Assembly: GCF_000020005.1 (NCBI RefSeq)
Contig: NC_010718.1
Coordinates: forward strand, 2,128,001 to 2,192,000
Direction of reading: 5' to 3'
DNA length: 64,000 nucleotides
DNA from: Natranaerobius thermophilus JW/NM-WN-LF
GTDB lineage: Bacteria; Bacillota; Natranaerobiia; Natranaerobiales; Natranaerobiaceae
Under the pieces are notes generated by a model. The model searched no databases. It saw nothing but the letters and a program-made list of their open reading frames with translations, and was not told the DNA's origin. The position numbers and the translations under genes are program-made. This document shows, one piece after another, positions 1 to 64,000 of this stretch. Every line of letters starts with the position of its first letter. The first letter of the stretch is position 1.

Positions 1-61
1 CCCTGGTTTCTCTAGGACCATGGTTCATCTTCCAGTTCCCTGCAATAATAGTCCTGGCCAC
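1..61 (-). CDS. tpiA: Triose-phosphate isomerase, N-terminal fragment cut by window edge
   Basis: The minus strand below pgk reads GTG then MARTIIAGNWKMNHGPRETR, the family's N-terminus with the catalytic Asn and Lys of GNWKMN. A Shine-Dalgarno GGAGGTGAG lies at 67-75, six bases before the GTG start at 59-61. Only 20 codons are inside the window. The enzyme interconverts dihydroxyacetone phosphate and glyceraldehyde-3-phosphate in glycolysis. Its place directly after pgk is the usual cggR-gapA-pgk-tpiA order of Firmicutes, with gapA missing here. Confidence 0.93.
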   Translation of the reverse strand, partial: MARTIIAGNWKMNHGPRETR

Positions 62-115
62 TTAATCTCACCTCCACTAGAATTATATATTGCAATCATA
101 ATTCAATATTTACCT

Positions 116-1300
116 TTACCTATCTTGGAGAACCTGAACTCCAGGTAATGGCTTGCCTTCCAAATATTTTAAAGAAGCTCCGCCACCTGTAGATATATGG
201 GTAATTTTATCTTCTAGGCCTGCTTTATTAATAGCTGAAACTGAATCTCCGCCTCCAACTATAGTTGTTCCCGAACTATTACCCATGGCTTTTGCAATTT
301 CAACTGTTCCATGATCAAAGGGTTCTGTTTCAAAAACTCCCATGGGACCATTCATGATGACAGTCTTTCCATTCTTTATAACCTTAGAATATTCATTGAT
401 AGTTTCTTCTCCGATGTCTAGAGCCATCATATTTTCAGGAATCTCTTCTACTTTAACAGTTTTATTTGCAACTTTTTCCTCAAGTTTCTCGGCAACTACT
501 ACATCTTTTGGTAACATTAATTCTACACCTAAGTTGTCTGCTTTTTTCAATAGTTCTTTAGCTTTATCAATGGCATCCTCTTCAACCAATGATTTTCCCA
601 ATTGATAACCTTTGGCTAGTAAAAATGTATTGGCCATGCCCCCTCCTATCACTACTTTATTAGCAGTTTCTATGAGCCTGTCAATCACACCGATTTTATC
701 ACTAATCTTAGCTCCGCCAATTACAGCTACAAAGGGTCTTTCAGGATTATCAACACTTTCCCCTAAAAATTTAAGTTCTTGAGCCATTAATAAACCGGCC
801 ACACATTCGCCAGAGATTTTTTGGGTAATACCATGAGTAGAGGCATGAGCTCTATGAGCCGCACCAAAGGCATCATTCACATAAATATCAACCAATGAAG
901 CTAAAGCATTCGCAAATTCCTCATCATTTTCTTCTTCCCCTGGATGAAAACGCAGGTTCTCTAATAAAAGTACCTCACCATCTTCAAGGGAATTAACAGC
1001 GGCTTCAGCTTGACTAGGATCGTTTTCAGAACTCTTTTTGACTGATGTTTTTAATAGTTCTTCTAACTTTTCTTTAACTGGGACCATCCGAAACTCATCT
1101 TTTACTTGTCCCTTAGGTCGGCCTAAATGTGAAGCTAGTATGACCCGTGCCCCTTGTTCTCTCAAGTAATTAATTGTTGGAAGTGACTTTTGTACCCTTG
1201 TTTCATCAGTTATCTTCCCGTTATCTAAAGGAACATTAAAATCAACCCTAACAAATACTCGTTTACCTGTAACATCCACGTCTTTAACAGTTTTTTTCAT
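116..1300 (-). CDS. pgk: Phosphoglycerate kinase
   Basis: Full-length 394-residue cytosolic kinase that transfers phosphate from 1,3-bisphosphoglycerate to ADP in lower glycolysis. Visible family landmarks are the N-terminal substrate loop RVDFNVPLD (about residues 18-26), the SHLGRPKG stretch, the GGAKISDK nucleotide-domain motif, and the C-terminal GGGDSVSAI and STGGGASLKYLEGK phosphate-binding loops. The start is an ATG with a SD in the 48-base gap after cggR. It lies between cggR and tpiA and is probably cotranscribed with both from the CggR-regulated promoter. Length and motifs are normal; function is secure. Confidence 0.97.
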   Translation of the reverse strand: MKKTVKDVDVTGKRVFVRVDFNVPLDNGKITDETRVQKSLPTINYLREQGARVILASHLGRPKGQVKDEFRMVPVKEKLEELLKTSVKKSSENDPSQAEAAVNSLEDGEVLLLENLRFHPGEEENDEEFANALASLVDIYVNDAFGAAHRAHASTHGITQKISGECVAGLLMAQELKFLGESVDNPERPFVAVIGGAKISDKIGVIDRLIETANKVVIGGGMANTFLLAKGYQLGKSLVEEDAIDKAKELLKKADNLGVELMLPKDVVVAEKLEEKVANKTVKVEEIPENMMALDIGEETINEYSKVIKNGKTVIMNGPMGVFETEPFDHGTVEIAKAMGNSSGTTIVGGGDSVSAINKAGLEDKITHISTGGGASLKYLEGKPLPGVQVLQDR

Positions 1301-1348
1301 TATAATTCCTCCTTACTCTGATTATCTAAATACTTTAACAACTCAGGT

Positions 1349-2377
1349 CTAAGTATTCATTATAGCTTGAATTTTTTCAGCCGCACCCTCGTCTGTAACT
1401 AAAATATCACAGAGTCCAGTTTCCAACATGGCTAAAATCGCTACTGCCTTTTTATTGCCTCCCGAAACGGCCATTACATTATCAATATTTTCTAAATCAT
1501 ATAAACTTATTCCTACAGTATTTACTTTTTCGACTAATCTGCCATATCTGTCAAGATAAAAGCCAAAAGCTTCACCAACTACCCCCTGATTTAGGAGGCG
1601 TTCAATCCTTTCACGAGATAATCCCCTTCTTTCGGCCATTTCCTCAGCTACTCCAATCCCATGTACAAGTATGTCTGCATTTTTGATTTTAGTTACGATT
1701 TCTTTGATTTTTGGTTCCTTTAATAGCATATCCAAGGAATCTTTTCCTACTTCGTCAGGAACGTGGAGCATGCGGTAATTACCATTAAATTTATCTGCAA
1801 GTTTAGCCGCCACTGTGTTTGCCTGAATTTCTACTCGTTCACCCAAGCCGCCACGAGCTGGTAAAATAGTAATATCTTGACTTTTAGATTTTTGAGGTGC
1901 CATTTTAGCCAGTTCAGCTAGAGTAGTGCCTCCAGCTACGGAAACTACATCGCCGGATGATAATAGTTTCCAAAGAGTCTTGGCAGCTACGGCTCCCATC
2001 TCTTGTTTGACAGTCTCGTCTTTGTTAGCATCTCCCGGTACTATAATAACCTGCTGTAAGCCCAGTAATTTTTGCAAGTTTTTTTCCATTTCAACTATTC
2101 CCGAAAGATTTTTAACAAATTCCCTACTATCTTGTAAAACAGAATTTCCTAGATCTGTTAAAATCATTCCGTAATTCTCTACACTAACTAATTGTTTTTC
2201 TTTTAAAATTTTAATTTCATTTCTTAATTCACGTTCCTTTATATTCATGTGTTCAGACAGAATTCTTCGACCGACAGGTTGATAATAAGATATATTAGCA
2301 AGAATTTTATACCTTTTTTCTGCAACTTCAGTTAGCTCTGGTGTGAGTTTGAGAAGTAAGTCCCACTCTTTTTCCAT
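1349..2377 (-). CDS. cggR: Central glycolytic genes regulator CggR (SorC/DeoR family)
   Basis: 342-residue repressor. Residues about 25-75 form a winged-helix DNA-binding domain (PVGRRILSEHMNIKERELRNE). The rest is a SorC-type sugar-phosphate-binding domain with SSGDVVSVAGGTTLAELA and the late AVSGGNKKAVAILAMLETG segment. In Bacillus, CggR represses the gapA operon and is released by fructose-1,6-bisphosphate. Here it directly precedes pgk, so it probably controls pgk and tpiA as well as itself; an operator-like sequence lies upstream at 2410-2445. The gapA gene that normally follows cggR is absent from this position. Confidence 0.93.
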   Translation of the reverse strand: MEKEWDLLLKLTPELTEVAEKRYKILANISYYQPVGRRILSEHMNIKERELRNEIKILKEKQLVSVENYGMILTDLGNSVLQDSREFVKNLSGIVEMEKNLQKLLGLQQVIIVPGDANKDETVKQEMGAVAAKTLWKLLSSGDVVSVAGGTTLAELAKMAPQKSKSQDITILPARGGLGERVEIQANTVAAKLADKFNGNYRMLHVPDEVGKDSLDMLLKEPKIKEIVTKIKNADILVHGIGVAEEMAERRGLSRERIERLLNQGVVGEAFGFYLDRYGRLVEKVNTVGISLYDLENIDNVMAVSGGNKKAVAILAMLETGLCDILVTDEGAAEKIQAIMNT

Positions 2378-2409
2378 GTTAACAACTCCTTTGCAGAGTA
2401 GCCGTCAAT

Positions 2410-2445
2410 GGTCGTTTTTTGTCCCGTGGGGTCATATATGACCTG
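2410..2445 (-). promoter_or_regulatory. cggR: Probable CggR operator
   Basis: On the minus strand the leader reads CAGGTCATATATGACC, three bases, then CGGGACAAAAAACGACC. From memory, the Bacillus subtilis operator has two consecutive CGGGAC-N6-TGTC-type half sites, and both copies here follow that pattern. The first copy contains a perfect 14-base palindrome at 2430-2443. The site lies between the proposed promoter and the cggR start, the right place for a roadblock operator. Binding is inferred. Confidence 0.65.
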
Positions 2446-2491
2446 TATCGGGTAAAAAAAATTTCTTTTCCCTCTTTTTCCTTCCATTACA

Positions 2492-2520
2492 ATAATATAA
2501 TAATTTAACAAAAACTTCAA
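2492..2520 (-). promoter_or_regulatory. Sigma-A type promoter for cggR-pgk-tpiA
   Basis: Minus-strand TTGAAG (2515-2520) and TATTAT (2492-2497) are separated by 17 bases, just upstream of the CggR-like operator. Agreement with the consensus is moderate. Confidence 0.5.
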
Positions 2521-2540
2521 TAGGATTAGTTTTAAACAAA

Positions 2541-2598
2541 AATAAATAATCTACCGGGACAAATAAACTAAGGATTAATTTATTTTAACCCGGTAGAT
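2541..2598 (-). terminator. Rho-independent terminator after rpoN
   Basis: Perfect arms ATCTACCGGG (2549-2558) and CCCGGTAGAT (2589-2598), with an inner AAATAAA/TTTATTT extension of the stem. A T-rich stretch follows on the minus strand. It sits right after the rpoN stop codon. The long loop makes it a slightly unusual terminator. Confidence 0.6.
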
Positions 2599-2613
2599 GA
2601 AATATTCAGTCAA

Positions 2614-4053
2614 TTAATACCTTTTCCTCTTTGAAGAAGAAGGTAAATTAAGTTCTTTTCTATATTTTGCTACAGTTCTTCTTGATATATTTATAGATGA
2701 TTCCTGTAAAATTTCAGCAATTTTTTGATCACTAAGAGGTTTTTTCTTATCCTCTTCTTCAACTAACTCTTTGATCTTTTGTTTAATACTAGTAGAAGAG
2801 TTATAATCATCTTGATTATTATCTAGTTTACTGGAAAAGAAAAATCTTAGTGGATATACTCCCTGGGGAGTTTGCACATATTTATTTGCTGTGGCTCTAC
2901 TTACGGTAGATTCATGCACATCTATTTCGTCAGCTACTTCTTTTAGAGTTAATGGTTTGAGATATCTCACTCCATTATCTAAGAAAGGCCTCTGCATTTC
3001 TACAAGTTTTTGCATAATATTATAAAGAGTGATTCGCCTTTGCTCTATACTTTTAATTAACCACATAGCCGAGTCTAACCTGGAATTAAGAAATTTAGCT
3101 ACTCCCGAACCCTTTTCTGTTTTTAATAATTGTCTATATTTTGAATTAATTTTAAGACGAGGACTCATGGAATCATTTAAAATAATTTCATATTCATCTT
3201 CAACTCTTTTAATAACAATATCAGGTGTTATATAAGAGGGAAGGCCTTCTTCAGAGAAAGGACTTGCAGGCTTAGGAGTTAAAGACCTGATATAATCAAC
3301 TATCTCTTGCACCTCTTTAATAGGTAATTTTAACTCTTTTGCAATTTTGTCAAGGCGATTTTCCGCGATTTCCGATAGAAAGTTTTCAATTAGTTCATAA
3401 GCAGAATCGGGGCTATGAGAATCAGTTTCCACTTGTAACAGCAAGCATTCTTTAAGGCTCCTTGCTCCTACACCAGGAGGATCAAGGCTTTGCACCAATT
3501 CTAAGGCCTTTTCTAACTCCTTTTCTTCCACATCTAAAAATTCTGCAATTTCTTGTAAAGTCCCATTTAAATATCCATTGGCATCCAAATTTCCTATCAA
3601 AAATTCAGCCAGTGGTTTAATGTGTTCTTCTTGATCTGAGTAAAGAGACAATTGGAAGTAAAGATGTTCTGTTAAGCTTATTGTAGAAGGGGTGAAGGTT
3701 TCGAAACCATCCTTACCCTCGTCATAATTCTCTTTAGGCAAGTTATTATATTTACCTACATCACTGGAATCTTCAAAATATTTTTGCCAATCAATATCAA
3801 AGCGGTCTTCACTTTGTGCTGACTCCTGACTGTTCTCTAATTTTTCCACACTGTCTTCTTTTCCGTTATCATCCCCACTTTCACTTTCTTCAGTTGAGGA
3901 AATTTCCAACATGGGGTTTTCAACCAATTCTTTTTCAATATAATTATCTAATTCTATACTGGACAACTGCAAAAGTTTGATAGCTTTTCTAAGTTCCGGG
4001 GTAATAACCAACTGTTGCTTTTGCTCCAGATTCAAATCAAAGCCTAATTTCAT
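2614..4053 (-). CDS. rpoN: RNA polymerase sigma-54 factor
   Basis: 479-residue sigma-54. Region I is the N-terminal Leu/Gln-rich activator-contact region (LEQKQQLVITPELRKAIKLLQLSS). An acidic linker follows at about residues 50-110, then the core-binding domain, the HTH (TLKEVADEIDVHESTVSRATANKYVQTP) and the C-terminal RpoN box SRRTVAKYRKEL that reads the -24 element. The RpoN box has Ser in place of the usual first Ala. Sigma-54 promoters need AAA activators; none with a sigma-54 interaction motif was recognised in this window, so the regulon lies elsewhere. The gene ends at a terminator and is separate from cggR. Confidence 0.95.
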   Translation of the reverse strand: MKLGFDLNLEQKQQLVITPELRKAIKLLQLSSIELDNYIEKELVENPMLEISSTEESESGDDNGKEDSVEKLENSQESAQSEDRFDIDWQKYFEDSSDVGKYNNLPKENYDEGKDGFETFTPSTISLTEHLYFQLSLYSDQEEHIKPLAEFLIGNLDANGYLNGTLQEIAEFLDVEEKELEKALELVQSLDPPGVGARSLKECLLLQVETDSHSPDSAYELIENFLSEIAENRLDKIAKELKLPIKEVQEIVDYIRSLTPKPASPFSEEGLPSYITPDIVIKRVEDEYEIILNDSMSPRLKINSKYRQLLKTEKGSGVAKFLNSRLDSAMWLIKSIEQRRITLYNIMQKLVEMQRPFLDNGVRYLKPLTLKEVADEIDVHESTVSRATANKYVQTPQGVYPLRFFFSSKLDNNQDDYNSSTSIKQKIKELVEEEDKKKPLSDQKIAEILQESSINISRRTVAKYRKELNLPSSSKRKRY

Positions 4054-4148
4054 CTACTATAACACCCCTTTGCTTAGTTTCCTGTATTATCTATATTCTA
4101 CATTAAAGCTTAAAATCCTCTTGCAAATTTCATTCCAAATTAACTATT

Positions 4149-5114
4149 TTATTGTAAATATCCATTATTTTCATCGTAATATCCAGTTTGATGCAACTGT
4201 TCAGCAATTTTTTCTAGTTTCCGTAGGCGATGATTAACCCCGGATTTGCCCACTGGAGGTTCTAAAAGCTCTCCTAATTCTTTTAAATTAGCTTCTGGGT
4301 ATTCAACTCTTTTAATTGCCACTTCTTGTAGAGATTTGGGAAGTTGTGTCAATCCAAGATTTTCATCTATTGTTTGTATATTTTTTATATGCCTTAAAGA
4401 GGCTACAACAGTTTTTTGAAGATTTGCTGTTTCACAGTTCACCAAACGATTTATCTTATTTCTCATACCTTTCATAACCCTCACGTTTTCGTAATCAAGG
4501 AGGGTTTTGTGAGCTCCAATAATATTCAGAAACTCACATATCTGCTCACTATCCTTTAAATAACTCACGTACTCCTTTTTTCTTGCAAGTTTACCTGGGG
4601 ATAGCTCAAAATACTGCATTACTTTAATGAGATCATCCAAATACTCTTCGTAATCAGCAGTCATCTCCATATGATAACTGGCATCGGGGTTCGCAATAGA
4701 ACCCCGTGCCATAAAAGCTCCTCTTAAATAAGCCCTCTTACAGCATCTATTAGCTACTAGTTCTGGAGTTATTCCGGTATTTAAATCAAAACTTCCCTTG
4801 GTAATTTCCAAATTAGATAGGACAAGGCTGACTGTATTCTTTCCAGTTAATATAAGTGAGTAACTATTACCTTTCTGCAAACGCATTTTTTTTCTCATTA
4901 ATATCTGCATTTCTTTTTTAAATCTACTCTTGAAAACTCGGAATATACGCCTAGCAATAGCTGGATTTTCTGTTGTTAAATGAAGGGTAACGTCTCCTTT
5001 TATTGTTAAAGAACCATTCATATGAATAAAAGCAGCTAGTTCAGCTCTTTCGCAGCATTCTCTATTAATTTCAATTCTTGAAAGTTCATTTTTGCATGAT
5101 TTAGCAAAGGACAT
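4149..5114 (-). CDS. whiA: DNA-binding protein WhiA
   Basis: About 321 residues. The N-terminal half is the degenerate LAGLIDADG homing-endonuclease-like domain (CERAELAAFIHMNGSL, RGAFMARGSI). The C-terminal part is an HTH region (LPKSLQEVAIKRVEYPEANLKELGELL then SGVNHRLRKLEKIAEQL). WhiA is a conserved Gram-positive DNA-binding protein tied to sporulation in Streptomyces and to division or chromosome functions in Bacillus. I place the start at the ATG at 5114 (MSFAKSCKNEL) because AGGTGAT lies just before it; the GTG three codons upstream is inside that SD. It normally follows rapZ-glmR directly, but a tryptophanase gene separates them here. Confidence 0.92.
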   Translation of the reverse strand: MSFAKSCKNELSRIEINRECCERAELAAFIHMNGSLTIKGDVTLHLTTENPAIARRIFRVFKSRFKKEMQILMRKKMRLQKGNSYSLILTGKNTVSLVLSNLEITKGSFDLNTGITPELVANRCCKRAYLRGAFMARGSIANPDASYHMEMTADYEEYLDDLIKVMQYFELSPGKLARKKEYVSYLKDSEQICEFLNIIGAHKTLLDYENVRVMKGMRNKINRLVNCETANLQKTVVASLRHIKNIQTIDENLGLTQLPKSLQEVAIKRVEYPEANLKELGELLEPPVGKSGVNHRLRKLEKIAEQLHQTGYYDENNGYLQ

Positions 5115-5138
5115 TTTTATCACCTAACTGTGTTTAAT

Positions 5139-6527
5139 TTATTTTACAGGAGCAAATCTGGCAGTAAAATGCCTTAAGATCTCAGGTTCATAAGTAAATT
5201 TATAGCCACCAATTTCATCTCGCTTATCATGAATTATTTTAGCAGCCTCTGCCACAACATCCATATGTCGATAAGTATATACTCTTCTGGGTATAGTTAA
5301 ACGAACCAGTTCTAATTCGGGATAATCATGGTCTCCGGTTTCAGGATCTCTTCCACTTAAGACAGTTCCTATTTCAACACCTCTAATACCGCCCTCTTCG
5401 TAAAGTGCTACTGTTAAAGCTTGACCAGGAAATTGGTCTTTTGGAATATTTGGTAAGAAACGACCAGCATCTAGATATACAGCGTGTCCACCAACGGGTT
5501 CCAATATAGGTACTTTCTTTTCCTTCAACTTTTCACCTAAATAATTAACCTGGTTTATTCTGTATTGTAAATATTCTTCTTCCACAACTTCAAGTAATCC
5601 ACGGGCCATGGCTTCCATATCTCTGCCAGCCATACCCCCGTAAGTAGGGAACCCTTCATATAGTACTCCTAAAACTTTTGCTTTATCAAGTAGTTTCTCA
5701 TCTTCCATTGCTAAAAAACCACCAATATTAACTAAAGCATCTTTTTTGGAACTCATGGTGCAACCATCTGCATAAGAGAACATCTCCCGGGTTATCTCTG
5801 GAATGGATTTATCGGCATAGCCTGGCTCTCTTAGTTTAATAAAATAAGCATTTTCTGCGAAGCGACAAGCATCTAAATAGAAAGGTTTATTATATTTCTT
5901 ACAAATTTCTGACACTTCTTTGATATTTTCCATAGAAACGGGTTGACCACCACCGCTATTACACGTTACTGTCAATAATACAATGGGAACGTTATCACTG
6001 TGCTCTTTTAAGAAATTATCTAGTTTATCAATATCCATATTTCCTTTAAATGGCACATTTTTCTTGGCATCATAAGCTTCATCTATAACTAAATTGACAG
6101 GTCGCCCACGTTTATCTTGAACATGTGCCTTTGTGGTATCAAAATGCATATTATTAGGTACATAATTTCCTTCTTCCACGTATAATTGAAAAAGTACATT
6201 TTCTGCGGCTCTCCCTTGATGTGTAGGTAAAAAGTAGTCATAACCCATCACTTCTTTGATGGCATCCTTGAGATTATAGAAGTTTTTACTACCAGCATAT
6301 GCCTCATCTCCTAACATCATACCAGCCCATTGATTATCACTCATGGCACTTGTTCCACTATCTGTTAATAAATCGATATAAACATCCTTAGATTCCAAAT
6401 TAAAAACATTATAACCCGCTTCTTTAATTTTTCTCTGGCGTTCTTCCTTGGTAGTTGTCTTAATCGGCTCAACCATTTTAATCCTAAACGGTTCAGCCGC
6501 CATCATTTCATCAATAATATTACCCAT
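5139..6527 (-). CDS. tnaA: Tryptophanase (PLP beta-eliminating lyase)
   Basis: 462-residue PLP lyase of the tryptophanase / tyrosine phenol-lyase family, splitting an aromatic amino acid into indole (or phenol), pyruvate and ammonia. The PLP lysine is the second Lys of SSKKDALVN, about residue 262. Two positions favour tryptophanase: Asp130 in FDTTKAH, where tyrosine phenol-lyase has Thr, and the VEIG motif at 384-387, where tyrosine phenol-lyase has the specificity Arg. The SD for this gene lies inside the last codons of glmR, two bases upstream, so the genes are translationally coupled. The tyrosine-lyase alternative is less likely but not excluded without an alignment. Confidence 0.8.
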   Translation of the reverse strand: MGNIIDEMMAAEPFRIKMVEPIKTTTKEERQRKIKEAGYNVFNLESKDVYIDLLTDSGTSAMSDNQWAGMMLGDEAYAGSKNFYNLKDAIKEVMGYDYFLPTHQGRAAENVLFQLYVEEGNYVPNNMHFDTTKAHVQDKRGRPVNLVIDEAYDAKKNVPFKGNMDIDKLDNFLKEHSDNVPIVLLTVTCNSGGGQPVSMENIKEVSEICKKYNKPFYLDACRFAENAYFIKLREPGYADKSIPEITREMFSYADGCTMSSKKDALVNIGGFLAMEDEKLLDKAKVLGVLYEGFPTYGGMAGRDMEAMARGLLEVVEEEYLQYRINQVNYLGEKLKEKKVPILEPVGGHAVYLDAGRFLPNIPKDQFPGQALTVALYEEGGIRGVEIGTVLSGRDPETGDHDYPELELVRLTIPRRVYTYRHMDVVAEAAKIIHDKRDEIGGYKFTYEPEILRHFTARFAPVK

Positions 6528-6529
6528 CT

Positions 6530-7843
6530 TTAATCCCTCCTGGCAAATAATTTTTTTCGAATCACTTCTTTTTTCTTATTGATCACTTCTTTAATAATGA
6601 CTTCCCCAAGTAATTCCGAATCATGCCTGATAAGGGAGTTTCGCCCATTAAAGTTTTTTATAATTGTATCTACCTTCATATTGGTAAGATTTTCAATGTC
6701 AGGTTGTACGGGTTCCTGTAGTTCTTCCTTATATTTTGCTAGGGTTTGGGAATCTACATCTAATTCACCATTAATTAAGACAGTATCAACTAAATTATAT
6801 TCTGTGTGTTGTATAATCGACCTCAAATGATCAGATGCCCGATAATTATCAGTTTCCCCTGGTTGGGTCATTATATTGGATACATAGATTTTCACAGCTT
6901 GGGAATTTTTAATTGCCTCTGGGATTCCTGGAACCAATAAGTTAGGTATAACACTTGTATAAAGACTCCCAGGACCAAGTATTATAGCATCAGCTTCTTC
7001 GAGAGCCGTAATCACTTCAGAAAGGGGAGATACATCTTGTTCATCAAGATATACTTGTTCGATCTGTTTGCTCTGATTTGATATGCTGCTTTCTCCCACT
7101 ACTGTAGTTCCATCAGTACATCTAGCTTTTAATGTCAAAGACTGATCAGTAACTGGTAATACATTACCTTTAACGGCTAAGACGCGACTGACAGACGCCA
7201 AGGCATCTTTGAAACCTTTCTTGTCATTTAAGGCGGCTATAATTAAGTTCCCTACATTATGCCCTTCCAAGTCTCCCTCTGTTTTAAATCTGTAATTAAA
7301 GATTTCTTCCATGAGTGGTTCAGTATCGGCTAGAGCTAACAAGCAATTCCTGACATCACCGGGGGGAACCATTCCAAATTCCCCTCTAAGCTTTCCAGAG
7401 CTTCCGCCGTCATCAGAAACTGTAACAACAGCAGTTATATTTTGTGTGTAAGGTTTCAACCCCCTTAATAAATTAGGTAAACCTGTACCACCTCCTAAGG
7501 CCACAATTTTTGGGCCCATTTTTTGTTGTCTCCTTCTGTTTAACAGTTTAACTAACTTTTCTTCCTCTTGTGGTACTGCAGCTGTCATAACAGAATGCAT
7601 AGTTTTCTTAAAACCGTACCAGCAAGTAAAGCCTCCAATTATCAAAAAAATAATCCCATTATATCGTGAGTAAGCACCTAATATTTCACCTAGAGTCACA
7701 AAGCTTTGTTTACCCAGTAAGGCAACTTTAGACGGTCCCAGTAAAACTACAATCCCAAAAAAACTTAATAAAGCTCCCAGTAGTACAACTAAGATCCACC
7801 TTTTAACCTTTAGACCGGGATAGAACCACCTCAATACATCCAC
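6530..7843 (-). CDS. glmR: GlmR/YvcK gluconeogenesis and cell-envelope factor
   Basis: 437 residues, GTG start after a strong GAGGAGG. The core begins at about residue 112 with KIVALGGGTGLPNLL (GGGTG 117-121) and SDDGGSSGKLRGEFG (143-155), the UDP-sugar/NAD-like nucleotide-binding core of the CofD/YvcK fold. In Bacillus the protein binds UDP-GlcNAc and stimulates GlmS, steering carbon to peptidoglycan. Unlike the roughly 320-residue cytosolic Bacillus form, this one has an extra N-terminal segment of about 110 residues with two predicted membrane helices (about 16-36 and 62-79). The rapZ-glmR order is the standard one. Confidence 0.92.
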   Translation of the reverse strand: MDVLRWFYPGLKVKRWILVVLLGALLSFFGIVVLLGPSKVALLGKQSFVTLGEILGAYSRYNGIIFLIIGGFTCWYGFKKTMHSVMTAAVPQEEEKLVKLLNRRRQQKMGPKIVALGGGTGLPNLLRGLKPYTQNITAVVTVSDDGGSSGKLRGEFGMVPPGDVRNCLLALADTEPLMEEIFNYRFKTEGDLEGHNVGNLIIAALNDKKGFKDALASVSRVLAVKGNVLPVTDQSLTLKARCTDGTTVVGESSISNQSKQIEQVYLDEQDVSPLSEVITALEEADAIILGPGSLYTSVIPNLLVPGIPEAIKNSQAVKIYVSNIMTQPGETDNYRASDHLRSIIQHTEYNLVDTVLINGELDVDSQTLAKYKEELQEPVQPDIENLTNMKVDTIIKNFNGRNSLIRHDSELLGEVIIKEVINKKKEVIRKKLFARRD

Positions 7844-7868
7844 TAGCAGTCCTCCTCATCACACCCTA

Positions 7869-8756
7869 TCATTTATCCAAATCCCTGTGTTGAAGGGCAA
7901 TTTGGTAACCAGTTTTAAGCAATTTGTCTTTTAACCAATTACTAATCACTACGGAACGATGTCTACCTCCAGTACATCCTACTGCGATTATCAACTGGGT
8001 TCTTCCTTCTTTGAGATATTTGGGAAGCAAGAATTGTATCATGTCTTCCATTTTGTCTAAAAATTGCTTGGTAGCATCAAAATGCAACACATATTGCTCT
8101 ACAGAATCATCATTGCCACTGAGTGGCCTTAATTCATCAACATAATAAGGGTTGGGCAGAAATCGGACATCAAAAACCAAGTCAGCGTCTAGAGGTAAGC
8201 CATGTTTGTAGCCAAAACTAATTATACTTACAAATAAATTACTTTCATATTCTCCTTCTGGCGTGTACTGTCTTCGAATTTTATCTTTTAATTGCCTTGG
8301 TGACATATTACTTGTATTAATAATCAAATGAGACTGAGTTCTAATTACTTCCAGCTCTTTACGCTCTTCCTCAATAGCTTTCTTAATACTATTATATTGA
8401 TTCCAAAGTGGATGTTTCCTCCTAGTTTCTTTGAATCTGTTAATCAGTTCCGTTGTATCGGCTTCTAGAAATAAAATTTCATATTCAATACCTAACTCAT
8501 TTAATTGATAAAGGGCTGATTGAAGGGATTCAAAAAATTGACCGCCCCTGATATCTGAGACTAGGGCGATTTTATTTATACGTCCTTCCGACTGTCGAAT
8601 CAACTCGGCAAATTTAGCAATAAAAGTTGGTGGCAGGTTGTCCACACAAAAATAACCCAGATCTTCAAAGCTCTGGATAACTATGGATTTACCTGCTCCC
8701 GACATACCGGTAATTATCACAAATCGAACTTCATGAAATCGATTTTCATTTCTCAT
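7869..8756 (-). CDS. rapZ: RNase adapter / nucleotide-binding protein RapZ (YvcJ)
   Basis: About 295 residues. The Walker A loop GMSGAGKS sits at residues 17-24. The C-terminal domain carries the conserved cluster [14 protein letters not shown]. Family members hydrolyse nucleotides; in E. coli RapZ guides RNase E to GlmZ, and the Bacillus form YvcJ is linked to competence. I choose ATG 8756 ([10 protein letters not shown]) because AAGGAGT lies 6-8 bases upstream; an upstream in-frame start would overlap the preceding PHP gene by 20 bases. It heads the rapZ-glmR block, which suggests a role in amino-sugar supply for the wall. Confidence 0.92.
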
Positions 8757-8760
8757 AATT

Positions 8761-9588
8761 TTACTCCTTCCTTGATACATAATTCTTCATCACAAGGTTT
8801 TTATCCTGCTCGGATGAAATATTAACAACCCGTTCTTTCCCAAGCCCCAATTCCTGACATAAATTAGCTCCAGCCGTCAATTCTCCCACTCTATTTGGTA
8901 CATGAGCATCACTATTTAATATAAATTTTACATGTGGCGAGGCTTTAGAAGCTTCCCATACATAACTCTTTATTTTATCTAAATGAGCACAGTTAATTTC
9001 CAGATAAACACCCTTTTCACCACAATACTTGGCTAAAATGTCTGTATCTATATCTAAATGAATTCCTGGATGAGTAATCATAAAAATCGGATAATTATCC
9101 AATGCTCTACACAACATGTCAGTATTTTTCTTTCTGATATCCTTGCGATAATTATGTAAAAAAGACCAATTATCAGAAATTCCCCCTAATCTACTCAGCT
9201 TGTTGAACCAGTTCCGTACTATTATTCCGTTAAAATCTTTAATAGTTTTAGGACGTATCATTAAATGTAAACCTACGCTGAGATAATCAAGATAAGATAA
9301 CATTTTATCATTAATATCCAGTGTGCCATCTTCAGCTATTACATTGGCTTCTAGTCCAAGATATATGGAAATATCGTTAAAAACTTTATTCAAACCATTA
9401 ATTTCTCTTTTCATATAATACAAATCATTCTCGCCATCAATCCCGAATCCCAGGCTGGCCGGCCCATGATCATTGATACCTAATTCCTTTAATCCTTTTT
9501 CCCTGGCCGCTAATACATTCTCTTTAATAGTACCTTTCCCGTGACTATATTTTGTATGAATATGATAATCAGATAGAATATTAACCAT
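8761..9588 (-). CDS. PHP-domain phosphoesterase (YcdX/HisK-like)
   Basis: 275 residues with the PHP metal-binding pattern: [12 protein letters not shown] at residues 6-17 (D7, H9, H11), GINDHGP, GLEANV, a late THPGIHLDI and the C-terminal NSDAHVP. PHP proteins are metal-dependent phosphoesterases such as histidinol phosphatases and polymerase exonuclease domains; the substrate here is unknown. It overlaps the end of the VWA gene by 8 bases and is followed within a few bases by rapZ, so it belongs to this operon. A second PHP gene lies on the other side of the AAA/VWA pair at 12949. Confidence 0.8.
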
Positions 9589-11380
9589 GTCCTCCTTTTT
9601 CTTTATCCATAATTCGTGCTAATGATTCTTTTTGCAGTTCTTCAACAATATATAGAGAAGCTTGAGAAGCTTGAGCTAATTTTTTTAGAAATTTTACATT
9701 AGGTTCTAAACCAATGCAAACGAATTTTATGGAAGTTTGAGATAATTTTTGAGCGGCTTTCAGTGTTTCTTTAAAAGGATCTTCTCCACCATCTGAAATA
9801 GTTGGTAATCCATCAGTAATTAAGACTAAGAAGGTATTTTTTTGCTGACCGACTTCTGATTCTAGGTATTTCCTTGCCATTTCAATTCCTTTGGACATGG
9901 GTGTTAGACCAAAGGCTTTAATTTTGTTTAATCCAGATCTCAATTTATCCCAATTTCTTGTAAAAGGTATTTCCACATTAACATTGTCTTCACGAAAAGT
10001 AAGAATTGCAATTTTATCTCGGCCTTTTAATAACACATGTTCAGCAAAAAATTTAACCTCCTGCATGCGGCGCCCGCCCATGCTACCACTGGCATCAACT
10101 AAAAAACATACATTCATAGATGTTTGTTTTTTCTTATTCCTAACCCTAATGTCCTGGGGGTTTAGGGTTAAACCTGATTTTTGTTTAAAATCCTGTTTAT
10201 TTTGCTCAGTCTGTTTATTTTGCTCAGTTAGGACGGCCTTATTACTCTCCTCGACTTTATTTTGAAGATAAGTTTCCCGATATAATCTTTTAGCACCAGC
10301 TGTAATAGTTTCCGGTAAAGCGATTTCTTCAACATAATCACCGAAATCTGGCTTTTTAACACCTCTTTCTTTAAAAGGGCTTTTTCGTTGTCCACTATCT
10401 TGTCGAGTCATTATTTTTTTAATGGAATGATTTGTCTTCTTAGGCATAGTTCTAACCATATTACGCAGTCTAGCATCAATTTCTGGCAAGTGCCTTTTCA
10501 TTAACTCAGCCAGTTCTTGCCCATAAGGTGTCAGATATAATTTGTCTTTTGTTTCTTTTACTATGCGATTTTTTTTTAAATAAGTAAGTAATTTTCTCCT
10601 AGAAGCTGAATTTAAGAAATTCTGCTTTGAAGCTCCCTTTGCTAATTCTTCCATTGTTTGTTGAGCTTGGGAAGCCTTCCCTTCAGATTCTGCTATTTGT
10701 TGAACATCATTCAATTTATCTGAACTCAGTGAAGAAGCTTCCCTATTAGAATCGGAGCGTTCTTTTAATTTACTATCTGTGCTGCTGGTATAATCCTCAA
10801 GTGACGAATCTTCACCTTCCTGGGTTTGGGAATTTTTAGCTAAAGGCATAATTTTCATATTGTAAATTTTACGCAATTCCATTCCTTGTTCCAAGATTCC
10901 CTCTTCTAAATACCAAATTAAAGGAACAAGAACTTGATAATTTTGAGGTAATAAATATAAAGCTAAATGAACATGGTTTTGATGAGCAATCTTCAGGGTT
11001 TCCTTTTTTCCGAATTCTAAAGAACCCGTTAGTCTTCCTCCTCCTGTCCCTGTTTGAATATCAATAAAATCCATAAAGTCATGGGGTAAGGAGTAATCTT
11101 GAATTATATTTTCTAACCTAGCCAATAAATAGTTGGATAGTTCCTTATGATCAACCTTCCCAACCTGATGAAAGCAATCAATATGAATAATTTCATTGGG
11201 ATTAGAACGAGTATAAAAAACTTGTCCCGCATCTTGGGCTTGAGCTACAATTGCGCCTGGTTTCTTGGGGCTTACTGCATGCACTCTGGTACTGATGGCT
11301 GTTGCATCACCTAAGATAAGCCCTTGCTGCTTTGTGAGAACATATTCAGTTTTTTCTTTGACTTCAGTAAGGTCTCTCAT
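9581..11380 (-). CDS. VWA-domain protein, ChlD/BchD-like partner of the AAA ATPase
   Basis: 599 residues. The C-terminal third is a von Willebrand A domain with a complete MIDAS: VDASGSMGG at about 428-436, then GLTPMS and LITDGLPT. Residues 185-250 and 380-400 are polar, low-complexity linkers rich in S, Q, K and E. The N-terminal 180 residues are unrecognised. Overall it resembles Mg-chelatase subunit D, but no ChlH-type catalytic subunit or tetrapyrrole genes are nearby. The ATG overlaps the stop of the AAA gene (ATGA), so the two are translationally coupled. Such AAA+VWA pairs usually act as chaperone or metal-insertion machines; the target is unknown. Confidence 0.8.
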   Translation of the reverse strand: MRDLTEVKEKTEYVLTKQQGLILGDATAISTRVHAVSPKKPGAIVAQAQDAGQVFYTRSNPNEIIHIDCFHQVGKVDHKELSNYLLARLENIIQDYSLPHDFMDFIDIQTGTGGGRLTGSLEFGKKETLKIAHQNHVHLALYLLPQNYQVLVPLIWYLEEGILEQGMELRKIYNMKIMPLAKNSQTQEGEDSSLEDYTSSTDSKLKERSDSNREASSLSSDKLNDVQQIAESEGKASQAQQTMEELAKGASKQNFLNSASRRKLLTYLKKNRIVKETKDKLYLTPYGQELAELMKRHLPEIDARLRNMVRTMPKKTNHSIKKIMTRQDSGQRKSPFKERGVKKPDFGDYVEEIALPETITAGAKRLYRETYLQNKVEESNKAVLTEQNKQTEQNKQDFKQKSGLTLNPQDIRVRNKKKQTSMNVCFLVDASGSMGGRRMQEVKFFAEHVLLKGRDKIAILTFREDNVNVEIPFTRNWDKLRSGLNKIKAFGLTPMSKGIEMARKYLESEVGQQKNTFLVLITDGLPTISDGGEDPFKETLKAAQKLSQTSIKFVCIGLEPNVKFLKKLAQASQASLYIVEELQKESLARIMDKEKGGHG

Positions 11381-12738
11381 TTTTCTCGCTTCCCTTCTTT
11401 AATTAGTTCTTTACTATCTTTATCCTCCTGGGCAAGTTCCATCAAACTTTTGCCCCTATCACCTGTAGTTTTCACTTTTTCTTTTGTCGGCTTTTGTAAT
11501 GATCTTTTAATACGGCTTACAAGATTTGAAATAAATTGTTGTGACCTCATAGTGGATTTTTTATTAAAGTCTTGCTTACTATGGCTCTGATCATGATTAT
11601 CATAATTACTATTTGACACTTGGGGCTGTTCTTTTCTATATTTGTAGTTTTCTAGTTCTTGAATGATACTTTTTTTAGTTTCATCACTAACTCTATGCTT
11701 TAAAGTGTGTTCTGCAATTTGTAAAATATCATCTATATCTACGCTGTCGGCATAGGCACCAGTATTTAGTAAACCAGCTTGACTTGAATTATTATCATAA
11801 TTTATTTCTTTGTTCATTAATGCGTGAAATATAGCACCAAATCTGATAGCTTTGATGGCACGCATACTTTCTATACTGTAATCAATATAAATCTTAGCTA
11901 ATAACTCACTTAATTCTTGGGGGAAATCTACCAGTCCCTCTGTTTCAGATTCACTTTCTTTAGTACGACAGTGACTGAAGTTTTTCAAAATACGATTTAA
12001 ATCATCTTCAACTGTCTTAGGATTGCTCTGCCCAGCTAGTATCTTTTGAACAACCTTTGGTTCTGCTGGCCTGAACACATTCGTTGAAAAATCGAACCTA
12101 TCAGACAATTGCTTTCTGATATTTTGTAATGATCCAGGGTCTTCATCGGGATTAGAAGCAGCCCAAACACCTAAATTAACCTGTAATTCAACTTTTGTTA
12201 ATCCAGTTTCTTCTATTTGAACTTTTCCTGGTTTAGTACCCATCACATCTAATAAGACATCGGTTAACTCAGGTGAAGTATCAGCCAAACGGTTAATTTC
12301 ATCAATAAAAATAATACCTCTATGTGCTCGCGGAATTACACCAGGTAATATCCCTGCCAAAGGCTGATTTTGGTCTGTTATTTTTTTGAGATCAATACTC
12401 CCTAAGACAGTGCCTAATTTGGCACCATGTGAAATTTCCATAAAAGGCATTTGAATCCATTCAGTCTCAAGTTTTGCAACTTCTTCTCGATTCAAATCTT
12501 TGTGCTGGGGACAATGAGGTTTTAAAGGATGGCAGTTATATACACAGTCTTTAATTCGAATGATTTTCGGAAGGTTTTTCCCTACCCCTCTAAATAAAGT
12601 AGTTTTTCCAGTACCTCTAACCCCTTCAGCATGAATATGATGTGGAATACCTAGATAAGTTGATATTGTTGAAACTTTTAGCAATTTATACAAATCCTGA
12701 TTCCCATCATGTATGACTTGACCTTGGGCATATTTCAC
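11377..12738 (-). CDS. AAA+ ATPase, ChlI/MoxR-like
   Basis: 453 residues, GTG start after GGGGTGAT. Walker A is GVRGTGKTT (39-47), Walker B IIFIDEIN (142-149), sensor 1 lies near AASNPDEDPG (194-202), and the arginine region is LSDRFDF. Between Walker A and B it has CVYNCHPLKPHCPQH with Cys65, Cys69, Cys76 and a following His, a small metal-site-like insertion. The lid is followed by a polar C-terminal tail. It resembles the ATPase subunit of Mg-chelatase. With the VWA gene downstream it forms a two-gene ATPase/adaptor module of unknown target. The tail after about residue 360 is low-complexity. Confidence 0.8.
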   Translation of the reverse strand: MKYAQGQVIHDGNQDLYKLLKVSTISTYLGIPHHIHAEGVRGTGKTTLFRGVGKNLPKIIRIKDCVYNCHPLKPHCPQHKDLNREEVAKLETEWIQMPFMEISHGAKLGTVLGSIDLKKITDQNQPLAGILPGVIPRAHRGIIFIDEINRLADTSPELTDVLLDVMGTKPGKVQIEETGLTKVELQVNLGVWAASNPDEDPGSLQNIRKQLSDRFDFSTNVFRPAEPKVVQKILAGQSNPKTVEDDLNRILKNFSHCRTKESESETEGLVDFPQELSELLAKIYIDYSIESMRAIKAIRFGAIFHALMNKEINYDNNSSQAGLLNTGAYADSVDIDDILQIAEHTLKHRVSDETKKSIIQELENYKYRKEQPQVSNSNYDNHDQSHSKQDFNKKSTMRSQQFISNLVSRIKRSLQKPTKEKVKTTGDRGKSLMELAQEDKDSKELIKEGKREK

Positions 12739-12919
12739 GGTATCACCCCACTGAATTAATAAAAGATTATTTTAATAAATGCACTTGACTATATACTGCT
12801 ACTTATTATTGTTGGCAGCTGTAGGAAATCTCAAACTTAAATCTAACAGACAATTTTCTCCAACTATGTGATAATGACACTGCTGTATTATCTTAACGAG
12901 TAAACTGGAGCGCCAATGA

Positions 12920-12946
12920 CAAAAAAATAAGCCCTTAAGGGCTTAT
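12920..12946 (-). terminator. Rho-independent terminator after the second PHP gene
   Basis: Perfect 20-base palindrome ATAAGCCCTTAAGGGCTTAT at 12927-12946, followed on the minus strand by seven T residues. It lies three bases after the PHP stop codon. Confidence 0.85.
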
Positions 12947-12948
12947 CA

Positions 12949-13665
12949 TTATTCACGACCTCTTTCCGCTAGAAACTCTTTTACTTTTGCAACAGAAGAA
13001 TTAACAATTTGATCTTCAGTCACTCCAGCATCCATAGCCATCTTTAATGCATTGGCAGTCGAACCTACATCTTCTGCGAAATGGGCATCACTATTAATCA
13101 CAACTCTGCCACCAAATTGGGCTGTTAATGATGATATTAATTCACAGTTTTCTTCGCTACCTTCTCTGGAGATGGTTAAACTGCTGTTATTGAGTTCTAA
13201 TAATTTTCCAAGATCTCTGGCAACTTTAACAATCTTTTCTTCATTTATTCTAAACTGAGGGTTTCCCGGGTGCACTACCACATCGACAAAAGGATTTTCA
13301 AGGGCCCTGATCATTGCCTTCGTATTTTCCTCTAAGTTACCTCCAGGATAGCAAACAGGGTGAAAACCAGCAGCAATCCAGTCAAGTTGATGTAAGTACC
13401 TTTCTGGTACATCTAAATTCCCTTCATGGTCAATAATATTTGCTTCAACTCCGTGTAGCATCTCAACCCCTTGTAGCTCCCCCGGAAGAACCCTGAGATT
13501 TCCAAAATGATACAGATGTGGTCCACCGGGCATAGCTGGTCCGTGGTCTGTCAGTGCGATCAGTTTTAGGCTTTTTCTACTTGCTGCCTCAGCTATTTCC
13601 TTAACAGTTGAGTAAGCATGACCGCTTGCTATGGTATGAATATGAAGATCTGCCTCTAATTTCAT
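12949..13665 (-). CDS. PHP-domain phosphatase, YcdX type
   Basis: About 238 residues from the ATG at 13665, chosen because GGAGGTG (13672-13678) lies 6 bases before it. YcdX-like PHP motifs: ADLHIHTIASGH at the N-terminus, LTDHGPAMPGG, GVEANI, GFHP, VVHPGNP and the final NSDAH. Family members bind three metals and hydrolyse phosphate esters. It follows the hydroxyacid dehydrogenase with a slight overlap of reading frames and ends at a strong terminator, so it is the last gene of this operon. The substrate is unknown. Confidence 0.85.
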   Translation of the reverse strand: MKLEADLHIHTIASGHAYSTVKEIAEAASRKSLKLIALTDHGPAMPGGPHLYHFGNLRVLPGELQGVEMLHGVEANIIDHEGNLDVPERYLHQLDWIAAGFHPVCYPGGNLEENTKAMIRALENPFVDVVVHPGNPQFRINEEKIVKVARDLGKLLELNNSSLTISREGSEENCELISSLTAQFGGRVVINSDAHFAEDVGSTANALKMAMDAGVTEDQIVNSSVAKVKEFLAERGRE

Positions 13666-13670
13666 GTTTT

Positions 13671-14666
13671 TCACCTCCAAGGTTCTATCGAATCAACGGG
13701 GGTTGGTGGTTCCTGTCCGTCTAGAACAGCTTCAACATTTTTGCAAGCCATTTCCGACATATTATTTCTACATTTGTGAGTAGCACTTCCAATATGTGGT
13801 ACTAATAAACAATCCTGTCGATCTAATAATTCAGGGTGGACCTCGGGCTCTTTTTCAAACACATCCAGAGCGGCTCCCTGAATTTCCCCAGTTTTCAATG
13901 CATCAACCAGAGCTTGCTCATCAATTACAGGTCCTCTTGAAGTATTAATTAAAAAAGCCGAATTTTTCATCTGGCTAAATTCTTTAGCAGTAATCATATG
14001 TTGGGTGTTATTTGTTAAGGGAACATGTATAGAAACAAAATCACTCTCACTCAGGAGTTCTTCCAAAGACTTGTATTGGGCCTGTAATTCCTGTTCCCGT
14101 TCTTGTGAAAGATAAGATCTATTATAATAAATAACCTCCATATTAAAACCCAGAGCCCTTTTTGCAACGGCTTGACCTATCTCACCCATTCCAATTATAC
14201 CAATAGTACGATCATGAACATCTTCACCCAATAATAGATCTGGTTTCCAGCCTTGAAATTGACCCGATCTTAGAAATTTCTCGGCTTCATTTATTCTCCT
14301 GGCGATTCCCATTATTAAAGCAAAGGTTAAATCTGCTGTAGTCTCGTGAAGAACTCCTGGAGTATTAGTGACTCTAATATCCGCGTTACTAAAAGCATCC
14401 ACAGCAATGTTATCATAACCTGCACCATAATTGGCTACTACTTTAAGTTTACCACCATTTTGGCCAGCAGCAGCCACTCTTTCGGTAACTGGATCAGTTA
14501 AAGTAGTAATTAAAGCATCATGGCTCTTAGCTGCTTCAATTAATTCATCTTCAGTTATTTGTTGGCCTAAAGGCTGATGAAAATTAAGCTTAAATTTTTC
14601 TTTTAACAGGGTTAAACCAGCTTCGGGAATATTACTAGTGACATAAACCTTGGGATGATCTAACAA
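13671..14666 (-). CDS. D-2-hydroxyacid dehydrogenase (glyoxylate/hydroxypyruvate reductase type)
   Basis: 331 residues, TTG start with AGGAGG eight bases upstream. NAD(P)-binding GxGxxG is in GIIGMGEIGQAVAKR (about 176-190). Catalytic Arg is in NTSRGPVIDE, Glu in FEKEPEVHPEL and His in PHIGSATH. It reduces 2-keto acids such as glyoxylate or hydroxypyruvate to D-2-hydroxyacids with NAD(P)H. The exact substrate cannot be read from sequence. It is the first gene of a two-gene unit with the PHP phosphatase. Confidence 0.88.
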   Translation of the reverse strand: MLDHPKVYVTSNIPEAGLTLLKEKFKLNFHQPLGQQITEDELIEAAKSHDALITTLTDPVTERVAAAGQNGGKLKVVANYGAGYDNIAVDAFSNADIRVTNTPGVLHETTADLTFALIMGIARRINEAEKFLRSGQFQGWKPDLLLGEDVHDRTIGIIGMGEIGQAVAKRALGFNMEVIYYNRSYLSQEREQELQAQYKSLEELLSESDFVSIHVPLTNNTQHMITAKEFSQMKNSAFLINTSRGPVIDEQALVDALKTGEIQGAALDVFEKEPEVHPELLDRQDCLLVPHIGSATHKCRNNMSEMACKNVEAVLDGQEPPTPVDSIEPWR

Positions 14667-14732
14667 GCTAGTTACCTCCTTTACAAAGGAAGATGGGATT
14701 TTTTGCCGATCTTAATCTTACTCGTAGAAGAG

Positions 14733-15164
14733 TTAATTTATATCCCAGAGAGATATTCCCGTGCTTTCATCGTACTTTCTATGCAATTCTGGTCCAACAA
14801 GCTCTTGCATTACAATCTCACCAGCAAAGATATTAGAACCTTCCATTAGGTGTCCTGAGTATGTATTGCCATCTTGATCACCTAGAGTGATATGAATATG
14901 AGCTTTAATTTCCCCATCTTTTTGGGAAATATTACCTACTGCGTTGACAATTTCCATGTGCTCATCAATTTTAATAGGTTTATATTGTTTTTTATCGTGC
15001 TGAAAAAAGCCTACAACGGCATTTTCAACTACTCCTATCAATTCTACTCTAGCAACTTTTATCTCTTTCTCCTTGGCTATTGCTTCAATAGAAGTTAATA
15101 GATCTTCACCCTTGGGGAGCCTACCCATAAAGGTCCTGCCCTGCTTAAATTCTTTTACTTTCAT
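14733..15164 (-). CDS. PPC/DUF296-domain protein
   Basis: 143 residues, all one PPC (DUF296) domain: GRTFMGRLPKGEDLLTSIEAI near the start and the conserved histidine strand AHIHITLGDQDGNTYSGHL with GEIVMQEL near the end. Bacterial members are small trimeric proteins that can bind metal through these histidines; plant relatives attach the domain to AT-hooks. No DNA-binding extension is present. It stands alone with 66 bases to the next gene. Function unknown. Confidence 0.75.
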   Translation of the reverse strand: MKVKEFKQGRTFMGRLPKGEDLLTSIEAIAKEKEIKVARVELIGVVENAVVGFFQHDKKQYKPIKIDEHMEIVNAVGNISQKDGEIKAHIHITLGDQDGNTYSGHLMEGSNIFAGEIVMQELVGPELHRKYDESTGISLWDIN

Positions 15165-15253
15165 AATAATAAAACCCCTCCTTACTTATACTTAATTAAT
15201 ATTATTTTTATCTGACTTGTAAATTTTTATATTAGCTCTGTTTTACTCCGTTG

Positions 15254-15310
15254 TTGATAGTTGAACTCTTCGATTGAGTTCAACTATCAACATTCAACTT
15301 TAACACAACC
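15254..15310 (-). repeat. Perfect hairpin joined to a copy of a dispersed 26-base repeat
   Basis: TTGATAGTTGAACTC (15254-15268) pairs perfectly with GAGTTCAACTATCAA (15276-15290) around a 7-base loop. The repeat copy TATCAACATTCAACTTTA continues from 15285 to 15310 and ends six bases before the stop codon of the FMN gene. Similar copies are near 17385, 26191, 53839 and 62660. There is no T-run after the hairpin, so it is not an obvious terminator. Confidence 0.6.
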
Positions 15311-15316
15311 TTTATA

Positions 15317-16327
15317 TTAATAAATCACTCGTTCATCAATGGCTTTTACATGAGCACAACCAGTCAGCATCATTGTACGCCTTAATTCACTGGTCATTTG
15401 TTCTAAGACAGTAGACACCCCATTATTATAATCTGCAAACACACCATGTAACACTGGTCTACCTACAAGTACAAATTCAGCCCCTAGAGCTAAAACTTTT
15501 AAGACATCTATTCCACTACGAATTCCTCCATCAACCATGATCACTATTTCACCTTTTACCTTTTCGGCGATTTCAGGTAAGACTTCTGCTGTGCCCGGAG
15601 TATAATCCAAAGCCCTGCCACCATGATTTGATACAACAATCCCAGCAGCTCCCATTTCAACAGCCATTTCTGCTTCCTGAACAGTCATAACTCCCTTAAT
15701 AATAAAAGGTAAAGAAGTACTTTGAACAATTCTACGCATCTGATAAAAAGATTTTGGACCTACTGGAGCTCCTTTTTCAGCCATATTAAATGCACAAGCA
15801 TCCACATCTACTCCAACAGCAATGGCTCCTGATTCTTCCGCTTGCCTAATTCTGTTAATTATCCCTTCTACGGATCGTGGTTTAATCATAGCAATACCTG
15901 GAACTCCCGCTTTTTGAAAAGATTGTAATCCACTTTCAAAGACTTCGTCCAGGGAACCATCACCACATGTGGAAATTGTTCCTGCCTGTTTAGCACCATA
16001 TGATACACTGTCAGCATATTCCTTTTCAGAGATAACATTGTTAAAGTTTACATTCATTCCCCCAATGGGTGCTGGCAGTATTGGTGTGGCTATCCTTTCG
16101 CCAAATAATATAAGTTCTGTTTCAGGGCTGATGGCTTGATGCATGGAGCGAAGATTTAGTTGATACATGTTTAAAGCCCTGAAGTTGTTTATAAAACTTC
16201 GTCCCGTACCAACACCACCCATACCAGGCACTTGGCCACGACACACTTCTCCATTGCATTCCCAACAAGAGCTACAAAATTCAGCAAGACGATTTTTAGC
16301 TTTTTTTCTAATGTTAGTTAATTCCAT
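15317..16327 (-). CDS. FMN-dependent alpha-hydroxyacid dehydrogenase family protein
   Basis: 336 residues in the (beta-alpha)8 FMN-binding lactate/glycolate oxidase family. Key segments: PAPIGG, IIKGVMTVQEAEMAVEMGAAGIVVSNHGGRALD with the catalytic His-Gly-Gly, then VDGGIRSGIDVLKVLALGA and GRPVL, which bind the FMN phosphate. The N-terminus carries CSSCWECNGEVC (Cys18, 21, 24, 29), absent from classical lactate oxidases and suggesting an iron-sulfur cluster or other metal site. It probably oxidises a 2-hydroxyacid using an electron carrier rather than oxygen, given the anaerobic context (inference). Its start overlaps the end of the HAD gene by 14 bases. Confidence 0.82.
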   Translation of the reverse strand: MELTNIRKKAKNRLAEFCSSCWECNGEVCRGQVPGMGGVGTGRSFINNFRALNMYQLNLRSMHQAISPETELILFGERIATPILPAPIGGMNVNFNNVISEKEYADSVSYGAKQAGTISTCGDGSLDEVFESGLQSFQKAGVPGIAMIKPRSVEGIINRIRQAEESGAIAVGVDVDACAFNMAEKGAPVGPKSFYQMRRIVQSTSLPFIIKGVMTVQEAEMAVEMGAAGIVVSNHGGRALDYTPGTAEVLPEIAEKVKGEIVIMVDGGIRSGIDVLKVLALGAEFVLVGRPVLHGVFADYNNGVSTVLEQMTSELRRTMMLTGCAHVKAIDERVIY

Positions 16328-17150
16328 TCATCTCCCTCCCAGAATCGCTCAGAACAAATCTTTCAATCGCTTCAGATACTCCGCTTTCATCATTTGCACT
16401 GACAATGGTATCAGCAACATCCTTCACCTTGGACCTGGCATTTTCAACTGCCACTCCCATTCCAGCTGTTTTTATCATAGAAATATCATTCAGGCTATCC
16501 CCAATAGCCATAGTTTTAGACTGGGGAATATTATATATCTCAGCTAATTTTGCAACAGCGTCACCTTTATTTGCTTCAGGATGAGTTAGTTCAAGGAAAT
16601 CGGATTTAGATTCAGTAACTAGCAAATCTTGGCCAAAAAACTGATTGAATTCATAATTCAAACGTTTCACCATTTGTTCAGAGGCAACTACAGTCAATTT
16701 AGTAGGTATTTTGTGGGGATATTGTTTTAAATAATTTTCCAAGTCACCCACCGGATTCAAAGATACACCTGCTATTTTTGTATAATAATCAGTATATTTA
16801 TTTTCTTCTTCTACAATCAACTCATCATCAATGTATAAGTTTAAGTGAAGCTCCTTTTCCTTAGCCAAACGAACTACCTGTAAGGTGGTTTCTAAAGGAA
16901 CAGGCTTATGATATAAAACTTCACCTTTAACGGCGGTCTTAATCAAAGCTCCGTGATAAGTTATTAAGGGTAAATCTAGCCCTAGTTCTTTAGCATAAGG
17001 TAATGCCGATTTAAACATTCTCCCTGTAGCCAGAGTAACCAATACTCCATGATTAATGGCAGCTTTAATGCTTTCTTTATTAGCTTCTGTTATGTCTAAT
17101 TCATTATTAATCAAAGTATCATCAATATCAATGGCAACAAAGCGATACAA
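16314..17150 (-). CDS. Cof-type HAD-IIB sugar-phosphate phosphatase
   Basis: About 278 residues. Motif I is DIDDTL (nucleophile Asp and acid/base Asp), motif II TLATGRM, motif III Lys in NKGDAVAKLA, and motif IV GDSLNDISMI. The large cap between motifs II and III is type IIB. Family members dephosphorylate sugar phosphates, flavin mononucleotide or pyridoxal phosphate. I set the start at TTG 17150 (LYRFVAIDIDDTL) because AAGGAGG lies eight bases upstream; a longer reading starts with twelve residues not expected for the family. It is coupled to the FMN enzyme downstream. Confidence 0.85.
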   Translation of the reverse strand: MYRFVAIDIDDTLINNELDITEANKESIKAAINHGVLVTLATGRMFKSALPYAKELGLDLPLITYHGALIKTAVKGEVLYHKPVPLETTLQVVRLAKEKELHLNLYIDDELIVEEENKYTDYYTKIAGVSLNPVGDLENYLKQYPHKIPTKLTVVASEQMVKRLNYEFNQFFGQDLLVTESKSDFLELTHPEANKGDAVAKLAEIYNIPQSKTMAIGDSLNDISMIKTAGMGVAVENARSKVKDVADTIVSANDESGVSEAIERFVLSDSGREMNGIN

Positions 17151-17343
17151 GTTTAACGCCTCCTTAAATATCCAACTATAAAGCAAAAAGCAATTTATTA
17201 GCTCAGTTTAAATCAAACTGCTTTCATCTTATCATTTTTTGACTTGTTTGTCATGATATATTCAAGTCCCAATCTGAAGCAGTCCCAGGACCTAAATTTA
17301 CCTTAAATTTACAAAAACTTTAAAAATTTAAGCGCTTTAAATT

Positions 17344-18204
17344 TTAGACACTATAATAGTTAGGTCTTTGATGCTCACTACATTTATCGACATTCAACTT
17401 TTCCAAAGCCAAATTTAATATATCCCGAGGAAAATTTATGATAATCTCTTCATTGAATAATGCCTCTCGCGCTTCCCTTTCAGTGATTAACTCTAGTTCA
17501 ACCATTCTTTTTAACACTATCTTTTGACGATTAGCAGCCGGTTCCCAGCTAGTAACGGGGGCATAGTAGCTGGGAGCTTGGACCAAGCCAGCTATCATTG
17601 AAGATTCCGTCAAATCAAGTTCAGTGGCAGGTTTGTCAAAATAATCTTGAGCAGCTTGCTCAACCCCCCAATTACCATTTCCAAAATAAACTTGATTGAG
17701 ATACATCTCCATAATTTCATCTTTAGTAAATCTATCCTCAATTTGAACGGCCAAGGAAAACTCCAATATTTTTCTAGTAAGGGTCTGATCATGACCCAAA
17801 AATAAATTTCTTGCTAATTGTTGAGTGATAGTGCTGCCTCCTTGACGTACTTCCCTGTGAGTTAGGTTAACCCAAAAAGCACGGGCAATTCCTTTAATAT
17901 CATAACCACGATGCCTGTAGAAACGATTATCTTCAATGGCAATAAAAGCATCTATTAACTCAGGCGGTAGCTCTTCTAAAGAATGATATTCAATATTTCG
18001 TTCATTTAATCCAATCACAAAATTTCCATTTTCTAGAGTATGAATTTCTGCTTCCGTTTCATATAGGGGGTCGGGGTCTTTAAAGTCCACATAATAGGGG
18101 GAGCCTGGATAAGTAATTAAAACTTCAAGCAATCTTGCCCCCCCAAAAATAGTTAACAGAAATACTGCCGCCAAGGCAATTAATCCTTTATATATTTTTT
18201 TCAT
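17344..18204 (-). CDS. Monofunctional peptidoglycan glycosyltransferase (GT51)
   Basis: About 286 residues with one N-terminal membrane helix (about 6-26) and an extracytoplasmic GT51 domain. It carries the catalytic Glu motif IEDNRFYRHRGYDIKGIARA, then GGSTITQQLARN, the helix RKILEFSLAVQIEDRFTKDEIMEMYLNQVYFGNG, and a SMIAGLVQAPSYYAP loop. It polymerises lipid II into glycan. No transpeptidase domain is present; a bifunctional enzyme is encoded at 59.9 kb. The start is ATG 18204, one base after the crp stop, with its SD inside crp. The last 18 or so codons overlap a degenerate copy of the dispersed repeat, so the C-terminal tail may be acquired sequence. Confidence 0.85.
   Translation of the reverse strand: MKKIYKGLIALAAVFLLTIFGGARLLEVLITYPGSPYYVDFKDPDPLYETEAEIHTLENGNFVIGLNERNIEYHSLEELPPELIDAFIAIEDNRFYRHRGYDIKGIARAFWVNLTHREVRQGGSTITQQLARNLFLGHDQTLTRKILEFSLAVQIEDRFTKDEIMEMYLNQVYFGNGNWGVEQAAQDYFDKPATELDLTESSMIAGLVQAPSYYAPVTSWEPAANRQKIVLKRMVELELITEREAREALFNEEIIINFPRDILNLALEKLNVDKCSEHQRPNYYSV
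17385..17402 (-). repeat. Degenerate copy of the dispersed repeat inside a coding end
   Basis: Plus strand TATCGACATTCAACTTTT matches the first 17 bases of the copy at 15285 with one mismatch. It lies in the C-terminal codons of the transglycosylase gene. The match is short, so chance is possible. Confidence 0.4.
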
Positions 18205-18205
18205 G

Positions 18206-18937
18206 TCACTCAATCACCTTATCTTTAAGTTTCACAGGATCAGTAACAGCAATATAACCTTTATCAGTTTTTATAATGCCCTCTTTTTTTAATGTAGAAA
18301 GTACCCTAGTGACAGTTTCTCTAGAAGTCCCAGCCATACTAGCCAATTCTTGATGAGTAGCAGTTATGGCAATTTCTTGTTTTTCACTACAAAAGGCACA
18401 ATCATCTTCTTCCATTAAGTTGTATATAATATTGATAGTTCTTTGATAAGTATCCCTTAATGCCAAATCAGCCACTTTGCTTTGCGCTTTTCTCAGACGT
18501 TTTCCCATTAATTTCATTATTTTAATAGCGATAGTGGGATGTTCATGCAAGTGATTTTCTAACCTTTCCTTAGTAATTACACCGACCACAGTATCTTCCA
18601 TCACCTCAGCCGTTGCTGGATAAGGACCATCATCAAAGACAACTACTTCGGCAAAAATATCTCCAGGTTTCATTATATGCAAAATTTGTTCTCTACCATC
18701 AAAGTCATCTTTTACAATTTTCACTTTGCCATCTTTTACATAATACATTGCTTCACCAGGATCACCATGATAAAAGATAACACTTCCCCCGGGGAATTCC
18801 CTCAAATATGCCAGCTTGGAAATACTATTAAGCTCATCCTCAGTTAAATGCGAAAATATTTCCAGTTTACGCAAACTTTCCATCAAAGACCTGTAATTAT
18901 CATCCTGACTTTCAGTTAATTTATTTATATTAGTCAT
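18206..18937 (-). CDS. Crp/Fnr-family transcriptional regulator
   Basis: About 243 residues. The N-terminal cyclic-nucleotide-like beta-barrel spans roughly residues 25-135 (LREFPGGSVIFYHGDPGEAMYYV, GDIFAEVVVF). A long dimer helix follows, then a winged HTH with HQELASMAGTSRETVTRVLSTLKKEG. CAFC occurs in the hinge near the HTH, not in the N-terminal FNR cluster position, so an FNR-type oxygen-sensing cluster is not evident. The start is ATG 18937, overlapping uvrC by 8 bases. It lies between uvrC and the transglycosylase as a tightly spaced operon member. Ligand and targets are unknown. Confidence 0.88.
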   Translation of the reverse strand: MTNINKLTESQDDNYRSLMESLRKLEIFSHLTEDELNSISKLAYLREFPGGSVIFYHGDPGEAMYYVKDGKVKIVKDDFDGREQILHIMKPGDIFAEVVVFDDGPYPATAEVMEDTVVGVITKERLENHLHEHPTIAIKIMKLMGKRLRKAQSKVADLALRDTYQRTINIIYNLMEEDDCAFCSEKQEIAITATHQELASMAGTSRETVTRVLSTLKKEGIIKTDKGYIAVTDPVKLKDKVIE

Positions 18938-20987
18938 CTTTCTCCCTCTCCTCAGATTCAATTTTTGTATCCGAATTTATCTCTTGTTTGGATTCTGACC
19001 CTGTATTATTATAATTAGCACCTTTCAGATAGGTCACTAAATTTTTAGCTGCCTTTTTATTCATAGAAGGCAAGTTTGCCAGCTCATCTATACTGGCCTG
19101 TTTTATTTCGTTCAAAGAAGAATAATGTTCAAATAATTCTTTCTTTCTTCTAGAACCTATTTCAGGGACTTCATCCAATAGCGAGGTCAAAGTGGCTTTT
19201 CCCCTGCTTTTCCTATGATAGCTAACTGCAAATCTATGAGCTTCATCCCTAATCCGTTGGAGTAATTTCAATGCTTCGGAATTAGATGGAAACTTTAAAG
19301 ATGTTGACCTTTCAGGAACAAATATTTCCTCTTCTCTTTTGGCCAAAGATATCACGGGTATTTGAGAATAACCGACCTCTTCCATGACCTTAACTGCACT
19401 ACTCAATTGTCCTTTGCCACCATCAATAACTATTAAATCAGGTAGTACAGCAAATTTGAAATCGTATTCAGAGTATTCAGTTCCTGAATTATATTGGCTA
19501 ATATTGTCTTTATTCCCTTCCCGAGCATCGTATTCACTGTCTTGCTTGGTTTCTGCAGCCATCAAATATTCTTGCTCTTCCTTTTTTGCTCGATGAAAAC
19601 GTCTCCTTAATACTTCTTCCATGGCTTTAAAGTCATCTGGACCCGCGGTAGTTCTAATCCGAAATTTTCGATAATCTTTTTTCTTAGATTTTCCACCTTC
19701 GAATACCACCATGGAAGCTACAGTCTCTTCACCCTGGGTATGAGAAATATCATAACCCTCCACTCGAAAGGGAATTTCCGAAAGAGACAGTTTTAATGCC
19801 AATTCCTTTAATGCACCCTCTGTCATTTTACGTTCTTTTTCGCTTTCTAGTTCCTGTTGCTTTAGTTCCAGTTCAGCATTTTTAATAGCCATATTCATCA
19901 GTTGGTATTTTTCTCCTCTTTGGGGAACCTTAACTTCAACTTTGCCTTCCCGCTTCTCTGCCAACCAACTTTCAATAAGTTCTTTCTCTGTCAAAGGATG
20001 AGATACTAAAATCTGTTTAGGCACATGAAGAGCCTGGGCGTAGTATTGTTTTATAAAAGAGGTCAACATGTCTTCCGCTCCTTCTAAGGCGCCAGTTGAA
20101 ACCCGAAAATTATTGCGCCCCATTAATTTTCCACCTCTAATGTAGAAAATTTGGACACAAGCTTCTTCAGTACTATCATCAGTATCGCTAGTATCATCAA
20201 TCTTTTCTTCAAATCCTAAAGCGATGATATCATAATCTTCTCTTCGTTCAGAAACGATTTTTTGTTTCTGTCTGATCTTTTCTAGAGCAGCTTTTTGATT
20301 CCTGTATTCGGCAGCTTTTTCAAACTCCATTTCCTCTGCAGCCAGATTCATTTTGCGTTCCAATTCGTTCAAAAGTTCTTCCTCTTTCCCTTCTAATACA
20401 GAAATAATATCTTGAATCATTTCTCGGTACTCATCTCGGGAAACCTTTTCATTACATGGCGCTAAACATCTATTAATGAAATAATTTAAACAGGGTCGTT
20501 TCCCTTGATTTTTGGGAGTTTCTCCTTTACATGTTCTAACTGGAAACAATTTGCGCAAAAGCTTTATTGTCTCCCTAACTGCTCCCGCATTGGGATAAGG
20601 TCCAAAATAACGACCATGTTTACCCATTCGCCTGGCAATGATCAAGCGCGGGTAATCTTCTTCTGTAGTTATTTTTAGGTAAGGATAATTTTTATCATCC
20701 CTTAAGCTCACGTTATATTTAGGGCGATACTTTTTAATTAAATTATTTTCCAATATTAGCGCTTCTAACTCGGAATCAGTAACAATGGTTTCTATATCAG
20801 AAATCTTAGGGGTCATCACCTGTACTTTGACAGCTTTATTACCGGAATTAAAATATGAACGGACTCTGTTTTTTAGATTAATTGCTTTTCCCACGTATAT
20901 CACGCGACCTTGCTTGCTTTTCATTAAGTATACGCCAGGTTTTTCCGGTAGATTTGCTAGTTTTTCTTGTAAGTCTTCTCTGGTCAC
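18930..20987 (-). CDS. uvrC: Excinuclease ABC subunit C
   Basis: 685-residue incision subunit of nucleotide excision repair. The GIY-YIG nuclease is at the N-terminus (GVYLMKSKQGRVIYVGKA). A Cys-rich region follows (CKGETPKNQGKRPCLNYFINRCLAPC), then a UVR/UvrB-binding motif (EMEFEKAAEYRNQKAALE), the RNase H-like endonuclease domain (RVEGYDISHTQG, LPDLIVIDGGKGQL) and a helix-hairpin-helix end. An acidic insertion at about 490-515 (QDSEYDAREGNKDN) and a charged C-terminal tail lengthen it beyond the usual 600-620. It follows uvrA after a terminator and is coupled to crp. Confidence 0.97.
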   Translation of the reverse strand: MTREDLQEKLANLPEKPGVYLMKSKQGRVIYVGKAINLKNRVRSYFNSGNKAVKVQVMTPKISDIETIVTDSELEALILENNLIKKYRPKYNVSLRDDKNYPYLKITTEEDYPRLIIARRMGKHGRYFGPYPNAGAVRETIKLLRKLFPVRTCKGETPKNQGKRPCLNYFINRCLAPCNEKVSRDEYREMIQDIISVLEGKEEELLNELERKMNLAAEEMEFEKAAEYRNQKAALEKIRQKQKIVSERREDYDIIALGFEEKIDDTSDTDDSTEEACVQIFYIRGGKLMGRNNFRVSTGALEGAEDMLTSFIKQYYAQALHVPKQILVSHPLTEKELIESWLAEKREGKVEVKVPQRGEKYQLMNMAIKNAELELKQQELESEKERKMTEGALKELALKLSLSEIPFRVEGYDISHTQGEETVASMVVFEGGKSKKKDYRKFRIRTTAGPDDFKAMEEVLRRRFHRAKKEEQEYLMAAETKQDSEYDAREGNKDNISQYNSGTEYSEYDFKFAVLPDLIVIDGGKGQLSSAVKVMEEVGYSQIPVISLAKREEEIFVPERSTSLKFPSNSEALKLLQRIRDEAHRFAVSYHRKSRGKATLTSLLDEVPEIGSRRKKELFEHYSSLNEIKQASIDELANLPSMNKKAAKNLVTYLKGANYNNTGSESKQEINSDTKIESEEREKDD

Positions 20988-21075
20988 TGTTACTTCCCCC
21001 TACAGCTATTATATTGGATTTAAAATATATTCTTAAAGTTATATTATATCATAACACTGTTATTGGTTTAACCGT

Positions 21076-21126
21076 ATTTAAAAAAGCGGGAAGGCTGCCC
21101 AAAGGCTAAGCCGATTCCCGCTTTTT
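21076..21126 (-). terminator. Terminator overlapping the last codons of uvrA
   Basis: Arms AAAAAGCGGGAA (21081-21092) and TTCCCGCTTTTT (21115-21126) with inner GGCT/AGCC pairs. The upstream arm is made from the final codons of uvrA, whose TAG is at 21106-21108 in the loop. A T-run follows on the minus strand. It separates uvrA from uvrC. Confidence 0.8.
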
Positions 21127-23940
21127 AAGAATCTCTTCTAAAAACTGTCCGGTATAGGATTTTTCATTTTGAGAAACTTCCTCAGGGGTGCCCTGGGCAA
21201 TTATACGCCCTCCTTCTGAACCACCTTCAGGACCTAAATCGATAATATGATCTGCAGTTTTAATCACATCCAGATCATGCTCTATTACAATTACCGTATC
21301 TCCATTATTCACAAGTCTTTGTAAAACTCCCAACAATTTTTTAACATCGGCCATATGAAGGCCTGTAGTTGGTTCATCCAAGATGTATAGGGTACGTCCA
21401 TTGCTTCTACGGCTAAGTTCAGAAGCCAATTTCACACGCTGTGCTTCTCCACCAGAAAGCGTGGTAGCTGGTTGCCCCAGTTTGATATAGCCCAAACCCA
21501 CATCTGCAACTGTCTGTAATTTTCTTCTTATCTTGGGTATAGAAGCAAAGAACTCAAGGGCTGTATTGACATCCATGTCTAAAACGTCAGCAATAGTCTT
21601 ACCTTTATATCTGACCTCAAGAGTCTCTCTATTATATCTTTTACCTTGACAGACTTCACAGGGAACATAAACATCGGGTAAAAAGTGCATCTCTATTTTT
21701 ATAATCCCGTCTCCCTTACAAGCTTCACATCTTCCACCTCTCACATTAAAACTAAATCTACCAGGTTTATAACCTCTCATCCGGGCTTCAGGAGTTTCGC
21801 TAAAGATTTCCCTGATATGATCAAAAACACCTGTGTAAGTAGCCGGATTAGAGCGAGGAGTTCTGCCAATAGGAGATTGGTCAATCTCTATCACCTTGTC
21901 CAGATTTTCTATTCCTTTTATTTCTTTAAAATACCCTGGTTTCTTTCTTGCTTTGTGAAGTTTGGCAGCCAAACCTTTATACAGGACTTCATGAATCAAA
22001 GTACTTTTTCCCGAACCGGAAACTCCAGTTACACAATTAAGTATTCCCATGGGGATTTCTACATCAACATTATCCAGATTATGGGCTGCCGCTCCCTTAA
22101 TATCAATTGACTTACCGTTTGAGCTCCTTCTCTTTTGTGGTGTCGGGATCACTTCTTCACCTTGTAAAAATTTACCTGTGATTGAGTCTTTTTGGTCACA
22201 AATATCATCTATTGTTCCCTGAGCTACTACATGTCCACCATCACGACCTGCCCCAGGGCCAATATCTACCAAATGATCTGCTCTTCTAATGGTAGTCTCA
22301 TCATGCTCTACTACAATCAAAGTGTTTCCAATATCTCTTAGATTCTCTAAAGTCCTTATCAAACGTTCATTATCCCTCTGATGTAGGCCAATACTAGGCT
22401 CATCAAGGATATACAAAACTCCGGTTAAACTTGAGCCAATCTGAGTTGCCAATCTTATCCGTTGAGCTTCCCCACCACTTAAAGTTCCAGCAGACCTTTC
22501 CAGGGTCAAGTATTCAAGCCCCACGTCTTTAAGAAATTTTAGCCGTTCATTTATCTCTTTAAGAATTAGGCGGGCAATTTTCCATTCTTTATCAGTTAAT
22601 TCAATATTGGTAAAAAAGTCTAAAGCTTCTTTGACGGTCATTTCCGTAACCTGACCAATATTCATGTCTCCAACTTTAACGGCTAGACTCTCGGACCTCA
22701 ACCTTTTACCGTTACAGTGACTACAAGGAATCGAAGCCATATAAGATTCTATTTCTTCCCTAAATCTATCTGAATTTGTACTCTTATAATGGCGAGATAA
22801 ATTCGGTATAATACCTTCAAAAACTCTGCTTCCTTCATACCAACGACCACGACCTGTTCTAAAACTAAATGAAAACTTCTCGTCTCCTGAACCGTACAAG
22901 AGAAGATTCTGTTCTTCTTTAGATAACTCTTCAAAAGGAGTATCCATATCAATCCCAAAACTTTGGCAGACGGCCGTCAACAAATTAAAGAAATACCCAT
23001 CTTTATTTTTACTCCAAGGCAAAATTGCACCTTCATTTATTGACATGCTTTTATCAGGCACTATCAAATCTATATCAAATTCTCTCTTTTCACCAAGACC
23101 ATCACAATGAGTACAAGCACCGTAAGGACTGTTAAAACTGAACATCCTAGGAGCTAACTCTGGGAAACTAAAACCGCATTCAATACAAGCATATTTTTGG
23201 CTAAATAATAGTTCGCGTTCTTCATCTAAAACATGGATATTAACAAGACCATCGGCAATGCTTAAAGCACTCTCTAAAGAGTCGGCCAATCTATTTTGAA
23301 TACCTGATTTCATTTTTAAACGGTCAATCACTATTTCAATTGTATGCTGCTTATTTTTTTCAAGATTTATTTCTTCTGATAGTAATTTAATGTCTCCATC
23401 AATTCTTGCTCTAACATATCCGCTTTTGCGAGCATCTTCCAAAACTTTTTCGTGTTGACCTTTCCTCCCTCTAACTATAGGAGCCAATATCTGGAATTTT
23501 GTCCCTTCGGGAAGAGTAATGATTTGGTCCACCATCTGATCTACAGTTTGCTGGGTAATTGGTTTATGGCAGTTAGGACAGTGTGGACGCCCTACTCTAG
23601 CATAAAGCAATCTGAGATAATCATAAATCTCTGTTACCGTTCCCACTGTCGATCTTGGGTTTTGGCTGGTTGTTTTTTGATCTATTGAAATAGCCGGGCT
23701 AAGTCCTTCTAAATAATCAACATCCGGTTTGTCCATTTGTCCTAAAAACTGTCGAGCGTAAGCGCTTAAAGATTCCACATATCGTCGCTGACCTTCGGCA
23801 TATATAGTATCAAAAGCCAAAGAACTCTTCCCCGAACCGCTTAAACCTGTCATAACTACAAATTTATTTCGTGGAATTTCCAAATCTACATTTTTTAAAT
23901 TGTGCTCACGTGCACCTTTTATTACTAATTTGTCCTGCAT
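21106..23940 (-). CDS. uvrA: Excinuclease ABC subunit A
   Basis: 944-residue tandem ABC ATPase that finds bulky DNA lesions and loads UvrB. Walker A motifs are [14 protein letters not shown] near residue 31 and GVSGSGKST near 640. The two signature motifs are [17 protein letters not shown] and [17 protein letters not shown]. Zinc-binding cysteines are seen at CIECGFSF...CTHCDG and CEACKGDG...CEVCQG. Length and domain order are normal. It lies about 100 bases after uvrB, in the common uvrB-uvrA-uvrC order. The gene end forms part of a terminator. Confidence 0.98.
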
Positions 23941-24041
23941 GGGACAACACTCCTCTAATAAAAATAGTTAATTAAAAGAATTTTCATTGATTAACATCGA
24001 TGGATGAAAGAAGGTCTGTCTACGGATCGGACCCAACTAAA

Positions 24042-26018
24042 CTATTGAGCAGTTTTTAACTCCATGATTAAATCTCTTAATTCCGCTGCTTTTTCAAATT
24101 CTAATTCCTTCGCTGCCTGTTTCATTTCTTCCTGTAATTTAGCGATTAACTCTTTACGTTCTTTGGCACTCATTTCTTGAATGTTTTCTGGTGTAGCAGC
24201 TTCAGTTTCGTCCTCTGCAGATCTAGTAGCTTCAATTACATCATGTACTTTCTTTTGAACAGTTTGTGGTGTGATATTATGGCGCGCATTAAATTCAATC
24301 TGCTTTTCTCTCCTACGATTAGTTTCATCAATGGCTCTTCGCATGGAATCTGTAATGGCATCCCCATACATAATTACTCGCCCGTTTACATTTCGGGCAG
24401 CCCGGCCCATAGTTTGGATTAAAGACCTTTCATCCCTTAAATAGCCTTCTTTGTCTGCATCCAAAATGGCAACTAGACTTACTTCTGGTAGATCGAGTCC
24501 TTCTCTTAGCAAGTTAATACCTACAAGTACATCGAATTTACCAAGTCTCAAATCACGAATTATTTCCATTCTCTCCAAAGTATCAATTTCTGAATGCATA
24601 TATCTTACTCTAATTCCCATTTCACGCAAATAATCAGTTAAATCTTCAGCCATCTTTTTAGTTAATGTTGTCACTAAAACTCTCTCATTACGGTCTGTTC
24701 GCTTATTAATTTCACTATATAGATCATCTATTTGCCCTTTCACAGGCCTAACTTCTGTTTCAGGGTCAACTAGACCTGTAGGTCGGATTATCTGCTCCAC
24801 TATTCTTTCACTATGTTCTTTCTCGTATGGTCCTGGTGTAGCAGAAACGTAAATATTTTGATTGATCATTTTTTCAAATTCCTGAAATTTCAACGGCCTA
24901 TTGTCAAGGGCTGATGGAAGCCGAAACCCATGGTCTACAAGATTTTGTTTCCGGGACATATCCCCTGCATACATACCCCTGATTTGAGGGATAGTCATAT
25001 GAGATTCATCTACTACCATTAAATAATCATCTGGAAAGTAGTCAATTAAGCAATAAGGTCTACTTCCTGCAGGTCTTCCGATCAAATGTCTAGAATAGTT
25101 CTCAATTCCTTGACAAAAACCCATCTCTTGTAGCATTTCCAAGTCGTAGTTGGTTCGTTGTTCTAAACGTTTAGCTTCTACGGCTTTACCTTGTCTTTTT
25201 AAGTATTCCAGTTGTTCATGAAGCTCTTCCTGAATGCTTTCAATGGCTTTTTCTAATTTGCTTCGACGGGTAACAAAGTGGGATGCAGGAAAAATAGCCA
25301 CATGATTTCTTTCTCCCAGTATTTCCCCTGTCAAAGTATCTATTTCAGTTATCCTTTCAATTTCATCACCAAACAGTTCTATCCTAACAGCTGTTTCAGT
25401 ATAAGAAGCTGGGAAAACTTCAATTACATCGCCTCTTACTCGAAAGGTCCCGCGGGTAAAGTTAACATCATTTCTTGAATATTGGATGTCCACTAATCCT
25501 TTTAGAATTTCATCGCGGTCCTTTTCCATTCCACATCTTAAAGATAACACCTGTTCTCTGTATTCTTCCGGTGACCCCAAACCATATATACAGGAAACAC
25601 TAGCTACAATTATCACATCTCTTCTCTCAAACAAAGCACTTGTTGCCGAATGGCGTAATTTATCAATTTCATCATTAATTGAAGCATCTTTCTCAATATA
25701 AGTATCTGTTTGAGGTATATAAGCTTCAGGTTGATAGTAATCGTAATAACTCACAAAATATTCCACTGCATTTTCGGGGAAAAATTCTTTAAACTCACCA
25801 CATAATTGGGCTGCCAGTGTTTTATTATGAGCAATAACAAGGGTGGGACGCTGTAATCTTTGAATAACATTAGCCATTGTAAAGGTTTTACCTGAACCAG
25901 TAACTCCCAACAGTGTTTGATGAGAATTACCTCCATTTAAACTTTCACACAGTTCATCAACAGCTTTGGGTTGATCTCCTTCAAGTGAAAAGTCAGATTG
26001 TAATTTAAATTCATTCAT
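24042..26018 (-). CDS. uvrB: Excinuclease ABC subunit B
   Basis: 658-residue helicase-like damage-verification subunit. Walker [13 protein letters not shown] is at about residue 39. The beta-hairpin region includes [16 protein letters not shown], helicase motif II is VDESH, motif VI includes QTMGRAARN, and the C-terminal UVR motif ([17 protein letters not shown]) contacts UvrC. It accepts DNA from UvrA and recruits UvrC. It is the first gene of the repair cluster and has a long 423-base leader region upstream with no gene. Confidence 0.98.
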
Positions 26019-26356
26019 ATTTTCCCACCCCCAGCTATAATTATATCACATGCTGACAATAATAGTTATTAACATCAATTATATTTTATAAAATTTTTTT
26101 TCACAAGTAAACTTTTAATACAAGTCTATAATATTTTTGTTTGGATTCTTACTTAATACTATTATATTTAGTTGTAGATGCTGTAAAAGTTATCAATATT
26201 CAACTTTAATACAACCGCCTTCTTAAAAATTAATTGTTGATATTTAAGTATATCTAAAGGAATTTTCTTTGTAAAGGAATTAAGTCCGCTGAAGTAAATT
26301 TGCCGGAATGTTTAAGATATCAATAGAAATTAGTAAAATTAAAAACAAATAAAATT
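26019..26356. other. AT-rich intergenic region upstream of uvrB
   Basis: No gene was seen. The region contains a copy of the dispersed repeat (26191-26216), and the terminator of the Q-rich gene follows it. It should also hold the uvrB promoter, but I could not fix it, and no LexA-type (Gram-positive CGAAC-N4-GTTCG) box was recognised by eye. Confidence 0.5.
26191..26216 (-). repeat. Dispersed 26-base repeat, intergenic copy
   Basis: TATCAATATTCAACTTTAAT with the following ACAACC differs at only two positions from the copy at 15285-15310. It lies between uvrB and the Q-rich gene. Confidence 0.65.
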
Positions 26357-26387
26357 AAGCAAGAGGCTTCAAAGAAGCCTCTTGCTT
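26350..26387 (-). terminator. Terminator after the Q/N-rich gene
   Basis: Perfect 14-base arms AAGCAAGAGGCTTC (26357-26370) and GAAGCCTCTTGCTT (26374-26387) with a 3-base loop, followed on the minus strand by TTTTATTTG. Confidence 0.85.
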
Positions 26388-26441
26388 ACATCAGTTGGAG
26401 GAGACCTGGTAATTCTTCAAATCTATTTAACCGAGTTGAAG

Positions 26442-27248
26442 TTATTGGCCTTGCTGTTGTTGTGGTTGTTGACCTTGTTGGTTTTGTTGTGCTTGTTGCT
26501 GTAGTTGTTGTAAAAGTTGATTCTGTTGTTGTGGCTGTGGTTGTTGTTGGATTTGATTTTGCTGCATTTGTTGAGGTTGCTGTTGCATTTGTTGAGGTTG
26601 CTGTTGCATTTGTTGCTGACCTTGCGGCATGCTACCCAGCTGACCAATTTCATTTAAAAATTGATGTGATGATTGGTCAATTGCCTGATTCAATTGATTG
26701 TAAATCTGATTATTTCGGATCAGTTGCTGAGCTTTTGATAAAGCTTGAACTGCTGTTCTTAGTTCATTTTGCACTTGCTGATCAGTCTGTAATTGTTGTT
26801 TTTGTGCCTGCTGTTTTAATTGATCTAACATTTGAGGAAATTGTGCTAGAGTTTGCTGATTTATTTGTCCTGTAGTAGCAAATTCGTATTGACCAAACTG
26901 ATTAGGGTTAATGCCACCACCTTGACCTTGCTGGTTTTGCTGAGTAGCTTGATTTAATCCTTGTTGATATTTTTGATTCAAAGATCCGCCTCCTTGTTGT
27001 TGATTTTGTTGTCCCATTTGCTGCATCCCTTGTTGATTACCTTGTTGTTGATTTTGTTGATTGCCTTGCTGTTGGCTTTGCATGTTACCTTGTTGTTGGT
27101 TACCCTGTTGTTGGTTTTGCTGATTACTTTGACTTTGTTGAATACCTTGTTGGTTGCTACTTTGAGTATTACCTTGACTACCAAATTCTACGTTTTGCTG
27201 TTTCTTTTTAGCTAATTTATCAAAGGCACTTCCTTTGTTTTTACTCAT
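26442..27248 (-). CDS. Gln/Asn-rich low-complexity protein
   Basis: 268 residues. A short basic N-terminus (SAFDKLAKKKQQNVEFG) is followed by a Q/N/G tract to about residue 120, a predicted helical middle at about 125-205 (FPQMLDQLKQQAQKQ, ELRTAVQALSKAQQLI) and a second Gln/Met/Pro tract to the end. No signal peptide or membrane segment is seen. It follows the coiled-coil gene at 27341 and ends at its own terminator. The composition resembles prion-like or spore-coat/exosporium-type assemblies, but no family was recognised, so function is unknown. Antisense open frames over it are composition artefacts. Confidence 0.7.
   Translation of the reverse strand: MSKNKGSAFDKLAKKKQQNVEFGSQGNTQSSNQQGIQQSQSNQQNQQQGNQQQGNMQSQQQGNQQNQQQGNQQGMQQMGQQNQQQGGGSLNQKYQQGLNQATQQNQQGQGGGINPNQFGQYEFATTGQINQQTLAQFPQMLDQLKQQAQKQQLQTDQQVQNELRTAVQALSKAQQLIRNNQIYNQLNQAIDQSSHQFLNEIGQLGSMPQGQQQMQQQPQQMQQQPQQMQQNQIQQQPQPQQQNQLLQQLQQQAQQNQQGQQPQQQQGQ
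26565..26615 (-). repeat. 21-base tandem repeat inside the Q-rich gene
   Basis: The unit CATTTGTTGAGGTTGCTGTTG (21 bases in its three 7-codon frame) occurs at 26565-26585 and 26586-26606, then partly to 26615. It encodes repeated QQQPQQM. Copy number could vary between strains. Confidence 0.8.
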
Positions 27249-27340
27249 CTAATACCTCCTCCTTTTTAATGGGGTTATTAACCCGCATTTTTAAATTGTG
27301 TTGGTCAGCTAATAAATATTCAGGTGGTTTTTTCCGGAAC

Positions 27341-27943
27341 CTATTGCTGAGAAGCTTGTTGAGTACTCTGATTTAACTGCTGGATTGTATTCATAGTTTC
27401 TTTGAGTAAATTTTCCAGAGGTTGGTTCAATTCTGGATTCTCAGAAGAGGGCAAATTTGGTTCAGCAGTCATGGGACTTTCAATTTGAGCTAATTCTTGT
27501 TGAATTCGTGATAACTCAAATTCTAGGGCTGCAGTATTTCTGGCATGGCGTTCAGATTGTTCCTGTAAAGTACTTGAAATTTGATCCACAGTTTGAAATA
27601 AATTATTAGTTTTTTCCATTAAATTAAGGCATTTCCTATCTATACTAGATCTTTTTTGCATAATATCATGTTTTAGTTGACTATTATTTCTTAATAAACC
27701 ATTTAATCCATTACCTTGCCCTGCTTTTTCCTCAAAATTTGATAATACTCCAGAAAGGTTATTTTTCAACTCTAATTCCTCGTCCCTAACTGTTTGCAGT
27801 TGGTTTCTTAACTGCTGTATTTCCGAAATCACATAATGAAAATCATTAAGCAAAGTATCTGAAAAGCTGCTCATATTCCAACTTTGTTGACTCAGACTAG
27901 ATTTTACATTCTGCAATTGATCTTGGTTTGTTGTAGTATTCAC
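27341..27943 (-). CDS. Coiled-coil protein of unknown function
   Basis: About 200 residues from a GTG start at 27943, chosen because AGGAGGTG lies about six bases upstream; a longer reading adds 22 unlikely residues. The middle is strongly heptad-like (FHYVISEIQQLRNQLQTV, RDEELELKNNLSGVLSNF and a later FELSRIQQELAQI), followed by a polar Pro/Asn/Gln-rich tail ending QLNQSTQQASQQ. There is no signal peptide or membrane helix. It shares Gln-rich character with the Q/N-rich gene 92 bases downstream, and the two are probably one transcription unit. Not recognised; perhaps a structural or spore-layer component. Confidence 0.6.
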   Translation of the reverse strand: MNTTTNQDQLQNVKSSLSQQSWNMSSFSDTLLNDFHYVISEIQQLRNQLQTVRDEELELKNNLSGVLSNFEEKAGQGNGLNGLLRNNSQLKHDIMQKRSSIDRKCLNLMEKTNNLFQTVDQISSTLQEQSERHARNTAALEFELSRIQQELAQIESPMTAEPNLPSSENPELNQPLENLLKETMNTIQQLNQSTQQASQQ

Positions 27944-28011
27944 CCTTAACACCTCCTTGGATTGATAAAGGTCATCAATAATATGATAAGCAGTTGTTAG
28001 TTTGTGCAATA

Positions 28012-28051
28012 TTTCAAAAAAAATACTAGCGCCACTTACCCAGGCGCTAGT
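28012..28051 (-). terminator. Terminator after the flavin reductase gene
   Basis: Perfect arms ACTAGCGCC (28025-28033) and GGCGCTAGT (28043-28051) followed on the minus strand by eight T residues. Confidence 0.85.
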
Positions 28052-28116
28052 TATAATGATTATTTGTATTCACTTCTGTGAATCTGCTAAAACAAAAGCT
28101 GTTAGAAATAATATTT

Positions 28117-28677
28117 TTATTTTTGTTTCATTGATTCACCACGACCGTAAATTTGTTTTCCCGGTTGATAGTAAGCTTTCCCTCCAAAGCTGATTAAATT
28201 ACCTTTGTAAATATCCAGTTTTCCTTGTTCGTCAATCAAATTATTGGCTATATGGACTTTTTTAACTTCACCAATAAATTGGTGATGACTACCTAATTCA
28301 TTTTCTGCAACTACTTTACACTCCAAATTTACAGGAGCTTCTCCTATCATGGGCACTGAGATAGTTTTTGCGGGAATTGACGTTAAACCAGTATCTTTGA
28401 ATTTATCCACCTTACGGCCTGAAACACAACCACAATAATCAGTTTCCTTCACTAAACTATCATCGGGGATGTTTACTACAAATTCACCGGTTTCTTTAAT
28501 TAGATCAAAGGAATATCGCTGGGGTGTAATTGAAATACCTACCATTGGTGGTTTGGAATTGACAGTTCCTGTCCAAGCTATAGTGATAATATTTTGTTGA
28601 CCACCTCCCGCACAACTCACCATAACAGCTGGAACTGGGAACAAATAGGTACCTGGGTCAAAAACTTTCTTTTGCAA
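28117..28677 (-). CDS. Flavin reductase family / FMN-binding split-barrel protein
   Basis: 186 residues of the flavin reductase-like family: PVPAVMVSCAGG near the start, ITIAWTGTVNSKPPMVGISITPQRYSFDLI, the FVVNIPDDSLV strand, and CGCVSGRKVDKF. These bind FMN in a dimeric split barrel. Members reduce free flavin or, in anaerobes, act in oxygen/NO defence or as flavoredoxin. It is a single-gene unit ending in a strong terminator, divergent from the HTH-TPR regulator on the other side. The specific electron donor is unknown. Confidence 0.8.
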   Translation of the reverse strand: MQKKVFDPGTYLFPVPAVMVSCAGGGQQNIITIAWTGTVNSKPPMVGISITPQRYSFDLIKETGEFVVNIPDDSLVKETDYCGCVSGRKVDKFKDTGLTSIPAKTISVPMIGEAPVNLECKVVAENELGSHHQFIGEVKKVHIANNLIDEQGKLDIYKGNLISFGGKAYYQPGKQIYGRGESMKQK

Positions 28678-28888
28678 TATTAAAACCTCCTCTCCAGTTT
28701 TAAAAACTTCCTTATTTTAGTATAAATAATATGTTTGATTCATGCTAACTTTTACAATAAACCAATAAAATTATATTCAAAAATTATTATGTATAAAAAG
28801 GAGTTTGCCAAATTATGTCGAATAAAAAACATAGTTAAGGTAAGTAATTTCACATTATCGAAATCATCTATTAAATGGAGGTTTCCAT

Positions 28889-30223
28889 ATGAAAATCCCA
28901 CAAATTAAAGCCGATAGTAAAGACAAGCTTTCCTCTGGTGGAAACTTACGCCGGATCAGATCTGAATTGGGTTTAAGGCAACATGAAATAACGGGAGACT
29001 TAATAACTCGTAATTTAATTAGTTTAATCGAAAATGAAAAAACCCCTTTATACGAACGAAATGCCAGATTAATTGCTCAAAGCATTAATCAGCTAAACAA
29101 ACAAAAAGGGATTTTGGCATATATTGACGCAGAAGATATTCTTAATCCTGAAAAATATGATGCTAAAAAAATAGCGGATAGCCACATAAATTTATTAAAA
29201 GATAGATTAGATGAAGGAAAGTTAGATATTAAAGATGAAGAAGTTTCCGAAATAGAAAAACTCTTTAGGCGCTGGAATATCCCAGATAAAAGAGCAATCA
29301 CTTACGAATTGTTAGGAGATATTTATAATAAAAAAGGACAGTCCTATGAAGAATATTACTTTTACAGCAAAGCATTGGAAAGCTTATTTGCTTTGCCTCT
29401 CAGGTTCCCCAATGAATATCAGTTATTTTTAAAATTAATTGTTAATCGAATTAGTAATAATAGTTACTCTGAAGCACTAAAACTTGCTAATTTGGCTTTC
29501 TTTCAAGAACAGGATATTCCAAGTGAGTATTTAGGACATTTCTACTATTATCTGGCACTTTGTCAAGAAAAATTATTCCAGTATGAACAAGCTCTTAAAA
29601 ACTCGGAACAAGCTCTAAAGTTTATTGACGACAGAGAAAACCTAACAGAAGTTTATTTACTTAAAGGAAATTGCTGTACACAACTAGGAAATCTAGACAA
29701 AGCTTTAATTTCTTATTACAAAGCCTCTGACTTGATTGAAGAAGAAGAAGAAGCTCCTCAAAAATTAATCACCATTTACTTTCATTTACTTCAGGTTTAT
29801 AAAACCTCCAATGAACAAAGTAAAATTGAAAATTATCTCAATAAAATTAGGGATATAATCAATAGAGAAACCGAACTATCAGACGATACTAAAGCTGATC
29901 ACTTCTATAAGCTCTCCGAATTTGCTTACTATTTAGAGGATTTTAATACCTATGAGCAGCTTTTAGTAAAAGCTTTAGATTTGAGTTATAACTGCGAAGA
30001 TAGCCAAATCACTTCCTCTATCTTAGCCAGGTTAATTGATCACTACTATAAATCTAATGCTTTAGAAAAAGTTGACAATCTAATAGTTAATTATCAGGAC
30101 AGTATCGTGAAATTATCCGATGAACCAAGTATTCAATTACTTACCCGTATAATATTACATTATTTGAATCAAAACAGCACTGATAAATCAAAAACTATTT
30201 TAAAGCAGTTATTCTCCGAGTAA
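28889..30223 (+). CDS. HTH (XRE-like) - TPR regulator
   Basis: 444 residues. Residues about 15-75 are an XRE-type HTH (GGNLRRIRSELGLRQHEITGDLITRNLISLIENEKTPL). The rest is repeated helical hairpins of TPR type (for example YEEYYFYSKALESLFALP, YYYLALCQEKLFQYEQALKNSEQALKF, YLLKGNCCTQLGNLDKALISYYKAS). The combination is that of RRNPP-like peptide-sensing or other TPR regulators. It is on the plus strand among minus-strand neighbours, with SD TGGAGG and its own terminator, so it is a stand-alone unit. No adjacent peptide gene is seen; the ligand is unknown. Confidence 0.8.
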   Translation: MKIPQIKADSKDKLSSGGNLRRIRSELGLRQHEITGDLITRNLISLIENEKTPLYERNARLIAQSINQLNKQKGILAYIDAEDILNPEKYDAKKIADSHINLLKDRLDEGKLDIKDEEVSEIEKLFRRWNIPDKRAITYELLGDIYNKKGQSYEEYYFYSKALESLFALPLRFPNEYQLFLKLIVNRISNNSYSEALKLANLAFFQEQDIPSEYLGHFYYYLALCQEKLFQYEQALKNSEQALKFIDDRENLTEVYLLKGNCCTQLGNLDKALISYYKASDLIEEEEEAPQKLITIYFHLLQVYKTSNEQSKIENYLNKIRDIINRETELSDDTKADHFYKLSEFAYYLEDFNTYEQLLVKALDLSYNCEDSQITSSILARLIDHYYKSNALEKVDNLIVNYQDSIVKLSDEPSIQLLTRIILHYLNQNSTDKSKTILKQLFSE

Positions 30224-30234
30224 TCTGAAATTAA

Positions 30235-30263
30235 AACACCACCGTTTTTTAATCGGTGGTGTT
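30235..30263. terminator. Bidirectional terminator between convergent genes
   Basis: AACACCACCG (30235-30244) pairs with CGGTGGTGTT (30254-30263). It serves the plus-strand HTH-TPR gene; the minus-strand gene's last codons (INTTD) form part of the stem. Confidence 0.8.
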
Positions 30264-30842
30264 AATTTGTATTGTTAAGTTATCATTTTCTATTTCCAGA
30301 TATCCTTCTTGAAAAGAAATATATTCATCTTCTTGCCTTTCAATAGCAGATATCATTTCATCTTTTACTTCTTTAGATACTGTTTCCTTGTTTAGTCCCT
30401 CAATTATTGCCAATACCGTTTCTTTATTGTCTGGCTGGGAAAGGTCAACTTCCATGGAAAATTGGTTATCTTTAACATCCAAGTTTCCTCCAAAGGAATC
30501 GCCTTCCCAGAATTCAACTTCATTATCTGTAACATTTACTTCAAAGCCCAAATCTTTAAGAGCATTAATTGGCCTTTGTAAATTATCAATCACGCTCTCT
30601 TCACCATTATCCTCCCAGAAGTCTAGATTTAAACCATCTTCAATCAGTTCTACCGCTGGTTCTTCGACTTTGTCGTATACACCTCTACCTACTTCAACGA
30701 GATCTAAACCGAAATACCCTGCAACTAACACAATGATAGAAGCTATCACTATAAATTTAACTGTAGCTTTTAACAGTTTTAATAAAAGAACAACACCTAT
30801 TAAAATACCTACTAATATAAATACCTGGCTAATATCTAGCAT
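30249..30842 (-). CDS. Membrane protein of unknown function
   Basis: About 197 residues from ATG 30842, chosen because a G-rich SD precedes it directly; the longer reading adds 19 improbable residues. Two hydrophobic helices (about 7-23 and 27-46) anchor a hydrophilic, acidic C-terminal domain (about 50-197, for example EEPAVELIEDGLNLDFWEDNGEES). No family was recognised. The acidic extracellular-type domain suits a halophile. It is monocistronic, convergent with the HTH-TPR gene and divergent from the gene at 31011. Confidence 0.6.
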   Translation of the reverse strand: MLDISQVFILVGILIGVVLLLKLLKATVKFIVIASIIVLVAGYFGLDLVEVGRGVYDKVEEPAVELIEDGLNLDFWEDNGEESVIDNLQRPINALKDLGFEVNVTDNEVEFWEGDSFGGNLDVKDNQFSMEVDLSQPDNKETVLAIIEGLNKETVSKEVKDEMISAIERQEDEYISFQEGYLEIENDNLTIQINTTD

Positions 30843-31010
30843 AATACCCCCCCTATCACTTAGATATATCATACCATAATTCACTTCATAAATCATCAAT
30901 TTATATCGTTGTTAAAAATCATGCTATTGCCACTTTTTAGTGTAAACTATACCTTTTTAATGTATAATATAAGTAAATAACAACTTTTCAAAAATTGGAG
31001 GAGAGTTGAC

Positions 31011-31901
31011 ATGAGAACGAAAAGTAGAAACCTTTACATGATATTAGCTTTTTTAATGCTGTTAATATTTGTTAGTACTTCAGCAGCTGCCGAAGAAGAA
31101 AGAGTCACTCGAGATGATATAATTAAATTCGCAGGTAGTTTAACTGTACAACAAAACGAAGTTATAACAGGTGATGTATTCCTATTTAGTGGCGATGCCG
31201 TTATTGATGGGAAAGTTCAAGGAGATGTGGTAGTTTTTGCTGGAAACATAGAGGTTAATGGAGAAGTCTTAGGAGATGTTACTTGCTTTAGCGGAAATAT
31301 CGACAAAGGTGATCATGGAATTATCCACGGTAGTCAAATTAACTTGGCAGAGGGCTTAAACTTCCATGGACTAAGACATAATTTACCCGGATTATTTCAA
31401 GCTAGTCCTTTTTGGGCTGTTTTAGGACGCGGACTTCAAGTTATGAGCTTATTGGGATTTTTGGCATTAGGTGCCTTAATTACAGCATTAACCCCCGATA
31501 CAGTAGACAGTATGGGAAGTTACCTAAAAACAAATTATTTAAGAGCAGGCTTAATAGGTTTAATTGCCTTAATAGTTGTACCTTTTGTCTCTCTGATTCT
31601 TCTATTATCGATTGTTGGTATTCCAATTATACCACTATTCTTACTCGCTGCCTTTCTAGCAGGATTTTTTGGATATCTAGGAATTGCTAATTTGATAGGA
31701 CAGAAAATGGTATCAGCATTCAGATGGAGTGACTCCCAGATTTTACAGGCTATTATTGGTATAATTACATTATGGCTTATTTTGCAACTGCCATTAATAA
31801 ATATTGTGATTTGGTTAGTTCTGGCAATACTTTCATTAGGTACAATTATAGATACAAAATTTGGTACTATGAAGCCTTGGTTCCCTAAACAAGTCAAATA
31901 A
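31011..31901 (+). CDS. Secreted/membrane polymer-forming (bactofilin-like) protein
   Basis: 296 residues. A signal peptide (MILAFLMLLIFVSTSAAA) is followed by about 80 residues of short repeated strands of bactofilin type (GDVFLFSGDAVIDGKVQGDV, VVFAGNIEVNGEVLGDVTCF). Then come about four or five membrane helices (VMSLLGFLALGALI, LIALIVVPFVSLILLL, IPLFLLAAFLAGFFGYLGI, a final ILQLPLINIVIWLVLAILS). A -10 TATAAT lies at 30963-30968 and SD GGAGG precedes the ATG. The pattern suggests a surface-exposed beta-helical domain on a membrane anchor. Function unknown. Confidence 0.65.
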   Translation: MRTKSRNLYMILAFLMLLIFVSTSAAAEEERVTRDDIIKFAGSLTVQQNEVITGDVFLFSGDAVIDGKVQGDVVVFAGNIEVNGEVLGDVTCFSGNIDKGDHGIIHGSQINLAEGLNFHGLRHNLPGLFQASPFWAVLGRGLQVMSLLGFLALGALITALTPDTVDSMGSYLKTNYLRAGLIGLIALIVVPFVSLILLLSIVGIPIIPLFLLAAFLAGFFGYLGIANLIGQKMVSAFRWSDSQILQAIIGIITLWLILQLPLINIVIWLVLAILSLGTIIDTKFGTMKPWFPKQVK

Positions 31902-31964
31902 ACTATTTAAGTTATATAAAAGTTGAAAATCTTCATTATGAGGAAAAATCTCCTGAAGAATTTT

Positions 31965-31996
31965 AAAAAATCCGCGGTGAAAAACCGCGGATTTTT
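31965..31996. terminator. Bidirectional terminator
   Basis: AAAAATCCGCGG (31966-31977) pairs with CCGCGGATTTTT (31985-31996) around a 7-base loop, with T-runs on both strands. It serves the gene at 31011 (+) and the gene at 31995 (-), whose stop codon lies at its edge. Confidence 0.85.
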
Positions 31997-32435
31997 ATCT
32001 AGCATCATTTTGTTCATCTATTAAATCTTCGTAATCACAAGTAAATTCAATCAGTTGAAAGTTAATATATATGGGAGCTTCATACCTTAGTGCCATAGCT
32101 ATAGCATCACTTGGCCTTGAATCAATCTGAAAAGTTTCCGTTTTATCTTGAGAGAGATAAATATTAGCGTAAAAAATATCATCCTTTACTTCTGTAATTA
32201 CAATTTTCTCTATATCTCCTCCCAAGTGATCACACATAGACTTAGTCAAATCATAAGTCATAGGCCTAGGTGGTTGTTGGCCTTTTAATGCGGAAATAAT
32301 TCCTTGTGCTTCGTAAGAACCAACGACTATTGGTAATATTTTGGTTTCTTCCATATCTGATAACAGAACTGCATAACTTTCTCCATTTTGCGAGGTACCA
32401 ATCCCTTTAACTTTTACTTGAATAATAAAAAACAC
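31995..32435 (-). CDS. Bifunctional nuclease family (DUF151) protein
   Basis: About 142-146 residues, a single BFN/DUF151 domain: VKVKGI, ILPIVVGSYEAQGIISALKGQQPPRPMTYDL and the C-terminal SRPSDAIAMALRYEAPIYI. Relatives are reported to have nuclease activity; the cellular role in bacteria is unclear. The first in-frame start is GTG 32435, but it lies inside the G-rich SD AGGGGGTG. Family proteins begin about three residues later, so an ATT at 32426 or 32423, spaced six bases after the SD, may be the true start. It ends in a shared bidirectional terminator. Confidence 0.8.
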   Translation of the reverse strand: MFFIIQVKVKGIGTSQNGESYAVLLSDMEETKILPIVVGSYEAQGIISALKGQQPPRPMTYDLTKSMCDHLGGDIEKIVITEVKDDIFYANIYLSQDKTETFQIDSRPSDAIAMALRYEAPIYINFQLIEFTCDYEDLIDEQNDAR

Positions 32436-32570
32436 CCCCTGAAATTACACACCTAGTTAAACAATCATCCAACCGTAGATAATAGGTATATAAAGATTAT
32501 TAATTATTACATGTTCTTAATTTATCCTATGCTCTAACTATAATATTCTTTAATTACTAATTAAATTCCT

Positions 32571-32613
32571 TCATTATAAAAAATGTTCCATTACACTGCG
32601 TAATGGAACATTT
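32571..32613 (-). terminator. Terminator after the SurA-N lipoprotein gene
   Basis: AAATGTTCCATTAC (32581-32594) pairs with GTAATGGAACATTT (32600-32613) around a 5-base loop; TTTTATAATG follows on the minus strand. Confidence 0.75.
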
Positions 32614-32623
32614 CTATCCGATT

Positions 32624-33322
32624 TTAAATCTTTATCTCTATTTCACTTTCCTCCTTCAATTCATCAATTTTATTGATTATTTCATCCTGCATTTTATCCT
32701 GTTTGGCTTCATCGATCAATTGCTGCTCCAACTCTTCTTTTCTATCTTCAAATTCAGGAAAGTCCTCTTCATCTTCGCCGTTTTGTGTGGCTCTGCTTTT
32801 TTCATGTTCATATCTTTCTCTCAGTTCTTCTTCAGATATTTCAATATCATCTTGGGAAATATCATCTTCATCTACAAGCCCAGTAATTAATTCTTCTATC
32901 ATATAAGAGTTTCTAATTTCAGATTCTAAGTCTTCTGATGTTAGTCCGTACATATCCAGGGCTTCTTCCATTTGTTCATCGGACTCAAATTGATTTTCAA
33001 TAGCTTCCAATTCATTTTCAACTAACTCTTCGTCAACAGTGATCCCTTCTTCCTCTGCCTTTTGAAGCAATACAGTTTCTGTAACCATTTCTTCCACAGC
33101 TTCTTTTTGAAGTTCGTCCATTTGTTCTTCGTCTTCTTCATCTACTGGCATACCGTACAGTTGACGCATTTGGATCAATTGCTGCTTAAATCTATCCAGA
33201 TCTTCTTCCTTTAATTCTTGATCATTTACAATGGCAACAACTTCATCATCATTGCCACAAGCTGTCAAAACAAATAATAACAAAGCAGATAAAGCAATTA
33301 ATACAACCTTTTTTATACTCAA
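32624..33322 (-). CDS. SurA-N / PrsA-like lipoprotein lacking a PPIase domain
   Basis: 232 residues, TTG start with GGGAGG upstream. A lipoprotein signal ends in LLFVLTAC with lipid-anchored Cys22. The rest matches a SurA N-terminal chaperone domain: VAIVNDQELKEEDLDRF, a long acidic helical stretch, and SEEELRERYEHE. The PPIase (rotamase) domain usual in PrsA is missing. It probably folds or holds exported proteins on the outer face of the membrane. Very acidic (many E/D), as in halophiles. It is preceded by a consensus promoter. Confidence 0.75.
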   Translation of the reverse strand: MSIKKVVLIALSALLLFVLTACGNDDEVVAIVNDQELKEEDLDRFKQQLIQMRQLYGMPVDEEDEEQMDELQKEAVEEMVTETVLLQKAEEEGITVDEELVENELEAIENQFESDEQMEEALDMYGLTSEDLESEIRNSYMIEELITGLVDEDDISQDDIEISEEELRERYEHEKSRATQNGEDEEDFPEFEDRKEELEQQLIDEAKQDKMQDEIINKIDELKEESEIEIKI

Positions 33323-33366
33323 TTCACTAACCTCCCAATATAGTTTACATACCTTGTATCAATGTT

Positions 33367-33395
33367 ATTATAGATAACCTAATCATAACTGTCAA
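33367..33395 (-). promoter_or_regulatory. Consensus sigma-A promoter for the SurA-N lipoprotein gene
   Basis: Minus-strand TTGACA (33390-33395) and TATAAT (33367-33372) are spaced exactly 17 bases apart, about 45 bases before the TTG start. Confidence 0.8.
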
Positions 33396-33407
33396 CAAGG
33401 CAACTAT

Positions 33408-33439
33408 AAAAAAGGTAGGAAAAAGATAGCTTTCCTACC
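33408..33439 (-). terminator. Terminator of the opu operon
   Basis: GGTAGGAAA (33414-33422) pairs with TTTCCTACC (33431-33439), followed on the minus strand by six T residues, after opuAA. Confidence 0.8.
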
Positions 33440-33482
33440 ATAAAAGTCATCAAAAGATCGTTAAAATAGTGCTTATATTGAA

Positions 33483-34667
33483 TTATACTAAAGCAGCCAA
33501 CACCGATGTCCTTACAATAATTCCCATCAATTCATTGTTATCATTAACTACTGCAATGGGATATTTACTATCTTTAGCCACAGGTATTAATTCGTGGATG
33601 TATATCTCCGGATCAGTAGTATAGTAATTATCAGTTATAACATCCCTTAGAAATTTATTTTCTTTAATTGCGTCTATAGCATCATCAATACTGACAATAC
33701 CAAGTAATTGCTTGTTTTTATCAATCACATATACACTTGAAATGCCGTTTGTCTGCATTTCTCTTACAGCTGATTTCAAACCTTCATTAATATTAATAAT
33801 AGCCGAAGGATTGAACATAACATCTTTAGCTTGTAGAACTTTGGAACGATCAATGTCTTTGACAAAATCCTTAATATACTCACTTGCAGGATTGTCTAAG
33901 ATTTCTTCTGGTGTACCAACTTGTTCAAAAACACCATCTTTCATCACTGCTACCCTATCCCCTATTTTAAAAGCTTCATTGATATCATGAGTTATGAATA
34001 CAATAGTCTTTTTTAAATTTGATTGCAAGTCAATCAGTTCTTGCTGCATTTCTCTTCTAATAAGGGGATCTAGTGCACTAAAAGGTTCATCCATCAGCAA
34101 TACTTCCGGGTCATTGGCAAGAGCCCTGGCGAGCCCAACCCTTTGCTGCATTCCGCCACTCAATTCGCTGGGCATTTTATCCTCCCAGCCTTTTAAACCG
34201 ACAGATTCAAGAGTCTTTCTCGCTAATTCTCTTCTGTCTTGTTCACTTGCACCTTTAATTTCTAAACCAAATTCTACATTTTCTAGTACTGTTCTATGAG
34301 TAAATAAACCAAAGTGTTGAAAAACCATAGATAATTGATTCTGTCTAAAATCCCTTAATTTTTGTTTATCAAATTCTAGAATATTATCCTCGTTTACGTA
34401 AATTTCTCCGGTAGTAGGTTTATTTAATAAATTAAGACACCGGATTAATGTAGACTTACCTGAACCAGACAATCCCATAATAACAAAGGTTTCTCCTTCT
34501 TTGACATCAAAAGAAACATTATTTACACCAACTGTATGTCCAGTTTTTGAAAGAATGTCCTCTTTCGACTGATTTTTTTCAAGTAAGGGTAAAACTGACT
34601 TTGGCTTAGGACCGAAAATCTTTGACAAATTTTTAACTTTAATTTTTTCACTCATATTAGTGGTCAT
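33483..34667 (-). CDS. opuAA: Glycine betaine/proline ABC transporter ATP-binding protein
   Basis: About 394 residues from ATG 34667, with GGGAG eight bases upstream. Walker [11 protein letters not shown]-loop FQHFGLF, signature LSGGMQQRVGLARAL and Walker B LLMDEPFSALD are all present. Residues about 275-394 are tandem CBS domains (VREMQTNGISSVYVIDKNKQLLGIV and a second DNNELMGIIV), typical of OpuA/ProV and used for ionic-strength or nucleotide sensing. It powers compatible-solute uptake in osmoprotection. It is the third gene of opuAC-opuAB-opuAA, an order opposite to Bacillus opuA. Confidence 0.93.
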   Translation of the reverse strand: MTTNMSEKIKVKNLSKIFGPKPKSVLPLLEKNQSKEDILSKTGHTVGVNNVSFDVKEGETFVIMGLSGSGKSTLIRCLNLLNKPTTGEIYVNEDNILEFDKQKLRDFRQNQLSMVFQHFGLFTHRTVLENVEFGLEIKGASEQDRRELARKTLESVGLKGWEDKMPSELSGGMQQRVGLARALANDPEVLLMDEPFSALDPLIRREMQQELIDLQSNLKKTIVFITHDINEAFKIGDRVAVMKDGVFEQVGTPEEILDNPASEYIKDFVKDIDRSKVLQAKDVMFNPSAIININEGLKSAVREMQTNGISSVYVIDKNKQLLGIVSIDDAIDAIKENKFLRDVITDNYYTTDPEIYIHELIPVAKDSKYPIAVVNDNNELMGIIVRTSVLAALV

Positions 34668-34717
34668 TATCAAAACTCCCAGTTATTTTTATTTTGATTC
34701 GTATTACACAGTCAACT

Positions 34718-35566
34718 TTACTCTGTGTATTTGAATTTATCCCCAATTGATTGGGTGAGCCTGTCTATTATAATGGCCAAAAATACTATACTAAGGCCAG
34801 CCTCTACTCCCCGAGCTACATCTATTCTGTTGATTGCTATATAAACTTCCATTCCTAGTCCATCAGCCCCTATCATAGCTGCAATTACTACCATAGCTAG
34901 TGCCATCATAGTAGTTTGATTAGTACCTGCTAAAATGGTTGGTAGGGCCTGGGGTATTTGTACCTTGGCCAATAATTGTACCGGAGAAGCTCCAAAGGAT
35001 TTACCCGCTTCTACCATTTCCTTTGATACTTTCCTTATACCTAAATCAGTCAATCTGATTACTGGTGGAATAGCATATATTATAGTGGCAAATACTGCTG
35101 GAACTGTCCCCATATGAAACAGAATTATAGCCGGTATTAAGTAAACAAAGCTAGGCATAGTCTGCATACCATCTAAAATCGGTGTGATAACAACTGACAT
35201 AATACGGTTATAAGCCATTAAAATCCCAATGGGTATACCTAAAACTATGGATATAACAACTGATGTTACTATAATAGCCAGTGTTTCCATCATAGGTACC
35301 CAAAGACCAAAAGTCCCGATCACAAATAAAAACACGGAAAATAATACTCCTGAAGAAATTGTTCTTAATTTCCAACCAAGTAAAAATATAAATAATACAA
35401 ATAACCACCAAGGTAGCCAAATCAAAAAACCTTCAATATTAGAAATCAAATTGAGAATCACATAAAAGATAAAATCAAATAAAAACTCTAAATTTGTATC
35501 TAGCCAGTTGACAAAACTCTCTACATATTGCCCAAATTCTATGGTGATATCAGGAAATTCTCTCAT
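34718..35566 (-). CDS. opuAB: Glycine betaine/proline ABC transporter permease
   Basis: 282 residues with about six or seven membrane helices (for example FDFIFYVILNLISNIEGFLIWL, WWLFVLFIFLLGWKL, MVVIAAMIGADGLGMEVY). The permease EAA loop is DLGIRKVSKEMVEAGKSFGASPVQLLAKVQIPQALPTILAGTNQTTM, which docks on the ATPase. Its role is to form the membrane channel for betaine uptake. It lies between the binding protein and the ATPase; a strong hairpin separates it from opuAC. Confidence 0.93.
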   Translation of the reverse strand: MREFPDITIEFGQYVESFVNWLDTNLEFLFDFIFYVILNLISNIEGFLIWLPWWLFVLFIFLLGWKLRTISSGVLFSVFLFVIGTFGLWVPMMETLAIIVTSVVISIVLGIPIGILMAYNRIMSVVITPILDGMQTMPSFVYLIPAIILFHMGTVPAVFATIIYAIPPVIRLTDLGIRKVSKEMVEAGKSFGASPVQLLAKVQIPQALPTILAGTNQTTMMALAMVVIAAMIGADGLGMEVYIAINRIDVARGVEAGLSIVFLAIIIDRLTQSIGDKFKYTE

Positions 35567-35575
35567 AAGATTGTG

Positions 35576-35610
35576 ACTGCTCCCGTAGAAGTGATTACAA
35601 CGGGAGCAGT
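35576..35610 (-). terminator. Intercistronic hairpin between opuAC and opuAB
   Basis: ACTGCTCCCGT (35576-35586) pairs perfectly with ACGGGAGCAGT (35600-35610). No strong T-run follows, so it may be a partial terminator or an mRNA stabiliser that favours the binding protein over the membrane components. Confidence 0.55.
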
Positions 35611-35650
35611 GTTTATCTCACCTCACTATGTGCTTATTATTAAAATACAA

Positions 35651-36676
35651 TTATTGCTGTAAATATTCTCTAACATTTTCAGCCACTTCTTCATTAACCC
35701 ATTCAGTCCAAATCTCTTCATATTCTCTTAAAAACCATTTTGCTGCTCCTCGTTCATCTGCATCAGCTTCTTCCGTATAAGCCAAAGCTTCACTTGTTAC
35801 TTCACTACTAGTCTCATAATTCTCCAAAAACTCAACTACCTCGGGATGTTCCTCTGCTAAATCAGAATTAACTGCTACTGTAACGTCCATAGAAGGAATT
35901 TCAGTTCCATATCCTTCTTCGTAATATTTTTCCTCATCAAATTCTGGTTCTTCTAATAAAGTCATGTCATATTTACCCATAATCCATGTAGGTTCCCAGT
36001 TATACGCCACAACTGGTTCGCCACTTTCATAGGCATCCATTATAGTTGCATTCAACGTAGATTCTGAACCAGGACTCACATAATTAAAGTGTTCATCTAA
36101 TCCGTAAGTTTCTACCTTAATTTCAAGGATTTCATCTACTGCCCATTCGGAGGGAGCCCCTATTATCCGGCCTTTATCCGGGTCTTCCGGATCCTGAAAC
36201 TCTTCCCAATAATCAGGTAAATCAAACACAGACTCTAAATTAGGCGCAATAGGATCGATTCCCCGGTCCTCATCACCTTCTATAACATAGGTGGGTACAT
36301 ATAATCCTTGAAAGTTGTCATCAAAATTAATCGACAGGACCTGGATTTCACCTTTTTCTAGGGCTTCATTGTACTCCTCTTGGATATTTTCTTTCCACAC
36401 TTCCATGTAAATGTCAATTCCGCCACCGCGTAAATCAGTAAAGGTTACCGGTGTAGATCCAGACATTATATCTTGTCTATATCCACCATATCCTTCTTCC
36501 AAAATAATCCCTGCTATATAGTTATGTACCCTAATACTTTCCCATCCTGCATCTGCAAAAGTTAGTTCAACCTCATCCTGAGCTTCGCTGTCTGCACAAC
36601 CGGTTACTCCCAAAACTAACATGCCAAAAAGTATAGCAAAAACACATTTTTTGATAATACTATTGATAACTCTCAT
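35651..36676 (-). CDS. opuAC: Glycine betaine/proline ABC transporter substrate-binding lipoprotein
   Basis: 341 residues. The lipoprotein signal ends in VLGVTGC with lipid-anchored Cys27. The OpuAC-type binding domain includes FTDLRGGGIDIYMEVWKENI, YVSPGSEST and AYNWEPTWIMGKYDM, with aromatic residues typical of the ammonium-binding cage. The protein is very acidic, as expected for a secreted protein of a halophile. It captures glycine betaine and passes it to OpuAB/AA. As the first gene of the operon it has its own promoter upstream. Confidence 0.9.
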   Translation of the reverse strand: MRVINSIIKKCVFAILFGMLVLGVTGCADSEAQDEVELTFADAGWESIRVHNYIAGIILEEGYGGYRQDIMSGSTPVTFTDLRGGGIDIYMEVWKENIQEEYNEALEKGEIQVLSINFDDNFQGLYVPTYVIEGDEDRGIDPIAPNLESVFDLPDYWEEFQDPEDPDKGRIIGAPSEWAVDEILEIKVETYGLDEHFNYVSPGSESTLNATIMDAYESGEPVVAYNWEPTWIMGKYDMTLLEEPEFDEEKYYEEGYGTEIPSMDVTVAVNSDLAEEHPEVVEFLENYETSSEVTSEALAYTEEADADERGAAKWFLREYEEIWTEWVNEEVAENVREYLQQ

Positions 36677-36738
36677 ATTATAAATCCATTCCTCCTTAAT
36701 TTTTTTATTTTATTTTGTTTTTTGCCAATCGTTAATTA

Positions 36739-36767
36739 ATTATATATAAAATTAACAAGAAATTCAA
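36739..36767 (-). promoter_or_regulatory. Promoter of the opu operon
   Basis: Minus-strand TTGAAT (36762-36767) and TATAAT (36739-36744) are spaced 17 bases apart, about 60 bases before opuAC. No betaine or osmotic operator was recognised. Confidence 0.6.
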
Positions 36768-36913
36768 ATTAACTTAGTTTCAAATAAATCGATATAGTTT
36801 CATATTTAATGACTATTTAGATTTACAGTAAATTATGCCCCTAATTTCTGCCTATAACTCCAAGTTTCTTCAGATATCTCTCATCTTAAGTTATAAAAAA
36901 TTCTGTTTTCCTC

Positions 36914-36942
36914 TTGACAAACATCTAAATTACAAGTAGAAT
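36914..36942 (+). promoter_or_regulatory. Promoter of the T-box-controlled aromatic operon
   Basis: TTGACA (36914-36919) and TAGAAT (36937-36942) are spaced 17 bases apart. Transcription should start near 36949, giving a leader of about 340 bases before hisC. Confidence 0.8.
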
Positions 36943-36948
36943 ACTTTA

Positions 36949-37252
36949 ACAAATCATATTACTAAAATCTAAAACCGCACCTAAAATCAATGAAGGGGAA
37001 CAGTAGACCTTAACTTAAACCAGAGAACCGGGGCAGCTGGAAACCGGTAACTTTATGGTCGAATTACACCCTGGAGATGCAATTTTGAAACTTGTCATTA
37101 TTATCCGGGCAGGAAGTAAATTTTGCCGCCTTAGGCGTTAATTTATACAAGTGACTTCACATATAATTTACTGTGATTTATAGTTGTAAATTTTGTGAAG
37201 TAACTCAGGTGGTACCGCGAACCTTCGTCCTGTGTCTGACGAAGGTTTTTTT
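36949..37252 (+). promoter_or_regulatory. Tyrosine T-box riboswitch with terminator
   Basis: The leader has the stem I features of a T-box: GAACAGTAG at the start, the AGAG/apical part CAGAGAACCGGGGCAGCTGG, and the specifier region GAATTACACC then CTGGAG. The codon TAC at 37065-37067, followed by a purine, reads tyrosine. The T-box itself is AGGTGGTACCGCG at 37207-37219. The terminator arms AACCTTCGTC (37220-37229) and GACGAAGGTT (37238-37247) precede a T-run. Uncharged tRNA-Tyr should pair with both sites and prevent termination, so the operon is switched on by tyrosine starvation. Confidence 0.9.
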
Positions 37253-37289
37253 AATTGATCAGCTAAATTTATGAATTGGAGTGATTGCA

Positions 37290-38411
37290 ATGGGAACCAA
37301 AAAAACACAATTTCCTCAAGATTCTGCCAGAAAGGTTTTAAATGAGTTTTCACCATATATACCCGGGAAAAGTTTAGAGGAAATTAAAGAAAAATACGGT
37401 TTGGATAAGGTGATTAAATTAGCCAGCAACGAAAACCCACACGGACCATCACCAAAAGCAGTAAAAAAACTAACCGATAACAAAGATATTCACTTGTATC
37501 CCCAGAAATCATATCAAAATTTACAGTCCAAGATATCACAAAAGCTTGGTACAAATCCTGGACAAGTAATTATTGGTAATGGTTCGGATGAAATTATTAA
37601 ACTACTGGCTGCAGCTTTTATTAACCCTGGTGAAGAGGGGCTTATGGCTGATATTACTTTCCCTATATATAAAATGGCAGTGAAAGAACTTGATGGTAAA
37701 GTAACTCATATCCCCTTAAAAAAATATACCCACGATATTGATCAGTTTATTGCCCAAATAACAGATAACACAAAATTAATATTTATATGTAACCCAAATA
37801 ACCCTACTGGTTCCATCATAACCCATGAAGAGGCCGAAAAATTATTAAGTAGTGTCAGTAAAGACACTATAGTAGTCTTTGATGAAGCATATCGAGAATA
37901 TGTTACAAATCCTGAATTTCCAAAAACAGAAATGTTAGTAGATAAATATCCTAATTTAATTGCTTTAAGAACTTTTTCTAAAATTTACGGTTTAGCTGCT
38001 CTAAGAGTTGGTTACGGAATAGGTAGTGAGAAATTAATTGAAGTCCTTCACAAGGTTAAATTACCCTTTAATGTCAACGAACTAGGGTTAAGAGCTGCCC
38101 AAGAAGCACTAGATGATACAGAACATCTGAATTATAGTAAAGAACAAAATGATCAGGGTAAAAAATGGCTAGAATCCAAATTAAAGTCCAGTAAATTTTT
38201 CTCCCCAGTACCAAGTCAGGCCAATTTTTTACTTGTAAAGACTGAATTCGATGCAGAAAAGCTGGCCGGTGAATTATTGAAACAAGGTGTTATAATAAGG
38301 GAAGGAACTTCCTTTGGAATGCCGGACCATTTTCGGATTACAATAGGTTCAAAATCAGATAATGAGTTTTTCATAGAAAAATTAAGTAATTGCGAGGTGA
38401 ATTTGAAATGA
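37290..38411 (+). CDS. hisC: HisC-family aminotransferase (aromatic/histidinol-phosphate)
   Basis: About 373 residues, fold-type I PLP aminotransferase: KLASNENPHGPSPK near the start, GNGSDEIIKLLA, FICNPNNPTGS, VFDEAYREY and the PLP lysine in RTFSKIYGLAALRVGYG. Annotated HisC by family, but placed under a tyrosine T-box with aroF, tyrA and aroA. It therefore probably makes tyrosine (and phenylalanine) from hydroxyphenylpyruvate, perhaps also histidinol phosphate. The start is ATG 37290; GGAG is eight bases upstream, and an upstream GTG lies inside that SD. Confidence 0.9.
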   Translation: MGTKKTQFPQDSARKVLNEFSPYIPGKSLEEIKEKYGLDKVIKLASNENPHGPSPKAVKKLTDNKDIHLYPQKSYQNLQSKISQKLGTNPGQVIIGNGSDEIIKLLAAAFINPGEEGLMADITFPIYKMAVKELDGKVTHIPLKKYTHDIDQFIAQITDNTKLIFICNPNNPTGSIITHEEAEKLLSSVSKDTIVVFDEAYREYVTNPEFPKTEMLVDKYPNLIALRTFSKIYGLAALRVGYGIGSEKLIEVLHKVKLPFNVNELGLRAAQEALDDTEHLNYSKEQNDQGKKWLESKLKSSKFFSPVPSQANFLLVKTEFDAEKLAGELLKQGVIIREGTSFGMPDHFRITIGSKSDNEFFIEKLSNCEVNLK

Positions 38412-39490
38412 TCATTGTAATGAATAGACAAACTCAAGAAGAAAAAATAAATAAAGTGATAAATAGACTCTCTGAATTGGAATTAGAATGTCATATATCT
38501 AAAGGCAAGAATAAAATTGTTATCGGAGTAATTGGAGAAAATAAACGCCATGCTTTAGAAGGTTTAGAAGCTCTGCCATACGTTGAACAAATTGTACCCA
38601 TAAGTAAACCATTTAAGCTTGTATCGCGAGAGTTTAAGGAAGATGATACTCAAATAGCTTTTGGTGGAAAAAGTTCTCATGTAGTTAAAGATTCATCCCT
38701 ATCAGGACCAGTAGTTGGTGGAAATAACTTCTCATTAATGGCTGGACCGTGTGCAATCGAAAATAAAGAAAACACTTTAGAAATAGCTCAACAAGTCAAG
38801 CAAACTGGAGCCCAGTTCCTCAGAGGTGGCGCTTTTAAACCTAGAACTTCACCGTATAGTTTTCAAGGATTAGGAGCGGATGGCCTGAAAATTATGTGGG
38901 AAGCCAGCCAGAAAACGGGTTTAAAAATAATCACAGAAGTTATGGACCCTCGACAGATTGAATTAGTTAGTGATTATGCCCATGTTTTACAAATAGGCGC
39001 TAGAAATATGCAAAATTTTGAGTTATTAAAAGAGGCTGGAAACAGTAATCATCCTGTATTATTGAAGCGGGGTATGTCAGCTACAATAGAAGAGTGGTTG
39101 ATGGCAGCCGAATACATTTTATCTAAAGGAAACTATAAAGTAATGCTCTGTGAACGGGGTATAAGAACCTTTGAAACAGCTACTAGAAACACTCTAGATT
39201 TATCTGCAGTAGCACTTGTCAAACAATTAAGCCATCTTCCTGTAATAGTTGACCCTAGTCACGGTACTGGAAAATGGAAGCTAGTGCCAAGTATGAGTAA
39301 AGCAGCTTTAGCTGCAGGGGCAGATGGTTTAATTATTGAAGTTCATTCAACTCCTGAAACAGCCTTGTCCGATGGTTCTCAGTCTCTTACTCCAGCTAAT
39401 CTCGAAAAACTAACCAATCAACTAACAGAATTAGCACCTCACTTTGATAAAAGTTTTACTATTGGTTCCAAAACCGAGGAGCATATATAA
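38408..39490 (+). CDS. aroF: 3-deoxy-7-phosphoheptulonate (DAHP) synthase
   Basis: About 360 residues from ATG 38408. The N-terminal 85 residues form the ferredoxin-like regulatory domain ([20 protein letters not shown]). The catalytic TIM barrel has [51 protein letters not shown] and [10 protein letters not shown]. It condenses PEP with erythrose-4-phosphate, the first step of the aromatic pathway. The regulatory domain usually gives tyrosine or chorismate-type feedback. Its ATG overlaps the hisC stop (ATGA). Confidence 0.93.
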
Positions 39491-40395
39491 TGAACAAAAA
39501 CAATTTGCTGGTCATAGGCTTGGGATTAATGGCTGGGAGCCTGGCTCTTTCACTAAAAGAATGTGATTGTTTTAATAAAATCACTGGATATGACATCAAT
39601 AAAGATTCAATGTCCGATGCTATTAATAATCACATAATAGACGATACCATTAATGAGCTTTCAGGGGAGACCTTAACAGAATTTGACTATATAATTCTGG
39701 GAACCCCTGTTTCTGAAACTTTAAAGCTTTTACCCGACTTGGCAAGCAAAATAGATCACAATACTATTATTTTTGATCTAGGGAGTGTAAAAAAACCTGT
39801 AATCACTAAAGCTCGAGAAGTAATTTCCAATCAGAATAACTCAAATATTGATTTTATCGGAGGTCACCCCATGGTCGGTAGTCATAAACAAGGAATCAAA
39901 CATGTTATGACAAATCTATTCACTCAGAAGCCCTTTATTTTGACCCCTGTTGGGAATAAAAAGTTTGAGGATGATACTAGTGTAAACATGATTTCTCAGC
40001 TACTTGTAAAAATAAATAGCCATCCTGTTGTCATGTCAGCAGAAAAACACGACCATATAGTAGCCGCTTTGAGCCATATACCTCACTTAATTGCCAGTGT
40101 AATGGTGAATACTATTTCCACTCGATCCGAATTTGACATGACACTAGCAGGCGGTAGTTTTAAAGATATGACTAGAGTAGCCAAGGCCGATCCCCTTCTT
40201 TGGGAAGATATTTTTCATCATAATAATGAAGAAATTGTAGAATGGTGGGAAGAAATTAAAGGACAAGTAGATCAAGTTTTAGCTTCTTATCAAAGGGATG
40301 ACAGTACATCAGAACAGAATATTAAACGTATTGAAATAAAAGAATACTTATCAACAGCTTCAAACACTAGACAAAAGCTAGAATCCAGATTTTGA
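39490..40395 (+). CDS. tyrA: Prephenate dehydrogenase
   Basis: 301 residues. The NAD-binding loop is GLGLMAGSLALSL at the N-terminus, and GTPVSETL, DLGSVKKPV and GGHPMVGSHKQGIKH form the active-site regions. It converts prephenate to 4-hydroxyphenylpyruvate. No C-terminal ACT domain is present, so feedback regulation is probably not by that route. The start ATG overlaps the aroF stop by one base (TAATG). It is the tyrosine-specific gene that matches the TAC specifier of the leader. Confidence 0.93.
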   Translation: MNKNNLLVIGLGLMAGSLALSLKECDCFNKITGYDINKDSMSDAINNHIIDDTINELSGETLTEFDYIILGTPVSETLKLLPDLASKIDHNTIIFDLGSVKKPVITKAREVISNQNNSNIDFIGGHPMVGSHKQGIKHVMTNLFTQKPFILTPVGNKKFEDDTSVNMISQLLVKINSHPVVMSAEKHDHIVAALSHIPHLIASVMVNTISTRSEFDMTLAGGSFKDMTRVAKADPLLWEDIFHHNNEEIVEWWEEIKGQVDQVLASYQRDDSTSEQNIKRIEIKEYLSTASNTRQKLESRF

Positions 40396-40408
40396 AAGGG
40401 AGATTTCA

Positions 40409-41863
40409 ATGGAAATTTTAATTAACAATAGTAATGCTAAAAACCACTTTCAAGATACAAAATCTTCAGAAAGTAAAGTTATGCAAGATAATGAACAAAA
40501 ATTTAGGTCTCTTAAAGGAAGCTTACATGTCCCAGGTGATAAATCAATAACACATAGATCTTATATTTTAGGGTCAGTTGTCCCAGGTGTTGTAAAAATT
40601 AAAGGAAGAGCTTTAGGGGAAGATTGTGAGGCTACTTTAGAATGTCTTAAGGCTATGGGAGCTGAAGGTAGTTCTAATTCTGAGGATGAAGATTATGAGA
40701 TTACTAGCCATTCTCTTTATGAGCCTTCAGAAGTTTTAGATGCAGGAAATTCAGGCACAACCGCTCGTTTATTATTAGGATTGATTTCAGGATTAAATCT
40801 CTTTGCTTGTATTACAGGAGATGATTCTTTAAAAAAAAGACCAATGGATCGCGTCATTTCACCTTTAGCTAAATTGGGCAAAGATATCAGGGCTAGACAG
40901 AATAATAGTAAACTTCCTGCTGCCATAATACCTGTAGAGATGCAAAACCAAAGCACAACAGTTAAATCTATCTCAAAATCTACGCCAACCATTAAAACAC
41001 AAGTTTCAAGTGCACAGGTGAAATCAGCCCTATTATTGGCTTCTTTAAAAACAGATGGAATAAATGTAATTGAATCACAACAAACTAGAGATCACACAGA
41101 ACGTATGTTATCTTTTATGGGATTTTCAGTTCTAGAAAATGTCATGCAAAACGAGCACGAACCGGAGTCGGACCAAAATGTTCATCAGATAACTTTACCC
41201 GGAGGGCAATTGAGCAAGCTCAAACCTAGAGATTATGTATTGGATATACCAGGAGATCTATCATCTGCAGCTTTTTTGATAACTGCAGCTCTATTAGTGC
41301 CGGGAAGTCAGGTCAAATTGCTTAATTGTGGATTAAACCCAACAAGGACGGGATTTGTAAAAATACTACAGCAATTAGGTGCCAGGATTACAATTACTAA
41401 TAATACTACCTTAGCTGCTGAACCAAGAGGTGATATTAATGTAGAATATAGCCCTTGTCTACAAGGATTTCAATTGGGAAAAAACCTGGTCCCTGATACA
41501 ATAGACGAACTTCCATTACTAGCGGTGATTGCAGTTCTTTCCCATGGGACTACTAAAGTGTCAGGAGCAGAAGAATTACGATATAAAGAAAGTGATAGAA
41601 TTTCCGCTATCACCCAAGAATTGACCAAACTTGGAGCAGATATAACAGAAACTCAAGATGGCTTTATTGTTAACGGACCCACACAACTAACAGGTAATGT
41701 AGTGGATTCTCATGGAGACCATCGTATTGCTATGGCTTTAACAGTAGCTGCCTTAACCGCCCAAGGGAAAACCATCATAAAAAATTCTGACTGTATTAAT
41801 ATATCTTATCCAGGTTTTATTCAAGATTTAACAAAACTAGGAGCTATAATAGAACAACATTAA
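40409..41863 (+). CDS. aroA: 5-enolpyruvylshikimate-3-phosphate synthase
   Basis: 484 residues. GSLHVPGDKSITHRSYILGS at about 37-56 holds the conserved Lys, followed by DAGNSGTTARLLLGL, the RPMDR loop and PGDLSSAAFLITAALLVPGS. Later there is ELRYKESDRISAIT. It joins PEP to shikimate-3-phosphate. It has about 35 extra N-terminal residues (NNSNAKNHFQDTKSSE...) and a polar inserted loop near residue 250, making it longer than the usual 430. It is the last gene of the operon, followed by a terminator. Confidence 0.93.
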   Translation: MEILINNSNAKNHFQDTKSSESKVMQDNEQKFRSLKGSLHVPGDKSITHRSYILGSVVPGVVKIKGRALGEDCEATLECLKAMGAEGSSNSEDEDYEITSHSLYEPSEVLDAGNSGTTARLLLGLISGLNLFACITGDDSLKKRPMDRVISPLAKLGKDIRARQNNSKLPAAIIPVEMQNQSTTVKSISKSTPTIKTQVSSAQVKSALLLASLKTDGINVIESQQTRDHTERMLSFMGFSVLENVMQNEHEPESDQNVHQITLPGGQLSKLKPRDYVLDIPGDLSSAAFLITAALLVPGSQVKLLNCGLNPTRTGFVKILQQLGARITITNNTTLAAEPRGDINVEYSPCLQGFQLGKNLVPDTIDELPLLAVIAVLSHGTTKVSGAEELRYKESDRISAITQELTKLGADITETQDGFIVNGPTQLTGNVVDSHGDHRIAMALTVAALTAQGKTIIKNSDCINISYPGFIQDLTKLGAIIEQH

Positions 41864-41936
41864 ATCTTTACTCTTAATAGAAGATTTTATAATTAAAATT
41901 TCATCTTATATATCTTAAATTAAGTATATTAAATAC

Positions 41937-41982
41937 AAAAAAAGTGGAGACAATCTTTTAATAGATTGCCTCCACTTTTTAT
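41937..41982. terminator. Bidirectional terminator after aroA
   Basis: AAAAAGTGGAG (41939-41949) pairs with CTCCACTTTTT (41970-41980), with inner CAATCT/AGATTG. T-runs occur on both strands; it also serves the binding-protein gene at 41997. Confidence 0.85.
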
Positions 41983-41996
41983 TAAAGACAAGATAT

Positions 41997-42941
41997 TTAT
42001 TCGTAAGCTTCACGCAATGCTTCTTGAGCATCTTGTCCATCGACAGTTTCTAATCCATCAACCCACTCTAATACCTTATCTAAGTTCTCGCTAATCCATT
42101 CATCCGCAACTTCGTCTGGGTCACGGTCTTCATAACCGTATTCGTAAACCCATTCGTCAACAGTGTCTACATCTACGTCAAATTGTTTCAAATATTGAGC
42201 TAGTTGTGGATTGTCATCTTCTAAGCCAGGTCTTGCAATGGTACCAACTTGCTCACCTTCACCCCAAATTCCTTTGGGATCATCCAAATATTCCATATCG
42301 AATATTACATTCATGTAATGGGGTTCCCAACCGCTAAAGACTACCCATTCTTCATTTTCTATCTTTTGCTCAACATCAGCGATCATAGCAGCTTCATTAC
42401 TTTCCATGATATCCCATTCACCTAGACCGTAGGTATCATTTTCAAAAGCTTCGATCATAATCTCATTACCGTCATTCCCTGGTTCCAAGCCATAATAAGT
42501 ATACTCAAATTTTTCCGAGTGATCGGCTAAATCTTCTAGGGAGGTTACCCCTTCCTCATATACATAAGTGGGAACAGCTGGCGCGTAATTAGTTTCATCT
42601 AAATGAGTTTCTAAATGAACTACATCCCCTTCTTCCAAAGCATTTTCAAGGGGGGTTCCCCAAGTTTGAAACCATGCATCTGTAAAGGCATCAATTTGCC
42701 CATCTGCCATTCCTTCAAGGATTACAGGGAGATTGTAAGTCTTAACGTTAACATCGTAACCTAATGTCTCTAATACAGCTTCGTTGATATGACTCTTCTG
42801 AGTAGAGCATGTCCATTCGACCATAGCAAGTTCTACATCTCTTTCTTCTTCACATCCGGTAGCAATCCCTGCAAAAATAATTCCTGTAATAAGCATTGCT
42901 ACTATTAAAACTTTACGTTTTCCGCTTCCATGAGCGTTCAT
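41997..42941 (-). CDS. Solitary OpuAC-type betaine/choline-binding lipoprotein
   Basis: 314 residues. The signal peptide ends in GIATGC with lipidated Cys30. The OpuAC domain has MVEWTCSTQKSHINEAVL, YNLPVILEGMADGQIDAFTDAWFQTWG and VFSGWEPHYMNVIF, with Trp/Tyr residues of the quaternary-ammonium cage. It is distinct from the opuAC at 35651 and has no permease or ATPase beside it. It lies 3' of the GbsR/AOR/GbsB-like cluster and has its own promoter, so it may deliver choline or betaine to a shared transporter (inference). Very acidic. Ligand specificity cannot be read from sequence. Confidence 0.82.
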   Translation of the reverse strand: MNAHGSGKRKVLIVAMLITGIIFAGIATGCEEERDVELAMVEWTCSTQKSHINEAVLETLGYDVNVKTYNLPVILEGMADGQIDAFTDAWFQTWGTPLENALEEGDVVHLETHLDETNYAPAVPTYVYEEGVTSLEDLADHSEKFEYTYYGLEPGNDGNEIMIEAFENDTYGLGEWDIMESNEAAMIADVEQKIENEEWVVFSGWEPHYMNVIFDMEYLDDPKGIWGEGEQVGTIARPGLEDDNPQLAQYLKQFDVDVDTVDEWVYEYGYEDRDPDEVADEWISENLDKVLEWVDGLETVDGQDAQEALREAYE

Positions 42942-42991
42942 AATTAAATAGTACCCTCCTCGTTTTTATCTATAATTTGTTCTGTTTATAA

Positions 42992-43020
42992 AGTATAAGC
43001 TTTTCAATACTATACTGCAA
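42992..43020 (-). promoter_or_regulatory. Promoter of the solitary binding-protein gene
   Basis: Minus-strand TTGCAG (43015-43020) and TATACT (42992-42997) are 17 bases apart. The spacer contains AGTATAGTATTG, which shares GTAT/ATAC elements with the inverted repeats near gbsR. Confidence 0.55.
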
Positions 43021-43173
43021 AACTCATTTAGCTTTATAACTATCGGTTATTCGTCCTCAGCACTACTTATTCCTTAAATCAGGGGTAATTTCTCCATATT
43101 TGACGTTATTACTATTTAATTAGGTTTAATGCGCTTCCATTTTTAAAGTCACTCATCACTGATCATCCCTTAT

Positions 43174-44349
43174 TTAGAAGCATGAACGATAAATTTCTTC
43201 ATATCCTTTTACATCGATATCTCTTGGATTTCCAACTGTTTGTGGATCATAATAAGCTTCTTTAGCAAGCCTAGGAATCATGTCTTCTGATACACCTAAA
43301 TCGCCTAAAGTCGGCACATCAATGTCTTCAGATAGCTGATACACTGCCTCAACAGAAGCCCTAGCAGCTTCATGTAAGTCCATACCGTGAGTATCTACAC
43401 CTAGAGCATTGGCAATGCGCGCAAACTTATGAGGTGCTCCAATCCAGTTATACTCCATTGCAGGAGCTAAGGTAGCTGCTACTGCCTGACCATGAGGTAC
43501 AGAGATAATTCCTCCTAGTGTTTGAGTCATGGCATGAACTGCTCCAGCACTATCGCCTCCGTATGATATACCTGCTAACATAGCTGACATAGCCATACCA
43601 TAACGAGCTTCTATATCTTGACCATTACCTACTGCTCGTCGGAGATATTTACCTGCGTACTCAATGGCTAAAAGTGCTGCTGCATCAGTAGTTGGTTGAG
43701 AATAGTGGCAAGTATAGCATTCTATAGCATGACAAAGTGCATCCATTCCTGTTCCTGCTGTAATAGATGGGGGCATTGTAACATGTAATTCAGGATCAAT
43801 CAATGCTAAATGAGCCGTAATCAATGGTCCACCAGTATTAAATTTAAATTCTCTCTCAGGGTCTTTTATTACAGCCCATAGGGTAACTTCACTTCCGGTT
43901 CCTGCAGTCGTAGGAACAGTCACCAATGGTGGTATTCTTTTAGTCATTGGTTTCTTACCCTCAGCGGCTTCATATTCTACAACAGGGCCATCATGAGAAA
44001 TTTCTAGTCCCATAGCCTTTGCAGTATCCATGGAGCTTCCCCCACCAACAGCAATCATACCATCGCAATTCTCTTTTTTATATGCTTTAGTACCATTGGC
44101 TACTATTTCCAAATCTGGATCTGCTTCTACCCCATCATAAACTGCATAGGGGATACCTGCTTCATTTAATGACTCTTCAATAGGTTTGATAAGTCCTGCA
44201 TCAATAACTCCCTTATCAGCTACAATAATTGGCTTACTTACGTTAAGTTCCTTTAACTCATTGGCAATTTCCTTGATAATTCCTAATCCGTGCTTAGTTT
44301 TAGTAGGCAATACAAACTCATTTTCCTGCATCTGTTCAAATCTCAACAT
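43174..44349 (-). CDS. gbsB: Iron-containing (type III) alcohol dehydrogenase, GbsB/choline dehydrogenase-like
   Basis: 391-residue type III Fe-dependent dehydrogenase. NAD-binding GGGSSMDTAK; the conserved TTAGTGSEVT stretch; metal-ligand regions DALCHAIECY, AVHAMTQTLGG and VPHGQAVAATLAPA. Many stretches, including EFKFNTGGPLI..AHL and IDPELHV.MPP, match what I recall of Bacillus GbsB, which oxidises choline to betaine aldehyde. It follows the AOR gene with a 62-base gap and a hairpin. A general alcohol substrate is the alternative. Confidence 0.8.
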   Translation of the reverse strand: MLRFEQMQENEFVLPTKTKHGLGIIKEIANELKELNVSKPIIVADKGVIDAGLIKPIEESLNEAGIPYAVYDGVEADPDLEIVANGTKAYKKENCDGMIAVGGGSSMDTAKAMGLEISHDGPVVEYEAAEGKKPMTKRIPPLVTVPTTAGTGSEVTLWAVIKDPEREFKFNTGGPLITAHLALIDPELHVTMPPSITAGTGMDALCHAIECYTCHYSQPTTDAAALLAIEYAGKYLRRAVGNGQDIEARYGMAMSAMLAGISYGGDSAGAVHAMTQTLGGIISVPHGQAVAATLAPAMEYNWIGAPHKFARIANALGVDTHGMDLHEAARASVEAVYQLSEDIDVPTLGDLGVSEDMIPRLAKEAYYDPQTVGNPRDIDVKGYEEIYRSCF

Positions 44350-44381
44350 AATAAAATCCCTCCTGATTAAATTTAATTTAG

Positions 44382-44407
44382 AAACTTCAAATTAGTTTTT
44401 GAAGTTT
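44382..44407 (-). terminator. Hairpin between aor and the alcohol dehydrogenase
   Basis: AAACTTCAA (44382-44390) pairs with TTGAAGTTT (44399-44407) around an 8-base loop. There is no clean T-run, so read-through to the dehydrogenase is likely. Confidence 0.45.
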
Positions 44408-44411
44408 AATT

Positions 44412-46265
44412 TTAAAGTTTATCTTTTAAGCCCAGTTGGGCTAACTTCTCCTCTGTAGGACGGCCTTCTTCATCCCATCCTCTATGATAGTAGTACTCTT
44501 GAAGCATAATTTTTTCATCTTCTTGGGTGAATTTGTGACCTTTTGCCGGGCCATCAGGCAATGGTTCGTAAAATCTTTTAGGTAGTTTTTCGTGTTTTTT
44601 AGTTAATCCTTGTTTTAAGTTAAAGAGTCTGCTAACATTCCAAATTCTTTCACCCAGTTGATATAAACGATCTTGACTAAACTCTTCACCCGTAGCGGCT
44701 TCAAACAATTCACGGTACGATTCCTCTGAAATACCAAAGGTACCGAAATCACACTTAACAAAAGTGTCCAATGCCGCAATGAAATTTTGATCATTAGCTA
44801 CAGTTTCTGCTTTACCATGGACTTCTAATCTTTCAAAAGTCTTGCCATTAAATTCAGCACCGCCAACTTCGTAATCAATGGGGAAGGCACGTTGATGGCA
44901 AGCTCCACGGTCAGCCGTCATATAAGCCAGACCCATTCCGGGTACTCCTCTCGGACCCCATGCTGGTATATCCATACCTTTTACATGTGAAGCCCTTGCC
45001 TGAGCATTGGTACCTAGCTCTTCGGCAGCTTTTTTAGTGCCTTTTGCCAGTAAATTACCTAGATATCCCTTCTTATTGGCAATGTCCTTCAAAACTCTTT
45101 CAGCACTTTCTGAATCACCAAAGGACATATCTATACCATCGCAGTCTTCTGGTTTTAAGATGCCTTCTTCAAAACATTCCATAGCAAACCCTATAGTAGA
45201 ACCACCAGACATGCCATCGATTCCTAAGGCATCGCATAGATATACTAAATAAGCTACTTCTCTAATATCTGAGATCCCCAAGTTCGTACCCATTAAAGCT
45301 GCAGTCTCATATTCAACTATGTCTGAAACAGTTCCTCGTCGCTTACCATCCTTAATCACACCAACTTTGCTGCATCTGATTGGACATGAAGCACAACCTT
45401 CATCTCTGAGCCAAATTTTTTCGCTTTGAGCTTGATGAGCCAATCCATCGGGATTAAAAGTACCCTGTTGGTAGTTTTTGACCGGTAATAATCCCTCACT
45501 ATGGGCAAACCACAAAGCTGCTGCAGTTCCTGCTTCAGTGAGTTCTTCTATCTCTTCGGACTGTTCTAATTCTTTTCTGGCTTTAGCAATTGCTTGATCG
45601 AACCTCTCCAGATCATGAATTTTTACAGTATTGGTACCTTTTATGGAAAAGGCCTTTAGCTGTTTACTTCCCATGACAGCTCCTATGCCGCCACGTCCAG
45701 CATGACGATTGTACTCACACGATACCAAGGCATAAGGAATTAAATTTTCACCAGCTTGGCCAATGGTAGCAATTTTTAAGGTTTTATCATTCATATCAGC
45801 TTTTATCTGATGATTAGTTTCAAAAGTATCTAAACCCCAGTATTTCTCAGCGGGTAATATTTCAACTTTATCATCTTCTATTGTTATCATGACAGGTTTA
45901 TCAGCTTTACCTTTTAGAACGAGGGCGTCATACCCCGCATACTTGATTTCCTGGGCCAAATTACCACCATAGTAAGAGTCTACATATCCCCCAGTTAAAG
46001 GAGATGTTGACACAACAACTCCTCGCATGGCAGGAGCATCAGTGCCAGTTAACGGACCACCCGCAAAGATTACTGGATTTTCTTCTCCATAGGGATCTAC
46101 ACGCTCATGGTTTCGCGTTTCACGGTATAATAACCAAGTGGCGAGTCCCTTGCCACCGACAAACAACTCTTTAATGTCCTCGGAAATTTCTTCAGTCCAG
46201 GATTTATTGTTGCTTAAATCTACATGCAAAATCTGATTCATTGCACCTAAGTTACGGAGTTTCAT
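44412..46265 (-). CDS. aor: Aldehyde:ferredoxin oxidoreductase (AOR, tungstopterin)
   Basis: 617 residues. Family landmarks: VGGKGLATWLL, GGPLTGTDAP, the pterin-binding NRHAGRGGIGAVMGSK, and [4Fe-4S] ligands CASCPIRC (Cys291, 294, 298) with Cys505 in KCDFGTFG. AORs oxidise aldehydes to carboxylic acids and reduce ferredoxin, using a tungsten or molybdenum bis-pterin. The ATG overlaps the ferredoxin stop (ATGA), with GGGGTGA upstream, so the pair is coupled, as in AorAB. With GbsR and a GbsB-like enzyme beside it, betaine aldehyde is a plausible substrate (inference). Confidence 0.93.
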   Translation of the reverse strand: MKLRNLGAMNQILHVDLSNNKSWTEEISEDIKELFVGGKGLATWLLYRETRNHERVDPYGEENPVIFAGGPLTGTDAPAMRGVVVSTSPLTGGYVDSYYGGNLAQEIKYAGYDALVLKGKADKPVMITIEDDKVEILPAEKYWGLDTFETNHQIKADMNDKTLKIATIGQAGENLIPYALVSCEYNRHAGRGGIGAVMGSKQLKAFSIKGTNTVKIHDLERFDQAIAKARKELEQSEEIEELTEAGTAAALWFAHSEGLLPVKNYQQGTFNPDGLAHQAQSEKIWLRDEGCASCPIRCSKVGVIKDGKRRGTVSDIVEYETAALMGTNLGISDIREVAYLVYLCDALGIDGMSGGSTIGFAMECFEEGILKPEDCDGIDMSFGDSESAERVLKDIANKKGYLGNLLAKGTKKAAEELGTNAQARASHVKGMDIPAWGPRGVPGMGLAYMTADRGACHQRAFPIDYEVGGAEFNGKTFERLEVHGKAETVANDQNFIAALDTFVKCDFGTFGISEESYRELFEAATGEEFSQDRLYQLGERIWNVSRLFNLKQGLTKKHEKLPKRFYEPLPDGPAKGHKFTQEDEKIMLQEYYYHRGWDEEGRPTEEKLAQLGLKDKL

Positions 46266-46711
46266 TTAACTTCACCCCTTTTTTCTCCAGACTCTCCATG
46301 ATCACAGTCTCCATGATCACAATAGGTTAACGCCCCTGTGGGACAATTTTTGACACAAAGGGGGTCTCCACCACAGAGATCACATTTGGAAGCTTTTTTG
46401 TCCATCATCACAATTACATCTCGAGGGCAATACTTTTGGCATTGGCCGCATCCGATACATTCATCTTGTACGACGACAGGGATTCCGTTTTCCCGTTTTA
46501 TAGCTGATACGGGACATACTTTTTCACAGAATGCATTGTCACATTGATTACAGACTATCGGATCTGATACTAAAGCATCCATTTTTGATTCAAGACGTAG
46601 CCGGGCAAAACGTGGATTATAACCTCCGGCCAATCGCCTGGAACAGACCAATGTACAGATTTCACAACCGGTACAAAGATCGAAACTTGCAATTAATTTT
46701 CGGATAGCCAT
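46262..46711 (-). CDS. Four-cluster ferredoxin, AorA/HycB-like
   Basis: 149 residues with four [4Fe-4S]-type cysteine groups: CTGCEICTLVC (13-23), CNQCDNAFCEKVCP (54-67), CIGCGQCQKYCP (85-96) and CDLCGGDPLCVKNCP (109-123). It carries electrons from AOR to downstream acceptors. The tail CDHGDCDHGES adds extra Cys and His and may bind another metal. It is the first gene after the operon promoter and overlaps aor by four bases. Confidence 0.92.
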   Translation of the reverse strand: MAIRKLIASFDLCTGCEICTLVCSRRLAGGYNPRFARLRLESKMDALVSDPIVCNQCDNAFCEKVCPVSAIKRENGIPVVVQDECIGCGQCQKYCPRDVIVMMDKKASKCDLCGGDPLCVKNCPTGALTYCDHGDCDHGESGEKRGEVK

Positions 46712-46762
46712 ATTAAGTCACCCTTTTTATTATTTTTATAAAGTTTTTACTGAACAGACTGA

Positions 46763-46795
46763 ATACATTGTATATAAAAAAAGGCCTTTTGACAA
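46763..46795 (-). promoter_or_regulatory. Promoter and putative GbsR operator upstream of the ferredoxin gene
   Basis: Minus-strand TTGTCA (46790-46795) and TACAAT (46767-46772) are 17 bases apart. An ATACATTGTAT inverted repeat (46763-46773) overlaps the -10. A repressor bound there would block transcription of ferredoxin, aor and the alcohol dehydrogenase. The site overlaps the terminator of gbsR. Confidence 0.6.
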
Positions 46796-46812
46796 TTGCA
46801 TTAAAAGGCCTT
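46774..46812 (-). terminator. Terminator of gbsR
   Basis: AAGGCCTTTT (46781-46790) pairs with AAAAGGCCTT (46803-46812), followed on the minus strand by seven T residues. Confidence 0.8.
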
Positions 46813-46877
46813 GAGATTTTATGACGTAGTTACTTCTTCGATTTTCTCTTCTGTGCTCTTAATTTTACCGAAATATA

Positions 46878-47429
46878 CTATTCTTTGGGAATAAAGTCGA
46901 ATATCTCTCCCGATTCTATACTTCTGGCCAATTTATTAAGCCATATATAATATTGCTTTGCTTCTTCTAACTTTTTCAAGTCTTTTTCCGCCTCTTTACT
47001 GACTTCTCCATCACTACTTTCAGCCATTTCTTTTAGTTCCGGCTCAACTTTTTTAATGGCTTCCATGTTTACTTCAATTTCTCTCTTCCACATAGGAATG
47101 AAGAAGTTAAGAAAGGTATTAAAAAAATCTGTTTCTCCTTCGTATAAATGCTTGCGAACCCCTTTTTTCCATACTTTTTTCACCATCTTATTTTTTTCTA
47201 AGCGTCTGACACCAGTGCTCATACTGGTTTTACTCATACCCATCATATCTCTCAGTTCATCTAAAGTCTTTGGTTCATCACTGAAATAAAGTATGGCATA
47301 TAATCTCCCAATAGAAGGGGGAACTCCATATAGGTCCATGGTTTGAGCCATAGCGACACTGATTTCCGATCTCAATTCTTGAAGTTTCTCAAAGGAATCA
47401 TTTCCATTTTGCTGCTCTTTTCCACTCAT
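46878..47429 (-). CDS. gbsR: GbsR/MarR-family transcriptional regulator
   Basis: 183 residues. Winged helix at about 30-110: YGVPPSIGRLYAILYFSDEPKTLDELRDMMGMSKTSMSTGVRRLEKNKMVKKVWKKG, matching GbsR as I recall it. The C-terminal helical part includes FFNTFLNFFIPMWKREIEVNMEAI, the likely dimer/ligand region. In Bacillus, GbsR is a choline-responsive repressor of gbsAB and opuB. It sits directly upstream of the ferredoxin-aor-gbsB-like genes, so it probably regulates them by choline. Confidence 0.85.
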   Translation of the reverse strand: MSGKEQQNGNDSFEKLQELRSEISVAMAQTMDLYGVPPSIGRLYAILYFSDEPKTLDELRDMMGMSKTSMSTGVRRLEKNKMVKKVWKKGVRKHLYEGETDFFNTFLNFFIPMWKREIEVNMEAIKKVEPELKEMAESSDGEVSKEAEKDLKKLEEAKQYYIWLNKLARSIESGEIFDFIPKE

Positions 47430-47460
47430 TTATATTCACCTTCTTTTAAGGATTATTGCT

Positions 47461-47478
47461 ATACAGTATGTCCTGTAT
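47461..47478. promoter_or_regulatory. Inverted repeat upstream of gbsR
   Basis: ATACAG (47461-47466) and CTGTAT (47473-47478) are separated by six bases, upstream of the gbsR SD. It resembles the ATACATTGTAT repeat at 46763 and may be an autoregulatory GbsR site. Short and therefore tentative. Confidence 0.45.
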
Positions 47479-47500
47479 GACTTATATTGTTACATAATTT

Positions 47501-48067
47501 TCAATCAATATCAAGTGTACTAGGAGCTCTTGAAAAGGATTTTCCCGGGAACATATTCCTATAAATTAGTAGAAAAATTCCAATTACTATGATTATATCC
47601 CCTATACTTATAACTTTACTAAAAGGATAAGGTGATGGGATAGGTATAATATCACCTAAAAACGGAAGGACAGTCTCCTGAGTTATGAAAGTATGAGTAC
47701 CTACAGGGGTTTCAGTAACATCTGTAAACTGAAGAGCTTGTTCCGAAACAGGCATGGCTCCACCATTTAAAAAAATAACCAAACTATTTAATAATACCCC
47801 AATGAAAACCAATTTCAATTCTCTTATATGGCGGTTCATAATAAAAAATCCGATCAATATGATGAAAGCAAGAGATTGTAAATAACCACCGTAATTAATA
47901 AAAAAATCCACTCCACCTTGAGAGTAATTATAGGTGACAAAGCGGATTAATAAAGGTAAAAATAATAAGGGCAACCCCTTTATGGTTATTTTTTCAAGGT
48001 TACGGATAGAGCCACCACGAATAAACCCTAATATTATAGGTAGTACTACCGCTTCAAATAACATCAA
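47501..48067 (-). CDS. DUF5317-type membrane protein
   Basis: 188 residues with about five membrane helices (for example FEAVVLPIILGFI, LPLLFLPLLIRFVTY, YLQSLAFIILIGFFIMNR, LVFIGVLLNSLVIFLNGG, SIGDIIIVIGIFLLIYR). Conserved NGGAMPVS lies between helices. No catalytic motif was seen. It is preceded, with a four-base overlap, by the HD-GYP gene, so it is likely cotranscribed and may interact with that signalling protein. Function unknown. Confidence 0.65.
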   Translation of the reverse strand: MMLFEAVVLPIILGFIRGGSIRNLEKITIKGLPLLFLPLLIRFVTYNYSQGGVDFFINYGGYLQSLAFIILIGFFIMNRHIRELKLVFIGVLLNSLVIFLNGGAMPVSEQALQFTDVTETPVGTHTFITQETVLPFLGDIIPIPSPYPFSKVISIGDIIIVIGIFLLIYRNMFPGKSFSRAPSTLDID

Positions 48068-49356
48068 AACACCTCGGCTTTTTGAGAAGTATCAGTTTGA
48101 TATAGTTTTTTTAACTCCATTTCGGTTATTTCCCCTCGTTTGATCAACACCTTCTTCAAAGCATCAACTACTGCAGGATCGAATTGTTTACCACTATTAC
48201 GGTCTAGTTCTTTAATGGCATTCATAGTACTTAAAGAGTTTCGATAACTCCGTTCAGTAGTCATAGCATCAAAAGCGTCGGCTACAGCCACTATTCTAGC
48301 TTCCTGCGAAATCTCATCCCCCTGTATTCCGTCAGGATAACCTTGTCCATCAAATCTTTCATGATGATGTCGAATAACATGGGAGTAATCGGCTAAAAAT
48401 TCCACATCTTCAATGATTTTTTGCCCAATAACTGGATGTTCTTTGATCTTTTCAAATTCTTCGGAAGTTAATGAGGAAGGTTTATTTAAAATTGACTCAG
48501 AAATCCCAATCTTTCCTATATCATGTAGTATAGCAACGTATTCCAAGCTCTCTAATTTATCCGCATTTAATTCCATTTCTTTTCCCATATCTTTCACCAG
48601 TTCCGCTACTCTAAGACAGTGCCCCCCAGTGTAGGAGTCCTTGGCATCTAGAGTCTGACTTAACGTTTTTATAGTTGATAGATAAGCCTGCCGCATCTTG
48701 ATATACAGGGAAAATGAGTGGCGGGCTACTAATAAAGATAGGAACAACAATACTAAGCCTGCAATTCCAATTTCTTGATAAACAAAAACAATTAAAACAC
48801 CCAAAGGAGCCAGAGTTAAGTAGTTAGGTATAGCCCAACGGAAGTTTACTCGCCAAGCTTCCCATATAGAAGATTCTTTATAAAAAGCTATTGCCAAAGT
48901 TACCAGAATTGTATTCACAAGGAAATAAACCATTGAAGCAAGAATAACGGGTAACAATTCTTCAGGAAGAATAATTTGCCCAAAGTTTCCTCCAATCAAT
49001 TTAAATACTTTACCTGCCAGAAAAGCCGCTAAAGATATTTGACATAGATTATATAAAGAAACATGAATAGGTAACTTGAATTGTTTACGTGAAATCATGC
49101 CTAGACAAGCGATCCATGCCCCTGTAAAAGGCCCAAAGATCAGCACACTTGCTAATATCACAGCAAAACTAACAGAAACGTAACCAGCTCCTTCTTTAGG
49201 AAGGGGTACCGCTAATTCTTCAGAAAGTATTATAAATGCCATAAATACAACTATAGACCAAGATAACATGCTTATCGTTTCACTAATACTATATAGCAAT
49301 ACAGTAAACCCGGATAAAATAACAACGCTTATTAGTATTTTTAATTTTGTAGACAT
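48064..49356 (-). CDS. Membrane-bound HD-GYP phosphodiesterase
   Basis: 430 residues. N-terminal about 215 residues are a multi-helix membrane sensor (LILSEELAVPLP, VSFAVILASVLIFG, LGMISRKQ, LVLLFLSLLVARHS). The C-terminal HD-GYP domain has HDIGKIGI (278-285) and HHERFDGQGYPDG (331-343), the signatures of cyclic-di-GMP (or related) phosphodiesterases. It probably lowers c-di-GMP in response to a membrane signal. The ATG follows SD GAGGTGAT. It overlaps the DUF5317 gene and lies downstream of a small peptide gene and structured leader. Confidence 0.9.
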   Translation of the reverse strand: MSTKLKILISVVILSGFTVLLYSISETISMLSWSIVVFMAFIILSEELAVPLPKEGAGYVSVSFAVILASVLIFGPFTGAWIACLGMISRKQFKLPIHVSLYNLCQISLAAFLAGKVFKLIGGNFGQIILPEELLPVILASMVYFLVNTILVTLAIAFYKESSIWEAWRVNFRWAIPNYLTLAPLGVLIVFVYQEIGIAGLVLLFLSLLVARHSFSLYIKMRQAYLSTIKTLSQTLDAKDSYTGGHCLRVAELVKDMGKEMELNADKLESLEYVAILHDIGKIGISESILNKPSSLTSEEFEKIKEHPVIGQKIIEDVEFLADYSHVIRHHHERFDGQGYPDGIQGDEISQEARIVAVADAFDAMTTERSYRNSLSTMNAIKELDRNSGKQFDPAVVDALKKVLIKRGEITEMELKKLYQTDTSQKAEVF

Positions 49357-49375
49357 TTTATCACCTCTATTATTA

Positions 49376-49640
49376 ACAGGGACCCAGATTTATTTTAAAT
49401 TAACCGCCGCCACCCCAAGTGAAACTAGCGCCTCCTGCTAAAACAACGCCTAACAATGTTACTAAAATAAGTACCACTTTATTCATGGGTCTCAACTCCT
49501 TCTTGGAAGGACTCCGCCAGGTCCGCTATAGTGACGGGAGACCGCTTCGCTCTTTAAATTTTCCATAAAACAGTTTCACAAGTAAACCAAGTGAATAAAA
49601 TTAATGGGCGGCTACCGGGTCCCTGTTACACCCTAATATT
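49376..49640 (-). ncRNA. Unrecognised structured leader upstream of the peptide/HD-GYP genes
   Basis: The minus-strand transcript begins near AACAGGGACCC (49618-49628), which is exactly complementary to GGGTCCCTGTT (49376-49386) just before the HD-GYP SD. This would enclose the peptide gene in one large loop. The intervening RNA has GGTAGCCGCCC, GCGAAGCGGTC and a GGAC(N8)GTCC hairpin near 49510-49525. It does not match a riboswitch I know; c-di-GMP and c-di-AMP classes were considered and not supported. Confidence 0.4.
49400..49486 (-). CDS. Small hydrophobic peptide (28 residues)
   Basis: An ATG (49484-49486) with GAAGGAG about 10 bases upstream opens a 28-codon frame ending in TAA (49400-49402). 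It begins MNKVVLILV, continues as a Leu/Val/Gly-rich membrane or signal-like stretch, and ends ASFTWGGGG. It lies inside the long-range stem upstream of the HD-GYP gene. It could be a secreted signalling peptide, a small membrane peptide or a leader peptide. No known family was recognised. Confidence 0.55.
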   Translation of the reverse strand: MNKVVLILVTLLGVVLAGGASFTWGGGG

Positions 49641-49677
49641 TAATACATCTATGAAAATGACAAACCTATAAGTAATG

Positions 49678-50343
49678 TTATTTTAAATACTTTAATCTTC
49701 TATTAACAGCATCTAAAGTAGCTCTAGCTACTGCTTCCTTATCATCTTTCCTCACAAGGGAAGACCCTACTAAAAATTCTTCCGAAGTAGATCGGACTAA
49801 GGACACTGCTACTAGAGCCACTTTTTCACCTGCGAAATCAAACAAAGATACTTCTTCAAGTACTAATGAAAATATGGAATCAAAACCATCATTACATTCA
49901 ATGGCTTTTAGTGTTGCCTGGGCTACTAATCTGTTTTGATTTTTTTCAGATCCCGGTCCTTCAGAGTCTCCATGATATTTATTGTTATCATCACTTAATT
50001 CTACTGAAATTCTACATTTTCGGCCATTATACTCCATCACTAAATTATGTAAAATTAACCTATTTTCACTATTTTTATCGATAAACTCCTCTTTATCACT
50101 TAATTGAACTACACTTATTTTCCTGTGGTCTAATTCTATGTCAAATTCTACTGCTGCCGCTGTTTCAATATCTCTAACAATTTGTTTCGCACCCCTGCTT
50201 TTATCTGCTAGTACATATATTTCCTGAATAAAGTTTTGCTCGTCCAAAGTAACCTTGGCATCCAACACACTTTCTACTTTTTGAATCAAATCAGTCAAAT
50301 TTTGAGAGGTTAAATTTTCTGAAATGTTACTATGGTCAGACAC
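49678..50343 (-). CDS. Conserved-type hypothetical protein
   Basis: About 221 residues from a GTG at 50343, chosen because AGGGTGAT lies just upstream; a longer frame adds three residues. It has an N-terminal segment VESVLDAKVTLDEQNFIQEIYVLADKSRGAKQIVRDIETAAAVEF, followed by strand/helix stretches and a C-terminal EFLVGSSLVRKDDKEAVARATLDAVNRRLKYL. No signal peptide, membrane segment or catalytic motif was recognised. Composition and length suggest a soluble alpha/beta protein. It is 50 bases before the structured leader and may be in the same transcript. Function unknown. Confidence 0.6.
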   Translation of the reverse strand: MSDHSNISENLTSQNLTDLIQKVESVLDAKVTLDEQNFIQEIYVLADKSRGAKQIVRDIETAAAVEFDIELDHRKISVVQLSDKEEFIDKNSENRLILHNLVMEYNGRKCRISVELSDDNNKYHGDSEGPGSEKNQNRLVAQATLKAIECNDGFDSIFSLVLEEVSLFDFAGEKVALVAVSLVRSTSEEFLVGSSLVRKDDKEAVARATLDAVNRRLKYLK

Positions 50344-50452
50344 TGGCATCACCCTATTAATTAATAATCATTGATATCAAATGTAATCTTCGACATATGT
50401 TACTCTCTATATATAAACATTTTTCTTTCTTTTTCAATAAAATCCTTCTTAA

Positions 50453-52018
50453 TTAATTAATTTTTTTGGAAAATATTTCATCGATTTGTTCATAAACAAA
50501 CTCTGGAATAACGCCAAGTCTCCAGAGGGAAGCGCCTCGTAACTGATATTTATCGACTAATTCCCATTTTTTCATCAAACTGCGTTCACTTTCCATATAT
50601 ATATAATTTTTTAAACCTTTTTCATCAGTAAAGCTCAAATAATTCACAGCAGATTGCTCGTCCCATTGTTTATCTATTCCTTTTTCCTCTTTAAAGTCGT
50701 ATACGGAATCCAAATAAGGGTGTGAAATCATCCATTTGCTAGTTATTTCTCGTTCTTTTTCTTCTTCAACTAAATCTGAGTCTTGTTCTACTTGATCACC
50801 ATTGCTGCTTTCTACTTCCCTATATCTAACTGCAGGAAGACGAACTCCCAGAACAATCTTATCTGAATCAACTAATTCTACTAATTGTTGAATTCCTTCT
50901 TCCACCTTATTTATTGGTGCTGTTGCACTAGGTAAATTTCTATCATGATAATCGTAGGCCATTACAACCATCTTGTCGGCAATATCACCTAACTGTTCAT
51001 AATCATAACCTCTGTAAAAACTGTTTGCAGGAGGAACTGTTAATATCAACTGTTTTTCTTCGGATAATTGTTCATCTATTTCAGTTACAAAATCTATGTA
51101 TGCCGATTTGATAGCTTCGTTCTGTTCCTGATCTTGACTTTTACCTAGTTCTTCTATATCTAAGTTAACACCAGAATAACCATCTTCTTTAAGTTCTTCT
51201 ATAATATCACTTATCAGTAGTTCTCTCTTACTTTCGTCAAGAAGCACTTGTTCGACACCATTTTCTCCTTGACGACCAAAGACAGTTAAGTTTCCGTGGA
51301 CATTTTCTTGAGATAAATTTTCGATCACATCTTGATAACCAGCTGGTCTTCTAAAACCATGCTCTTTACCATCAGTGACTAAATGTCCTTTATCAGAAAC
51401 TTCAAACCAACCCAGATGGATATTTGAGAAAAGATTCACCCTAGAGTCTTCACTTTTTTGAGGATATGCTGCACCGAAAAGCTCTTCCCAACTAGACCTT
51501 TCTCCATAGCCATGGGCATAAAAAGCTGATAAAGTACCATCTATAGTTAATTCATCGGGCTCCGGTTTTGTTGAAGTCATCCTTATTTCACCTTGCTTAT
51601 ATTCTACCTGAACACCAAAGGTTTCACTAAAAAATCTAAGTGGAATCAGGGTACGACCACTTGTGATTTGAGGGGGCACTTCTAAAGTGTCTCTATGTCC
51701 GTTCAATATCACTTCATCAGAGTCAATTTGCATTACCAGGTTTTTTTCCTCAGAATACGCTGTTATTGTTTCTGTTTCGCTATTCCAATCAACTGTCACA
51801 TCTAAACTTTCCGCTAATTTTCTAAAAGGTACCAAAGTCCTACCATCTCGAATAATTGGTGATACATCAAATTCCACTAGTTCTTGATCTAAATAAATAT
51901 TCAGTTCATGGTCCGAAGAATGCGTCATACCCACCTTCGGTAATAAAAAACATAAGAAAAATAAACCTAAAACAACAATTTTAGCAATCCTATTTGTAGT
52001 TAGTGTTTGATTAAACAT
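50453..52018 (-). CDS. Secreted GH18-type hydrolase with copper amine oxidase-like N-terminal domain
   Basis: 521 residues. A signal helix (IVVLGLFFLCFLLP) is followed by a copper-amine-oxidase N-terminal (stalk) domain at about 35-150 (VEFDVSPIIRDGRTLVPFRKLAESLDV, then GRTLIPLRFFSETFGVQV). The catalytic domain is GH18-like: GVNLDIEEL carries the acid/base Glu, with MVVMAYDYHDR and the C-terminal GASLWRLG. Relatives such as YaaH/SleL hydrolyse peptidoglycan or chitin-like glycans. It is probably a wall hydrolase, anchored or secreted. SD GGAGGTG precedes the ATG. Confidence 0.82.
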   Translation of the reverse strand: MFNQTLTTNRIAKIVVLGLFFLCFLLPKVGMTHSSDHELNIYLDQELVEFDVSPIIRDGRTLVPFRKLAESLDVTVDWNSETETITAYSEEKNLVMQIDSDEVILNGHRDTLEVPPQITSGRTLIPLRFFSETFGVQVEYKQGEIRMTSTKPEPDELTIDGTLSAFYAHGYGERSSWEELFGAAYPQKSEDSRVNLFSNIHLGWFEVSDKGHLVTDGKEHGFRRPAGYQDVIENLSQENVHGNLTVFGRQGENGVEQVLLDESKRELLISDIIEELKEDGYSGVNLDIEELGKSQDQEQNEAIKSAYIDFVTEIDEQLSEEKQLILTVPPANSFYRGYDYEQLGDIADKMVVMAYDYHDRNLPSATAPINKVEEGIQQLVELVDSDKIVLGVRLPAVRYREVESSNGDQVEQDSDLVEEEKEREITSKWMISHPYLDSVYDFKEEKGIDKQWDEQSAVNYLSFTDEKGLKNYIYMESERSLMKKWELVDKYQLRGASLWRLGVIPEFVYEQIDEIFSKKIN

Positions 52019-52175
52019 GTATTACACCTCCAATTTTAATAAAGGGAAAGGGAAAGTCCATAAAGGTTTCGTTATTTTTAGGGTAATTATTTATTTCTAT
52101 GATATCATATTAGTAGCAAGATTTAAGCAAAAAAGAGAACTTTTACCTTTTGATTCATTTCTTTAACATACTTCT

Positions 52176-52706
52176 TTAGTTATGTAGTGGGTTTTCTGCT
52201 TGATTTCTAGTAATAATATTTTTTAAATTTTTAATGGCTCGATGTTGTAAACTTCTGACAGATCCTGGAGATTTTAACAATTGAATTGCGGTTTCTTTTG
52301 TGGTTAACCCCTCAACGAACCTCAATTCTATTACAAGTCTTTGTTCCTCAGGCAAAACTCCTAAAGCACGTTTGATCATCTCATTTTCTTCTTCAATTAG
52401 AGCTAGTTGTTCGGGATTATCTTTTGCAACAACATTAGCGATCTCATCTAAACCCACTGTCGATATTTTTCGTTTTCTCCAAAAATCATACAAAGTGTTT
52501 CTCGCCGTAGTATAAATGTAACTAGTAATTTGATCGGGGGTAAGTTTTAAGTGATCTAGTCGACCCCAAACTTTTCTAAATGTTTCTTGTGTCAATTCTT
52601 CCGCTTCATCATGATTGTGCATTTTATAGTAAAAAAATCTATAGATTTTTGGCCTCAGATAAGCAAATATTTTCTCAAACTCACTTTCTTGAATTGTAAA
52701 AGCCAT
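52176..52706 (-). CDS. ECF-type RNA polymerase sigma factor
   Basis: About 176 residues from ATG 52706, chosen because AGAGGTG lies just upstream. Region 2 (FEKIFAYLRPKIYRFFYYKMHNHDEAEELTQETFRKVW) and region 4 (LPEEQRLVIELRFVEGLTTKETAIQLLKSPGSVRSLQHRAIKNLK) are intact. No anti-sigma gene was recognised beside it; the HtrA-like protease gene upstream and the wall hydrolase downstream are candidate targets. It likely responds to envelope stress, but this is inference. Confidence 0.85.
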   Translation of the reverse strand: MAFTIQESEFEKIFAYLRPKIYRFFYYKMHNHDEAEELTQETFRKVWGRLDHLKLTPDQITSYIYTTARNTLYDFWRKRKISTVGLDEIANVVAKDNPEQLALIEEENEMIKRALGVLPEEQRLVIELRFVEGLTTKETAIQLLKSPGSVRSLQHRAIKNLKNIITRNQAENPLHN

Positions 52707-52753
52707 ATTATGTAACACCTCTTTCTTGATTTATAATATCAAAATATTCCACT

Positions 52754-52783
52754 AAAAATAAAAAGTCCCTAGAAATCGGGACT
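52754..52783 (-). terminator. Terminator after the HtrA-like gene
   Basis: AGTCCC (52764-52769) pairs with GGGACT (52778-52783), followed on the minus strand by TTTTTATTTTT. The stem is short. Confidence 0.6.
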
Positions 52784-52862
52784 ATAAGGTAAGTAATTAG
52801 ATAAAACTCCCCTTTTTCTATTGTTAGTATTATTATAGCACAAAATAAGGATAAAGTTACAA

Positions 52863-53789
52863 TTATTCCCCTCTATCCTTAAATTTTTCTAGATCTTTCA
52901 CGTCTTTTAAAGAAACTGCTAAACCTACTTGTTTACCATCATTTGTTTCACGCGAAGCGTATATAATTCCCACTACTTCACCTTCTGCATCAAATACAGG
53001 GCTACCACTATGTCCAGGATGAATATGGGCATCTATTTCTAAAATACTATGAGGTGTCCCGGAAAGTTCGTGAATTTTCATGAGTTCACCTTCTACAGCC
53101 AGGCTCCCTATCCCCCTGGGATTACCAATAATCAAAACATCTTGACCTTTGTCTAAAGATGCGATCGGATCATCCTTAAGCTCAACATAGGGTAAATTTT
53201 CTCCCTGAATTTCTAAAATAGCCATATCGATATTTGGGTAAGGAGCACCGTGCCATTCCTCAACAGGAAATCCCTTTTCTTCTTCTCTGAAATTCACGGA
53301 AATATTAGTAGCGTCTTCAACAACATGACGATTAGTCAGTATTTTACCCGAAGGATCAATATTAAAACCAGAGCCCGCCTGTCTTGTAGAAATAGAGTTT
53401 TTTTGGGCTTCTCCATGTCCTGATACCATAACAACACTTTTTTTCAGTTCTTTTACTTGGGGGTTATCTCTCAAATCCAAAGATTCTAAATACGCATCAA
53501 TAGGAAAATTAGCTAAAACATTAAATACTCCGGTCATAGCTGTAATAACAAACATCACTAACACAGCCGCTGTAAATATTTTTCGAATCTTGCTTTTTCT
53601 TTCATCAAACTCAGTCCAGTCCTCATCGTCTTCTTCATCAAATTCAAAGTCCCAGTATTCTTCAGGAAAATAAAATTCTTCATCTTCTAATTCTTCATTT
53701 TCAAACTCTTCATCCCTATCTAAATGATTATTCTCCTTATATTCGAATTCTTTTTCATTTCTATTTTTGTTTTGGTTCCAATTCTTCAT
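52863..53789 (-). CDS. Membrane-anchored trypsin-like serine protease (HtrA-like, no PDZ)
   Basis: About 308 residues. The first 68 are cytoplasmic and very acidic (EEFENEELEDEEFYFPEEYW). A membrane helix follows (IFTAAVLVMFVITAMTGVFNVL, about 74-96), then a trypsin-like domain with catalytic His158 (NRHVV), Asp191 (IDMAIL) and Ser264 (GHSGSP), counted from the upstream GTG. There is no PDZ domain, unlike DegP/HtrA. The start is best placed at ATG 53789 because the upstream GTG lies in AGGTGG. It probably cleaves misfolded exported proteins. Confidence 0.85.
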   Translation of the reverse strand: MKNWNQNKNRNEKEFEYKENNHLDRDEEFENEELEDEEFYFPEEYWDFEFDEEDDEDWTEFDERKSKIRKIFTAAVLVMFVITAMTGVFNVLANFPIDAYLESLDLRDNPQVKELKKSVVMVSGHGEAQKNSISTRQAGSGFNIDPSGKILTNRHVVEDATNISVNFREEEKGFPVEEWHGAPYPNIDMAILEIQGENLPYVELKDDPIASLDKGQDVLIIGNPRGIGSLAVEGELMKIHELSGTPHSILEIDAHIHPGHSGSPVFDAEGEVVGIIYASRETNDGKQVGLAVSLKDVKDLEKFKDRGE

Positions 53790-53838
53790 TTTAGCCACCT
53801 GCCAAACACTCTAATAAAGGTGCTTTATTTTTTTCAAT

Positions 53839-53857
53839 AATCAACATTCAAGTTTAA
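53839..53857 (-). repeat. Dispersed repeat, weaker copy
   Basis: AATCAACATTCAAGTTTAA matches the first 19 bases of the 15285 copy with two mismatches, upstream of the HtrA-like gene. Confidence 0.5.
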
Positions 53858-53981
53858 ACTCAGCTTAATACTAAAAGTCTATTATTCTTATTCATCATAA
53901 TATAATATTTATCCTGGAAAACCAAGCAGTTTTAAAAATTTTCATAAGATTATAGAGTTACTATTTTACTATTTTAGTTAA

Positions 53982-54026
53982 CAAAAAAGACTGTCCTGGT
54001 TAACTCGTAAGATACTAGGACAGTCT
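53982..54026 (-). terminator. Terminator after the polysaccharide deacetylase gene
   Basis: AGACTGTCCT (53988-53997) pairs with AGGACAGTCT (54017-54026), followed on the minus strand by six T residues. Confidence 0.8.
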
Positions 54027-54062
54027 CTTCAACTTCAATTGATTTAAACTTGTTAATCTAAC

Positions 54063-55169
54063 TTACTTATAGGAATTAACATTTAATAATTCACTTACTG
54101 TCACAAATTCATATCCCTGTGATTTTAGAGTTTCTATTAGCTCCGGCAATGCTTCTAACAAATGGTCTCGATTATCATCTTCTCCGCTTGAATATGAATG
54201 CATTAAAATAATCGAACCACTATCTACATTTGGTAATACATTAATATGAAATAAATCTGGATGCTTGTCTAACCAGTCCCAAGAATCTACTGACCAATTA
54301 ATCACGTTGTAATCCATTTCTGCCAATTGGGCTATCCCTTGAGTATCTAAGGCTCCATAAGGTGGGCGGAAAGTTGCTGTCCGGTTGCCAGTAATTTCTT
54401 TGATAGCTTCTTCTGTTTTAAGAACTTGTTCTTCAATTTCTTCTGATTCTAAATCTAAGAAGTTTGAATGGTCCCAAGAATGGTTGCCTATTTCATGTCC
54501 CTCAGAGTCAGTGCGCTCTACTACTTCAGGATAATTTTCAATTTGGTTCCCAACAAAATAAAAGGTACTGGGGATTTGGTATTCATCTAAAATATCCAAA
54601 ACTTCATCTGTATAATAATCGTCTGGACCATCATCGAAGGTTAGTGCAATCTGTTTATCCGCTTCTTCACCGAAGTTATACAAGTTTTCCCAGTTATTTT
54701 GGGGATACCAGTTACTATAACCATCATTCATTTCATAAGAAGGGTGAGTTAAAGGGATTTCTAAGGTTTGTCCGGAAATTAATATGTCTTCGTCTTTTAA
54801 ATTATTATACTCCGCAAGCATGTCCATATCAACTTCATAATCCTCAGCTATTTGAGACAATGTATCCCCTGACTCAATGGTATATTCTTCTGTCACTCTG
54901 CCTGGAACCACCATCACTTGACCTTCTAACAGATGATCTGGCTTCTCGATAGGATTTAGTGAGATTAATTCGTCAATACTGGTTTCAAATTCACTAGCCA
55001 GTGAATACAAATTATCCCCTGATTCAACCCTGTAAACTTGCAGATACTCTTCCTCAGCTTCTTCAATTTCCTTTTCTTGAACTTCTAATTGTGTTTCTTC
55101 TGCAAAAATTGTAGTAGGTAAAAGCAATAAAGCTATTATGACAAGTAAAATTAGGTTGTGCCCTTTCAT
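54063..55169 (-). CDS. LysM-containing polysaccharide deacetylase
   Basis: 368 residues. Signal peptide LILLVIIALLLLPTTIFAE; two LysM domains (about 43-88, YRVESGDNLYSLASEFETSIDELISLNP, and about 95-140, YTIESGDTLSQIAEDYEVDMDMLAEYNN). A NodB-type deacetylase follows, with the Asp-Asp pair in ALTFDDGPDDYYTDEVL, the metal motif HEIGNHSWDHS and the FRPPYG motif. It removes N-acetyl groups from peptidoglycan or related glycan, with LysM domains binding the wall. Confidence 0.9.
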   Translation of the reverse strand: MKGHNLILLVIIALLLLPTTIFAEETQLEVQEKEIEEAEEEYLQVYRVESGDNLYSLASEFETSIDELISLNPIEKPDHLLEGQVMVVPGRVTEEYTIESGDTLSQIAEDYEVDMDMLAEYNNLKDEDILISGQTLEIPLTHPSYEMNDGYSNWYPQNNWENLYNFGEEADKQIALTFDDGPDDYYTDEVLDILDEYQIPSTFYFVGNQIENYPEVVERTDSEGHEIGNHSWDHSNFLDLESEEIEEQVLKTEEAIKEITGNRTATFRPPYGALDTQGIAQLAEMDYNVINWSVDSWDWLDKHPDLFHINVLPNVDSGSIILMHSYSSGEDDNRDHLLEALPELIETLKSQGYEFVTVSELLNVNSYK

Positions 55170-55287
55170 TTATTTACCCCTTTCCGTTATATACTGTTAT
55201 ATATATTACTTTCAATATTGCTATCAATACTATAGCACGGAAAGGGTAGGGTTACAACTAGTTCGACCGTGTTAAGTTATTCCATAT

Positions 55288-55959
55288 TTATTTTCTGTTA
55301 TCATCATTCTGTAATTTATTATCTTCTCGCTTTTCCTCTACTGGTTCATCAGGGATCTCATCTTTAATTTCTTCCACCTCTTCTTCATTAACTCCAGGCA
55401 AGTTTTCTTCATGTAGGTGTTCGACCTGCTCACCTCGTTTTTTAGCGTATTTTTTCAAGCTTGAAACCCAGAAACCACCATGAAAATGTTGCGGCTCATA
55501 ACTTATTATAAAAGCACTGGGATCCATGGCAATAACATAATTGTATAGATCCTTCTGATCTTTGCGTGATGTTAGAATTTCCATCACCTGTCGTTCGCCT
55601 TCCATTCCTTTACCGACCCATGAAGTAACTCCAAATCCTTTTTCACGCAGTAAATCAGCAAAGGGGTATTTGACTTGCTTACTGATGACCTTCACAGTTA
55701 CGTAACCAAGAGCAAGTTTTTCTTCTATCTTAGTTCCGACTAACACCCCTAAGGCAAAACCAACGGCATAGGCAATTAAATTTTGAATTTGATCTAAATT
55801 TTCAAGGACTAATCCTAATCCAAGTATATAAACAAATACTTCCACTGAACTTAGCAATGCTGCTAGATATCGCTGTCCTTTCAAAGTGAATAACATCCGA
55901 ATAGTTAAAAAGGATACGTAAACTATATTTATTATTAATATAATTATAATCATGGTCAT
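55288..55959 (-). CDS. DUF2179/UPF0316-type membrane protein
   Basis: About 223 residues from ATG 55959, chosen because GGAAGGTGAT lies just upstream. Three membrane helices (IIIILIINIVYVSFLTIRM, YLAALLSSVEVFVYILGLGLVL, LIAYAVGFALGVLVGTKI) precede a DUF2179-like domain (YVTVKVISKQVKYPFADLLREKGFGVTSWVGKGMEGERQVMEILTSRK) also found in YitT-like proteins. A very acidic tail of about 45 residues ends the protein. Function unknown; possibly nucleotide-responsive. Confidence 0.8.
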   Translation of the reverse strand: MTMIIIILIINIVYVSFLTIRMLFTLKGQRYLAALLSSVEVFVYILGLGLVLENLDQIQNLIAYAVGFALGVLVGTKIEEKLALGYVTVKVISKQVKYPFADLLREKGFGVTSWVGKGMEGERQVMEILTSRKDQKDLYNYVIAMDPSAFIISYEPQHFHGGFWVSSLKKYAKKRGEQVEHLHEENLPGVNEEEVEEIKDEIPDEPVEEKREDNKLQNDDNRK

Positions 55960-55986
55960 ATTATCACCTTCCAAACAAATTAATAA

Positions 55987-57018
55987 TTAAAACTCTTTTA
56001 ATCCAGTACCAGTTAATGGCACCAATACATCTTGCATATCAGTTTTTAAAGTGCCAGTACTTTCAAAAGATGAAGTTGCATCAAATAACTTTATAGCACC
56101 AGCCACTGCAACGGCAGCTGTTGTTTCAACAAAAATACCCTTATTCCAGAGAGCTTGTCTAGAGGATTTTATCTCATCTTCAGATACAGTGAGTACTTGC
56201 CCCCTACTATCTGAAATAGCCTTAAGCATCTCCAGTTTTCTTGGTGGGTTTTTAGCCGCAATTCCCTTGGCTATAGTGTCACCTGTCGGATTCGAACTAG
56301 CTGAAACAGTTGTATCATCGCTTTCTTGAGTTAATGGGGCACAACGTTCACTTTGTACAGCAATAATTTTAGGAAGATTCCCTAATTCATAAAATCCTTT
56401 ATATACACCAAGCAATAAAGTACCATTTCCTGCAGGAATCACCATTGTTTTTGGTATACCTATTTGCTGATAAATTTCATGGGCTATTGTTTTAGTCCCT
56501 TCAAAAAATAAAGGATTATATATATGCGATGCATAATAATTGTTTTTACATGCTTTTTTTACTGCCCTTGACGTATCATCTCTATCCCCAGGTACTTTAA
56601 CTACCTCAGCACCATAGGCCTGAATTTGCTTTAATTTGCTGCCCGAAGCAGACTCAGGAACATAAATTTGGCAATCAATCCCGGCAGCAGCACAGTAAGC
56701 CGCAATAGCAGCTCCCGCATTACCTGACGAGTCTTCTACTACTTCCTCTATACCCAACTTTTTCAATGCACTTATAAGTACCTTAGCCCCTCGATCTTTA
56801 AATGAACCAGTAGGCATTAAGTGATCAAGTTTTAGTTTCAAGGGATAATTATTAAAAGACTTAGTTATTATGGGAGTTACTGGTTCCCCCAGAGAAACCA
56901 TTTCTTTCATTTCACCAATAAAAGTCCCTTGAAAGTCAAACAAACCCCCACAAGAACAAGTGTAATTTAAACTAGTTATTTCATACATTTTACCGCAATT
57001 TTGACAAAGAAAATTCAT
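55987..57018 (-). CDS. thrC: Threonine synthase
   Basis: 343 residues. An N-terminal zinc-ribbon-like CQNC...CSC (Cys5, 8, 21, 23) is followed by the PLP domain. The PLP lysine is Lys74 in PTGSFKDRGA, and EDSSGNAGAAIAAYCAAAGID forms the phosphate loop. It converts O-phosphohomoserine to threonine. Length is near the ThrC type of about 350 residues. It lies directly downstream of the group II intron. A related threonine dehydratase-like function is less likely because of the zinc-ribbon end. Confidence 0.85.
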   Translation of the reverse strand: MNFLCQNCGKMYEITSLNYTCSCGGLFDFQGTFIGEMKEMVSLGEPVTPIITKSFNNYPLKLKLDHLMPTGSFKDRGAKVLISALKKLGIEEVVEDSSGNAGAAIAAYCAAAGIDCQIYVPESASGSKLKQIQAYGAEVVKVPGDRDDTSRAVKKACKNNYYASHIYNPLFFEGTKTIAHEIYQQIGIPKTMVIPAGNGTLLLGVYKGFYELGNLPKIIAVQSERCAPLTQESDDTTVSASSNPTGDTIAKGIAAKNPPRKLEMLKAISDSRGQVLTVSEDEIKSSRQALWNKGIFVETTAAVAVAGAIKLFDATSSFESTGTLKTDMQDVLVPLTGTGLKEF

Positions 57019-57115
57019 AGCTATTCTCCCCTTAGCAAAGTTTATGATAATACATAATTCAAAAGTTCGTTAATTTAAATTCTTTCTCTATCCACTATAA
57101 TTTAAAAACAACAAA

Positions 57116-59030
57116 ATCGAGTAGGAGGTAGATAATTATTTTATCTACCGACCTCTCACACCACCGAGCAAACCGTTCGGTACACGGCGGTTCCTAGTTT
57201 ACGCTTTAACTTGTCGATAATATTCCGAAAAGAATAGGAAACCAAATCCTTTGATTACATCATTTCCAAGGGATTTGGATAAGACGGGGCTATTGGAAAT
57301 TCTCCAGTAGCCCTTTCTTGTGTTTGCATATTCCCATGCTTTGTATTTATTGGCTCCAAAGAACTTGAGCATTTTAAATTTTGTTCTCACTTTCTTCCAT
57401 TGTTTCCAGTAAATCATGCGAATACGCCTTCTCATCCAACTGTCAGTATTTATTAACAGATTCTTCATATCAGCTGGTTTAAAGTAGTTAACCCAACCCA
57501 TAATGTATCGGCTAAGTTTCTTTGCTCTGGCTTCGTTGCTTATTCCATAACTTCTAGATGTGAGTTCTTTTATTCTCGTTCTCATCTTTGTAACTGATTT
57601 AAGATGAACTCTTAATCTGGCTTTTCCTTTATGTCTGTAAAAGCCAAACCCAAGAAATCTTACCTTTCCTACATAGGCAACTACAGTTTTATCTTTATTT
57701 ACTTTGAGAAATAGTTTATTTTCGATGAAGGGTAGTATGTTCTTCAAGGTGCGTCCGGCACTTCTTCTGCTTTTACAAAAGATTAGCAGGTCGTCCGCAT
57801 AGCGGACGAATTCGTGCCCCCTTTTCTCAAGTTCTTTATCCAATTCGTGGAGCATTATGTTACTGAGGATAGGGCTAAGAGGCCCGCCCTGGGGCACGCC
57901 AACTTCTGTATCCTTATAGGTGTGTTTGATCATTACTCCTGCTCTTAGATATTTGTTGATAAGAGATATTACTCGACCGTCTTTTATTGTCTTAGATAGC
58001 ACTTCTATCAATTTGCTCTGGTTTACTGTGTCAAAGTATTTCTCCAAGTCCATATCTACTACATATTTGTATCCTTCATTTATGTTTTGTTGACTTTTCT
58101 TAATTGCATCATGAGTACTGCGTCCAGGGCGAAAACCATAGCTGTTATCTGAGAATTGCTCCTCATATATTGGAGATAGTACTTGGGCTATTGCTTGTTG
58201 GATTACCCTGTCTACCACTGTAGGTATGCCTAATTTTCTTTTCTTCCCATCTTCTTTAGGTATCTCTACCCTTCTGACGGGATTAGGGCGGTATTTACCG
58301 TCCAGGACTCTTTGCCTGAGGTGGTCCCCGTTTTCTTTGAGATATTGTAGAAGTTCATCTACTCCCATCCCATCAATCCCGTGAGAGCCTTTGTTGGATT
58401 TTATTTTCTTGAATGCTTTATTCATGTTGTCTCTATCCAAAATTTCCTCTAGCAAATTCCCCTTCGACAAGTTTGCATTGGAGATGTTGTTTTCAGTTAT
58501 CCTTAAAGAACTGTGCACTCCCGCATATCCTTCGTGTTCCGCACTATTCTTCTGCGGTGAGCCTTCTTTGCAGCTTTCGCCTGTCAGAAGTTGGCGGCAC
58601 TTCATTCCTTTATTGGTAACAGTCATTTACTGATCTCCTCCTAGGTTCATCCCTTCCTTAATGATGTCGACCTCATCAAGTACTATGGAATCTGCTGACT
58701 TCTCATGACAAATCTTATTTCAACCGTGGTTCGAAGTTCATCTTGCCACGTCCATGAGACCTCCCACGGTAAGACGATTAACTTTCATTCCATGTACCCA
58801 CATCATTTACACTGGTATGTCCGTGTAGTTGATTGGACTTCGTTTTGTATTGCAAACTCATCCCATACCTTATGCCTGATGATGTTCGTGTGCCTTGGGT
58901 CGGAATTTTGCCTTAAGCTTCCTTCAGATCCCACCTCACGATGGGCACCCTTGCTCTTGGCTAATGGTTGGTAACTACAAACCCCCATAGTGGACTTACA
59001 CCACCTAGCTAATCGTCATGCATGGCGCAC
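57116..59030 (-). mobile_element. Group II intron, class C-like, apparently intact
   Basis: The 5' end is GTGCGCC at 59024-59030. The 3' end is CTCGAT, ending at 57116. Domain V is read as GAACCGCCGTGTACCGAACG with its partner GGTTTGCTCGGTGGTGT, and domain VI as GAGAGGTCGGTAG ... CTACCTCCTACTCGAT. The 1,915-base element encodes a 475-residue RT. It begins directly after the terminator TTTTATT of the DUF2062 gene, the known insertion habit of class C introns. The 5' RNA domains fill 58627-59023, with no gene there. Confidence 0.88.
57199..58626 (-). CDS. Group II intron reverse transcriptase/maturase
   Basis: 475 residues. RT domains include VEIPKEDGKKRKLGIPTVVDRVIQQAI, YGFRPGRSTHDAI, VVDMDLEKYFDTVN, the active site FVRYADDLLIF and VPQGGPLSPILSN. 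The maturase X domain and GIIM-type end (YWKQWKKVRTKFKML, NTRKGYWRISNSPVL) follow. No HNH endonuclease is present, as in class C (GsI-IIC-like) enzymes. The first ~55 residues are atypical; the true start may be nearer LLEEILDRDNMNKAF. It splices and mobilises the intron. Confidence 0.93.
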   Translation of the reverse strand: MTVTNKGMKCRQLLTGESCKEGSPQKNSAEHEGYAGVHSSLRITENNISNANLSKGNLLEEILDRDNMNKAFKKIKSNKGSHGIDGMGVDELLQYLKENGDHLRQRVLDGKYRPNPVRRVEIPKEDGKKRKLGIPTVVDRVIQQAIAQVLSPIYEEQFSDNSYGFRPGRSTHDAIKKSQQNINEGYKYVVDMDLEKYFDTVNQSKLIEVLSKTIKDGRVISLINKYLRAGVMIKHTYKDTEVGVPQGGPLSPILSNIMLHELDKELEKRGHEFVRYADDLLIFCKSRRSAGRTLKNILPFIENKLFLKVNKDKTVVAYVGKVRFLGFGFYRHKGKARLRVHLKSVTKMRTRIKELTSRSYGISNEARAKKLSRYIMGWVNYFKPADMKNLLINTDSWMRRRIRMIYWKQWKKVRTKFKMLKFFGANKYKAWEYANTRKGYWRISNSPVLSKSLGNDVIKGFGFLFFSEYYRQVKA

Positions 59031-59070
59031 AATAAAACCCCTGGTTACGACAATTTTCGTAAGCCAGGGG
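59031..59070 (-). terminator. Terminator of the DUF2062 gene, target site of the intron
   Basis: CCCCTGGTTACGA (59038-59050) pairs with TCGTAAGCCAGGGG (59057-59070) with one bulged G, followed on the minus strand by TTTTATT. The intron begins at the very next base. Confidence 0.85.
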
Positions 59071-59134
59071 AAATACCCTAAAAACCACAGTTAAGTCAAT
59101 GCAACAGGATTCAATATAACAGGATTTTAGCATA

Positions 59135-59644
59135 TTATGAAGAAAAATTATAATGACGTTCTCTATACCGACACAAAAACTTAGTAACTAAATATGCAAG
59201 TAAAAAAGCTATTACAGCGTTAAATATTGAACCTACTAAAAAGTCATACGTCACAGAAACCAATACATTTACTGCACTAGAGCTAAACCACTGGGCTAAA
59301 AATTGCCCGACATTGTGTAGCATTACAATGATTGGTGATAAAATTTCGAGTTCTTTACCACCCAGAAGTATTCTACCAGTTATATAATTCAATGCATAAA
59401 ATACCGGAATCAAAAATCCTGTCCCCAAATGAAATGCCACTGCGATTATTTCACTACCTTTTAATAATTTAGCAACAATAAAAGTTAAAATAGACCCCAA
59501 ACCTAAAACCGGAAGAAAATTCCAAAAAATTGCAATGGCAACAGCTAAAGCAATTTTACGAGGAGTTGTATTTATTTTAATTAATTCTTTTAAATTGGTG
59601 ATTTTATCTTTTAAATGTTGAGTTGGAAACCTCATTAACACCAC
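59135..59644 (-). CDS. DUF2062 membrane protein
   Basis: 169 residues. DUF2062 segments: NTTPRKIALAVAIAIFWNFLPVLGLGSIL, then FHLGTGFLIPVFYALNYITGRILLG and a C-terminal helix (VSVTYDFLVGSIFNAVIAFLLAYLVTKF). About three or four membrane helices. Family members are small inner-membrane proteins of unknown function. It is transcribed toward the intron, whose insertion after its terminator leaves the gene intact. Confidence 0.75.
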   Translation of the reverse strand: MVLMRFPTQHLKDKITNLKELIKINTTPRKIALAVAIAIFWNFLPVLGLGSILTFIVAKLLKGSEIIAVAFHLGTGFLIPVFYALNYITGRILLGGKELEILSPIIVMLHNVGQFLAQWFSSSAVNVLVSVTYDFLVGSIFNAVIAFLLAYLVTKFLCRYRERHYNFSS

Positions 59645-59896
59645 ATCCTAAAAGCTAATATAAATCTTTACTTTTCATAATGTGTCTATTATGATATAAC
59701 AAGAACTGCGATATAACCAGGGATTTTAAAATACGTTTACAAAAAGTTTACCTGAGTCAGGGCTGAGCTGCTGCAAAATTCTGTTACAATGTAAGCAACT
59801 ACTGTAGCTCCATTGTAAACAGGATAAACTATTGTGCAATTTTAGGTCAAATAATATCAAGTATATTAGAAATGAGAATAAGGGGGGGGGTTTTTT
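59645..59896. other. Intergenic region upstream of the class A PBP
   Basis: No gene. An inverted repeat TTACAATG (59784-59791) and CATTGTAA (59811-59818) could be an operator or hairpin. A G9 run followed by T6 (59882-59896) acts as SD for the downstream gene. A convincing promoter could not be placed. Confidence 0.5.
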
Positions 59897-62542
59897 ATCC
59901 CTGAAAACAAATCAGTAACTAACCAGCATAACAATAAAAATAAAGGTAAACAAAAAAAACGTAAACTAAAATTCAAACCGTCTGCGCTATTAAAGCTAAT
60001 CTTTGTATCTGTGCTTATAATTTTATTTTTAGGTGGCGGCACGGCCTTTGGTATGGTTGTAGCAGCTCTTCAAACAGTACCAGAATTTGAACCAGGTCAA
60101 CTAGAAGCTACAGTACCATCAAAAATAAAGGACCCCGACGGAAATGAAATTGTCCGTCTCGACAGAGAACACCAGCGAGAAGAAGTATCTTTAGACCAAG
60201 TACCAGATCATGTAATTGAAGCTTTCATAGCCATCGAAGATGCCAGGTTTGAGGAACACTTTGGTTTCGATGTTCGAGGCATCAGTCGAGCGGCAGTCAA
60301 TAATTTTCAAGAAACTGGTAATCCATTTAAAGGTAGCCAGGGTGGAAGTACTATAACACAGCAGTTGGTTAAAAATACTTTTTTATCACCAAAACGGTTA
60401 CTTGAAAGGAAAATACATGAGGCTTGGTTAGCTCTACACGTAGAGCGTACTTATACTAAAGAAGAGATAATGGAGTATTATTTAAACTATGCCACATACT
60501 TCCACCACAATATCTATGGGATACAAGCAGCTAGTAATTTTTATTTTGACAAAGATGTCAGCGATTTAGATGTTGAAGAAGGCGCGCTTCTAGCAGGAAT
60601 AATTCGTCATCCAAGTCGACTATCTCCACATAACAATCCGGATCATTCTAAACAAAGGCAGGAAACTGTACTTCATTCTATGAAAAGTCAAGACTTTATC
60701 TCAGAATCAGAATTCAACAAGGCTTTAAATAAAGAACTGGATGAAATATTAGCATCGAAACCTGAAAAACAATATCCCTACCCTCATTTTATTGATTATG
60801 TCATCAACGAAGAAGCTAAACCTATCTTAGAGGATAAAATTGGTTCTGTAGAAAGTTTACCAGATAATGTACAAAATGCAGAAGATCTACTATATCATCA
60901 CGGTTTAACAATACACACCACTATTGATAGAGAATTACAGAGTTATTCTGAAGATATAATGGATAATCCAGAGAATTATCCAGAAACTTGGGAAGATGAA
61001 ATGGGAGTATTGCAACCCCAAGGCGCTTTAGTAGTTTCAGATCCCAATACAGGTGAGGTCAGAGCTATGGTTGGCGGTCGAGATTATGGTACACACAATA
61101 TGGTGAATAGGGTTACAAGTACAAGATCACCAGGTTCAGCAATGAAACCGATTAATGTATATGCACCTGCTATAGAAGAAGGAAAGTTAACTCCTGGTAC
61201 TGTAATTGATGATGCTCCTTCCAGCTGGGAAGATGGAGGGGACTCTTACGAACCTGAAAACTTTACCAATACGTTTAGAGGATTGACAACAGTTCGAGAA
61301 GCTTTGGTAGATTCATTAAATATCCCTGCTGTTAGGGTCTACGATGACAGATTAGGCACAGAAATTGGCGCCGAATACGCCGAAAAATTTGGTGTAACCA
61401 CCTTTACTGAAGGAGATAGACATAACTTAGCAGCTTCTATTGGTGGATTAACAAAAGGGGTTAAACCCTTAGAGCTAACTGAAGCTTACGGAACTCTAGC
61501 TAATAACGGAATCAGAGTAGAAAACCATACAATTACAAAAATAGAAGATAGGTATGGCAATACCATCTATGAAAGAGAACCAGATTATGATGTAGTAATT
61601 TCTGAAGAAACATCCTGGCTGATTACAGATATTTTGCAAGATGTGGTTACAGAAGGAACTGCTGCTTCACTCAATTTAAACTTTCCGGCAGCTGCTAAAA
61701 CAGGAACATCTAATAACTTCAGAGATGCATGGTTAGTAGGTTACACACCTAATTTAGTTGCGAGTTTCTGGCTTGGCTATGATTATGATGATATTCAAGT
61801 TCAAAACAGGACACATTTTACTACTAATATAATTGAAAATGTCATGACACATGCCCTTAAGGATGAAAATCCTCCAGAATTTCAGAAACCAGATGGTATT
61901 GAAGGACCAATTGAAATAAGCGAGAAATCTGGCATGCGAGCTTCTGATAAAACACCTTCAGAATATACGACTTACGAGTTTTTCCCTGAAGATCAAATTC
62001 CGACTGGTGAATGTGATATATTTGTAGAAAAAAAAGTTTGCACTGCCCATAAATACAGTGATAATGAAGAAGGGGATAACTCAGCAAGCAATCAAGAACC
62101 AAAATTAGCCAGTGATAATTGTCCACCTGAGGCAACGGAGACTCGGGTTTTCCTTGATAGAGATGACCCTGGGTTCACTGATGATGGTAGAACAACATAT
62201 GATGCAAGTCTTATGCCTCCAGAAGAAGAATGTACTCTACATGAAAAAGGGGACTTTCCTGAAGATGAGCTTGAAGACGAAGACAATGGTCTCGATTTCT
62301 TCGATGACGACGATGATCATAAAGGAGAAGATTTAGAAGATATCCTTGAGGACGAAGACCAAGAAGATGAAGAAATTGATGATGAGGTTGAAGAAAGCCA
62401 TGGAGATGAAAGTAGCCAAGATCGAGATAATGGAACAGACCAAGATGAAGATGCATCTGAAGAAAAAGAAGAAGAGAACGAGGAAGAACTAGAAGACACC
62501 AACAACAATGATAATGCCAGTGATGATGAAAACACTAGTTAA
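59897..62542 (+). CDS. Class A penicillin-binding protein (PBP1A-like) with acidic tail
   Basis: About 881 residues if begun at ATC 59897. The frame is open from 59882, but the first ATG/GTG/TTG is GTG 60011, which would cut off the basic cytoplasmic stretch (KGKQKKRKLKFK) and part of the membrane helix. Glycosyltransferase domain: AFIAIEDARFEEHFGFDVRG and GGSTITQQLVKN. Transpeptidase domain: Ser in SPGSAMKP, DSLNIPAV and KTGTSNN. The final about 150 residues are a low-complexity D/E tail (DDEDQEDEEIDDEVEE...). It builds and crosslinks peptidoglycan. Confidence 0.88.
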   Translation: MPENKSVTNQHNNKNKGKQKKRKLKFKPSALLKLIFVSVLIILFLGGGTAFGMVVAALQTVPEFEPGQLEATVPSKIKDPDGNEIVRLDREHQREEVSLDQVPDHVIEAFIAIEDARFEEHFGFDVRGISRAAVNNFQETGNPFKGSQGGSTITQQLVKNTFLSPKRLLERKIHEAWLALHVERTYTKEEIMEYYLNYATYFHHNIYGIQAASNFYFDKDVSDLDVEEGALLAGIIRHPSRLSPHNNPDHSKQRQETVLHSMKSQDFISESEFNKALNKELDEILASKPEKQYPYPHFIDYVINEEAKPILEDKIGSVESLPDNVQNAEDLLYHHGLTIHTTIDRELQSYSEDIMDNPENYPETWEDEMGVLQPQGALVVSDPNTGEVRAMVGGRDYGTHNMVNRVTSTRSPGSAMKPINVYAPAIEEGKLTPGTVIDDAPSSWEDGGDSYEPENFTNTFRGLTTVREALVDSLNIPAVRVYDDRLGTEIGAEYAEKFGVTTFTEGDRHNLAASIGGLTKGVKPLELTEAYGTLANNGIRVENHTITKIEDRYGNTIYEREPDYDVVISEETSWLITDILQDVVTEGTAASLNLNFPAAAKTGTSNNFRDAWLVGYTPNLVASFWLGYDYDDIQVQNRTHFTTNIIENVMTHALKDENPPEFQKPDGIEGPIEISEKSGMRASDKTPSEYTTYEFFPEDQIPTGECDIFVEKKVCTAHKYSDNEEGDNSASNQEPKLASDNCPPEATETRVFLDRDDPGFTDDGRTTYDASLMPPEEECTLHEKGDFPEDELEDEDNGLDFFDDDDDHKGEDLEDILEDEDQEDEEIDDEVEESHGDESSQDRDNGTDQDEDASEEKEEENEEELEDTNNNDNASDDENTS

Positions 62543-62580
62543 GATAACTTAGTTAAAAAAGAAAATAAAAAATTAACCTA

Positions 62581-62622
62581 ATAAGAAGTGAGCTCTCCCT
62601 CAATTTGGAGAGCTCACTTTTT
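62581..62622 (+). terminator. Terminator after the class A PBP gene
   Basis: AAGTGAGCTCTCC (62586-62598) pairs with GGAGAGCTCACTT (62607-62619), followed by a T-run on the plus strand. Confidence 0.85.
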
Positions 62623-62659
62623 ATATTATCATGTTTACGTTATTGATACTGTGAATTGT

Positions 62660-62684
62660 TACAATTGAACTTTAACACAGTCTT
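62660..62684 (-). repeat. Dispersed repeat, copy after the PhzF gene
   Basis: TTGAACTTTAACACAGTC (62665-62682) aligns with the 3' half of the copy at 15285. It is 12 bases after the stop of the PhzF-family gene and is flanked by ACTGTG/CACAGT inverted repeats. Confidence 0.5.
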
Positions 62685-62695
62685 TTATTAAGAGT

Positions 62696-63556
62696 TTATT
62701 GGCACAATAAAGTGCCTTTAAACACAACAACCGCCTGACCACCGAGGATCACACGATCATTTTGCTCATCAACTTTTACTTTTATCTCTCCACCCCGATC
62801 TGAATCCTGATAAGCTATTAATTCATCTTTATGAAGACGATCTTTCCAATAAGGACCTAAATTGCAATGAGCTGATCCCGTCACCGGATCCTCAGCTACC
62901 CCTACTGCAGGTGCAAAAAATCTAGACACAAAGTCATAAGAAGGTAATGAGCTAGCACTAGTAACAATAACCCCCCGTTCTGTCAGTTCAGCTAATTTAT
63001 TATGGTCTGGAGCTATTTCGCCTAATTTCTCTTCAGATTCAACTTCCACTAAAAAGTCAAACTGATTTTTTCCTACAAACTTAATTGATGAATAACCAAT
63101 TCTCAATGCCCTAATCAGTTCATCATACTCCTCTAGAGCCACTTCCCGTTCAATGGGAAAATCTAATTCAATCATATTGTCTATTAAATTAGCCGTCAGC
63201 TTGCCACTATTTGTATTAAATGTAATTTCATTTTTTTCTGATTGTGATAAATAATTTTGAGAAAACAAAATTTTAGCTGCAGCTAGAGTAGCATGACCAC
63301 AGAGATCTACTTCAGTAGTGGGGGTGAACCATTTTAAATTAAAACTTTTATCATTAGAAGGCCATAAAAAAGCTGTTTCTGACAAATTCATTTCTTGAGC
63401 TACTTTTTGCATCCATCCCTCTTCCATCTTACTATCGGTAATACAAACAGCGGCGGGGTTGCCTGAAAAAGGCTTTTTAGTAAAAGCATCAACCTGAAAA
63501 ATATAAATATTAGACCCAGTCAAAACAAAACCCTCCTTTAATTTATTAGACTTCAC
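62696..63556 (-). CDS. PhzF-family isomerase/epimerase-like protein
   Basis: 286 residues. IFQVDAFTKKPFSGNPAAVCI near the start holds the family's N-terminal motif, with the catalytic Glu in MNLSETAFLWP; the C-terminal half has FVSRFFAPAVGVAEDPVTGSAHCNLGPYW. PhzF-like proteins are two-domain isomerases related to diaminopimelate epimerase; many have no known substrate. It overlaps the pcp gene by 11 bases, so they are one operon. A role in amino-acid metabolism is possible. Confidence 0.85.
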   Translation of the reverse strand: MKSNKLKEGFVLTGSNIYIFQVDAFTKKPFSGNPAAVCITDSKMEEGWMQKVAQEMNLSETAFLWPSNDKSFNLKWFTPTTEVDLCGHATLAAAKILFSQNYLSQSEKNEITFNTNSGKLTANLIDNMIELDFPIEREVALEEYDELIRALRIGYSSIKFVGKNQFDFLVEVESEEKLGEIAPDHNKLAELTERGVIVTSASSLPSYDFVSRFFAPAVGVAEDPVTGSAHCNLGPYWKDRLHKDELIAYQDSDRGGEIKVKVDEQNDRVILGGQAVVVFKGTLLCQ

Positions 63557-64000
63557 AAGTTACCTTGATAGCTCGGAGTAATCCTTTTACTATATCATCT
63601 AAAGCCATATAAGGTTTACCAGGTTTATTTAGTACCTGTTCTGGTAAAAAAGGCACATGAATAAATCCGCCTTTAATGGGTTTATTTCGCTGATGCAGAT
63701 GATAAAGCATACCATACATAACGTGATTACAAACAAAGGTACCGGCAGAGTTTGAAACCTCTGCCGGAATTTGTTCATAGTTCCTTATTTGATCTACTAT
63801 TTCTTTATAAGGTAGAGTTGAGAAAAAAGCTGTTGGTCCATGATCAAATATATAATTATCTTTGGGCTTGTTATTTTCATTATCAGGTATATTCGCATCA
63901 TTAACATTTATTGCAACACGTTCTACTGAAATTGCATGTCGACCTCCAGCTTGACCAGTCAATATTATTGCATCAGGGTCCTTGTCTTCAATTTGTGAAA
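63546..64000 (-). CDS. pcp: Pyrrolidone-carboxylate peptidase, C-terminal part cut by window edge
   Basis: The frame is open to the window end, reading DPDAIILTGQAGGRHAISVERVAIN, then NSAGTFVCNHVMYGMLY with the catalytic Cys and GGFIHVPFLPEQ with the catalytic His. The N-terminal part with the catalytic Glu lies outside. Pcp removes N-terminal pyroglutamate from peptides. The TTG at 63962 is inside the gene and is not the true start. Confidence 0.9.
   Translation of the reverse strand, partial: SQIEDKDPDAIILTGQAGGRHAISVERVAINVNDANIPDNENNKPKDNYIFDHGPTAFFSTLPYKEIVDQIRNYEQIPAEVSNSAGTFVCNHVMYGMLYHLHQRNKPIKGGFIHVPFLPEQVLNKPGKPYMALDDIVKGLLRAIKVTCEV

Follow-up and report, generated by a model that had tools for sequence, protein, structure and literature searches.

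A putative choline-to-glycine betaine operon of Natranaerobius thermophilus in which a ferredoxin-linked aldehyde oxidoreductase would take the place of GbsA

How might a salt-loving anaerobe complete the oxidation of choline to glycine betaine when it has no GbsA? The question is raised by five genes that lie together in a window of 64,000 nucleotides from N. thermophilus (the whole stretch of DNA analysed; contig NC_010718.1, positions 2,128,001 to 2,192,000). As in the Bacillus subtilis GbsR-GbsAB system (PMC6207618, PMC7396694), there is a GbsR/CudC-type repressor, a GbsB choline dehydrogenase and Opu-type uptake, but GbsA, the NAD aldehyde dehydrogenase of Bacillus, is absent and a ferredoxin subunit and an aldehyde:ferredoxin oxidoreductase (AOR) stand in its place. 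An earlier note on this DNA had proposed a ferredoxin-linked choline or osmoprotectant route. As a genomic inference the proposal is supported, and the operon is likely to represent choline-to-glycine betaine synthesis with the AOR replacing GbsA.

Read on the minus strand from 47429 to 41997, the order is regulator, 16-Cys ferredoxin, AOR, GbsB and ChoX-like binding protein. All five open reading frames are intact, and the arrangement on one strand is as the earlier note had it. The ferredoxin stop codon overlaps the AOR start (46262-46711 and 44412-46265, respectively). A strong terminator-like hairpin, with an 18-bp stem and a T-tract, is found 3' of the last gene (41980-41939, minus strand) and appears to end the transcription unit; no hairpin comparable to it is present in the intergenic gaps within the cluster. 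The intergenic promoter/operator region (46712-46877, minus strand) has a perfect 12-bp inverted repeat at 46781-46812, which overlaps a sigma-A-like promoter at 46795-46767. Does this repeat represent an operator? Strong inverted repeats are also found in several promoter regions of the related clusters described below, but these share no common sequence and that of 46781-46812 is absent there, so the operator role stays a suggestion.

The GbsB-like iron alcohol dehydrogenase of the earlier note is borne out by family scores. This type III protein (43174-44349, minus strand, 391 aa) scores 661.3 bits against the choline dehydrogenase family NF053866, where the equivalog cut-off is 550; its best rival family gives 318.6 bits, below that family's own cut-off, and the protein falls far under all other equivalog cut-offs. 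Choline dehydrogenase activity is predicted. GbsB was found in 12 of 398 genomes of the phylum. Two of these (G138 and G313) have the classic GbsB plus GbsA, the adjacent betaine-aldehyde dehydrogenases scoring 771 and 789 bits against 669 for TIGR01804, and their GbsB proteins are 61% identical to that of N. thermophilus. In the remaining ten, which span eight families, GbsB instead has the genes for an AOR and a ferredoxin as its neighbours (within ~5 kb in G342). In this sample the ferredoxin-AOR pair and GbsA are mutually exclusive as GbsB neighbours, and the association of GbsB with ferredoxin and AOR is far beyond chance (Fisher p ~3e-17). These clusters were located by a whole-genome search with GbsB. 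Because it depends on exact peptide stretches, a scan for related loci that started from the AOR had retrieved distant relatives alone, at 26-39% identity and outside any comparable GbsB/CudC context; class-wide searches around G080 and around G389 revealed no further GbsB clusters.

Might a GbsA reside elsewhere and act with the cluster? The earlier note had seen none in the cluster and had named a distant copy as grounds for rejecting its proposal. None is present, either adjacent to the cluster or genome-wide in N. thermophilus. The sole intact aldehyde dehydrogenase of the genome is a P5C (glutamate-semialdehyde) dehydrogenase (807 against 614 bits). A broken aldehyde dehydrogenase gene at C2:745461-746833 is not taken for the remnant of a GbsA, as its pieces score best as succinic-semialdehyde or benzaldehyde dehydrogenase. 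Absence was checked genome-wide in five genomes and in the cluster neighbourhood in G115, G250, G342, G349 and G389. G001 shows no match to the aldehyde dehydrogenase superfamily anywhere in its genome; the matches in G084 are all AdhE-like or ProA-sized, and those of full length in G002 and G080 are methylmalonate-semialdehyde dehydrogenases.

The AOR (44412-46265, minus strand, 617 aa) carries both AFOR domains, PF02730 and PF01314, above gathering score (245.7 and 421.6 bits), in agreement with the earlier assignment, and its AF2 model (pLDDT 82) matches 1aor and 9g7j with a Foldseek TM of ~0.9. The second-shell residues Thr243, Glu313 and His448 (Pyrococcus furiosus numbering) are kept as T247, E320 and H457; Tyr427, described as conserved and aldehyde-positioning in AORs (PMC12096430), is replaced by W436. 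This is a departure from the AORs described in that work, the family itself being defined by fold and cofactor. The cluster AORs retain these catalytic Thr, Glu and His residues, but at the Tyr427 position of the active site Trp is found in nine of the ten and Phe in one, versus Tyr or His in 38 of 39 other AORs. An extra aromatic residue near the metal would fit a trimethylammonium substrate, and the enzyme is proposed to be a betaine-aldehyde oxidoreductase. The cluster AORs form a clade of their own (89/73). However, the sister AOR of G147, which adjoins branched-chain-type ABC transporter genes, also has Trp but no GbsB, and so the Trp is no proof of a betaine substrate.

Upstream of the AOR, the 149-aa AorA-type polyferredoxin (46262-46711, minus strand) has 16 Cys in four motifs, for four [4Fe-4S] clusters as had been noted, and the motifs are conserved in the ten clusters. 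Its best PDB match is 8c0z_C, the small subunit of the Aromatoleum AOR. A. aromaticum AorABC (8c0z) likewise joins a catalytic AOR to a four-cluster polyferredoxin subunit. It differs in its AorC FAD subunit, which was not seen in any of the ten cluster neighbourhoods, in keeping the Tyr at position 427 and, presumably, in substrate.

Regulation and transport also point to choline. The GbsR-like regulator (46878-47429, minus strand, 183 aa), a MarR-type protein and predicted choline-sensing repressor, is marginally over the cut-off for CudC (NF047500, 218.5 bits against 218) and keeps five of the six Phe of the DFFxFFxxFF stretch of Bacillus-type proteins, as aligned to those of G138 and G313 and not to GbsR itself. 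CudC orthologues adjoin GbsB in seven of the ten AOR-type clusters and in both GbsA-type clusters. The binding protein (41997-42941, minus strand, 314 aa), a predicted lipoprotein, matches PF04069, consistent with the OpuAC type first assigned to it. Its best NCBIfam model is the choline-binding TIGR03414, at 238.8 bits and below the cut-off of 379; its best PDB match is Sinorhizobium meliloti ChoX (2reg). The ligand positions of ChoX are an aromatic box, Asn156 and Asp45. Five of these six are kept, with the same Trp/Trp/Tyr/Trp box (W43, W90, Y119, W205) and N156 invariant among the cluster relatives, whereas Asp45 is Cys here and Gly in the G080 and G115 relatives. An AlphaFold model of the protein was too poor for use (pLDDT 49) and was discarded. 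A complete Opu transporter is encoded nearby on the minus strand: an ATPase with CBS domains (33483-34673), a permease (34718-35566) and an OpuAC-type binding protein (35651-36676). In G084 (ATPase 606 bits, permease 360 bits) and G342 (596 and 351 bits) its orthologues immediately adjoin the GbsB/AOR cluster, and it is the probable partner uptake system.

How would these components act together? Choline, or betaine aldehyde, would release the CudC/GbsR repressor, and choline would enter via the ChoX-like binding protein and the Opu ABC transporter. GbsB would oxidize choline to betaine aldehyde with NAD, and the AOR catalytic subunit with its polyferredoxin would convert betaine aldehyde to glycine betaine. 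The latter step would pass two low-potential electrons to ferredoxin, and Rnf could convert these to an ion gradient; four rnfC genes are present. A literature search found no published description of a ferredoxin-AOR choline-to-betaine pathway.

To what end would glycine betaine be made? Choline might serve mainly as an electron donor, the betaine being exported or demethylated. This would fit the G389 operon, which adjoins genes for non-amber MttB-type methyltransferases and for a corrinoid protein whose nearest family is MtgC, although its score lies below the MtgC cut-off, and low-potential electrons together with the four rnfC genes would conserve energy. N. thermophilus, however, has no MttB-family methyltransferase gene to degrade the product, and an osmoprotective role is what its CudC and its Opu-type uptake suggest; a mainly catabolic pathway is thus unlikely, and glycine betaine is most likely an osmoprotectant in this organism. 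The two roles are compatible with each other.

The main rival holds that the alcohol dehydrogenase and AOR form a general alcohol/aldehyde oxidation module, with osmoprotectant genes adjacent by chance. Its model is the adjacent pair of Desulfofundulus kuznetsovii, reported to be strongly induced by methanol and ethanol, with NADH and reduced ferredoxin as proposed products (PMC5770442, PMC10907483); the available parts of these accounts mention no choline regulator or osmolyte transporter. In the structural comparison with choline-specific relatives that the earlier note suggested, the binding protein is nearest ChoX, and the solved relatives nearest the dehydrogenase are methanol and 1,3-propanediol dehydrogenases, with no GbsB structure among the matches. 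CudC, moreover, is missing from three clusters (G250, G349 and G389). Against this stand the GbsB family scores and the recurrence of CudC, ChoX-like and Opu genes beside GbsB in multiple families. The 11 closest relatives of the AOR are the ten GbsB-linked proteins plus one, after which scores fall from 575 to 460 bits, a gap that weakens the idea of any dehydrogenase-AOR pair; neither GbsB nor CudC is encoded near any of the eight AORs that rank next. The linked clade occurs only with GbsB-type dehydrogenases, with one exception, and the other iron dehydrogenase/AOR pair of this genome (L057) has a different AOR, 27% identical. A general module appears improbable. That the AOR works in reverse, as AORs with low-potential donors can reduce acids (PMC12096430), or merely clears toxic aldehydes leaking from other metabolism, is very hard to credit, since, with GbsA absent and the pairing with GbsB strict, the aldehyde step would have no enzyme other than the AOR.

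With choline-to-betaine synthesis as the preferred reading, we lean towards the view that tungsten AORs in which the Tyr-to-Trp change holds the trimethylammonium group constitute a hitherto undescribed subfamily of dedicated betaine-aldehyde:ferredoxin oxidoreductases, through which strict anaerobes would gain reduced ferredoxin and energy while making an osmoprotectant. If so, a specific substrate could be assigned to one clade of the tungsten-type AORs, whose native substrates are often uncertain. One step of a classic stress pathway would have undergone non-homologous replacement across at least eight families, and the synthesis of an osmoprotectant would repay energy as reduced ferredoxin, and not as NADH alone.

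Natranaerobius thermophilus JW/NM-WN-LF is an anaerobic halophilic alkalithermophile with a genome of 3,191,453 bases in three contigs, and the window belongs to the 3,165,557-base contig (C2). The five minus-strand open reading frames at 41997-47429, read in an earlier note as a choline to glycine betaine cluster in which an aldehyde:ferredoxin oxidoreductase (AOR) takes the place of the betaine-aldehyde dehydrogenase (BADH) GbsA, are present as described. By curated models, they include the regulator CudC/GbsR (218.5 bits, cut-off 218), the choline dehydrogenase GbsB (661 bits, cut-off 550) and the AOR, whose frame overlaps by four bases that of a ferredoxin with 16 cysteines. A strong terminator-like hairpin lies 3' of the last gene, and the intergenic gaps of the cluster hold none comparable to it. 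Within the 166 bases between regulator and ferredoxin, a perfect inverted repeat of 12 bases overlaps a promoter-like sequence and may be the operator; the repeat was not found at the other clusters considered here.

Could a GbsA be encoded elsewhere? A search of the genome, estimated as 99.98% complete, found none, and the absence proposed earlier thus holds genome-wide. The one intact gene of the aldehyde dehydrogenase (ALDH) superfamily encodes an L-glutamate-gamma-semialdehyde dehydrogenase (807 bits, cut-off 614) and has as neighbour a gene resembling FAD-dependent oxidoreductases. Another ALDH (C2:745461-746833; locus L058:3294-4855) was rejected as a GbsA: it is split by frame changes and a stop and is not BADH-like, its pieces resembling semialdehyde or benzaldehyde dehydrogenases. 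With one ALDH of another type and the other broken, betaine aldehyde is left without an NAD dehydrogenase of its usual type in N. thermophilus.

GbsB exceeds its cut-off in 12 of 398 sampled genomes of the phylum. Two (G138, G313) carry beside it an ALDH above the BADH equivalog cut-off; in the other ten, which span eight families, GbsB is accompanied by ferredoxin and AOR, without an ALDH at the locus (G000, which is N. thermophilus, and G001, G002, G080, G084, G115, G250, G342, G349 and G389). The four nearest GbsB orthologues (72-88% identity) are all grouped with CudC, a four-cluster ferredoxin and AOR. In G342, CudC and Opu genes separate GbsB from the ferredoxin and AOR genes. Gene order varies, with AOR 5' or 3' of GbsB and CudC codirectional or divergent; this speaks for a linkage maintained by selection and not just by common descent of one block. 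In whole-genome searches, G001 has no ALDH match, G084 has just two, an AdhE-like protein of 879 aa and one of 421 aa, and the full-length ALDHs of G002 and G080 are only CoA-acylating methylmalonate-semialdehyde dehydrogenases.

With the N. thermophilus AOR as query, the same 398 genomes yield 11 AORs of at least 575 bits, namely those of the ten clusters and one from G147, after which the score drops to 460 bits. Among the AORs next in rank, eight have neighbourhoods without GbsB or CudC. G138 and G313 are absent from the genomes with a match to this query. For co-occurrence, Fisher p is ~3e-17, uncorrected for relatedness. A tree of 49 AORs unites the ten (89/73), and these with the G147 protein (100/100); N. 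thermophilus has four more AORs, 27-32% identical to the cluster AOR, which are placed elsewhere. The G147 sister (locus L143:726-2741) adjoins branched-chain-type ABC transporter genes and has no GbsB. A further N. thermophilus locus, L057:5229-12835 (C2, ~1.901-1.909 Mb), holds a CudC paralogue (174 bits, below the 218 cut-off), an isochorismatase-like gene and an OpuAC protein; beyond a transposase-like gene lies an ErcA-like Fe-alcohol dehydrogenase paired with a different AOR (27% identical).

An AlphaFold model of the cluster AOR (pLDDT 82) superimposes on 1aor, 9mqx, 9g7j and 1b25 with TM ~0.9, and alignment with the P. furiosus AOR shows Thr243=T247, Glu311=E318, Tyr312=Y319, Glu313=E320 and His448=H457 to be kept. 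A 2025 review (PMC12096430) counts Tyr427 among the conserved second-shell residues and ascribes to it the positioning of the aldehyde. Nine cluster AORs have Trp at this site and the tenth has Phe; among 39 others it is occupied by His in 26, Tyr in 12 and Trp only in the G147 sister, so Trp also occurs outside GbsB clusters. Tyr452 is replaced by Phe, Leu or Met. A trimethylammonium group would be well accommodated by one more aromatic side chain near the metal, through cation-pi contacts. The ferredoxin is nearest to AorA of the Aromatoleum AOR. None of the clusters was seen to carry the FAD-type AorC of that enzyme, an absence that favours ferredoxin over NAD as the electron acceptor.

For the OpuAC-domain binding protein, choline-binding is the best-scoring family (238.8 bits, below the 379 cut-off) and choline-binding ChoX the best solved relative. 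All its relatives at the clusters retain W43, W90, Y119, N156 and W205, but Asp45, a ligand residue of ChoX, is replaced by Cys or Gly. There is no permease gene within the operon. An Opu transporter (33483-36676) lies 5.3 kb away, beyond opposite-strand aro genes, and is a likely partner, since its orthologues directly adjoin the cluster in G084 and G342. Of the OpuAC matches in the genome, two (C2:2902021-2902755 and C2:1084430-1085224) are broken by stops or a frame change. Elsewhere in the window, a very glutamine-rich low-complexity frame of 268 aa (26442-27248) is followed by a coiled-coil-like one (27341-28009). Bacillus GbsR is responsive to choline and betaine aldehyde (PMC7396694).

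In full-text literature on AOR with betaine aldehyde or choline dehydrogenase the route is not described, and the main text of a survey of GbsR gene neighbourhoods (PMC6207618) mentions neither ferredoxin nor tungsten; most subscription papers lie outside this coverage, so the negative falls short of proving novelty. The nearest precedent is the alcohol dehydrogenase-AOR pair of Desulfofundulus kuznetsovii for methanol and ethanol (PMC5770442, PMC10907483). The genomic case that ferredoxin-linked oxidation would replace GbsA is strong, with betaine aldehyde the presumed AOR substrate. Four rnfC genes over cut-off (C2:522717, 561532, 1140429, 2783651), seemingly unusually many for one genome, could allow energy conservation from reduced ferredoxin. 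As the N. thermophilus genome has no MttB-family methyltransferase, glycine betaine is more likely retained as an osmoprotectant than demethylated by the MttB route. The operon as found in G389 lies beside three MttB-type methyltransferase genes without amber stop (locus L122:474-4170 and 11504-12922, including a corrinoid gene), the corrinoid protein being nearest to MtgC but below its cut-off; elsewhere, as in G389, the module may thus serve choline or betaine catabolism.
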